From Gemmatimonadota bacterium (GTDB lineage: Bacteria; Latescibacterota; UBA2968): a stretch of 33,013 nt of DNA. The notes beneath the pieces are model-generated. The model saw only the letters and a list, made by a program, of their open reading frames with translations, made no database searches and was not told where the DNA came from. The first letter of the stretch is position 1; every line of letters begins with the position of its first letter. Both the position numbers and the translations under genes were made by a program. The DNA is taken from NCBI GenBank assembly GCA_009838845.1, contig VXRD01000162.1, forward strand, positions 1 to 33,013, written 5' to 3'. This document shows, piece by piece, positions 1 through 33,013 of this stretch.

Positions 1-25
1 AAATATCATATTAGGAGGTGGTGAG

Positions 26-1324
26 ATGATAATCAGTTTCTCAGTCGAAAACTGGATGTCTTTCCGCGACCCAACCACCTTTTCGATGGTTGCCAGCCGA
101 GAGCGTCAGCATGGAGAACGCGTTCCAAGGCTCGGCAAGTACCAAACGCGAGTTCTTCCGATTGCGGCAATTTATGGCGGCAATGCCTCTGGCAAGACTA
201 ATTTTTTTAAGGCTCTAAATTTTGCCAAGACGCTGGTTATTAAAGGTACCAGACCCGATAGCCTGATTCCAATTGAGACATTTCGATTGGATGTCGAGGG
301 GAGAAATCAGCCTTCTCGCTTCGCTTTTGAACTGCTGATTGACGAGACCATCTACGATTTTAGCTTTGCAGTGACTCAAAAGGTGGTACTGGAAGAAAGA
401 ATGGTTAAGATTACGAGTACTAGTGAAAAAGTGCTCTATGATCGACGAGACGGCAATCTCAGCTTTGACAAATCGCTCTCCAAAGACGATTTTTTCCCAT
501 TCGTTTTCAGGGGAACCCGGGACAATCAGCTTTTCTTGACCAACTCCGTATCCCAAAATATCAACGATTTCAGGCCAGTCTATGACTGGTTTGAGAATAC
601 GCTTGTACTGGTGGCACCCGACTCGCGGTTTGATCTTTTCGAGATATTTCTTGATGAGGGACATCCACTTTACACGGCAATGAACGAGATGTTGCCACGG
701 CTCGATACCGGAATTTCCCATCTTGGCAGTGAAGAAATTCCATTAGAAAATATATCGATTCCCGAGCCATTAAAGACCGAGCTTCAGGAAGAGGTCAAAG
801 AAGGCATGGCTGTTCGGTTGCTGATGGAACCGCAGACCAATCGCATCGTGGTTACTCGCAAGGATGGAGAGTTAATCGCAAAAAGGCCGGTCACTTTCCA
901 CCCAAAATCGGATGGTACAGAGGCCAGGTTTGAGATTTACCAGGAATCTGAAGGTTCGCAACGAGTTATCGATCTCCTGCCTGCCTTTCTCGAGCTTTCA
1001 GCGCAAGTGTCGCAGAAGGTCTATGTCATTGATGAGATAGACCGCAGTCTGCATCCCTTACTGATCCGCCAATTGCTTGATGAATACCTGTCCAATTGCT
1101 CTACGGAAACCCGAACACAACTGTTGCTGACGACCCATAATGTTATGCTGATGGACCAGCAGTTGTTGCGCCGAGACGAAATGTGGGTGACAGAACGGGA
1201 TGAGGCTGGCGTGTCGAGTCTGTTTTCTTTTAGCGAGTACAAAGATATTCGTTATGACAAGGATATTCGGAAAAGTTATTTGCAGGGGCGGATGGGAGGT
1301 ATCCCTCGCATCTCGCCAGGATGA
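26..1324 (+). CDS. AAA family ATPase, RloA-like (AAA_15/AAA_21 type)
   Basis: A cytosolic ATPase of the ABC/SMC-like AAA_15 class, usually found in restriction, anti-phage and abortive-infection loci. The start ([11 protein letters not shown]) is the usual first beta strand. Walker A GGNASGKT lies at about residues 51-58, Walker B VIDEID with D336/E337, and the switch histidine in TTHN at H371. The C-terminus ends in GRMGGIPRI, a signature of this ATPase family. The length of 432 aa fits. The start at 26 has a strong AGGAGGTG ribosome site. The next gene also encodes an ATPase, so the two may form one defence locus, but no RloB-like partner follows. A second member of the same family lies at 14601. 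The substrate is unknown; the family call is secure and the defence role is inferred. Confidence 0.85.
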
Positions 1325-1460
1325 TTATTTGCAAATCTTCATAATCCGGAGAAAATAGAGGAACGGACTGATGCCGTCGAGAAGACGTAGATTTCGCGCT
1401 GGCAGTCGAGGCAATCTGCGGCGCAGTTGCCGATTGGGTTGAAAACATTATTGGGGTTAT
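1325..1460 (+). other. Intergenic stretch with possible decayed coding remnant
   Basis: These 136 bases separate the two ATPase genes and hold no complete gene. Two short open stretches look protein-like: one in the frame of the upstream gene from 1328 to about 1389, and one from 1372 to the TGA at 1462-1464 that reads VDFALAVEAICGAVADW near its middle. They are joined by a -1 frame change. This could be the tail of a lost partner gene, but it is short and I do not recognise the family. Confidence 0.2.
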
Positions 1461-3251
1461 ATGATGCGGATAAAATTCGAACAACCTTACCTTTCGATAA
1501 AAAATCTTAATGAGATTGATTTACCAGATTTTACAATGCTGATTGGTCGAAATGGTGTTGGCAAGACACAACTACTTGAAGCGATAAAACAGGGGTATGT
1601 ATCTGTTGCGGGTATTTCAAGTTCGGAAATTGAAATGTACGATCTCGATTCCTTCAGGCTAACAGATTCGCGAGATGCAAATTGGGAAAGCTCTTCTTTT
1701 GCTTCACGAGTGGCAGAAAAATATTTCACACAAGGGGCTGATTTGGCACCCGTGAAAACAGCTAAAAAAATTTTTAAGCAAGTTATAAGCGATTTCGGAC
1801 TGATAGAGGGGTCCGATAGCCGTCGCCAATTTGAGGAAGAACTGAGAAATACAATTGTTGGAATGCAGGCATTTGGTGAATTTCCTATGGTAACGAGTGA
1901 CGATGCACTTTCCACTTACTGTGAACTAATAAAAAATAAAGTCATCAGTCCTCTGGAAGCAAGATATATCGTCACTTTAGCTATGAATTTGACAGGAAAA
2001 TTCCCACATGAAATCTGCCGAGACGATATTCTCTCTGCAGCGAACTTTCAAGGGAACTTTATCGAAAACACTCTAAATGAAGTATTTACGAGGTACAAAG
2101 TTGACCAGTTCTTATGGGCTCACACTGAGGGAGAGGAGGGTCCACTGAGCTTTCGAGACTTAATGTCGCAATACAGAAGAGAGAAAACACCCCCTTGGGA
2201 GACATTGCGAGAAAATTTGGACCAGATGCGCGAGGCTTCCGGGGATCCTGAACTATTCAATTTTGAATTTTCAGATCCGGAAGAAGACAGGATTAATTTT
2301 ACTGATCATTCGCAATATTCATTTAAAACAAAAATGACGAATCGAGCGACGGGAGAAAGCTACTCGGTTACAAATCTCTCATCTGGCGAAAAAATTCTGA
2401 TGTCGTTATTCTTAGCCACATTTAACCAGCGCATTGGCCGTCGCCAGCCCAAGCTCTTACTCTTGGATGAAGTAGATGTCGTACTTCATCCATCCATGAT
2501 TTCCGCGCTAATTACCGGCCTCAAGAACCTATTTGTTAAGAATGGGACGCGAGTCATAATGGCCACCCATTCAGTAACGACGGTTTCTATGTTGGAGGAA
2601 GGAGAGATTTTTCGCGTTTCTCGAAAGGACAACAAGGTTCATGTCTCGCCCGTGACGAAATCCGAAGCAGTTTCCGAACTATCCGAGGGTATTGCAACAA
2701 TAGATACCGGATTGAGAATTGCGTCGTCTAATGCTGCGCCGATCACAATTTTGACAGAAGGCAAAAACTCACTGCACCTCAAAAAATGGGCGAGCTTGTT
2801 CTATTCTGGAAAAGTTGATGTATTTGATGCTCTTCCTGACAAAACAGGTAAAGATCAGCTCAAAAGCTATGGTCAGCTTCTCGCGCATATGAAGACAAAT
2901 TCTCATTTTTTGATCGTTTGGGACTGTGATGCCAAAATTATCGCTCAGAAATTGACTGATGAACTACCCAAGACAGCGAATGTAACAGCTTTTGCGTTTG
3001 AAAAGCGGGAGAACAAAATTGTTTCAAAAGGTATAGAAAACCTATATGATGAGGAAGTTTTGGAGCCATTTTCAAATCTGGTTACAGAAGTATCAACGAG
3101 CAAGGAAGTTGCTCGTTCGTTCGACAATAGGAAAAAGACTGAATTCGCAGAACATATCTTTACCGATGGCATCGAAGATCATTTTCAACATTTTGACGAC
3201 CTTAAGTTGGTTGTAGAGGAAATATTGGAACAACTAAAAAATCAAAAATGA
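1461..3251 (+). CDS. OLD-family-like ATPase with C-terminal TOPRIM-like nuclease domain
   Basis: A two-domain protein of 596 aa. The N-terminal ABC-type ATPase has Walker A GRNGVGKT (29-36), the signature-like LSSGE (306-310), Walker B LLLLDEVD (D336/E337) and the switch histidine of ATHS (H370). The C-terminal part looks like a TOPRIM domain: ILTEGKNS with E433, then IVWDCDAK with D488 and D490, the expected Glu and DxD metal ligands. This order is that of OLD/GajA-type nucleases, which act in anti-phage defence by cutting DNA. No UvrD helicase (GajB) follows, so it is not a standard Gabija pair; it may be a stand-alone OLD protein or work with the ATPase upstream. The start is ATGATG with only a weak GGGG upstream. 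Its AT-rich codon use matches the accessory block. Confidence 0.8.
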   Translation: MMRIKFEQPYLSIKNLNEIDLPDFTMLIGRNGVGKTQLLEAIKQGYVSVAGISSSEIEMYDLDSFRLTDSRDANWESSSFASRVAEKYFTQGADLAPVKTAKKIFKQVISDFGLIEGSDSRRQFEEELRNTIVGMQAFGEFPMVTSDDALSTYCELIKNKVISPLEARYIVTLAMNLTGKFPHEICRDDILSAANFQGNFIENTLNEVFTRYKVDQFLWAHTEGEEGPLSFRDLMSQYRREKTPPWETLRENLDQMREASGDPELFNFEFSDPEEDRINFTDHSQYSFKTKMTNRATGESYSVTNLSSGEKILMSLFLATFNQRIGRRQPKLLLLDEVDVVLHPSMISALITGLKNLFVKNGTRVIMATHSVTTVSMLEEGEIFRVSRKDNKVHVSPVTKSEAVSELSEGIATIDTGLRIASSNAAPITILTEGKNSLHLKKWASLFYSGKVDVFDALPDKTGKDQLKSYGQLLAHMKTNSHFLIVWDCDAKIIAQKLTDELPKTANVTAFAFEKRENKIVSKGIENLYDEEVLEPFSNLVTEVSTSKEVARSFDNRKKTEFAEHIFTDGIEDHFQHFDDLKLVVEEILEQLKNQK

Positions 3252-3297
3252 ACGCAAAATTTCATGGAGTCCGTGGTTGGGATCACAAATTTTCTTA

Positions 3298-3428
3298 GGT
3301 AGTGTCTGAAAAGTCTAAATTTTCCTCTAAACCTATTTGGGCTATTCACCAAACCCTATAAAATAAGCTGTCTGATAAAATCGCTTACAGGTCATTTTAG
3401 GATCAAAAGTGACTTTTCAGACAGAACC
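3298..3428. mobile_element. MITE-like element with 18-bp terminal inverted repeats
   Basis: A non-coding segment of 131 bp is bounded by imperfect inverted repeats. The left end is 3298-3315 (GGTAGTGTCTGAAAAGTC); the right end is 3411-3428, whose reverse complement is GGTTCTGTCTGAAAAGTC, giving 16 of 18 identical. TA dinucleotides at 3296-3297 and 3429-3430 fit a TA target duplication, as in IS630/Tc1 and some IS5-group elements. It holds no ORF, so a transposase elsewhere must have moved it. It sits directly before the ribosome site of the gene at 3440. Confidence 0.75.
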
Positions 3429-3439
3429 TAGGAGAAGCT

Positions 3440-3880
3440 ATGGATGTTGAATGGATAGAAATCGCCGAGCCTGCCAATTATAATGGTTCTGCTGTATATG
3501 AGATACGCATCGTAGAGAGAGGAGAGCCAGCTATAATAGATAGATTTTTGGCTTCAGACGATAGAGGCATTATTTCAATTGGTATGACTACCATGATGGA
3601 GACTCGAAGACGTAAGTTCGTATCAGGGATGACCCGAGGAAGGGGCCATTCTGAGGGAAATCTGCTCTTTAGGATACGACAATTTGCGCCTTTTGATCAG
3701 AAGTTTCCCAAGCCAGTGCTTCAATACAAGTTCTTCAAGGTCAAATCAAAAGAGGAAGCCGATAGGATGGAGGGCCACCGCATCAAAGCATATGTGAGAA
3801 AATTCGGCGAAGTGCCACCTCTAAATAGTGCCATTCCAAAGCGATATGATGAGGACGGATGGCAGGAGGAATTAGGATAA
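3440..3880 (+). CDS. Small protein with GIY-YIG-like nuclease features
   Basis: The protein is 146 aa. Its layout resembles a GIY-YIG nuclease: a strand VYEIRI (19-24), then IISIGMT (44-50) in place of YIG-x-T, followed by an arginine cluster RRR (56-58), H70, then an acidic helix with E111 and a closing FGEVPPLNS segment with N129. The FGE-PPLN ending is typical of GIY-YIG proteins. The first motif is degenerate, so the call is a fold-level guess. The start has AGGAGA seven bases upstream, adjoining the right end of the MITE. Its stop overlaps the start of the next gene (TAATG), so the two are probably translated together. It could be a nicking enzyme, a homing-type remnant or a defence effector. 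Confidence 0.5.
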   Translation: MDVEWIEIAEPANYNGSAVYEIRIVERGEPAIIDRFLASDDRGIISIGMTTMMETRRRKFVSGMTRGRGHSEGNLLFRIRQFAPFDQKFPKPVLQYKFFKVKSKEEADRMEGHRIKAYVRKFGEVPPLNSAIPKRYDEDGWQEELG

Positions 3881-4518
3881 TGAAAAAAAAGGGATGCAAC
3901 TCATTTGATGATATGGATTGCTCAACGTCCAAACCTGTTGAAGAGTTCAATTGTAGTTCCAATAATAGAGGGCAAAGAGATTTGACTCTTGGTGCTCTTG
4001 TCTTCTATTACATTGATGAGCACAGGGATAGAATGAAGAGATACTTCAGACATTATAATCGGCAGACTCTAAATGATGCGATTAGAATTGCTGCGCTCTG
4101 CGTACTGCCTGGAGGAAAACGTCATGGACACCAAAGGAGAATAATACAGCCTGCACTTGATGAATCAGCAAGGAGACTCTTGGATGTTCAGGATGAAATT
4201 AAAATGTGCAGAGACTTTGAAGATTTGAGAGGTTTTGTAGATAGCACAATAAAGAATATCCGGGGCATTGGCACTCTGACTATTTATGACATATCACTGA
4301 GAATCGGAGCAAAACTTGGCTTATATCCCAAAGCTGTCTATCTGCACAGAGGAGTGATTAGTGGCGCAAAGGCTCTTGGGCTAAATTACAGGCAAAAATC
4401 AATACCAATTGAGGATATACCAGAGCCTATTTCGAGCAGTCTTGAGCCTTACGAAATTGAAGATTTTCTTTGTATCTGCAAAGAAGAGTTAGGGGATATA
4501 AGTCTCCAAAATACATAA
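3880..4518 (+). CDS. Uncharacterised protein with helix-hairpin-helix-like motif
   Basis: The protein has 212 aa from the ATG at 3880, which is preferred over an in-frame ATG at 3859 because GGAGG lies about ten bases before it and it overlaps the upstream stop codon. I do not recognise a named family. A helix-hairpin-helix-like segment, IKNIRGIGTLTIYDISLRIG, lies near residues 124-143, followed by GLYPKAVYLHRG. The GIG hairpin between amphipathic helices is of the sort that binds DNA backbone in glycosylases and structure-specific nucleases. The N-terminal 40 residues are polar and probably disordered. The tight coupling with the GIY-YIG-like gene suggests a two-part DNA-acting unit. No catalytic residues could be assigned. 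Confidence 0.65.
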   Translation: MKKKGCNSFDDMDCSTSKPVEEFNCSSNNRGQRDLTLGALVFYYIDEHRDRMKRYFRHYNRQTLNDAIRIAALCVLPGGKRHGHQRRIIQPALDESARRLLDVQDEIKMCRDFEDLRGFVDSTIKNIRGIGTLTIYDISLRIGAKLGLYPKAVYLHRGVISGAKALGLNYRQKSIPIEDIPEPISSSLEPYEIEDFLCICKEELGDISLQNT

Positions 4519-4579
4519 GCCCCATAACCGCTTCGGTGAGTGACCGGAGACCGATGTGCGAGTTTTAGTGCATCAGGAG

Positions 4580-4607
4580 TTGACAGATATCTGACAGGAG
4601 CTATATT
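4580..4607 (+). promoter_or_regulatory. Sigma70-type promoter giving a likely leaderless mRNA
   Basis: TTGACA (4580-4585), 16 bases, TATATT (4602-4607). A start site seven or eight bases after the -10 box falls on the ATG at 4615, and there is no well-placed ribosome site before that ATG (the AGGAG at 4596-4600 is inside the promoter spacer). The next gene would then be translated from a leaderless transcript. Confidence 0.6.
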
Positions 4608-4614
4608 TCTTTAT

Positions 4615-4947
4615 ATGTTAATTGCAAAAATTCCTGACGATGCCCTTGTTGTTCGTGGCGGTAAAAACCGACCAGAAGACATTCGACGTGGAAGCGGAAC
4701 ACATCCAGATGGGATCGCAGGCGTATCAGTAGAAAGTAGTGAAGGTGTATCCATCTCTGAATTGGCAAGGATGATTCCACATGGGCAAGTTGGCGTGACA
4801 ACCGTTGGTGAAATCCGAAAAGCTGGCGGTGATGTGGTGCGAACTTCTGGACGAAGCCCTTATCATGCGACATTGACAGGACTTACGTCCGAACAAATTA
4901 GTGAACTTTTTTTGCCAACAATTCCAAATCCCGCACGGGAGAAGTAA
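4615..4947 (+). CDS. Conserved hypothetical protein, first gene of a toxin-antitoxin-like pair
   Basis: The protein has 110 aa from the ATG at 4615; the open frame extends further 5' but through the promoter. It begins IPDDALVVRGGKNRPEDI and ends in LFLPTIPNP, with IPHGQVGVTTVGEIRKAGGD between. From memory, this is the pattern of a widespread conserved hypothetical family in cyanobacteria and other phyla, followed by a small protein like the next gene. No enzyme motif is certain. The VVRGG start and later VGVTT strand suggest a compact alpha/beta fold, perhaps a toxin, but this is inference. The downstream gene starts two bases after its stop, so they share a transcript ending at the hairpin at 5256. 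Confidence 0.75.
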   Translation: MLIAKIPDDALVVRGGKNRPEDIRRGSGTHPDGIAGVSVESSEGVSISELARMIPHGQVGVTTVGEIRKAGGDVVRTSGRSPYHATLTGLTSEQISELFLPTIPNPAREK

Positions 4948-4949
4948 AA

Positions 4950-5222
4950 ATGAAAAAATCAAGAGTATTCGCAGACTTTCACAACGCGGATGCACAAGGC
5001 AGGTTGCGTTTGAACTGCGTTGGGACCGTGGAAGACCTTACATGTCAGAAAATTGTTCTAAAAGAGGAGCAATCACTGATCCTTTATAGCGAAGATTTAG
5101 AAGTTGATGGTGTGGTTCGATACTCCAAAAAAGAAAATTTGTGGGTTGCTGTGATTGATTGGGATGCCATTCGAGAGGTTGTCCCTGTAGTGTCTCAAAC
5201 AGAACACCATAGCCCGGTTTGA
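4950..5222 (+). CDS. Conserved hypothetical small beta-rich protein, second gene of the pair
   Basis: The protein has 90 aa, acidic and beta-rich. It begins with the phrase FADFHNADAQGRLRLN and has YSEDLEVDGVVRYSKKENLW, an SH3-like strand pattern. GGGAG lies ten bases before the ATG, and only two bases separate it from the upstream stop. The pair order (larger protein first, small acidic protein second) fits a toxin followed by its antitoxin or immunity protein, though no function is proven. The last dozen residues (VVPVVSQTEHHSPV) look divergent. The family is remembered as a common companion of the upstream one; the role is unknown. Confidence 0.75.
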   Translation: MKKSRVFADFHNADAQGRLRLNCVGTVEDLTCQKIVLKEEQSLILYSEDLEVDGVVRYSKKENLWVAVIDWDAIREVVPVVSQTEHHSPV

Positions 5223-5255
5223 CAGCCTTCAAACCGTTCAATCGGATATTATTTT

Positions 5256-5289
5256 AAAGCCCAGCGGCCTTTTTAAACCGTTGGGCTTT
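5256..5289 (+). terminator. Hairpin terminator after the small-protein pair
   Basis: A 12-bp stem, AAAGCCCAGCGG pairing with CCGTTGGGCTTT with one G-T pair, closes a 10-base loop. Short AT-rich runs lie on both sides. It stands 33 bases after the stop at 5222 and probably ends the module. Confidence 0.6.
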
Positions 5290-5380
5290 AATTATTGGGG
5301 CTTCACTGGCGGCTTCAGTAGATTTGTCTCCAGGCATAAGAAGAGAGAACTTCAAGCAAAATCGGTCTTGATAAATTCCG

Positions 5381-5406
5381 ATTCTCAATGTATTCTGATT
5401 GAGAAT
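5381..5406. repeat. Small inverted repeat
   Basis: ATTCTCAAT (5381-5389) and ATTGAGAAT (5398-5406) are exact 9-bp inverted arms around an 8-base loop. They lie in a gene-free stretch (5290-5548) that otherwise holds only the REP-like pair that follows. Confidence 0.4.
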
Positions 5407-5425
5407 GCGATAAGGGCTGACTACT

Positions 5426-5502
5426 GGGGACGGCACAGGGGCCGTCCCCTACGACAATATTGTTAATCCGGTGTTTGTAGGGGCGACCCCCTGTGGTCGC
5501 CC
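5426..5502. repeat. Pair of REP-like palindromes in opposite orientation
   Basis: Unit 1 (5426-5449) is a hairpin with GGGGACGGC and GCCGTCCCC arms. Unit 2 (5477-5502) starts GTAGGGGCGACC and folds with GGTCGCCC. The reverse complement of unit 1 together with the bases after it begins GTAGGGGACGGCCCCTGTG, similar to unit 2, so the two are inverted copies of one repeat. The linker holds the palindrome ACAATATTGT. The arrangement is that of REP/BIME intergenic repeats. Confidence 0.65.
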
Positions 5503-5548
5503 GCTGATGTGATTTTACAGAGAGGTGAAACGTTCAGGGAGACAACAT

Positions 5549-6295
5549 ATGAAAAAAATTCTCATTACGGGCATGAGTGGGCTTATTGGCGGGGCTGTTC
5601 GCGAGCAGCTTGAGGGCAAGTATGAGCTTCGCGCGCTCAATCGCCGCGATGTGGCTGGTGTGGATTGTCGGCGGGCTGATATTTCGGATTTTGACGCGAT
5701 TTGTCCGGCGTTTGAGGGGGTTGATACGGTTGTGCATCTGGCTGCTGCGATTAGAAGCGATTTTGAGGGGTTTGTCGCGCACAATATCGTGGGGACTTAT
5801 AATGTTTTTGAAGCGGCGCTCCGCGCCGGGGTCAAGCGCGTTATTTTTGCGAGTAGCGGTTCGGTGACAGCGGGTTGGGAGAATGATTCGCCGTATGGTG
5901 CGATTGTGTCGGGGCGATACGATGAGGTGCCCGAGAGTTGGGATAAGTTTTCCCACAGGACGCCTACGCGCCCGCGTGGGATTTACGGTTGTACAAAGGT
6001 CTGGGGCGAGGCTTTGGCGCGGCATTATGCCGATAGTACGGATCTGTCTGTTATTTGTCTTCGCATTGGTGCAGTGAATGCCGAGGATCAGCCCAATGGT
6101 ACGCGCGGTTATTCTGTGTGGTGCAGTCAAAGTACGATTGCCGGCATGGTCGAGTCGTGTATTGAGGTGTCCGATGATCTCAAGTTTGATATTTTCTATG
6201 TGGTTTCGAATAACAAATACAGCTATCGGGATATGACGCATGCGCGCGATGTGCTGGGTTTTGAACCCGAGGGGGATGCGGAGGATTATCGCTGA
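5549..6295 (+). CDS. NAD-dependent epimerase/dehydratase (extended SDR)
   Basis: A Rossmann-fold sugar-nucleotide or related oxidoreductase of 248 aa. The glycine motif TGMSGLIGG (GxxGxxG at residues 8-14) is followed by DIS and HLAA cofactor contacts, and the active-site tyrosine and lysine lie in YGCTKVWGE. The start at 5549 is chosen because GGGAG precedes it and MKKILITG is the proper first strand; the in-frame ATG at 5525 adds eight unlikely residues. It is shorter than typical UDP-sugar epimerases (about 310 aa), nearer the uronate-dehydrogenase-like SDRs. Its TGA overlaps the next ATG, so it leads a three-gene operon. The substrate is unknown. Confidence 0.85.
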   Translation: MKKILITGMSGLIGGAVREQLEGKYELRALNRRDVAGVDCRRADISDFDAICPAFEGVDTVVHLAAAIRSDFEGFVAHNIVGTYNVFEAALRAGVKRVIFASSGSVTAGWENDSPYGAIVSGRYDEVPESWDKFSHRTPTRPRGIYGCTKVWGEALARHYADSTDLSVICLRIGAVNAEDQPNGTRGYSVWCSQSTIAGMVESCIEVSDDLKFDIFYVVSNNKYSYRDMTHARDVLGFEPEGDAEDYR

Positions 6296-6969
6296 TGTAC
6301 AGGACGATTTTTTTTGATGGGTATGGGACGCTTTTTGACAAGGCTTTTGATGCGCTGTATGAGACGTGTCAGATTATTGTCGATGATTTGCAGATCGATA
6401 TGAGTAAGGAGGCGTTTCTCGATCACTGGGATCGCTACTTTTTTCCTCTGTTGAGAGAGGGAGATTTTATCTCGTTTTGGGATGCGCATATTATTGGCCT
6501 GGAGAAGACGTTTGCCGATTTGAATGTGCGGGCGAATCCCGAGTCTTATACGGCAGGTCTTTTTGATGCTTTTGGCTGCGTGCCCGTTTTTTGCGATGTA
6601 AAACCCACTCTTGATGTTTTGTCCGATGTGAAAACCGGTGTGATTTCCAATGCGGATCACGGGCATCTCACGTCTGCTTTGCGTGCTAATGATCTGAGTT
6701 TTCCGGTTGTGGTCAGTTCGGAATCCACGCGGTGTTATAAGCCAAATCCCGATATTTTCTTTTCTGCTTTTGAGGCTCTCGGTGCCGATCCCGATCAGAC
6801 TTTGTATGTCGGCGATTCACAGGAGGACGATATTGTGGGTGCAAGGCGGGCTGGTATTTCCATTGCCTGGCTCAACCGGGATGGGGCTGTGCGGCGGGAC
6901 GATATTCCGGAGCCAGATTATGAGATTAGCAGTTTGTTGGAGTTGAGCGATATTTTGGGAGAGAAATGA
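6295..6969 (+). CDS. HAD-superfamily hydrolase (HAD-IA, haloacid-dehalogenase-like)
   Basis: The protein has 224 aa. Motif I is FFDGYGTLFD: nucleophile D8, and Y10 where phosphatases carry a second Asp. D-x-Y-G-T is the arrangement of L-2-haloacid dehalogenases and some other HAD-IA enzymes. Motif II is VISNAD, the motif III lysine is in CYKPNPDIF, and motif IV is YVGDSQEDD. An alpha-helical cap follows motif I. The missing second Asp makes a classical phosphatase role less certain, although many HAD-IA proteins annotated as phosphatases keep the Y. It overlaps both neighbours by a few bases and is co-translated with the SDR and PhyH genes. Confidence 0.85.
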   Translation: MYRTIFFDGYGTLFDKAFDALYETCQIIVDDLQIDMSKEAFLDHWDRYFFPLLREGDFISFWDAHIIGLEKTFADLNVRANPESYTAGLFDAFGCVPVFCDVKPTLDVLSDVKTGVISNADHGHLTSALRANDLSFPVVVSSESTRCYKPNPDIFFSAFEALGADPDQTLYVGDSQEDDIVGARRAGISIAWLNRDGAVRRDDIPEPDYEISSLLELSDILGEK

Positions 6970-7784
6970 TGCGACCGACTGAAATGGAGGAATATCTTTT
7001 TGATTTGCGCGGCTATATTGTGCTGAAAAATGCCGTGGATGCCGAGCATCTCGTCGAACTCAATGAGATTATCGATACGTATGACGATCTCGAACCCGAT
7101 GGATGGCGGGGGTGGGTTCATCGGAGCGGGGGGCCACGACATTTGCACAATATTTTTGAGATGGGTGAACCTTTTGAACGCTTGATTGACCATTCATCGT
7201 GGGTTCATCACATGGGGCGCTTTGTCGGTGGGGATGATGGTCTTTTTATAGATGAGTCATTTATTGATATTCGGTCTCGGGGCGGTGCGACGCGCATTCA
7301 TTCGGGCGCGCACAAGCGGCGCATCCGCACGCAGTTTCGCTTTCACAACAATCAGTTTCGCTGTGGGCAGATCAATATTTTGCTGGCGCTTAACGATATT
7401 GGGGATGGCGATGGGGCGACGATGGCGATTCCCGGTTCGCACAAGTCCAATTTGCTTCATCCCGCGTTTGAGGATCCCAAAGGTACGGGTAGTGGGCATT
7501 CGCTGGACCGCGTTGAAGCGGCTGTTCAGATTCAGCTCGATGCGGGTGATGCGGTTTTTTTTGTGGATTGTATGGCGCACGGTTCGTCAGAGCGCACGCG
7601 CCCCGGTGAGCGTCGCGTTGCTATTATTCGCTATGGTCCGCACTGGGGTAATGACCGATACGGCTATCAGCCTTCGCCCGAGTTGATTGCGCGTTTGACG
7701 CCCGAACGACGTAAGATTGTTCAGCCTCTGCCGCCTAAGATGCCGCCGGGTGTGCAGTGGACGAATAGACGAATAGACGAATAG
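6966..7784 (+). CDS. Phytanoyl-CoA dioxygenase (PhyH) family protein with HxG iron motif
   Basis: A double-stranded beta-helix Fe(II)/2-oxoglutarate enzyme family, 272 aa. The core reads IHSGAH (112-116), CGQINILLALND, GATMAIPGSHK, then DAVFFVDCMAHGSS with the distal iron ligand H205, and the 2-oxoglutarate arginine near R216/R217. The usual HxD ligand pair is here H112-S-G114: the carboxylate is replaced by glycine, as in WelO5-type halogenases (SyrB2 has HxA). It may therefore bind halide, or be a divergent or inactive member. ATGATG overlaps the HAD stop. The last seven residues (NRRIDE region) are encoded by the octamer repeat that supplies the stop codon. Confidence 0.8.
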   Translation: MMRPTEMEEYLFDLRGYIVLKNAVDAEHLVELNEIIDTYDDLEPDGWRGWVHRSGGPRHLHNIFEMGEPFERLIDHSSWVHHMGRFVGGDDGLFIDESFIDIRSRGGATRIHSGAHKRRIRTQFRFHNNQFRCGQINILLALNDIGDGDGATMAIPGSHKSNLLHPAFEDPKGTGSGHSLDRVEAAVQIQLDAGDAVFFVDCMAHGSSERTRPGERRVAIIRYGPHWGNDRYGYQPSPELIARLTPERRKIVQPLPPKMPPGVQWTNRRIDE

Positions 7785-7806
7785 ACGAATAGACGAATAG
7801 ACGAAT
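7761..7806. repeat. Octamer tandem repeat (ACGAATAG), 5.75 copies
   Basis: Five perfect copies of ACGAATAG are followed by ACGAAT. The array starts inside the PhyH gene and gives its final codons and TAG stop. Because 8 is not a multiple of 3, the repeat carries TAG in every frame. Confidence 0.95.
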
Positions 7807-7842
7807 CCTACCCTACCACCCCAAGTTAGTCCGAACTGCGTC

Positions 7843-7874
7843 GTTGATTCGTTGATTCGCTGATTCGTTGATTC
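7843..7874. repeat. Octamer tandem repeat (GTTGATTC), 4 copies
   Basis: Four copies of GTTGATTC, one with a single change (GCTGATTC). The reverse complement contains ACGAATCA, close to the ACGAATAG unit upstream, so the two arrays are in opposite orientation and could pair as a long imperfect hairpin. Confidence 0.9.
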
Positions 7875-7880
7875 GCAGAT

Positions 7881-7904
7881 GAACTGCTGGCGCAGTTGTA
7901 CACC
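7881..7904 (+). repeat. 24-nt dispersed palindromic repeat, copy 1
   Basis: GAACTGC-TGGC-GCAGTT-GTACACC contains 6-bp inverted arms AACTGC/GCAGTT. The same 24-mer occurs on the other strand at 13370-13393 with 22 of 24 bases equal; the two differences lie in the loop. Confidence 0.8.
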
Positions 7905-7931
7905 ACTACATTGATTTGAGGAGTTGTTCGC

Positions 7932-9122
7932 ATGATAGATAAGATACACGCCCCTCTCGCCCGTTTTACTGTGCTCGATTTGACCCGTGTGCGCGCGGGT
8001 CCCACTGCTGTGCGTCAGCTTGCGGATTGGGGGGCGAATATTATTAAAATTGAACCGCCTGAAAGTATTGACGAGGCAAAGACTATGGGGGGACCGCGTC
8101 ACGGGCCGGATTTTCAGAATTTGCACAGAAACAAACGCGGGATGACTTTGAATCTCAAAGCCGATGCGGGTCGCGAGGCGTTTTTCCGCATGGTTAAGCG
8201 CGCGGATGTGGTTGTGGAGAATTTTCGGCCGGATGTTAAAGATCGCCTCGATATTGGGTATGAGAGGTGTAAGAGAGAGAATCCGGGTATTGTGTACGCG
8301 AGTATTTCGGGATTTGGGCAGGAGGGACCATATAGATTGCGCCCGGGCTTTGATCAGATTGCACAGGGTATGGGGGGGTTAATGTGGATTACGGGTTTGC
8401 CGGGGCAGGGTCCGGTGCGCGTTGGGGTGCCGATTGCAGATCTCGCTTCGGGTTTGTACACCGCTATTGGTATTCTCACTGCTTTGCTTCAGCGCGAGGA
8501 GACCGGGGAGGGGCAGTGGGTGCATACGTCATTGCTGGAAGCACAAATTGCGATGCTGGATTTTCAGGCGGCGCGATGGTTGATTGCAAATGAGGTGCCC
8601 GAGCAAGCGGGCAATAATCATCCCACGAGTATTCCGACGGGTGTGTTTCAGACCCGCGATGGGTATATCAATATTGCCTGTAGTGGAGAGCAGATGTGGC
8701 AGCGCCTGTGCGATGTGCTGGGTGCTGGAGATTTGTACAGGGATGAGAGGTTTTCCAATGGCGGAGTGCGGTTGACAAATCGGGATGCGCTGAATGAGAG
8801 TTTGCAAAAGTATTTTATAGGGCAAGATAGTGCCCATTGGATTGATGCGCTGAATGAAGCGGGTGTGCCGTGTGGGCCAATTTATAAGATGGATGAGATG
8901 TGGTCTGATCCGCAGGTTATGCACTTGAAGATGTCGCGTTCGGTGACTAACCGCGTTATGGGGGATTACGATGTGGTGAGGAATGCGACTAATTTGAGCA
9001 ATGCGCCAGATCTGCCCTACAGGGCGTCGCCCGAACGGGGTGAGCATACGGATGAGATTTTGAGTGAGTTTGGGTTTTCGGAAGGTGAAATTGCGGCTAT
9101 GAAAGAGGAGAATGTCGTTTGA
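7932..9122 (+). CDS. CaiB/BaiF family III CoA-transferase
   Basis: A cytosolic enzyme of 396 aa that moves CoA between acyl-CoA and a free acid, the usual length for the family. It begins with VLDLTRVRAGPTAVRQLADWGA and has the family run NLHRNKRGMTLNLK, ISGFGQEGPY, RPGFDQIAQGMGGLMWITG with the probable acyl-carrying Asp in GFD, and GAWV-like GQWVHTSLLEA. GAGGAG lies before the ATG. The stop overlaps the open frame of the crotonase gene downstream, so they are one operon. The acid substrate (for example carnitine, oxalate or a branched acid) cannot be told. An octamer microsatellite separates it from the PhyH operon. Confidence 0.92.
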   Translation: MIDKIHAPLARFTVLDLTRVRAGPTAVRQLADWGANIIKIEPPESIDEAKTMGGPRHGPDFQNLHRNKRGMTLNLKADAGREAFFRMVKRADVVVENFRPDVKDRLDIGYERCKRENPGIVYASISGFGQEGPYRLRPGFDQIAQGMGGLMWITGLPGQGPVRVGVPIADLASGLYTAIGILTALLQREETGEGQWVHTSLLEAQIAMLDFQAARWLIANEVPEQAGNNHPTSIPTGVFQTRDGYINIACSGEQMWQRLCDVLGAGDLYRDERFSNGGVRLTNRDALNESLQKYFIGQDSAHWIDALNEAGVPCGPIYKMDEMWSDPQVMHLKMSRSVTNRVMGDYDVVRNATNLSNAPDLPYRASPERGEHTDEILSEFGFSEGEIAAMKEENVV

Positions 9123-9142
9123 TGTTCTCTGTGGGGAGTTCA

Positions 9143-9928
9143 ATGACAGATAAAATTATTGTGCAGAAAGATGGCGGTGTTGGACATATTCGCCTGAATC
9201 AGCCAGAGAAACACAATGCCATTTCTTATGAGATGTGGCAGGGTATGGCGCGGGCGATTGACGATTTTGAATCGGACGATGCGGTTCGCGTTATTGTGCT
9301 TTCGGGCGAGGGCGGCAGGGCGTTTTCTGCGGGGGCGGATATTTCGCAGTTTGAAGCGCAACGCGGGACGGCAGATGCGGTGGAGGTGTATAATGCGACT
9401 ATGGGGCGCGCTTATGAGAAGCTCGCGCAGGTGCTCAAGCCCACGATTGCCAAAATTGCGGGGTATTGTATTGGTGGTGGACTTGCTACTGCGCTGTGTT
9501 GCGATTTGCGGATTGCGTCCGATGATTCGTCTTTTGCCATTCCCGCTGCGAAGCTGGGCCTGGGGTATGGGTACGGTGCGCTCAAACCGCTTGTGGGTTT
9601 GGTGGGTCCTGCCAATGCGTGCGAGATTTTGTTCACGGCGCGTCGGTTCAATGCTTCTGAGGCGTATCACATGGGTCTGATTAACCGGGTTTTGTCGCGG
9701 GATGAGTTAGACGCTTATGTGGATGATTATGCCGAGACCATTGCGGGTAATGCGCCGCTTACGATCAGGGCGAGCAAGCAGATTATTGCAGAGATTGGCA
9801 AAGATGCAGATCAGCGCGATCTCGATTTGTGCCAGCGGGTTATTGATGCCTGTTTTGCGAGCGAGGATTACAAAGAGGGCCGCGTAGCATTTATGGAGAA
9901 GCGCAAGCCAGATTTTCAGGGGCGATAG
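9143..9928 (+). CDS. Enoyl-CoA hydratase/isomerase (crotonase) family protein
   Basis: The protein has 261 aa. The oxyanion-hole segments are AFSAGADISQF and IAGYCIGGGLATALCCDLRIA. In the active-site loop, the first catalytic glutamate of classical hydratases (PE-x-x-LG) is Ala (IPAAKLGLG), while the second glutamate is kept (NACEILFTAR); it may be an isomerase, a carnitinyl-CoA-type hydratase or another crotonase reaction. The start at 9143 (MTDKIIV) is chosen over 9119 because GGGGAG lies just before it. It is co-transcribed with the CoA-transferase, suggesting activation then conversion of an acyl-CoA. Its stop lies one base from the stop of the convergent phosphoesterase gene. Confidence 0.9.
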   Translation: MTDKIIVQKDGGVGHIRLNQPEKHNAISYEMWQGMARAIDDFESDDAVRVIVLSGEGGRAFSAGADISQFEAQRGTADAVEVYNATMGRAYEKLAQVLKPTIAKIAGYCIGGGLATALCCDLRIASDDSSFAIPAAKLGLGYGYGALKPLVGLVGPANACEILFTARRFNASEAYHMGLINRVLSRDELDAYVDDYAETIAGNAPLTIRASKQIIAEIGKDADQRDLDLCQRVIDACFASEDYKEGRVAFMEKRKPDFQGR

Positions 9929-9929
9929 T

Positions 9930-10835
9930 TTATTCCCAGAGTGCTTTTAGTCGCGGGATCAAAATTTCTGTGTCGCGGTCGTGGATTTCTCCTTGCCACA
10001 TTTGATTTGTTTGTACGGGCGAGCGGTCAAAGGATGCCTGCATCAGGTCGGGCAGGTCCAGTGTGCGGAAGCGCGTTTTGAAATAGCCGTCTTCTGTGAG
10101 CCAGATTTCGCGGAAGCCCAGTGGGAAACCAATCAGGCAGGCGGTGTCAACGATGAGGAAGTCGCGATATGTGCGGATGCGGTTGATGTGTCTGTGTCCG
10201 GTGAAGATGGCTATGACAGCGGGCAGGTCTTTTACGGCTTCCATGAGTTGCTCGGCGTTGGTGACAATGCCACCCGGTACGAAGTCGGCCTGTGCTTCGT
10301 ATTGGGGGAAGACCCAGGGGTGAATGAACAGGATGAGGGCGCAACGGTCATTATGAGCTTTTGCGGCGGCTTCGCGCAAGATGCGGTCGTGTGCTTCTGT
10401 CCATGTGCCCAAACTGTCTTTTAGAGGGCTGATGGGATATACGTTGGCGAGCGCCAGGCGCAGGCGCGGCGCGGCTTCGACGATGTCCAGGGTTTCGGGG
10501 ATTGGAAATTGTCTGGCAAAAGCCTCAAAGCTCCCTTCCTGTGCATCGCAATCGTGATTGCCCGGGACGTAGTATGTGGGCGCGTGAAGGCCGTCAAACG
10601 CGTTTTTGGCTTCATCTATGGTTTGCAAATAAATATCATAAGGTATTTCAAATGCGCCACCTCCGCAGACCACGTCGCCGCCGTGTACGATGAAGTCCGC
10701 TTTGCAGGCGTTGATGGCGGGTACCATTGCACGGTGTATTTCATGGCTGCGCGTTAGCATTTTGGGCGCGCCGAAGTCTTTTTCGGCTGCGGCGTGGTGA
10801 TGGCTGTCTGTGACAAAGACAAAGTGTGAAGGCAT
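9930..10835 (-). CDS. Calcineurin-like metallophosphoesterase
   Basis: The protein has 301 aa, with all five metal-site motifs: DSH (D10, H12), HGGDVV, PGNHDCD, FIHPW and TGHRHIN. The family hydrolyses phosphomonoesters, phosphodiesters or nucleotides with two metals; the substrate is not predictable. There is no signal peptide, so it is probably cytosolic. The start MPSHFVF at 10835 is preferred over 10853 because AAGGAGA, lying at the end of the upstream gene, precedes it. It follows the glycosidase-like gene by 14 bases and is co-transcribed. It faces the crotonase gene tail to tail with no room for a terminator. Confidence 0.9.
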   Translation of the reverse strand: MPSHFVFVTDSHHHAAAEKDFGAPKMLTRSHEIHRAMVPAINACKADFIVHGGDVVCGGGAFEIPYDIYLQTIDEAKNAFDGLHAPTYYVPGNHDCDAQEGSFEAFARQFPIPETLDIVEAAPRLRLALANVYPISPLKDSLGTWTEAHDRILREAAAKAHNDRCALILFIHPWVFPQYEAQADFVPGGIVTNAEQLMEAVKDLPAVIAIFTGHRHINRIRTYRDFLIVDTACLIGFPLGFREIWLTEDGYFKTRFRTLDLPDLMQASFDRSPVQTNQMWQGEIHDRDTEILIPRLKALWE

Positions 10836-10849
10836 GGGGTCTCCTTGGG

Positions 10850-12253
10850 TCAAGGGTGTGTTGTGCTAAATTGAAAGGCGTAGAGCCGGGCGCAGAGGAT
10901 ATGAAATCTCAGTTTTACGGTTGTTCCAATCAGGGTGCGTACATCGCCGCCCGACCAGGAGACGCGATGGCGCACGGAGTCGCCGATTACGGGTTGGCAC
11001 GATAGGCGATCAAATCCTTCGATTACTTCATTTGTGTCGTTCAAAATTTCGACGCGTATTTCTCCCCAGGTTGCATCTGCGTTTATTTCCAGGTGGGTGC
11101 CCGAGAATTGTATGGGTATGGTTGTGATTGTGCCGCCGCTCGGTTTTTCACCTGCGTCAATCGAGATGAATCCATCCAGGCGCAGTGTTGCCAGACCAAT
11201 GCCGCTTTTTTCTTTAAACGGACGTCCCATTCCATTCCAGTGTGGCCGGTTGCTGCCGTGATAGTAGATGTGGATTTGATCTTTTACGACTGATGGCGCG
11301 CCGACCATGATTTCTTCCGATTCGTAACTGTTTGGTTCTCCCAGCGGGATGAAGATCTCGCGGTTTCCCGCCCGATTCCAATGTGCATTGTCCCGACTCG
11401 TGGCCAATTGTACCTGAAGTTTTCCCGTTCGCCAATCAAAAAGGCTGGGCATCATAATATAGGCATAATCCGCTTGCGGGTACTTAAATGCAGCGGATGT
11501 GTATATGTCTGTGTCTTCGGGGTCGCGCTCATCTGGTTTCAGGACGATTGTCGGTGTGGTCCAGTGGATGAAGTCTTCGGATTCGATGCGTCCCAATGCG
11601 CGGTGCCGCTTTCGCGGTCTCTGGTTTATGCGTACGTACGCGACGTATTTGTCGTTGTCCTGGACCGCGACGTTGAATGTGTCAAAGACGCCGGGTAAGA
11701 CGGTTTTGGGGTGTTTTGTCCAGTGGATGCCGTCTGGGGAGAATGCGACTTTTAGTCCGCCACCTTCTTCGATGGTTTTGTAGAGCATTTTGTATTTTTT
11801 GTTCTTTTTATCGTGTGTTTTTAAGACGCATACGCCGCCACTACCGCCGGGTCCGGGATCCAGTAGCAAATTGTTTTTTGCGGATCCTTCATAGGGCAGG
11901 ATGTTGAGGGCGGGTTTTGTCCATTTGAGCCCGTCTTCAGAGGTGGCATAAGCCATGAGTACCGCGCTGTCTTTGCCGTATTTGCAGGTTCGGTTTGTGT
12001 ACCACATTTTGTAGATTTGGTCTTCTTTATCCCACAGGACGGAGCCGTAGAGTTGTACCTGCAATTCCCAGGGCGTGTCGGGTACGAGCAGCGGGTTTTG
12101 CGGATGTTTGACCGGCTGGTGCATGACATAGCGAATCCCTTCGGCGCGTTCTACCAGAAATCCGTCGTCCAGAAAGAGCTGCTTCTGATCGCCCACATCG
12201 ATGTGACGCGCCACATGCCGGGGCCAGCTTGCGTAATTTATGTCTGATGCCAT
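10850..12253 (-). CDS. Glycosidase-like five-bladed beta-propeller protein (GH32/43/130-like)
   Basis: The protein has 467 aa. It begins with QLFLDDGFLVER and has repeating propeller phrases such as YKMWYT, SEDGLKWTKP, SPDGIHWTKHP and ESEDFIHWTTP, the S-x-D-G-x-x-W pattern of sialidase/fructosidase-like propellers. A beta-sandwich-like domain of about 100 residues closes the protein (GTHLEINADATWGEIRVEI). Such proteins are frequent in Planctomycetes, Poribacteria and related groups and are annotated as hypothetical or glycosyl hydrolases. No signal peptide is seen. GAGGAG precedes the ATG. Catalytic acids were not assigned, so enzyme activity is unproven. It leads an operon with the phosphoesterase. 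Confidence 0.75.
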   Translation of the reverse strand: MASDINYASWPRHVARHIDVGDQKQLFLDDGFLVERAEGIRYVMHQPVKHPQNPLLVPDTPWELQVQLYGSVLWDKEDQIYKMWYTNRTCKYGKDSAVLMAYATSEDGLKWTKPALNILPYEGSAKNNLLLDPGPGGSGGVCVLKTHDKKNKKYKMLYKTIEEGGGLKVAFSPDGIHWTKHPKTVLPGVFDTFNVAVQDNDKYVAYVRINQRPRKRHRALGRIESEDFIHWTTPTIVLKPDERDPEDTDIYTSAAFKYPQADYAYIMMPSLFDWRTGKLQVQLATSRDNAHWNRAGNREIFIPLGEPNSYESEEIMVGAPSVVKDQIHIYYHGSNRPHWNGMGRPFKEKSGIGLATLRLDGFISIDAGEKPSGGTITTIPIQFSGTHLEINADATWGEIRVEILNDTNEVIEGFDRLSCQPVIGDSVRHRVSWSGGDVRTLIGTTVKLRFHILCARLYAFQFSTTHP

Positions 12254-12392
12254 GAGATTGTCTCCTCAGATATACCGAAATCCGCTGATGTTGTTGAGAG
12301 GTAGTATAATTAACTACGTGGATTTATGCGACGAAATTTGTTTCGGATGCGGTAGTTTTACAGACCTATCGCACGGAACGCAATATAGACTC

Positions 12393-12421
12393 TTGAAAGA
12401 TGTACAGAGAATCGCTATGTT
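12393..12421 (+). promoter_or_regulatory. Sigma70-like promoter for the abortive-infection gene
   Basis: TTGAAA (12393-12398), 17 bases, TATGTT (12416-12421), about 52 bases before the ATG at 12474. The rest of the 220-base divergent gap (12254-12473) holds the ribosome site of the minus-strand gene and nothing else I can name. Confidence 0.45.
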
Positions 12422-12473
12422 TATATAGTGTTTGGCAAATTGATGTGCGAAATACAGGATAAAGGATTGTAGT

Positions 12474-13367
12474 ATGAGCAAGACTGCTGATGACTCCGAG
12501 AAGGTTCGCTGGTGGCCTTTTTGGTTGATACTTTCATTTGTCGTAATTTTTTGGTTCCTATTCCTTATTGAATTGTTTCCTTGGTGGGTTACTGATCATA
12601 GAGGGCAATTTGGTGACTCGTTTGGGGTCATCAATGCACTGTTCTCTGGGTTGGCTTTTGCGGGTGTCATTTGTGCAATACTACTTCAAAAGAAGGAACT
12701 TGAGCTTCAACGGAAGGAGTTAAAGGACACACGTACCGAAATCAGGGGGCAAAAGGAAACACTTCAGAAGCAGAATTTTGAGAGTTCCTTTTTTCAACTT
12801 CTTGGTCTGTATAATGATATTGTTGGTTCATTGATTATGTCAAAGGGGAAGGTTTTTAATTCCAAAGGGTTCCCGGTAGGTCAGAGTTTGGGAGAGTATC
12901 GTGGACGTGAATGTTTTGAGAATTTACTCACAAGATTTAAGAATTTCTATGATCAAGATAAGGAAGATGAAAAAAATAAGGAAATATCTCAGGATATAGA
13001 GGATGATGACGACTCTTACTTATTTGCATATATAGACAAGACATGCGAAAATTTTTTTACTAATTATCAATCGCATATTAGTCATTATTTTCGACACCTG
13101 TATCATGTTGTCAAATTTGTTGATCACAGCGATCAAGAAGTTAAAGCAAAAAAGTTCTATACCGATCTCATACGCGCACAACTGTCAAGTGAAGAAATGG
13201 GTCTTCTCTTTTACTATGGTCTGAGTGACCAAGGAGCCAAATTCAAGGATTTGGTTGAGAAATATGCCCTTTTTGAGGACATGCCTTCAAAAGTGCTTAT
13301 AGATGAAGAACACCGGAAGCTCTACGCCCCGAGTGCTTATGGCGAAATGGTGTATGAATGCGAGTGA
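12474..13367 (+). CDS. Putative phage abortive-infection protein (putAbiC type)
   Basis: A membrane protein of 297 aa. Two transmembrane helices lie at about residues 13-39 (FWLILSFVVIFWFLFLIEL) and 46-71. The second contains FGDSFGVINALFSGLAFAGV, the hallmark of the putAbiC family. A coiled coil follows (about 72-105, ELELQRKELKDTRTEIRGQ), then QNFESSFFQLLGLYNDIV and a soluble C-terminal half. The family is linked to lactococcal AbiC, which stops phage growth by killing or arresting the infected cell; the mechanism is not known. AAAGGAT stands before the ATG. AT-rich codon use differs from the genes just upstream, marking the start of accessory block B. Confidence 0.8.
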   Translation: MSKTADDSEKVRWWPFWLILSFVVIFWFLFLIELFPWWVTDHRGQFGDSFGVINALFSGLAFAGVICAILLQKKELELQRKELKDTRTEIRGQKETLQKQNFESSFFQLLGLYNDIVGSLIMSKGKVFNSKGFPVGQSLGEYRGRECFENLLTRFKNFYDQDKEDEKNKEISQDIEDDDDSYLFAYIDKTCENFFTNYQSHISHYFRHLYHVVKFVDHSDQEVKAKKFYTDLIRAQLSSEEMGLLFYYGLSDQGAKFKDLVEKYALFEDMPSKVLIDEEHRKLYAPSAYGEMVYECE

Positions 13368-13369
13368 GC

Positions 13370-13393
13370 GGTGTACAACTGCGGTAGCAGTTC
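13370..13393 (-). repeat. 24-nt dispersed palindromic repeat, copy 2
   Basis: The reverse complement of this stretch matches 7881-7904 at 22 of 24 bases. It begins two bases after the stop of the abortive-infection gene and contains AACTGC/GCAGTT arms around a 4-base loop. Confidence 0.8.
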
Positions 13394-13423
13394 ATTTGAT
13401 TGAAATGATACTCAAAGGTCTCT

Positions 13424-13693
13424 ATGAAAGTCTTTTGGACAGACTATCTAAAATACAAAGCCTCTTTACGCAGATTTGATCTGTTCGTAATTGAAAATAT
13501 AGTCAGACATTCTTCTGAGCGATATTCCGATGTGGTCACTGGCCGCCGTGTTGCTGTTGGGCGTTGCGATAACAAGTTGGTCTTGATTCCTTATGAATCG
13601 GAAGGTGACGTTATAACACCCGTGACTATCCATGTCACCACACGGCAGCAAATCAATGTTCGAATTAAAACAGGGAGATTCATCTATGGGTAA
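13424..13693 (+). CDS. DUF4258-like small protein, probable toxin partner of DUF2283
   Basis: The protein has 89 aa and is basic. It begins VFWTDYLKYKASLRRFDL and carries RHSSERYSDVVTGRRVAVG, then VLIPYE and ITPVTIHVTTRQQIN near the end, a pattern common to DUF4258-type proteins placed before a DUF2283 gene. The fold is thought to be RelE/BrnT-like, but I cannot assign active residues. AAAGG lies before the ATG. It overlaps the next gene by eight bases, the usual coupling of a toxin-antitoxin pair. The toxin role is inferred from context. Confidence 0.7.
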   Translation: MKVFWTDYLKYKASLRRFDLFVIENIVRHSSERYSDVVTGRRVAVGRCDNKLVLIPYESEGDVITPVTIHVTTRQQINVRIKTGRFIYG

Positions 13694-13907
13694 TACAAAG
13701 ATGAGGTACTTTGAGCAAGAAGACATCTTATACCTGGCGATTTCTGATGATCCAGAAAATGGCAGCATTGAACTCAGTCCCAATATCACAGCAGAATACA
13801 ACGATAAAGGTGAACTCATTGGCATTGAAATTCTCAAGGCCAGTGACTTTATTCGAGATTCGGTTGCAGAGTCTGTACAGGGAAAAATGCTTCACTTGCT
13901 CAAGTGA
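13686..13907 (+). CDS. DUF2283 family small protein, probable antitoxin
   Basis: The protein has 73 aa and is acidic. The characteristic phrases are MRYFEQEDILYLAI, ELSPNITAEYNDKGELIGIEIL and ASDF. The family is a small beta-sheet protein often encoded just after a DUF4258-type gene. The ATG at 13686 is chosen over the in-frame ATG at 13632 because it gives the family's normal start, has GGGAG upstream and makes the short overlap with the toxin-like gene. Its last codons (AESVQGK) reappear as a relic at 14238. Confidence 0.8.
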   Translation: MGNTKMRYFEQEDILYLAISDDPENGSIELSPNITAEYNDKGELIGIEILKASDFIRDSVAESVQGKMLHLLK

Positions 13908-13968
13908 GAATCTGAAAGAGCACACGTAGAAAACAGATAATCATCACGACCTCAAAGGTCAGAAAATT

Positions 13969-14229
13969 ATGGCTACTATGAGTAATTACACCCTGCGACT
14001 GCTCGCCTCGCTTAAAGCCGAGGCGGAAAAAGTGGCAGAGGAAGAGGGCACAACGCTCAACCAGTTTATTAACGTGGCTGTGGCGGAGAAGTTGGCTGCT
14101 TTGCGGACGGCCCGCTATTTTCAAGAACGCGCCACACGTGCTGATTTGGAGGCTTTTGATCATTTTCTGGGGACGGCGGGCGATGAGTCACCAGGCTGTG
14201 GGGATGAGATACTGCCAGCAGAAAATTGA
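13969..14229 (+). CDS. Ribbon-helix-helix antitoxin-like protein (HicB/Arc type)
   Basis: The protein has 86 aa. YTLRLLASLKAEAEKVAEEE is the beta strand and first helix of a ribbon-helix-helix DNA-binding fold, followed by GTTLNQFINVAVAEKL as the second helix. Such proteins are often annotated as HicB-family or CopG-like antitoxins and repress their own operon as dimers. No toxin gene lies directly beside it: downstream is only a relic of a DUF2283 tail and an orphan HicB-like gene. The start could be the ATG at 13978 (MSNYTLRL) instead. Confidence 0.75.
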   Translation: MATMSNYTLRLLASLKAEAEKVAEEEGTTLNQFINVAVAEKLAALRTARYFQERATRADLEAFDHFLGTAGDESPGCGDEILPAEN

Positions 14230-14237
14230 TGTTCGAG

Positions 14238-14268
14238 TGCAGAATCTGTACAAGAAAAGACTTCTCAA
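14238..14268 (+). pseudogene. Relic of a DUF2283 gene 3' end
   Basis: TGCAGAATCTGTACAAGAAAA (starting at 14238) matches the 3' end of the DUF2283 gene (from 13865) at 18 of 21 bases, and in frame encodes AESVQ-E-K against AESVQ-G-K. It lies between the RHH gene and the HicB-like gene and has no start of its own. A 15-base stretch here (14254-14268) recurs exactly at 15808-15822. Confidence 0.4.
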
Positions 14269-14283
14269 CTATGGAGAGAACAG

Positions 14284-14478
14284 ATGAATTATCAGATAAC
14301 AGCTCTTATTGAACGCGAGGGCGATGGCTACGTATCTCGGTGTCCTGAATTAGATGTGTGCAGCCAGGGAGATAGTATTGAAGAGGCACGAGCTAATTTG
14401 CAAGAGGCTGTGGAGTTGTTTTTGGAATGTGCTTCGCCTGAAGAAATAGAGGAGGTCTATCACGCTGCCCGAGTTTGA
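14284..14478 (+). CDS. HicB-like (UPF0150) orphan antitoxin
   Basis: The protein has 64 aa. The sequence begins with YQITALIEREGDGYVSRCPE and continues LDVCSQGDSIEEARANLQEA, the full partial-RNase-H-like HicB fold. HicB proteins neutralise the HicA mRNA interferase, but no HicA gene (dsRBD-like, about 60 aa) is present on either side: upstream is the RHH antitoxin, downstream the AAA ATPase. It may be a solitary protein, as many UPF0150 members are. GGAGAGA precedes the ATG by a normal distance. There is no DNA-binding C-terminal extension. Confidence 0.8.
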   Translation: MNYQITALIEREGDGYVSRCPELDVCSQGDSIEEARANLQEAVELFLECASPEEIEEVYHAARV

Positions 14479-14538
14479 GAATGCAAAGGGATTTTACACA
14501 CGGAACGGGGCAATCAGTCCACAAGATCGGGACACTGA

Positions 14539-14567
14539 TTGTCCTATTATTTTTTGACTATTATATT
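14539..14567 (+). promoter_or_regulatory. Possible promoter for the second RloA-like ATPase
   Basis: TTGTCC (14539-14544), 17 bases, TATATT (14562-14567), 33 bases before the ATG at 14601. The region is AT-rich, so chance matches are likely. A TATTGCAAT direct repeat occurs at the -10 box and again just before the ATG. No clear ribosome site is seen. Confidence 0.35.
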
Positions 14568-14600
14568 GCAATCTCGACGAAAAATTGTTATTATTGCAAT

Positions 14601-15797
14601 ATGATTCACAAATTTTCCATATCTAATTTCCATTCGGTCCGCGAAGAAGTGGTTCTTGACCTGCGTATTCCGGGCACTGCCCCCGACCTGCCGCGGTTCC
14701 GAAGGAGCACAGCAAAGCCGGATATTCGGCTTCCTTCCGTCGTCGTGCTTATAGGTCCCAACGGATCGGGCAAGACAACGTTGCTCAGTGCGCTGGTCGC
14801 TACAGCCTTCACTGCCACATTCTCATCATCCACTGAGGAGATCAGACCGATCATGGGCTTTTTACCCTTTTGGGCTAAGGAAACCAGAAATGAACCGACG
14901 CGGTTTTGCCTGGAGTTCGAAGCAGATTGGCTGGGAGAAGCCCATCAGTTGTTCCGATACGAGTTGGCAGTGGTACGCAGTGGTAATGATTCTTTCTTCT
15001 CTTACGAAGCCCTGTCCCACTTTCCAAAGGGTCGCCCCCGACGCCTTTTCGAGCGCGGTGCCCCGGGAGAACCTATATATGTTTCTCACGAATTTGGCCT
15101 TAAGCCCAAAGATGATCGTCTCCAGGCAGTTCGAGCAGACACATCGGTGATCGCCACGCTCAATCTGCTCAATATATCTCTGGCGATGCGTATTGTGAAA
15201 TGGATGAAAGAATTTCTTTTGTCATCCAATATCATGATTCGCGAGAGATGGGCACCTCCAACCCAAACGGTGATGGATCTATTCGAGGACAACTCCGATA
15301 TGGAATCCTGGGTTAGAAATCATATCCGATCCAGTGATTTGGGAATTCAAGATATAACTATTTCTGAACAATCTGGAAAAAAGGAAGTGTTCTTTAACCA
15401 TCACGGGCTTGACATGCCGATCCCCCTGAGTTTTGAATCCAGTGGAACGAAACGCCTGTTCCATCTGCTGCCTCAGATCGGTATAGCGCTCAGCAACGGC
15501 GTTCCTGCTGTCCTCGACGAGATAGACGCCGATCTTCATGTGGATATCGCCAGCGAAATTCTTAGCTGGTTCCGTTCCCAGGAGACTAATCCTTCAGGCG
15601 CACAGCTTTTTGTCTCCTCTCACAATGTCGGTCTGCTCGACAATCTGGAAAAGGAGGAGATTTTTATTGTCGAGAAGGACAGTAGTGGCGCGACCCGTGT
15701 GCATGGAGCACAAGATGTGCAGGGTCTTCGCCGAGATACGCGTCTCTATCCCAAATACCGGGCGGGGGTGCTCGGTGGTATTCCAAAGATTGGTTAA
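14601..15797 (+). CDS. AAA family ATPase, RloA-like (second copy of the family)
   Basis: The protein has 398 aa from the ATG at 14601. The open frame begins at 14475, but the extra 42 residues are not family-like, and FSISNFHSVREEVVLDL is the expected first strand. Walker A IGPNGSGKTT is at 51-60, Walker B VLDEIDADLH with D306, and the switch motif is SSHN. The C-terminus YRAGVLGGIPKIG parallels the GRMGGIPRI end of the ATPase at 26. The two are only distant relatives, so this is not a recent duplication. No RloB-like partner follows; a strong terminator lies 56 bases downstream. The role is probably defence, acting alone or with a distant partner. Confidence 0.85.
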   Translation: MIHKFSISNFHSVREEVVLDLRIPGTAPDLPRFRRSTAKPDIRLPSVVVLIGPNGSGKTTLLSALVATAFTATFSSSTEEIRPIMGFLPFWAKETRNEPTRFCLEFEADWLGEAHQLFRYELAVVRSGNDSFFSYEALSHFPKGRPRRLFERGAPGEPIYVSHEFGLKPKDDRLQAVRADTSVIATLNLLNISLAMRIVKWMKEFLLSSNIMIRERWAPPTQTVMDLFEDNSDMESWVRNHIRSSDLGIQDITISEQSGKKEVFFNHHGLDMPIPLSFESSGTKRLFHLLPQIGIALSNGVPAVLDEIDADLHVDIASEILSWFRSQETNPSGAQLFVSSHNVGLLDNLEKEEIFIVEKDSSGATRVHGAQDVQGLRRDTRLYPKYRAGVLGGIPKIG

Positions 15798-15853
15798 AAA
15801 GTGAACTGAAAAGACTTCTCAAAATCCTCGGTCTTTGATTTTTGTCGAAAAGT

Positions 15854-15892
15854 ACAAAGGACATGCACTCGATATGAATGCGTGTCCTTTGT
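15854..15892 (+). terminator. Strong hairpin terminator after the second AAA ATPase
   Basis: A 14-bp stem (ACAAAGGACATGCA with TGCGTGTCCTTTGT, one G-T pair) closes an 11-base loop and is followed by GTTTATAA. It ends accessory block B. Confidence 0.7.
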
Positions 15893-16222
15893 GTTTATAA
15901 CTGATGTTACGCAGTCCTTCAGATAAGCCATCACGAAACACACCCTCACAAAACGCCATCAATCAAAGCCATATGCACAGCGCGTTTTTCCGTCAACCGC
16001 CGTCCTTTTTGTTTGCATCCAACTTTGAAGGCCACTACATGGCGTGCAGGCACCTGAGTAGTTTGCGCTGTGCAAGCCCCTCGGCGTTTGAGAGCGGCAT
16101 TTTTTGCCTACTTTTTGTTGCTGGAGACAAAAAGTCGGTCGCCGAAGGCAGAACAAAGATAAAAAAGGTGGAATTATCACCAATACTTTCGACAAGCAAC
16201 ACAGTATTATTCCCATTTAAAA
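15893..16222. other. Gene-free stretch with a REP-like inverted repeat
   Basis: Over 300 bases without a credible gene; the open frames here are proline/cysteine-rich and look non-coding. It holds an inverted repeat at 16107-16138, CCTACTTTTTGT and ACAAAAAGTCGG around TGCTGGAG, with one mismatch. Hairpins of this wording are, from memory, common intergenic repeats in other bacteria. No T-run follows in either direction, so it is not an obvious terminator. Confidence 0.5.
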
Positions 16223-17068
16223 TTACCGATCCACCACACACCGAAATCCAAGGGTATTGGTCTGGAGATTGGATGTTCGAGCGTCGCGCGCTGTTGTGCG
16301 CACCAGGAAGGCCGTGCTGAACCAGGATCCGCCGCGGACAACGCGTTCGAGGTGCAAGAAATGGGTTTTGATTTCGTAGTTGACGGGGTTATCGCGTGGG
16401 CTGCGTTGATAGTACGCGCTGTCGTATTCGTCTTGTGTCCATTCCCAAACGTTGCCGGCCATGTCCGATACGCCATAAGGGCTGCGCCCGTCTCTATTGC
16501 CTTCACGATAATATGCAACAGGTGCTGTGCCGTTGTCAAAGGGGTCGCCGCTGTTGAGGTAGTTGGCGCGGTTGGGATCCGGGGCAGCGCCCCAGGGATA
16601 GATACGCCCATCGGTTCCGCGTGCTGCTTTTTCCCATTCGGCTTCGGTGGGCAGGCGTCCGCCGAGCCATGCGCAGTATTCGCCGGCTTGAAACCAATTG
16701 ATGTTGACAACAGGATGTTCGGGCGGGTCGAAGTTGGGCAGTTGACGTTCTGCGATGGCGTAGGGGTTCCATTGGGCATTGGAGATTTCTGTATGGTCTA
16801 TGTAATAGGCTTTGAGGTGGACGGTGTGTTCAGGTCCTTCGTTGCGTATGCCGTTGTTGGCACCCATTTCGAACGGTCCTTCGGGTATTAAGATGAGGGT
16901 GTGTGTCGTGCCCACATGGGTTGTGATCTGGATACCGGTTTGCGTCTGCGATACAACGGGCGGTGGCGACTCTGGTTCTTCCGGCGGGGCAGTGGGTTTG
17001 TCTTTGCATCCGGGTAGGACGGTAGAGAGGATGATGAGATAGAGGGTTGTGCGGGTAATAGTCTTCAT
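16223..17068 (-). CDS. SUMF1/FGE-family lipoprotein
   Basis: The protein has 281 aa. Residues 1-21 form a lipoprotein signal with lipobox LPGC (C21), followed by a proline-rich linker, so it is probably anchored in a membrane outside the cytoplasm. The rest is a formylglycine-generating-enzyme-sulfatase domain: IPEGPFEMG, HPVVNINWFQAGEYCAW, RLPTEAEWEKAARG, GNVWEW, RVVRGGSW and GFRCVVD. The two catalytic cysteines that human FGE carries shortly before the GFR end are absent here (VRTTARDART), so it is probably not a formylglycine generator and may be a binding protein. No good ribosome site is visible before the ATG. Confidence 0.85.
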   Translation of the reverse strand: MKTITRTTLYLIILSTVLPGCKDKPTAPPEEPESPPPVVSQTQTGIQITTHVGTTHTLILIPEGPFEMGANNGIRNEGPEHTVHLKAYYIDHTEISNAQWNPYAIAERQLPNFDPPEHPVVNINWFQAGEYCAWLGGRLPTEAEWEKAARGTDGRIYPWGAAPDPNRANYLNSGDPFDNGTAPVAYYREGNRDGRSPYGVSDMAGNVWEWTQDEYDSAYYQRSPRDNPVNYEIKTHFLHLERVVRGGSWFSTAFLVRTTARDARTSNLQTNTLGFRCVVDR

Positions 17069-17135
17069 AGTGAATCAGGTAGAGAATGTATGGGAGAGTG
17101 GGAAATATCACTCAATATAATGTATCGGTATTAAA

Positions 17136-17172
17136 AGAGAAACCATCTGCTATTAAGGTGTGTCTAATGGGT
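17136..17172. repeat. Diverged 37-nt direct repeat, copy 1
   Basis: Begins AGAGAAACCATCTGC and contains TGTGTCTAAT. It aligns without gaps to 17625-17661 at about 28 of 37 positions. It ends just before the HigA-like gene. Confidence 0.5.
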
Positions 17173-17185
17173 TAAGGTGACGCTT

Positions 17186-17527
17186 ATGAAATCGAAATTA
17201 CAGACTATCACTAAATTGACAGAGCGACGGCTTCCGACCAACCGACCACCGACGCATCCGGGCGAAATGTTGTTGGAAGAATTTCTCAAGCCCCTGGGAA
17301 TCAGTCAATCGGCCTTTGCAGTGAGATTAGGCGTCTCATTCCCGCGTTTGAATGAAGTTATAAACGGCAAGCGATGTGTCACACCAGATATCGCATTGCG
17401 TCTGGCACAGGTGCTGGGCATGTCCGCAGATTTCTGGCTTGACTTGCAATCGGATTGGGATTTGTGGCATGCGATGCGCACTGAACAAGCAGAGAAAATC
17501 GCACAACTTGAGCCATTGCCCGATTGA
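17186..17527 (+). CDS. higA: HigA-family antitoxin (XRE helix-turn-helix)
   Basis: The protein has 113 aa. RPPTHPGEMLLEEFLKPLG is the classic HigA/VapI opening, followed by an HTH (ISQSAFAVRLGVSFPRLNEV), then VTPDIALRLAQVLGMSADFW and a C-terminal helix. HigA proteins bind HigB toxin and repress the operon. HigB normally precedes higA, but no room or reading frame for it exists upstream, so this is an orphan. The ATG at 17186 is preferred over GTG at 17177 because AAGG stands eight bases before it. It is flanked by a diverged 37-nt repeat and followed by a copied terminator and peroxiredoxin tail. Confidence 0.85.
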   Translation: MKSKLQTITKLTERRLPTNRPPTHPGEMLLEEFLKPLGISQSAFAVRLGVSFPRLNEVINGKRCVTPDIALRLAQVLGMSADFWLDLQSDWDLWHAMRTEQAEKIAQLEPLPD

Positions 17528-17540
17528 TCTATTCTGACTA

Positions 17541-17572
17541 AAAAGGTCTGTGACACTCGTCACAGGCCTTTT
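17541..17572 (+). terminator. Terminator, near-copy of the one at 20167
   Basis: A 14-bp stem AAAAGGTCTGTGAC/GTCACAGGCCTTTT (one G-T pair) with a 4-base loop and GCTTTTT after it. The stem and flanks on the right match 20164-20250 at roughly 80%. Confidence 0.85.
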
Positions 17573-17592
17573 GCTTTTTACGGGTGGCTCGG

Positions 17593-17619
17593 TTAGTCAG
17601 CAGGGTGCTGTATTACGTG
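17593..17619 (-). pseudogene. Relic of a peroxiredoxin gene 3' end
   Basis: Read on the minus strand this encodes HVIQHPAD followed by TAA; the intact peroxiredoxin downstream ends RVIQQPAE TAA. Together with the copied terminator this is a duplicated fragment of about 80 bp that has drifted. Nothing further of the peroxiredoxin is present to the right. Confidence 0.6.
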
Positions 17620-17624
17620 CTGAA

Positions 17625-17661
17625 AGAGAAACTATATGCGATCCAGATGTGTCCAATTGAT
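17625..17661. repeat. Diverged 37-nt direct repeat, copy 2
   Basis: Begins AGAGAAACTATATGC and contains TGTGTCCAAT. It starts just where the peroxiredoxin relic ends and precedes the FtsX-type permease gene. Confidence 0.5.
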
Positions 17662-17705
17662 GATAGTTTTTTAAGATGCTCTATTTGTAACGGAGGCGGG
17701 TTGTT

Positions 17706-20153
17706 GTGTTTAGAAATTATCTGGTTATCGCACTGAGAAATCTCAATCGGCAAAAATCCTTTAGTGCAATTAATATTCTGGGGCTTGCCATTGGTCTGGG
17801 TACGTGCTTTTTGATCGTGCTCTATATTCAGGACGAGTTGAGTTTTGACAGTTGGCATGCAAAAGGAGATCGGATCTATCGCGTGATCCGAGAGACCCGA
17901 TCTGGAGGGCAATCAGATTATTTGCCATTAACGTCGGGTGCGCTGGCGCGGGCACTTGAGCGGGATTTTCCCGAAGTAGAGAAAGCCGTGCGCGTGATAA
18001 CGTGGAGTTCCGTAGATGTGCGTTTGGATGAAAAAAAGTTCGAGATGGGTGTCTGTGTTGCGGATCCCGAGTTGTTTGAAATTTTCGATTTTCCCTTTGT
18101 GCGCGGCAATCTCGAAACTGCATTTCCCAATCCCAATGCGATCGCGATAACAGAATCAGCAGCAAAACGGTTGTTTGGAGACGAAGATCCGATTGGCAAG
18201 ACCATCACCGCTGAGAGCAATCACCACGGAGGCGAGCGCACCATCACAGCGGTATTAAAAGATATGCCTCGCAATTCTACACTCGGCTTCGGTGAAATCG
18301 ATTATCTCTCAACAGGCGGATTTACGTCCCCAGGCGCGAAATACGCCTGGGAAGATTGGATACCAACCGATGGTTGGCGTCCCGTCAATACGTATTTTTT
18401 GCTGCGAGAAGGGGCGGATCCAAAGGCGCTGTCCGCAAAATTTCCCGAATTGATTGATCGCTATATGGGGGCAGAGATCGCACGCACAAATGCGTATCAT
18501 CTCCAGCCTCTCAATCGCATTTATCTCTATTCGAGGCAGGACTACAACCTGGATTGGTACGGCGATATTGACCGCGTTTATCAATTTGGGGCTATTGCAG
18601 TTCTGGTGCTTGCGATTGGATGTATTAATTTCACAAATTTGACGACGGCGCAATCGGCTCGCAGGGCGCACGAGGTGGGTTTGCGAAAGGTATCGGGTGC
18701 GTATCGTTCACAACTGATGGGGCAGTTTTTGGGCGAGTCTGTTCTCACGGCAATGGTCGCGCTTGTGCTCGCGCTTAGTGCCGTCGAACTTGTGCTTCCC
18801 GAGTTTAATGCCTTTTTCTATAAGCAGATTGAGTTGAATTTGTCGAGTGATCCTTTGCTCGCCATTTCTTTGATTGGTATTGCCGTATTTGTCGGGCTGT
18901 TGGCTGGTGTTTATCCCGCATTTTTTCTTTCGGCGTATGAACCCACAGAGACGCTAAAGGGGGCTTTTCGCGCGGGTTCTCGGGGGCAGTGGATCCGGAA
19001 GGGGCTGGTGGTGGTGCAATTTGCGATTTCAATTATCCTGCTCGCGAGTACGGGAGTGATCTATCGGCAACTCGATTATATGAGAAACAAGAATCTGGGT
19101 TTTAATGTGGAGCAGATGGTGCTCATACCTATATTTGTTCTCGATCAGGAGACAAAATCGGATCCGGGGCAAAAGCTCGCCGCCCGTTATGCGACGGTGA
19201 AAGAGGCTTTTCGCGCCCATCCGAATGTGCTTGAGGTGACGGCGTATCGCTGGTGGATTGGATGGGGCGGGGGTATTACCCGAACCATTCGGGCAGAGGG
19301 ACACGAGGGCACGGACTGGCGCATGCCCCTTCTGGAGGTCGATGAAGATTATCTCGATGTGTTTCAAATCGAACTGGTAGAGGGACGTAAATTTGATCCG
19401 ATTGCATTTCCGACAGATACGTCAAGAGCGTTTATTATCAATGAAACAGCGGTTGCGCGGCTCGGTTGGGATGATCCTATTGGCAAGTCTTTTGAGTGGG
19501 TTGATCGGGTGAGAAATCGGAAGGGGACGGTGATTGGCGTTGTGAAGGACTTTCACTATAGTCCGTTGCACGAAAAAATTGGGCCCATTGCACTGACGCT
19601 TCGGCATCAGCAATTTTATAATCTGGGCGCGCGCGTCAAAGCCGAGGGTATGGAAGAGACGCTCGCTTTTTTTGAAGAGACCTGGAAGCGTTTCGCTCCC
19701 GCAGATCAGCCTTTTGATTATCTGATGTGGGATCAGCAGTTTGAATATATGTACTCTGCAGAACAACGAGCGCAGGCGCTGACGTTGTTCTCTTCGGGGA
19801 TGGCGATTTTGCTCGCGTGTATGGGGCTTTTTGGTCTTGCGGCATTTACAGTTGAGCAGCGCGTGAAAGAGATTGGGGTGCGCAAGGTGTTGGGTGCGAG
19901 CGTGTCCAATATTGTGATTTTGGTTTCCAGAACATTTGCAATTATGGTTTTGATTGCGAATTTGTTTGCATGGCCGGTTGTGTATTTTGCGATGGACAGT
20001 TGGCTGGCTGGCTTTGCCTATCGCACGGATCTTTCGTGGTGGATATTCGTTTTGAGTGGGGCGGTTGCCCTGGCGATTGCGTTGTTTACTGTGAGTTTCC
20101 ACGCCCTTCGCGCGGCGGTATCGAATCCGGTGGAAGCACTGCGGCATGAATAG
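17706..20153 (+). CDS. FtsX/MacB-type ABC transporter permease
   Basis: An inner-membrane protein of 815 aa with a GTG start and GGAGG nine bases before it. It has a duplicated plan: an N-terminal helix (about 16-40), a periplasmic MacB_PCD domain, three helices of an FtsX core (about 290-410), another helix (about 433-453), a second periplasmic domain, and a final FtsX core. The cytoplasmic phrases HEVGLRKVSGAYR and VKEIGVRKVLGAS are the coupling segments that contact an ATPase. No ATP-binding subunit is encoded nearby. Members of this family act as mechanotransmission exporters of lipoproteins, peptides or antibiotics; the cargo is unknown. A paralogue of the same plan is at 27601. Confidence 0.9.
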   Translation: MFRNYLVIALRNLNRQKSFSAINILGLAIGLGTCFLIVLYIQDELSFDSWHAKGDRIYRVIRETRSGGQSDYLPLTSGALARALERDFPEVEKAVRVITWSSVDVRLDEKKFEMGVCVADPELFEIFDFPFVRGNLETAFPNPNAIAITESAAKRLFGDEDPIGKTITAESNHHGGERTITAVLKDMPRNSTLGFGEIDYLSTGGFTSPGAKYAWEDWIPTDGWRPVNTYFLLREGADPKALSAKFPELIDRYMGAEIARTNAYHLQPLNRIYLYSRQDYNLDWYGDIDRVYQFGAIAVLVLAIGCINFTNLTTAQSARRAHEVGLRKVSGAYRSQLMGQFLGESVLTAMVALVLALSAVELVLPEFNAFFYKQIELNLSSDPLLAISLIGIAVFVGLLAGVYPAFFLSAYEPTETLKGAFRAGSRGQWIRKGLVVVQFAISIILLASTGVIYRQLDYMRNKNLGFNVEQMVLIPIFVLDQETKSDPGQKLAARYATVKEAFRAHPNVLEVTAYRWWIGWGGGITRTIRAEGHEGTDWRMPLLEVDEDYLDVFQIELVEGRKFDPIAFPTDTSRAFIINETAVARLGWDDPIGKSFEWVDRVRNRKGTVIGVVKDFHYSPLHEKIGPIALTLRHQQFYNLGARVKAEGMEETLAFFEETWKRFAPADQPFDYLMWDQQFEYMYSAEQRAQALTLFSSGMAILLACMGLFGLAAFTVEQRVKEIGVRKVLGASVSNIVILVSRTFAIMVLIANLFAWPVVYFAMDSWLAGFAYRTDLSWWIFVLSGAVALAIALFTVSFHALRAAVSNPVEALRHE

Positions 20154-20166
20154 ATAGTGAAAATAA

Positions 20167-20198
20167 AAAAGGTCTGTGACAAGTGTCACAGACCTTTT
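20167..20198. terminator. Bidirectional terminator between permease and peroxiredoxin
   Basis: A perfect 14-bp stem AAAAGGTCTGTGAC/GTCACAGACCTTTT with a 4-base loop, T-rich on the plus side (GCTTTTT) and equally T-rich when read on the minus strand. It serves both convergent genes. Confidence 0.9.
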
Positions 20199-20217
20199 GC
20201 TTTTTGCGGGTGGTCGT

Positions 20218-20850
20218 TTACTCAGCGGGTTGCTGTATGACGCGCAAATAGGGTTTTACAGCGGTGTATCCGGGGAATCGCTCGTCGGCTTCTTCGTCTG
20301 TAACTGTAGGCGAAATAATCACGTCTTCGCCGGGTCGCCAGTTCACTGGCGTGGCCAAACTGTGCCTGGCTGTCAATTGCAGGGAATCGACTACGCGCAG
20401 TATTTCGTCGAAGTTGCGGCCCGTAGATGCGGGGTAGGTGAGCATCAGTTTGATTGTTTTGTCGGGTCCAATTACAAATACCGATCGCACAGTTAGCGTG
20501 TTATCTGCATTGGGATGGATCATTTCGTAGAGGTCGGCTACCTGGCGGTCAGGGTCGGCGATCATCGGATAATTTACGGTTGCATTTTGCGTTTCGTTGA
20601 TGTCGCTAATCCAGCCTTCATGGGATTCGAGGGGATCAACGCTGATGGCTAAAACTTTGACGCCGCGCTTGTCAAATTCGTCTTTGATATTCGCCATGGC
20701 GCCCAATTCGGTGGTGCATACCGGCGTAAAGTCGGCGGGATGGGAGAACAGAATGCCCCAGCCATCGCCCAACCATTCGTGAAAATTGATGGTGCCTTCC
20801 GTGGTTTCTGCCGTAAAGTCGGGGGCAACATCGCCTAACTGCAATGACAT
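20218..20850 (-). CDS. 1-Cys peroxiredoxin (Prx6 subfamily)
   Basis: A cytosolic peroxide reductase of 210 aa. The peroxidatic site is HPADFTPVCTTELG with C45, the PVCTTE wording of the Prx6 group. There is no other cysteine in the protein, so it is a true 1-Cys enzyme needing an outside thiol. The long C-terminal part (from about 150) matches the Prx6 dimer extension. The start at 20850 (MSLQLGDVAPDF) is chosen because AAAGG lies before it and the 15 residues upstream in the open frame are not family-like. A good promoter lies about 65 bases upstream. Confidence 0.95.
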   Translation of the reverse strand: MSLQLGDVAPDFTAETTEGTINFHEWLGDGWGILFSHPADFTPVCTTELGAMANIKDEFDKRGVKVLAISVDPLESHEGWISDINETQNATVNYPMIADPDRQVADLYEMIHPNADNTLTVRSVFVIGPDKTIKLMLTYPASTGRNFDEILRVVDSLQLTARHSLATPVNWRPGEDVIISPTVTDEEADERFPGYTAVKPYLRVIQQPAE

Positions 20851-20914
20851 AGTGTAATCCTTTCTATTGGATTGTGGAGGAGATAGAGGCTTCAAAATCC
20901 AACTGCGTGGCGAT

Positions 20915-20942
20915 AATATAAGACAAAACGATACTCCGTCAA
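20915..20942 (-). promoter_or_regulatory. Sigma70 promoter of the peroxiredoxin gene
   Basis: On the minus strand, TTGACG (20942-20937), 16 bases, TATATT (20920-20915). The expected transcript start leaves a leader of about 60 bases before the ATG at 20850. No operator palindrome is evident. Confidence 0.6.
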
Positions 20943-21034
20943 GTTGTCAAGTCCATCGCGTTGTTGCATGAGGTGGGGCTTTGAAATATATTCGATGAAA
21001 CGCAGATTGGTTTGATGATCTCAAGGGAGGAATT

Positions 21035-23230
21035 GTGTCCACGATTCATTTTGACAAACTTTCGATGTACGACCGCGTTGGCGAACCCGTTTCACTCGGT
21101 ATTCCATTTGCCCAGGGGCGACTCACCGACTCTGGGCAATTTGGTATTTGTAATGATGGAAGAGATATAGCGGTTCAGGCCGATGTTACAGCGCGCTGGG
21201 ACGATGGGTCGATCAAGTGGCTTATGGCGCATTTTCTGGCTGATCTTCCCGGCAACCTCGCACATGATCTCACTTTTGCCACTGATGGTAGTATTGCTTC
21301 GCCTGATCCCGATGAGAGGACTACGGTGACGCAAGGGGGAGGTTTCTATACTATTGATACGGGTGTTCTTTCTGTTGATGTTGGGCTTGGGACAGATCTT
21401 TTTAAGGCGATTCGCGTAAATGATATTGAATGGTTTGGTGCAAATGCTTCTTTTGGTATAGCTGGTGCAGAAGGTGGATCGTATTTCGCCAATATCGATA
21501 CCATTACTGTTCTGGAGTCAGGTCCCGTGCGGAGTCTGGTTGAGTGTGCGGGTGAGCACGTTGGCGATGTGGGGACATTGTTCGATATGCGCGTTCTCAT
21601 TGAGGCATGGGCGGGAAAACCTTTTCTTCGCCTGGATTATCAGTTTATCAATCGAGAGAAGGTGGCGAGTGTTGATGTGGCAGAGATTGCGCTGAAGTTC
21701 GCGGCATTGGGTGCGGGCGATGTGCGATGCGCTACTGGAGAGGGTTATTATCGCACCGATCTTACAGAGGGGGCAAATGCGCGTCTTCTGGATGCTGAGA
21801 CGATTGTTTTTCAGTCTGTTGAACACGTGCTTGATACGTTTTACGGGGATTTCTGGGCAGACTGGTGCGATGCTGAAAAGGGCGTTTGTATTACGCCTTT
21901 TCAAGCGCATCAAAATTTTCCCAAGGGGATTGCAGTTGGCGAAGGTGGCATTGATCTGGATATTTATCCCGCGAGTCAGGATCCCGTCAAGGTTTTGCAG
22001 GGTGTGGCCAAGACCCATCGCATGCAATTTTATTTTCACACTTCTGCTATGTCTCTGGACGATGTTATTGTACAATCGCTCCAATTTCAATATCCGGATA
22101 TCGGTATTTTGCCCGAGTCGTGGTATCGCGAAGCCAATGTTTGGGAGAATCTCTTTCCCACGAATAAAAATTGGGATATTGAAGCCAGTATTATCAATAT
22201 GGCCGATGGGCGCAATCAGGGGCTTGGGATGATGCACTGGGGCGATGGTCCCGATCACGGGTACACGCAGCAGGGGCGCGGCAAAGGGGAGTTGGTGTGG
22301 ACCAATAATGAATACGATTTTCCACATGCGATGTTTTTGCTCTATGCGAAGACGGGTGAGCGCCGGTTTAGAGATGCCGCGTGTGTGGCTGCACAACACT
22401 GGATTGATGTGGATTTTTGCCATTACAGCGACGATCCACTCAAGATGGGTGGACAACCCATTCACACGGCGGGTCATGTGACGGGTAGTGTAACGCCTTC
22501 GCACGAGTGGACCGAGGGGTTGCTGGATTATTATCACATGACCGGTAAACGGGAGGCTCGCGAAAAGGCCATTTCCATTGCGGATAATATGATCCGCCAT
22601 CTCGAGTCGCCCAAATTTTCTCGCGCTGGGGGTCAGCAAGCCCGCGAGACTGGCTGGGCGATGCGCGGTCTGATTGCTGTGTACATTGAGACGAAAGAAG
22701 AAAAATATCTCGATGCGTGTCGCAGAATTGCCGAGCAATTTATTGCGTGGAAAGAAAAATGGGGGGCTTTTCTCGCGCCTTATACCGCGCATACGCTGGT
22801 GCGCGTTCCTTTTATGATTTCCATAGCGATCAATGCGTTGCATCGGTATTATACCGCGACGGGAGACGGCCGCATTCCACCACTTATTGTGGCGGAGATG
22901 GGCGATTTGCTCGATCACTGTGTGATGCCCGATGGTCGCTTTTTTTACAAGGAATTGCCGAGCCTTCAGCGGCGCGCGGGCGGTCCTCGAGAAATGGAAG
23001 CGCTGTGTCATGCTTATGAGCACTCGGGCGATAAACGCTTTTTGGAACAGGCCGAGCGGATGATGAAATCCATGCGTCCAGGTGGTAGTCGCAGTGGCAA
23101 GCGCATTGTCAAGGATCTCGTTGGGGATACTGTGCTTTTTGATGGTTCGGGTCCCAAATCGTTTGCTTCTTTTTATGTGCCGTTTATGTCGTCGTACAAG
23201 ATTTTGTCGGATGAGGATTGCCTGACTTGA
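21035..23230 (+). CDS. Exo-rhamnogalacturonan-lyase-like protein (PcRGLX type, RIFT barrel plus alpha/alpha barrel)
   Basis: The protein has 731 aa with a GTG start after GGGAGG. The N-terminal part has EPVSLGIPFAQGRL (about 17-30) and VTARWDDGSIKWLMAHFLAD (51-70), the pattern of the RIFT-barrel domain of PcRGLX-like proteins. A central beta-rich domain follows, then from about residue 390 an (alpha/alpha) toroid with HWGDGPDHGY, HDxx-like SVTPSHEWTEGLLDYYHMTG and repeated helical hairpins. Family members degrade pectin side structures or related polysaccharides. No secretion signal is visible, so it may act on imported oligomers. Catalytic residues were not assigned. The AKR gene follows 65 bases later. 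Confidence 0.65.
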   Translation: MSTIHFDKLSMYDRVGEPVSLGIPFAQGRLTDSGQFGICNDGRDIAVQADVTARWDDGSIKWLMAHFLADLPGNLAHDLTFATDGSIASPDPDERTTVTQGGGFYTIDTGVLSVDVGLGTDLFKAIRVNDIEWFGANASFGIAGAEGGSYFANIDTITVLESGPVRSLVECAGEHVGDVGTLFDMRVLIEAWAGKPFLRLDYQFINREKVASVDVAEIALKFAALGAGDVRCATGEGYYRTDLTEGANARLLDAETIVFQSVEHVLDTFYGDFWADWCDAEKGVCITPFQAHQNFPKGIAVGEGGIDLDIYPASQDPVKVLQGVAKTHRMQFYFHTSAMSLDDVIVQSLQFQYPDIGILPESWYREANVWENLFPTNKNWDIEASIINMADGRNQGLGMMHWGDGPDHGYTQQGRGKGELVWTNNEYDFPHAMFLLYAKTGERRFRDAACVAAQHWIDVDFCHYSDDPLKMGGQPIHTAGHVTGSVTPSHEWTEGLLDYYHMTGKREAREKAISIADNMIRHLESPKFSRAGGQQARETGWAMRGLIAVYIETKEEKYLDACRRIAEQFIAWKEKWGAFLAPYTAHTLVRVPFMISIAINALHRYYTATGDGRIPPLIVAEMGDLLDHCVMPDGRFFYKELPSLQRRAGGPREMEALCHAYEHSGDKRFLEQAERMMKSMRPGGSRSGKRIVKDLVGDTVLFDGSGPKSFASFYVPFMSSYKILSDEDCLT

Positions 23231-23295
23231 TTTGAGACTGGCAAATGGTTACTTTTCAAGAGTTGTGTTTGGCTCGAGATTTTTTGGGAGGATGA

Positions 23296-24306
23296 ATGGA
23301 ATACCGCCAATTGGGACGCTGTGGGCTTAAGGTTTCTGAGATCTGCCTGGGTACGATGACGTTTGGCAATGGCGCGGACAGGGCTGAATCCAGACGGCTG
23401 GTCGATCTGGCTGTGGATCGCGGTGTCAATTTTTTTGATACGGCCAATTCTTATGCCAGCGGTTTGTCGGAGGACTATCTGGGCAGGGCACTCAAGGGCC
23501 GACGAAGAGATGCTGTTGTTGCGACCAAGTTCTACAATCCCGTGGGGTCAGGTCCCAATGATTCGGGGATGTCGCGTTTTCATATTATGCAGGCGATTGA
23601 AGATAGTTTGCAGCGCCTTGGGATGGATTATGTCGATATTTACTATATTCACCATGTTGATCAGCAGACGCCTGTAGAAGAAATGCTTCGCGCCCTGGAC
23701 GATCTGGTGCATCAGGGCAAGGTGCGATATATTGCCTGTAGTAACTATCAGGCATGGCGTTTGATGGATGCGCTGTGGATTAGCGATCACAATGGTCTGC
23801 CGCGCTTTGTGTGCTACCAGCCGCAATACAGCCTTGTTGTGCGGGATATTGAGCAAGAACTCATTCCCGTTTGTCAGGGGAAAGGTCTGGGGGTGGTTGT
23901 GTGGAGTCCACTGGCGGGTGGGTTTCTGTCTGGGAAATACAAACCCAGCGAGCGCATCCATGCGGGGTCGCGTTCTGAAGAGGGATGGGGTTATCCCCAA
24001 AAGTATTTTGCGGACAGTGCCGACGAGACGTTGGCAGAGTTGTTTAAGGTGGCTGATGAACTCGGGCGCAGTCCTGCACAGGTTGCTTTGCGCTGGGTGC
24101 TCGAACAACCCGCTATTACGTCTGCTATTGTTGGTGCGCGCACCCTTGCACATCTCGAAGATAATATTCAATCCGCAGATTTTCGGCTCGAAGGCGAGTG
24201 TCTCGAGTGTCTCAACAGCGTCTCGCATTTGCCCGATCGGTATCCAGAGTCTATGGAGAAAGATCGGGATGTGCAGCGGCTCGAGGCTGTGCAGATGCCG
24301 GGTTAA
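23296..24306 (+). CDS. Aldo/keto reductase
   Basis: A cytosolic NADPH-dependent (beta/alpha)8 reductase of 336 aa. The tetrad is present: D48 and Y53 in FFDTANSYASG, K78 in VVATKFYN, and H119 in YYIHHVD. SNYQAW, YSLV, WSPLAGGFLSGKY and the cofactor loop SAIVGARTLAHLEDN complete the YajO/Kv-beta-like subfamily pattern. GGGAGG lies before the ATG. It is preceded by the lyase-like gene and followed by the SpoIIE-type phosphatase on the same strand, with gaps of 65 and 25 bases, so they may be co-transcribed. It may reduce a sugar-derived carbonyl; this is inference. Confidence 0.93.
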   Translation: MEYRQLGRCGLKVSEICLGTMTFGNGADRAESRRLVDLAVDRGVNFFDTANSYASGLSEDYLGRALKGRRRDAVVATKFYNPVGSGPNDSGMSRFHIMQAIEDSLQRLGMDYVDIYYIHHVDQQTPVEEMLRALDDLVHQGKVRYIACSNYQAWRLMDALWISDHNGLPRFVCYQPQYSLVVRDIEQELIPVCQGKGLGVVVWSPLAGGFLSGKYKPSERIHAGSRSEEGWGYPQKYFADSADETLAELFKVADELGRSPAQVALRWVLEQPAITSAIVGARTLAHLEDNIQSADFRLEGECLECLNSVSHLPDRYPESMEKDRDVQRLEAVQMPG

Positions 24307-24331
24307 TATTTAGATAGGTGATAAAAATTCT

Positions 24332-25270
24332 ATGGCTTTTGATGAGATAGACGAAACGGGTCTCCAGCAAGTGAATGATTCCATGAAGATGCTCATGGGG
24401 GAGTTGAATAATTTTCAGGATATTGCCCGCTACGTCACACCATTGCCTGGGGAAATACCCGCGCTCGATGGGGTTGATATTTACGGCGAGACTATTCCGC
24501 TCAACGGTATTGTGGGTGGCGATCATATTGTTTATGTCGATTTTAAGAAGCGCTATGATCTCGATGCACGTATAGAAAAAGCTCGTGACCGCGGGCAGGA
24601 TTATGTTGTCAAAAAGCTGGAGGAATGTCGCTTTAAGGCCGGTGTGGCAGTAGCCGATGTTTCGGGGCACCAGATCACGGACGCGCTTCTCGCCGCGATG
24701 CTCCATCAGGCTTTTCTGATGGGTGCGATTTACGAGATGGATTATTACGGCAATATTACGGCCAAGTTGTTTGAAAATCTCAATACGCGATTTTACAATT
24801 CGTCGAGTCTCAGTAAATTTATTACGATGATTTACGGGGAGATATCTCAGGAAGGGCATTTCCAGTTTCTGTCGGCAGGACATCCCATGCCGCTGGTGTA
24901 TTCGCGCAAGTACAAAGGTATTGTCGATGTGTCCGAAGATAGAATGATTGCCTCTCCGCCCATTGGTACGCTTCCTTCGGGACGCGATATCGATCGCAAT
25001 ATCAATGAGAGTGTGCTCGGTTTTAAGGAAGAATACCAACTTAACGAATGGGATTTGATGGGCACGGGCGATATTCTTATTCTTTTTACCGATGGTCTGG
25101 TTGAACACCACCGAAATGGCGAGTTTTACGCGCCGCATTATCTGGAACAAAAACTTCACGAGATCAAAGATCTGACTGCCAAAGAAATTTTCTACGCGAT
25201 TAAAGAGGACCTCATCGCGTTTAATACACCCGATGACGATATCAGTTATGTTGTTATCAAGCGGCATTAG
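24332..25270 (+). CDS. SpoIIE-type PP2C serine/threonine phosphatase
   Basis: The protein has 312 aa, with a single phosphatase domain and a short helical N-terminus instead of a sensor domain. The metal-binding motifs are GGDHIVYVDF, VADVSGHQ, FLSAGHPMPLVY, LFTDGLVEH and DDDISYVVI, in family order. Relatives dephosphorylate anti-anti-sigma factors in partner-switching pathways or act after a response regulator. No anti-sigma or STAS gene lies in the window. An insert of about 45 residues occurs between the GGDH and VADVSGH blocks (RYDLDARIEKARDRGQDYV). The ribosome site is weak (AGGTGA). Confidence 0.88.
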   Translation: MAFDEIDETGLQQVNDSMKMLMGELNNFQDIARYVTPLPGEIPALDGVDIYGETIPLNGIVGGDHIVYVDFKKRYDLDARIEKARDRGQDYVVKKLEECRFKAGVAVADVSGHQITDALLAAMLHQAFLMGAIYEMDYYGNITAKLFENLNTRFYNSSSLSKFITMIYGEISQEGHFQFLSAGHPMPLVYSRKYKGIVDVSEDRMIASPPIGTLPSGRDIDRNINESVLGFKEEYQLNEWDLMGTGDILILFTDGLVEHHRNGEFYAPHYLEQKLHEIKDLTAKEIFYAIKEDLIAFNTPDDDISYVVIKRH

Positions 25271-25330
25271 ATCACAGGTTGCGGTCCAACATACTTCGCT
25301 CTGGGCCTGATCAACATCCCTCCTTTCACA

Positions 25331-26566
25331 CTATCCTTCTTCTACTTCATCCAATGCACCTACTTTTCTCAAGCTCGGGGAAGCTATTGCTGTTATGCCT
25401 GTGACCAAAAGCGTTCCGATGCCGCCGCTTACGACTGAGAATACAGGTCCATACAATTCCGCCACACCTCCAGATTCGAGGCCACCCAGTTCATTTGACG
25501 CGCTCACAAATACTCCGTTTACAGCCGATACCCTGCCGCGCATTGCATCGGGGGTGATTAACTGTACGAGTGTGTGACGAATGACCATGCTTACGTTGTC
25601 AAATGCCCCGGTTAATACGAGCATCGCAAATGACAACCAGAAGTTTTCCGATATTCCGAAGACTATGGTTGCCACGCCAAATCCAGCTACGGTGAGGAGC
25701 AGATTTCTGCCGGCTTTTTTCATCGGGGGCAGGTGTGCCAGTGTCAGTGCCATTATCAGGGCACCCACCGCAGGTGCTGATCGCAATATTCCGAATCCCT
25801 CTGAGCCTACCTTCAATATATCCTGCGCGTAAATCGGCAATAGATACACGGCTCCGCCCAGGAGTACGGCAAACATGTCCAGTGCCATGAGCGACAATAG
25901 TAATTGATTTTTCTTCAGAAACACCAGTCCGCCCATCAGATTTTGTAGTGGTGAAATTCGCGCTGCATTTTTATCGCGTTCTACGGGCGGTACGCGCAAT
26001 CGGGACAATATCAACAAGAACCATCCCGTACATCCGGCACTTGCAAGGTACGCTGCAGGTACGTAAACTGCTGCGATAAGGCCTCCGATCATGGGTCCCA
26101 CTACCCACGCCATTTGCATCAAGCTCATGCTCCATGCCACGGCATTGGGAAATATCCCGCGGGGTACCAATTGGGGTACAATTGCCCGCCGTGCTGGGGC
26201 GCCGAGTACGGTTATTGCGGCATCGACGACGAGTATGGCGTACATCAGGGCAATTGGTCCCTGTTTCCACGATACTGCGGCAAGGCCCAGAGAGGTTAAT
26301 GTTGTGCCCGTTAAGCTCAACATCATGACTGTGCGTCGGTTAAAGCGGTCGGCGAGATATCCCGCGGGGAGTGCGAGGATCATTGTGGGTAATGCGATTG
26401 CCAGACCCACCAGGCCGAGCGCGAGTGCCTGCCCGGTGCGCGCGTACATTTCCCATCCTATGGCGGCGCTCTGAATTTGCGTGCCGACTAATGCGGCAAA
26501 CCAGCCCAGTGCGTATAACCGAAATTCCCTGATGTGAAATGCTTCATAGGGATTGTGTTTTGTCAA
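25331..26566 (-). CDS. Major facilitator superfamily transporter
   Basis: An inner-membrane protein of 411 aa with about 12 helices. The loop after helix 2 reads AGYLADRFNRRTVM, the MFS motif A (G-x-x-x-D-R-x-x-R-R). It resembles EntS-like exporters of the MFS_3 group: EFRLYALGWFAALVG near the start and IRHTLVQLITPDAMRGRVSAV in the second half. The start is uncertain: a TTG at 26566 has AGGAAG before it; another TTG at 26584 has none and adds six residues. It is transcribed away from the AKR-like operon from a consensus promoter at 26608-26635. The cargo is unknown. Confidence 0.88.
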   Translation of the reverse strand: MTKHNPYEAFHIREFRLYALGWFAALVGTQIQSAAIGWEMYARTGQALALGLVGLAIALPTMILALPAGYLADRFNRRTVMMLSLTGTTLTSLGLAAVSWKQGPIALMYAILVVDAAITVLGAPARRAIVPQLVPRGIFPNAVAWSMSLMQMAWVVGPMIGGLIAAVYVPAAYLASAGCTGWFLLILSRLRVPPVERDKNAARISPLQNLMGGLVFLKKNQLLLSLMALDMFAVLLGGAVYLLPIYAQDILKVGSEGFGILRSAPAVGALIMALTLAHLPPMKKAGRNLLLTVAGFGVATIVFGISENFWLSFAMLVLTGAFDNVSMVIRHTLVQLITPDAMRGRVSAVNGVFVSASNELGGLESGGVAELYGPVFSVVSGGIGTLLVTGITAIASPSLRKVGALDEVEEG

Positions 26567-26607
26567 TATGCTTCCTGTTCGCAAGAATTATGTCAAATTT
26601 GGACATG

Positions 26608-26635
26608 ATTATAGCTATCTTACGCCCGATGTCAA
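26608..26635 (-). promoter_or_regulatory. Consensus sigma70 promoter of the MFS gene
   Basis: On the minus strand, TTGACA (26635-26630), 16 bases, TATAAT (26613-26608). Both boxes are perfect. Transcription would start near 26601, giving a short leader. Confidence 0.75.
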
Positions 26636-26663
26636 TACATCGCTAAAATCTATGTGTTTGCCC

Positions 26664-26691
26664 TTGACATTTCCCAAAATTAAACTATACA
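26664..26691 (+). promoter_or_regulatory. Sigma70 promoter of the AKR-like/permease/ankyrin operon
   Basis: TTGACA (26664-26669), 16 bases, TATACA (26686-26691), with a start expected near 26698 and a leader of about 48 bases before the ATG at 26746. It diverges from the MFS promoter 28 bases away. Confidence 0.7.
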
Positions 26692-26745
26692 TATGTGCAG
26701 TATTTTTGTTTATGAAATTGTGTTAAACAGTTTCGGGAGGAATTC

Positions 26746-27594
26746 ATGCGACGTACTTTTCAATTTGATCAGAATACTCCGCCTCTTTGCCGCCTGGGTC
26801 TGGCTACGAGGGGCAATACGCATTTGTCCCCTGCCGATGTCCGTTATGCAGTTGAGCGCGGTGTCAATTATCTCAATTGGTGCGGTCGTCCCGATGGTTT
26901 GAGTAGCGCTGTTGCGGGTATGGGGGTGGAGCGGGAGGAGATTGTACTGGCATGGCAGCTTAAGTCCCGTACTGCTTCAGGTGCGGAACGGGAGCTTGAA
27001 GATGCGTTGTGTGAGCTGAATACCGATTATATAGATGTTGTGACTTTTTACTATGTGGAGAGCGAGGGCGAATGGTGCGATATCGCGTCTGAAGGGGGCG
27101 CTTATGAAGCTATGGCTCGCGCCCGCGAGCAGGGTAAGGTGCGCTTTCTCGGGCTTACCAGCCACCAGCGCAATATGGCCGCGCGCATTGCTATGGGTGA
27201 ACTCAGAGCACCTGAACAGGTTGAGTCCCGCCCTCTGGATATGCTTATGCTCCGGTACAATGCCGCCCACCGGGGGGCAGAAGAGGATGTGTTCCCGTTG
27301 ACCGATCCGATCAGTATTCCGGTGGTTGTTTATACCTGTCTGCGCTGGGGTGCTTTGATGAAGCCCACTCCGGACGATCCACCCGATTTTATACCGCCAC
27401 CTGCAAGAGAGTGGTACCGTTTTGCACTGGCCTATCCCTCTGTCGCCATTGCGATTGCAGCGCCCAACGACCGGGCGGAGCTTGAGCACGATTTTTCACT
27501 GTTGGATGATTGGCGGGCACCTGCGCCAGAAGAGAATGAGATGCTTATGGCACACGGAGACCGCGTCTATCAACACGCTGGTCGTTTTCCCTGA
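26746..27594 (+). CDS. Aldo/keto-reductase-fold protein lacking the catalytic tetrad
   Basis: The protein has 282 aa. The AKR frame is clear: CRLGLATRGN, ERGVNYLNWCGRPDGL, REEIVLAWQLKSR, ELNTDYIDVVTFYYVES, GKVRFLGLTSHQRN. At the tetrad positions it has N44 for Asp, P/D for the Tyr, Q71 for Lys and Y103 for His, so normal reductase chemistry is unlikely. The C-terminal cofactor loop is also weak (IAIAAPNDRAELE). It may have become a binding or regulatory protein, as Kv-beta subunits do, or use different chemistry. GGGAGG lies before the ATG. It is first in an operon with the permease (6-base gap) and the ankyrin protein. Confidence 0.75.
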   Translation: MRRTFQFDQNTPPLCRLGLATRGNTHLSPADVRYAVERGVNYLNWCGRPDGLSSAVAGMGVEREEIVLAWQLKSRTASGAERELEDALCELNTDYIDVVTFYYVESEGEWCDIASEGGAYEAMARAREQGKVRFLGLTSHQRNMAARIAMGELRAPEQVESRPLDMLMLRYNAAHRGAEEDVFPLTDPISIPVVVYTCLRWGALMKPTPDDPPDFIPPPAREWYRFALAYPSVAIAIAAPNDRAELEHDFSLLDDWRAPAPEENEMLMAHGDRVYQHAGRFP

Positions 27595-27600
27595 GTTTCC

Positions 27601-29976
27601 ATGTTCTACAATTTTCTGACAGTTGCGATTCGCAACGCGATGCGTCACAAGTTCTATGCGATTATCAGTCTGAGTAGTCTTGCCATTGGATTGACGTGTG
27701 CTGTGCTCATTATGCTTTCTATCCGCTACGAGATGAGCTATGACGCCTTTCGCCCCCATGCCGACCGGGTTTATCGGATTATGAAGAGGGATATAGATGC
27801 GCGGGGGCAAGTCGAATGGCGCGGCGCACTTCCCTCAGAGATTGCCGTGCATTTGCGCGATGAATATCCCGAGGTCGAGGCCGTTGTTCAGTTCCGCCGT
27901 ATCACGTCCTGGTTCCGCGCGGAGGACCGGTTATTTCAACAGCGCCTGTGTCCGGTTGATGGAGATGCTGTGGATTTCTTTGGTCTGGATATTATTCGAG
28001 GGGATGCTACTGCGCTCAAACGCCGAGATGCGTCCATTGTTTTAACGCAGAGCGTCGCCCAAAAGCTCTATGGTCATAAAGACCCCATTGGTCGCACCGT
28101 TGAGGTGCAGCGCGAGACCTATCAGCAGGTGTTTACGGTTGTTGCTGTGATGAAGGATCGTCCCACCAATACGCGCCTGGAGTTTGATAGTGTGACGTTT
28201 TTTGCGTCTGATAACTGGGCTATACGCACTGCGCCGATTTACGTGCGTTTGCGTCCCGATGCCGATGTTGCGGCTCTCGAGCATGCGCTTGTCGCTCGCT
28301 TTCCGTCTGAGTCTCAAGAGGCGACTTACCATCTCCAGGCTTTGCCGCGCGTCCATCTGTATTCCAGGATTGATCTGGAGGGTTTTACAGGTGATTCGGG
28401 GATGCCGTATCGGGATGTCCGCGATCTCTATCCCCTGTCTGTTCTGGGCGTGGGTATTTTGCTCATCGCCTGTATCAATTTTATGAATCTGGCTACTGCG
28501 CGATCAGCTATACGCGCCCGCGAAATTGGTCTGCGCAAGGTTGTGGGGGCGCGCAGGCAGCATATTATGGGGCAGTTTTTGTGCGAGTCTGTGTTGTTTA
28601 CCGGGGTTGCTCTGCCCGTATCTTTTGGATTGACGGTGTTGCTGCTGCCCCAATTTTCAGGTCTGATGGGTCAACCGCTTGTCTTTAATATTTTTGATCA
28701 TGTTTGGTGGATTGTGTGCATTGCGCTGGTTACCGCTCTGGTTTCGGGAAGTTATCCCGCTTTTTATCTTTCGGCGCAGCAGCCCGTCGATGCGCTGAAG
28801 GGGCTGCGCAACAGGCTTCCAGGAGATCTCTGGCTACGGAAAGGTCTCGTAGTGGTGCAATTTGCCGTGTCTGCTATTCTCATTGCATCTACGCTCGTGG
28901 TCTATCAGCAAATGGATCTGGTGCAGAGTAAATATTTGGGTTTTGATCGCGATGAGATTGTTGTGGTGAAAATTTTTGGTCCCGATGCGGAGCAAATTCG
29001 CTTAAATGGTCAATATAACGCGGTCAAACAGCGATTTCTCCAGCATCCTAATATTGTCGCAGCGGGTACGAGTTTGGATCTGCCCGGACACAGTTGGCCG
29101 AGCCGACGTTTTGTGTCGGATGTTGAAATGCCTGACAGAGAAGTTGATGTGCGCGTTTTTCGGGCGAATGAAGATTTTCTCACGTGTTACAATATTTCAA
29201 TACTCGCGGGTCGAAGTTTTTCGCAGGCTTATGCGGAGCAGGTGACAGAGAATTCGAGCGCGATGCAGGTGGTGATAAATGAGACTGCTGCAAAGCGATT
29301 CGGTTGGTCGAATCCCCTGGGGCATACGCTGATGATTGGGGAGAGACACGCGCAGGTTATTGGCGTGATGGGAGATTTTCACGTGCGTTCTCTCAGGGAG
29401 CCTCTGGGTCCTGTGGTTTTATCTGCGGCGGGTACGGACTTGAAATACTTGCATCTCAAGATTAAACCCGACCGTATTCGGGAGACGATGGCTTTTGTCG
29501 AAGAGACCTGGTCGCATTTTATCCCAACGCGGCCTTTTGAATACTTTTTTATTGACGATTATATCGATTCCAAATACCGACGAGAACAACGCCAGGGGCA
29601 TATTTTTACGCGGTCTGCAATTGTCGCCATTGTACTGGCCTGTCTGGGTCTGGCGGGTTTGGCGGCTTTTGCCGCTGAACAACGTACCCGCGAAATTGGT
29701 ATTCGCAAGGTGCTGGGTGCTTCGGCATCTCATCTCGTGGTTTTGATCAGCCGGGACTTTGCCAGGCTCGCTGTGTTCGCCAGCACGATTGCGTGTCCGG
29801 TTGGATATTTTTTGATGCGGAATTGGTTGCAGAATTTTGCCTATCGCGTAGATCTGGGTTTTTTTCCTTTTGTGGTTAGTGCTCTGGGTGTTGTTGCTGC
29901 AACAATCCTCGTGGTTGGATATCAAGTCTATAAAGCCGCGAGTGCAAATCCCGCAGAGGTATTGCGCCGAGAGTAA
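27601..29976 (+). CDS. FtsX/MacB-type ABC transporter permease (second copy)
   Basis: An inner-membrane protein of 791 aa with the same plan as the permease at 17706: an N-terminal helix (about 18-40), a periplasmic domain, a three-helix FtsX core beginning ACINFMNLATARSA, the coupling segment REIGLRKVVGARR, then GLVVVQFAVSAILIAST, a second periplasmic domain, and a last core with REIGIRKVLGASAS. It has no ribosome site of its own and starts six bases after the upstream stop, so translation is probably coupled. No ATPase gene is present in the window; such permeases would have to share one from elsewhere. Paralogy to the first copy is clear at the shared motifs. Confidence 0.9.
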   Translation: MFYNFLTVAIRNAMRHKFYAIISLSSLAIGLTCAVLIMLSIRYEMSYDAFRPHADRVYRIMKRDIDARGQVEWRGALPSEIAVHLRDEYPEVEAVVQFRRITSWFRAEDRLFQQRLCPVDGDAVDFFGLDIIRGDATALKRRDASIVLTQSVAQKLYGHKDPIGRTVEVQRETYQQVFTVVAVMKDRPTNTRLEFDSVTFFASDNWAIRTAPIYVRLRPDADVAALEHALVARFPSESQEATYHLQALPRVHLYSRIDLEGFTGDSGMPYRDVRDLYPLSVLGVGILLIACINFMNLATARSAIRAREIGLRKVVGARRQHIMGQFLCESVLFTGVALPVSFGLTVLLLPQFSGLMGQPLVFNIFDHVWWIVCIALVTALVSGSYPAFYLSAQQPVDALKGLRNRLPGDLWLRKGLVVVQFAVSAILIASTLVVYQQMDLVQSKYLGFDRDEIVVVKIFGPDAEQIRLNGQYNAVKQRFLQHPNIVAAGTSLDLPGHSWPSRRFVSDVEMPDREVDVRVFRANEDFLTCYNISILAGRSFSQAYAEQVTENSSAMQVVINETAAKRFGWSNPLGHTLMIGERHAQVIGVMGDFHVRSLREPLGPVVLSAAGTDLKYLHLKIKPDRIRETMAFVEETWSHFIPTRPFEYFFIDDYIDSKYRREQRQGHIFTRSAIVAIVLACLGLAGLAAFAAEQRTREIGIRKVLGASASHLVVLISRDFARLAVFASTIACPVGYFLMRNWLQNFAYRVDLGFFPFVVSALGVVAATILVVGYQVYKAASANPAEVLRRE

Positions 29977-29996
29977 AGATAGAGAAAGGGGTCAAC

Positions 29997-31685
29997 ATGG
30001 ATACAAATGGTACTTATCAGGTCGCCGACTTATGCGAAGCCGCAAGTGAGGGCGATGTCGCCAAAATTCGTCAGATTCTCGATGTGCAACCCGATCTGGT
30101 CAATGTGCATATGGCCGAAAACAATGAGCATCTCGCCATTCATTACGCAGTTATGAATCAGCACGCGGATGCGGTGCGCGTTCTTATGGAGGCGGGTGCA
30201 GATCACACGTCGGGTATTTATCCCCATCGCGATGCTACGGACGCGCTTACCATAGCAGATGAACGCGGTCTGGATGATATTGTTCAGATTTTGCGAGAGG
30301 AAGACGAGAAACGCAAACTCGCGGCTTGCGAGAATATTACCATTACGGAGGAGAATGATGCGCTTTTTGAGGCTATTCGAGAGGGGCGGATGATGGAGAC
30401 TGTGGAAATTCTCTATAAGAATCCCGATTTGATCAACGCCTGCCATCGCAATGGCGGTAGTGTGATTCACACTGGTGCATCTCTTGGAAATTATGAGCTT
30501 GTTCAATATCTGCTCAAGCGCGGTGCGGATATCACCCATCTTACCCCCGAGGGTCAATCGCCTCTCGACGGCGCTGTTCACAATATCCGCGGTCGCAACA
30601 GGCCGCTCAACGAGGGGTGTTTGATTTGTGCGGGTATTCTGCTTCAGGCCGGATGCGAACAATCGCTTGAGTCTGCTGTCGCGCTTGGGGATCTTGGTTT
30701 TGTTCAAGAGTATAAGAGACAACATCCCGAACGCTTTCAGTCCAATGACAGCGAGCGAGACGGTCTTTTACAGATCGCTGTGCAAAATGACAATCTCGAT
30801 ATGGTGCGTATGCTGCTGGACCTGGGGCTCGATCCCGACGACAGATATCAACTGCATCACTATGAGACCAAACCCTATTCATGGGGCCAACCGCTGGCTC
30901 ATGCGGCTGGGCACTCGCAGTATGAGATTGCCGAACTTCTGCTCGAGCGCGGCGCCGATCCCAATGCGAGTATTTACGCGAGTGGCAATCCCATAGCAGC
31001 TGCGTATAATAATCGCGACGATAAGATGAAGGGTTTGCTGTTTAGATACGGTGGGGTTTTGGATCATATCACTGCTGGGCTTGAAGGCGAGACGTCTGCC
31101 GCTGCTGTTGCGCTTCACAATGATTCTTCTCTTGCGGAGAGGCTTTTGTGGGCTGCGGGCTGTGGGGGTGATCCAAATATTGTGGGGATGTGTCTGCGTC
31201 AACTCGAGTGGGATCCCGATGACAGTCGCTGGTTTGGCTTGCTGGAGCAACCTGTGCGCCTGTGGCGCACTCACCCTCATCGCAAATTCCGGGATTTTGA
31301 TCGCACGGTCTATCCCGAGATTTTTCGCATGATTCTCGATCACGGCGTTAGCCCCAATCTGGTCGGGCGTTTCGGGTATCGCCTTGCGCATCACATGGCG
31401 GCATGCGGTGTTGTGTGGGGAGAAGTGATTATGACCGAAGCCGAGCGCGTCGCCTTTGCGACAATTCTGCTCGACTATGGTGCGGATCTCGATGTGATTG
31501 ATGAGCTTTTGCAATCTTCGCCGCTGGGCTGGGCTGCGCGATGGGGCAAATACGATCTCGCGCGTCTCTATCTCGAGCGCGGTGCCGATCCCACACTGGC
31601 GGGTGCTGATTGGGCAACGCCACTCGCCTGGGCAGAGAAAAAAGGGTATGGGGATATTGCCGATCTCATCAAACGGTATCTGTAA
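29997..31685 (+). CDS. Ankyrin-repeat protein
   Basis: The protein has 562 aa with no signal peptide. It has at least six ankyrin units, seen by their helix-turn endings: VRVLMEAGAD, VQYLLKRGADI, VRMLLDLGLDPD, AELLLERGADPN, ATILLDYGADLD and ARLYLERGADPT, with degenerate units between (about residues 10-130 and 330-440). Ankyrin stacks bind proteins; the partner may be the AKR-like protein or the permease of the same operon, but this is guesswork. GAAAGGGG lies before the ATG and 20 bases separate it from the permease. In sponge symbionts such proteins are proposed to act on host cells; nothing here shows export. A terminator follows. Confidence 0.9.
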   Translation: MDTNGTYQVADLCEAASEGDVAKIRQILDVQPDLVNVHMAENNEHLAIHYAVMNQHADAVRVLMEAGADHTSGIYPHRDATDALTIADERGLDDIVQILREEDEKRKLAACENITITEENDALFEAIREGRMMETVEILYKNPDLINACHRNGGSVIHTGASLGNYELVQYLLKRGADITHLTPEGQSPLDGAVHNIRGRNRPLNEGCLICAGILLQAGCEQSLESAVALGDLGFVQEYKRQHPERFQSNDSERDGLLQIAVQNDNLDMVRMLLDLGLDPDDRYQLHHYETKPYSWGQPLAHAAGHSQYEIAELLLERGADPNASIYASGNPIAAAYNNRDDKMKGLLFRYGGVLDHITAGLEGETSAAAVALHNDSSLAERLLWAAGCGGDPNIVGMCLRQLEWDPDDSRWFGLLEQPVRLWRTHPHRKFRDFDRTVYPEIFRMILDHGVSPNLVGRFGYRLAHHMAACGVVWGEVIMTEAERVAFATILLDYGADLDVIDELLQSSPLGWAARWGKYDLARLYLERGADPTLAGADWATPLAWAEKKGYGDIADLIKRYL

Positions 31686-31701
31686 AAATGGATATCGTCG
31701 A

Positions 31702-31736
31702 AAAACGCCATCGGAAATGCTTTGCGGTGGCGTTTT
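31702..31736 (+). terminator. Terminator of the ankyrin operon
   Basis: A 12-bp stem AAAACGCCATCG/CGGTGGCGTTTT with one G-T pair and an 11-base loop, followed by CTTTTTG. Confidence 0.85.
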
Positions 31737-31800
31737 CTTTTTGTACCATGCAGATCAGAGGATTAATTTAGCCATCCATGAGACAAAAAGGAGATAGAGC

Positions 31801-32742
31801 ATGGTTCGCACGTTGATTGGCAGTCGGTATTCAGAGGATGTTGAGGCGTTGTTAGAAGGTGCGCCTTCTGAGGTTGAGGTGATTTTTTTGCCGGAGGGGG
31901 AAAAGCAGGCTGATTATTTATCGGGCGTGGAAGTGCTTTTTGGCCGGCTTGCCGAATCCGATTTTGATTACGCAGATGCGTTGAAATGGGTTCAGCAACC
32001 CCACGCAGGTGCCGAAGGGCATTTGTATGAAAAATTTAAGAATAGCGATATGGTTTTGACCAATGCGGGGGGATTGTTCGGTCCTCAGATTGCAGAACAT
32101 GGGTTTGCACTTTTGCTGGCGTTGACGCGGCAGATTCACACGCAGTTGGAGTTTATGAAGCGCAAGCACTGGGAGCGCGTGCCGTGTTTGGAGTTGGCGG
32201 GTATGACGATGGGTATTATTGGTTTGGGCGGCATTGGACGGGCGATTGCAGACCGCGCGAAGGCGTTTGAGTTTCGGGTTATTGCGGTCGATCCGGAGGA
32301 TATGGCGTGTCCCGATTCCGTGGATCGGTTGGAGAAGATGGATTATTTGCCCGAACTTATGTCGCAGTCCAATGTGGTTATGGTGTGTTGCCCCAGTACG
32401 GCTGAAACGCATAAGATGCTGTCGGGTGAGATGTTTGATCGGTTGATGGAGGGTAGTTTGCTCGTCAATGTGAGTCGGGGAAAGGTGGTGGATGAGGAGG
32501 CTATGGTCGCGGCGTTGCGGTCCGGCAAACTGGCGGGTATTGGGCTGGATGTGACTTATACGGAACCCTGTCCAGAAGATAGTCCGCTGTGGACCGAACC
32601 CAATGTGATTTTGACATCGCATAGCGCGGGGTCTTCACAACATATTCGGAGGCGCGCTATGGTGCGGTTTGTGGATAATTTGCACAGGTATGTGAGGGGT
32701 GAGGCGCTGCAGAATGTAGTGGATAAGGAGAAGGGGTATTAG
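31801..32742 (+). CDS. D-isomer-specific 2-hydroxyacid dehydrogenase
   Basis: A cytosolic NAD(P)-dependent enzyme of 313 aa that interconverts 2-oxo acids and D-2-hydroxy acids. The nucleotide motif GLGGIG is at 141-146 with D164 at the end of the second strand, favouring NAD. The catalytic set is complete: R226 in NVSRG, E255 in YTEPCPEDSPLW and H274 in TSHSAG. The substrate end (FGRLAESDFDYADALKWVQ) does not identify the acid; glyoxylate/hydroxypyruvate reductase-like proteins are close. AAAGGAG precedes the ATG. The stop codon lies within a heptamer microsatellite. Confidence 0.93.
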   Translation: MVRTLIGSRYSEDVEALLEGAPSEVEVIFLPEGEKQADYLSGVEVLFGRLAESDFDYADALKWVQQPHAGAEGHLYEKFKNSDMVLTNAGGLFGPQIAEHGFALLLALTRQIHTQLEFMKRKHWERVPCLELAGMTMGIIGLGGIGRAIADRAKAFEFRVIAVDPEDMACPDSVDRLEKMDYLPELMSQSNVVMVCCPSTAETHKMLSGEMFDRLMEGSLLVNVSRGKVVDEEAMVAALRSGKLAGIGLDVTYTEPCPEDSPLWTEPNVILTSHSAGSSQHIRRRAMVRFVDNLHRYVRGEALQNVVDKEKGY

Positions 32743-32758
32743 GAATTAGGAATTAGGA
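32738..32758. repeat. Heptamer tandem repeat (ATTAGGA), 3 copies
   Basis: Three perfect copies of ATTAGGA. The first holds the TAG stop of the dehydrogenase gene, in the manner of the octamer array at the end of the PhyH gene. Confidence 0.85.
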
Positions 32759-32768
32759 GCAGGCGAGG

Positions 32769-33013
32769 TCAACTCATGTAAACTTGCACTTCACGGTCTA
32801 AACGATCCCCCAATAGATCTTCAGCCATGTCGAGTTCATAGTCTATCTGCAAACCCATCCAAAATTGTGGAGACATGTTGAAATATTTCGCCAGGCGCAA
32901 AGCGATGTCGGCTGTGATACCCTGCTTTCCCGATACAATCTCGTTAATTTGATACGGTGGAACGCCTATACCAAGGGCCAGACGATTCTGGCTCATATTC
33001 ATAGGCTTGAGAA
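32769..33013 (-). CDS. higA: HigA-family antitoxin (XRE), partial at window edge
   Basis: The C-terminal 80 or so residues of a HigA/VapI-type protein; the reading frame runs open through the window edge (LKPMNMSQNRLA), so the start lies beyond 33013. The HTH segment is MSQNRLALGIGVPPYQINEI, followed by SGKQGITADIALRLAKYFNM and SPQFWMGLQIDYEL. It matches the orphan HigA at 17186 in layout (EFLKPLGISQS, VTPDIALRLAQVLGMSADFW) but differs in most residues. A HigB toxin gene, if present, would be outside the window. The gene is convergent with the dehydrogenase. Confidence 0.88.
   Translation of the reverse strand, partial: LKPMNMSQNRLALGIGVPPYQINEIVSGKQGITADIALRLAKYFNMSPQFWMGLQIDYELDMAEDLLGDRLDREVQVYMS

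Follow-up and report, generated by a model that had tools for sequence, protein, structure and literature searches.

Duplicated edges of a permease block around a higA antitoxin gene: a probable tandem duplication followed by loss in a bacterial genus

Introduction

How did a copy of the end of a peroxiredoxin (prx) gene, together with its terminator, come to lie on the far side of a neighbouring permease gene and behind an antitoxin gene that has no adjacent toxin? Changes of gene order in bacteria are usually visible only as end states. Here, three gene orders, the joint and both duplicated edges survive in one genus, so that the path between them can be rebuilt.

The window, that is, the whole stretch of DNA that was analysed, is one entire contig (C162, positions 1–33013) of a genome that we call G000 (5.75 Mb in 172 contigs). 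We compared it to ten further genomes of the genus (G001–G010; n=11 including G000). The genomes used are mostly fragmented assemblies, which is a weakness of the whole comparison. The features of the locus are as follows.

16223–17068, minus strand: gene with an FGE-sulfatase domain, left of higA with a short gap between them (domain search)
17069–17176, plus strand: U1, first of the two copies of the permease upstream region, which now precedes higA (repeat core 17134–17168)
17186–17527, plus strand: higA antitoxin gene, no adjacent higB (TIGR02607 antidote_HigA, HTH_3)
17541–17572, plus strand: T1, duplicated terminator hairpin, now 3' of higA (terminator scan, folding)
17593–17619, minus strand: duplicated last codons of prx, HVIQHPAD-stop, a remnant without the rest of the gene (sequence, repeat match, genus-wide alignment)
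17610–17620, strand not applicable: duplication joint GTATTACGTGC, where the prx tail is joined to the permease upstream region (genus-wide alignment)
17614–17705, plus strand: U2, second copy of the permease upstream region (genus-wide alignment)
17706–20153, plus strand: MacB/FtsX-type permease, 815 aa (MacB_PCD and FtsX domains)
20167–20198, strand not applicable: T2, the original terminator hairpin; the permease and prx genes converge on it (folding)
20218–20850, minus strand: intact prx gene (AhpC-TSA, 1-cysPrx_C; NF009668 213.7 bits, cut-off 211)

The permease scores 307.4 bits against TIGR03434 (ADOP), under the cut-off of 622.3. An Rfam search of the window gave nothing at the gathering threshold. 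Upstream of the locus, positions 12474–15797 encode two proteins that perhaps mark a defence region, namely putAbiC (putative phage abortive-infection protein) and an AbiEii-type AAA_21 ATPase.

Results

Two edges of one block are present twice

A sequence-only reading of this DNA had held that the tail and terminator of prx are duplicated and that the two copies bracket the FtsX permease, and both statements were borne out. Positions 17540–17587 and 20166–20213 are 90% identical over 48 nt without gaps, and a gapped match joins 17540–17620 to 20166–20245 with 85% identity over 80 bp (E=7.2e-19, searched against the whole 5.75 Mb of G000). By direct reading of the minus strand, the first copy ends in HVIQHPAD-stop (17593–17619) and the prx gene in RVIQQPAE-stop; the permease (17706–20153) lies between the two. 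No third place in G000 matches at E≤0.001: the search returned the query itself and the copy at 20166–20245, whose hairpin gave a further hit on the minus strand. With only two matching places and an E-value this low, the tail repeat is neither due to chance nor a genome-wide repeat. The idea of a genome-wide, terminator-type repeat unrelated to prx, which the same reading had named as its refutation, draws on the fact that terminators can look alike. We exclude it for practical purposes, as only two places match in G000 and the homology extends into prx codons in four genomes.

Furthermore, we detected a second direct repeat that had been overlooked before. Positions 17134–17168 and 17623–17657 are identical at 80% of 35 nt, and the repeat score of U1 and U2 was reached by none of 1000 mononucleotide shuffles. 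One copy lies before higA and the other before the permease. U1 can also be aligned with the permease upstream region of G001, G003, G005, G007, G009 and G010, each of which has only one. Taken together, the two repeats show one block with both of its edges doubled: the permease upstream region on the left, and the terminator with the prx tail on the right.

Three arrangements exist in the genus

When comparing the locus across the genus, we find three arrangements. Type 0 has the order permease-terminator-prx (5/11); it is contiguous in G001, G003, G008 and G009 and was read from two contigs in G010. In type I, the order is permease-higA-terminator-prx (G005 and G007, 2/11). Type II has the order upstream1-higA-tail copy-upstream2-permease-terminator-prx (G000, G002, G004 and G006, 4/11), with overlapping parts of one upstream region on either side of higA and the tail copy. 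The order without duplication that is expected under a tandem duplication followed by loss is thus present, in the type 0 genomes. Among these is the most diverged member of the genus, G008, whose permease has 76.7% DNA identity to that of G000 and whose outer neighbours differ; we therefore take type 0 as ancestral. In G010, both contigs with the locus (L052 and L055) break inside the permease, which could be a simple gap or could point to a repeated permease at that place.

The sequence-only reading had also suggested an insertion of the permease between two prx copies. This explanation, or an insertion into a single prx gene, would account for the two prx tails that bracket the permease. 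A transposon would be expected to leave a short target-site duplication and inverted ends; the direct copies that flank the permease are about 80 bp long, and the sole inverted pair around it (I1) is the palindromic hairpin itself. The comparison with the type 0 genomes speaks against an insertion of the permease, by a transposon or otherwise: G001, G003, G009 and the most diverged genome, G008, have permease, terminator and prx in one contiguous run, with neither higA nor a tail copy. Moreover, each of the 11 genomes contains one prx gene (E≤1e-40; a single match in G000), and a second full prx was found in none of them at this threshold. We consider an insertion of the permease very improbable.

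The same reading had proposed to look for relatives in which prx lies next to higA with no permease between them. Exactly this order occurs in two genomes, G005 and G007; their permease is on the upstream side of higA. A scan of contigs for higA, covering the best 80 of 495 relatives, gave four loci of the genus, which correspond to those of G002, G004, G005 and G006, and no further close example among the matches listed. In three genomes from other genera of the family (G011, G012 and G014), the permease was not found beside prx within about 1.5 kb of flank 3' of prx. The adjacency of permease and prx may thus be a feature of the genus.

The joint lies at one point in all type II genomes

In 4/4 type II genomes, the prx tail is joined to the permease upstream region at one identical point: the tail runs to GCTGTAT, and the permease upstream region follows at TGAAAGAG or CAAAAGAG. 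The two block ends resemble each other here. In G003, the upstream region reads TATTACGTGC where prx reads TATGACGCGC, and 8/10 positions are identical; G003 is the best of the six single-copy upstream regions, with 6/10 in G001 and the other four aligning less clearly. In Salmonella, confirmed duplications have short direct repeats of 11 bp or more at their joints (PMC3411829). Compared with these repeats, the microhomology found here is shorter and imperfect, which counts against the history that we propose below. As a separate observation, contig C38 of G004 carries, at an unrelated place (L046, 3680–6215), a further permease together with its terminator and 24 nt of prx tail; this copy stops at GCTGTAT, where the tail also stops in the tandem joint.

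The joint between higA and the terminator is homologous in 6/6 higA carriers, which indicates one insertion of higBA. Downstream of the type II permease, the spacer to T2 aligns throughout with that of genomes without higA (it is 6 nt shorter in G000); thus, the second unit carries no scar of a higA that has come and gone. The 4/4 T1 copies have five A before GG; the T2 copies and type I have six and G008 has seven, which is a difference of little weight.

A proposed tandem duplication of the permease block followed by permease loss

We propose that the permease block was once duplicated in tandem, that the tail copy marks the right-hand end of this duplication and that higA ended up with a spare upstream region before it and a spare terminator behind it; we put the probability of this history at roughly 0.7. 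In the following, U stands for the permease upstream region, F for the permease, H for higA (once higBA), T for the terminator with the prx tail and P for prx. From an ancestral order U-F-T-P, a higBA module would have inserted between F and T, giving U-F-H-T-P, the order that is still present in G005 and G007. An unequal joining, at the short microhomology shared by the prx tail and the beginning of U, would then have placed a second U-F-T-P behind the prx tail. In the simplest case, one of the two chromosomes joined would have carried H and the other not, and the product would be U1-F1-H-T1-U2-F2-T2-P. A subsequent loss of F1 would give the present order, U1-H-T1-U2-F2-T2-P, and higB would also have been lost in G000. 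The doubled block would begin with the permease upstream region and take in the final ~27 bases of prx. As an outcome, higA would have shifted from behind the permease to before it, gaining a spare permease upstream region and a spare terminator.

This history agrees in kind with the tandem duplication followed by loss that the sequence-only reading had offered. It differs in the unit and in the part that was lost, which we infer to be a permease copy and not a prx gene; with one prx per genome in 11/11 genomes, no second prx is needed. Both the order of the steps and the intermediate with two permeases are reconstructions. None of the 10 contiguous loci of the genus holds two permeases (G010 is broken inside the permease), and in G006, the genome examined for this, the 70 nt after U1 and left of the higBA promoter contain no permease relic. 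These 70 nt match the higBA promoter region of G007 alone and not permease sequence. Both negative results weigh against this history, although such an intermediate may have vanished.

The missing relic favours a different route, in which higBA, the terminator and the prx tail were copied from a type I locus into the upstream region of a type 0 locus, with a staggered joint doubling part of that region. Such a templated insertion would never involve a second permease and thus requires no permease loss. It also fits the joint between higA and T, which is identical in types I and II, and a second unit without a higA scar. On the other side, at least 35 nt of upstream region would have to be doubled as a side effect, which a tandem duplication yields for free, and the right joint sits where the two block ends resemble each other. 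We therefore judge the templated insertion to be unlikely.

A classic tandem duplication from type I with reciprocal loss, in which U-F-H-T was doubled whole and the first F and the second H were lost, predicts the same joints and is analogous to the tandem duplication-random loss model of mitochondrial gene order. In its strict form, a different gene is lost from each unit. The first permease is indeed missing; the scar of a second higA is absent. As the spacer between F2 and T2 equals that of genomes without higA, the second higA must have left exactly or have been replaced by recombination. This makes reciprocal loss improbable, and we retain the duplication of the permease block with loss of the first permease as our preferred history.

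The antitoxin gene is retained without an adjacent toxin gene

The protein encoded by higA is a HigA antitoxin by curated score (111.6 bits against TIGR02607, cut-off 47.7). In G000, a HigB-type toxin gene adjoining higA is absent at this locus: there is no room for it at 17068–17186, and the terminator follows higA. The higB gene is likewise missing beside higA in G002 and G007. G005 has a full higB before higA (PF05015, 57.6 bits), and in G004 and G006 (L045 and L048) the higB between U1 and higA is cut after the first codons and followed by two small genes. In G004, these encode 106 and 143 aa and have no match in Pfam (E up to 10) or NCBIfam (E up to 1); the second is PIN-like by eye only. 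Among the six copies in the genus, pairwise dN/dS of higA is 0.00–0.21. Thus, higA is under purifying selection although the adjacent higB is gone in G000, and the antitoxin has outlived its adjacent toxin. Part of this selection may predate the loss of higB. Survival without the toxin is reported for orphan antitoxins in general, with anti-addiction and regulation named as possible roles (PMC7354431); both are possibilities for HigA here.

A promoter scan of 17040–17730 found none (mean of 1.2 in shuffles), which counts against the proposed history. That U1 may drive higA is thus suggested by its position only.

The duplicated hairpin is kept and the tail has decayed in part

T1 and T2 have the features of intrinsic terminators, a GC stem followed by a T run, in folding and scan. 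T1 folds with −21.7 kcal/mol on the plus strand, which is the strand of higA, and with −16.7 kcal/mol on the minus strand; the values for T2 are −23.6 and −22.5 kcal/mol, respectively. The scan detected a 14-pair stem of T1 on the plus strand and a shorter, 7-pair terminator-like match on the minus strand. The hairpin arms of T1 are kept at 26/26 positions in each of G002, G004 and G006 and at 25/26 in G000, where the single change still allows pairing on the higA strand (G-U) and gives a mismatch (C-A) on the opposite strand. The hairpin is thus kept on the higA strand, a pattern consistent with the use of T1 as the terminator of higA.

To estimate decay of the tail, 21 nt of prx tail in T1 were compared with the T2 of the same genome. 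There are three changes in G000 and two changes plus a deletion in G002. In G004, the two are identical (21/21), and in G006 they agree at 20/21, with the odd base in T2 and the common base in T1. The tail has hardly changed in the latter two genomes; decay is thus not general, and we count this against the proposed history.

The arrangements do not follow the groups of neighbouring genes

Trees of neighbouring genes suggest three groups of genomes: {G002, G004, G005, G006} (support 0.91 for the upstream gene and 0.33 for the downstream gene), {G000, G001, G003, G010} (0.73 and 1.0, respectively) and {G007, G009} (0.96 for the upstream gene and 1.0 for the permease). In the prx tree, G004 is placed outside and the first two groups are not recovered. 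The higA tree separates {G000, G002, G004, G006} from {G005, G007}, i.e. it splits by arrangement; this is a single split, whose two sides carry the printed values 0.94 and 0.99 after midpoint rooting. Partial or absent sequences were left out of trees and dS estimates (the downstream gene and permease fragments of G009, the permease of G010, and the upstream and downstream genes of G008); for dS, G008 was excluded and codons with gaps were dropped.

Between G005 and G007, dS is 0.15 for higA and 0.29–0.33 for neighbouring genes. Given the lower value for higA, type I has probably passed from one lineage to another. For G000 compared with the remaining type II genomes, dS is 0.35–0.44 for higA and 0.19–0.38 for neighbouring genes. 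We considered a recent import of higA into G000 from a sampled type II genome and dropped it, as its dS is similar to or above that of the neighbouring genes. Type II in G000 is either old or derived from an unsampled lineage. Of the group formed by G000 and its near relatives G001, G003 and G010, G000 alone carries higA, which counts against the proposed history, since this patchy occurrence needs several losses or an exchange between lineages. A further point against it is that, in the alignment, the short upstream region of the G000 permease resembles that of the other clade more closely than that of its own.

Copies of the permease and of its upstream blocks

Several observations concern the permease itself. 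Within the window, positions 18495–18953 (459 nt, permease positions 790–1248) are identical to a paralogue on contig C124 of G000 (L053, 4558–7014), and outside this run stretches of 200 nt are 75–94% identical. Either gene conversion has taken place recently, or the repeats were confused during assembly. The permeases of G002 (L043) and G006 (L048) are 98.5% identical, with a longest identical run of 570 nt, and their neighbouring genes are 93–96% identical; judged by this difference, the permease appears to have been exchanged between the two lineages.

Extra copies of the permease elsewhere were examined for carriage by mobile elements, with neighbouring ORFs viewed by eye; some of them share a regulatory upstream block. 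This block of up to ~110 nt consists of a hairpin, GGCACATTG...CAATGTGCC, followed by GTGTTCATTTTCGGACAC, and was found at 27 places besides the query in 8 of the 13 genomes searched (upstream of 4558 in L053, before permease copies in L069 and L070, and in L167–L178, L180 and L181). These places are possibly a regulon. Before the permease paralogues of G000 and G005, the block is followed by TTGGCACAGAAATTGCTT, which resembles a sigma-54 promoter. In addition, G001, G003, G007, G009 and G010 (L042, L044, L049, L051 and L055) have about 65–70 nt extra upstream of the permease, containing TTGACG-N17-TACACT, a sigma-70-like promoter as judged by eye; G000, G002, G004, G005 and G006 are without this stretch.

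Comparison with known systems

The duplication is most likely an event of a known kind, an ordinary process that is unusually well preserved. Its effect is local, and the component processes are already known. The locus suggests how a gene may take over an upstream region and a terminator that its neighbour already has, and how an antitoxin can outlive its toxin.

In the tandem duplication-random loss model of mitochondrial genomes, neighbouring genes swap their order via a transient tandem duplication, and relics of the duplicated ends stay between the genes. The locus described here is similar in that the gene order would have been swapped in this way and relics of duplicated ends lie between the genes. 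It differs from the mitochondrial model in that it lies on a bacterial chromosome, that probably only one true loss occurred (the second unit may never have held higA) and that the intermediate is unseen. The literature on duplication-random loss that we found deals mostly with mitochondrial genomes; our search, which was not exhaustive, gave no example for a bacterial chromosome.

The spontaneous rearrangements in Salmonella (PMC3411829) are alike in that a duplication has short direct repeats at its joint. They arose in a laboratory population with repeats of 11 bp or more, whereas the joint found here is old, common to four genomes and matches at 8/10 positions at best. In Streptococcus pneumoniae, transformation yields merodiploids in which incoming DNA can give two different versions of a block in tandem (PMC3784515). 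There, unequal crossing-over runs through repeats and the duplications span ~100–900 kb, whereas here a block of 2.6 kb would have been joined at microhomology and an uptake of DNA is only hypothetical. Finally, the orphan antitoxins of type II toxin-antitoxin systems (PMC7354431) resemble our case in that higA is kept without an adjacent higB; the higA studied here differs in that both of its flanks are duplicates, a permease upstream region on one side and a terminator on the other.

We tentatively suggest, with some doubt, that the locus may represent a bacterial case of reordering by duplication and loss with its scars retained. An orphan antitoxin gene would thereby have been moved past a transporter gene and re-housed between extra copies of that gene's upstream region and terminator, and might now be expressed like the permease, while the different orders would persist and be exchanged across the genus.
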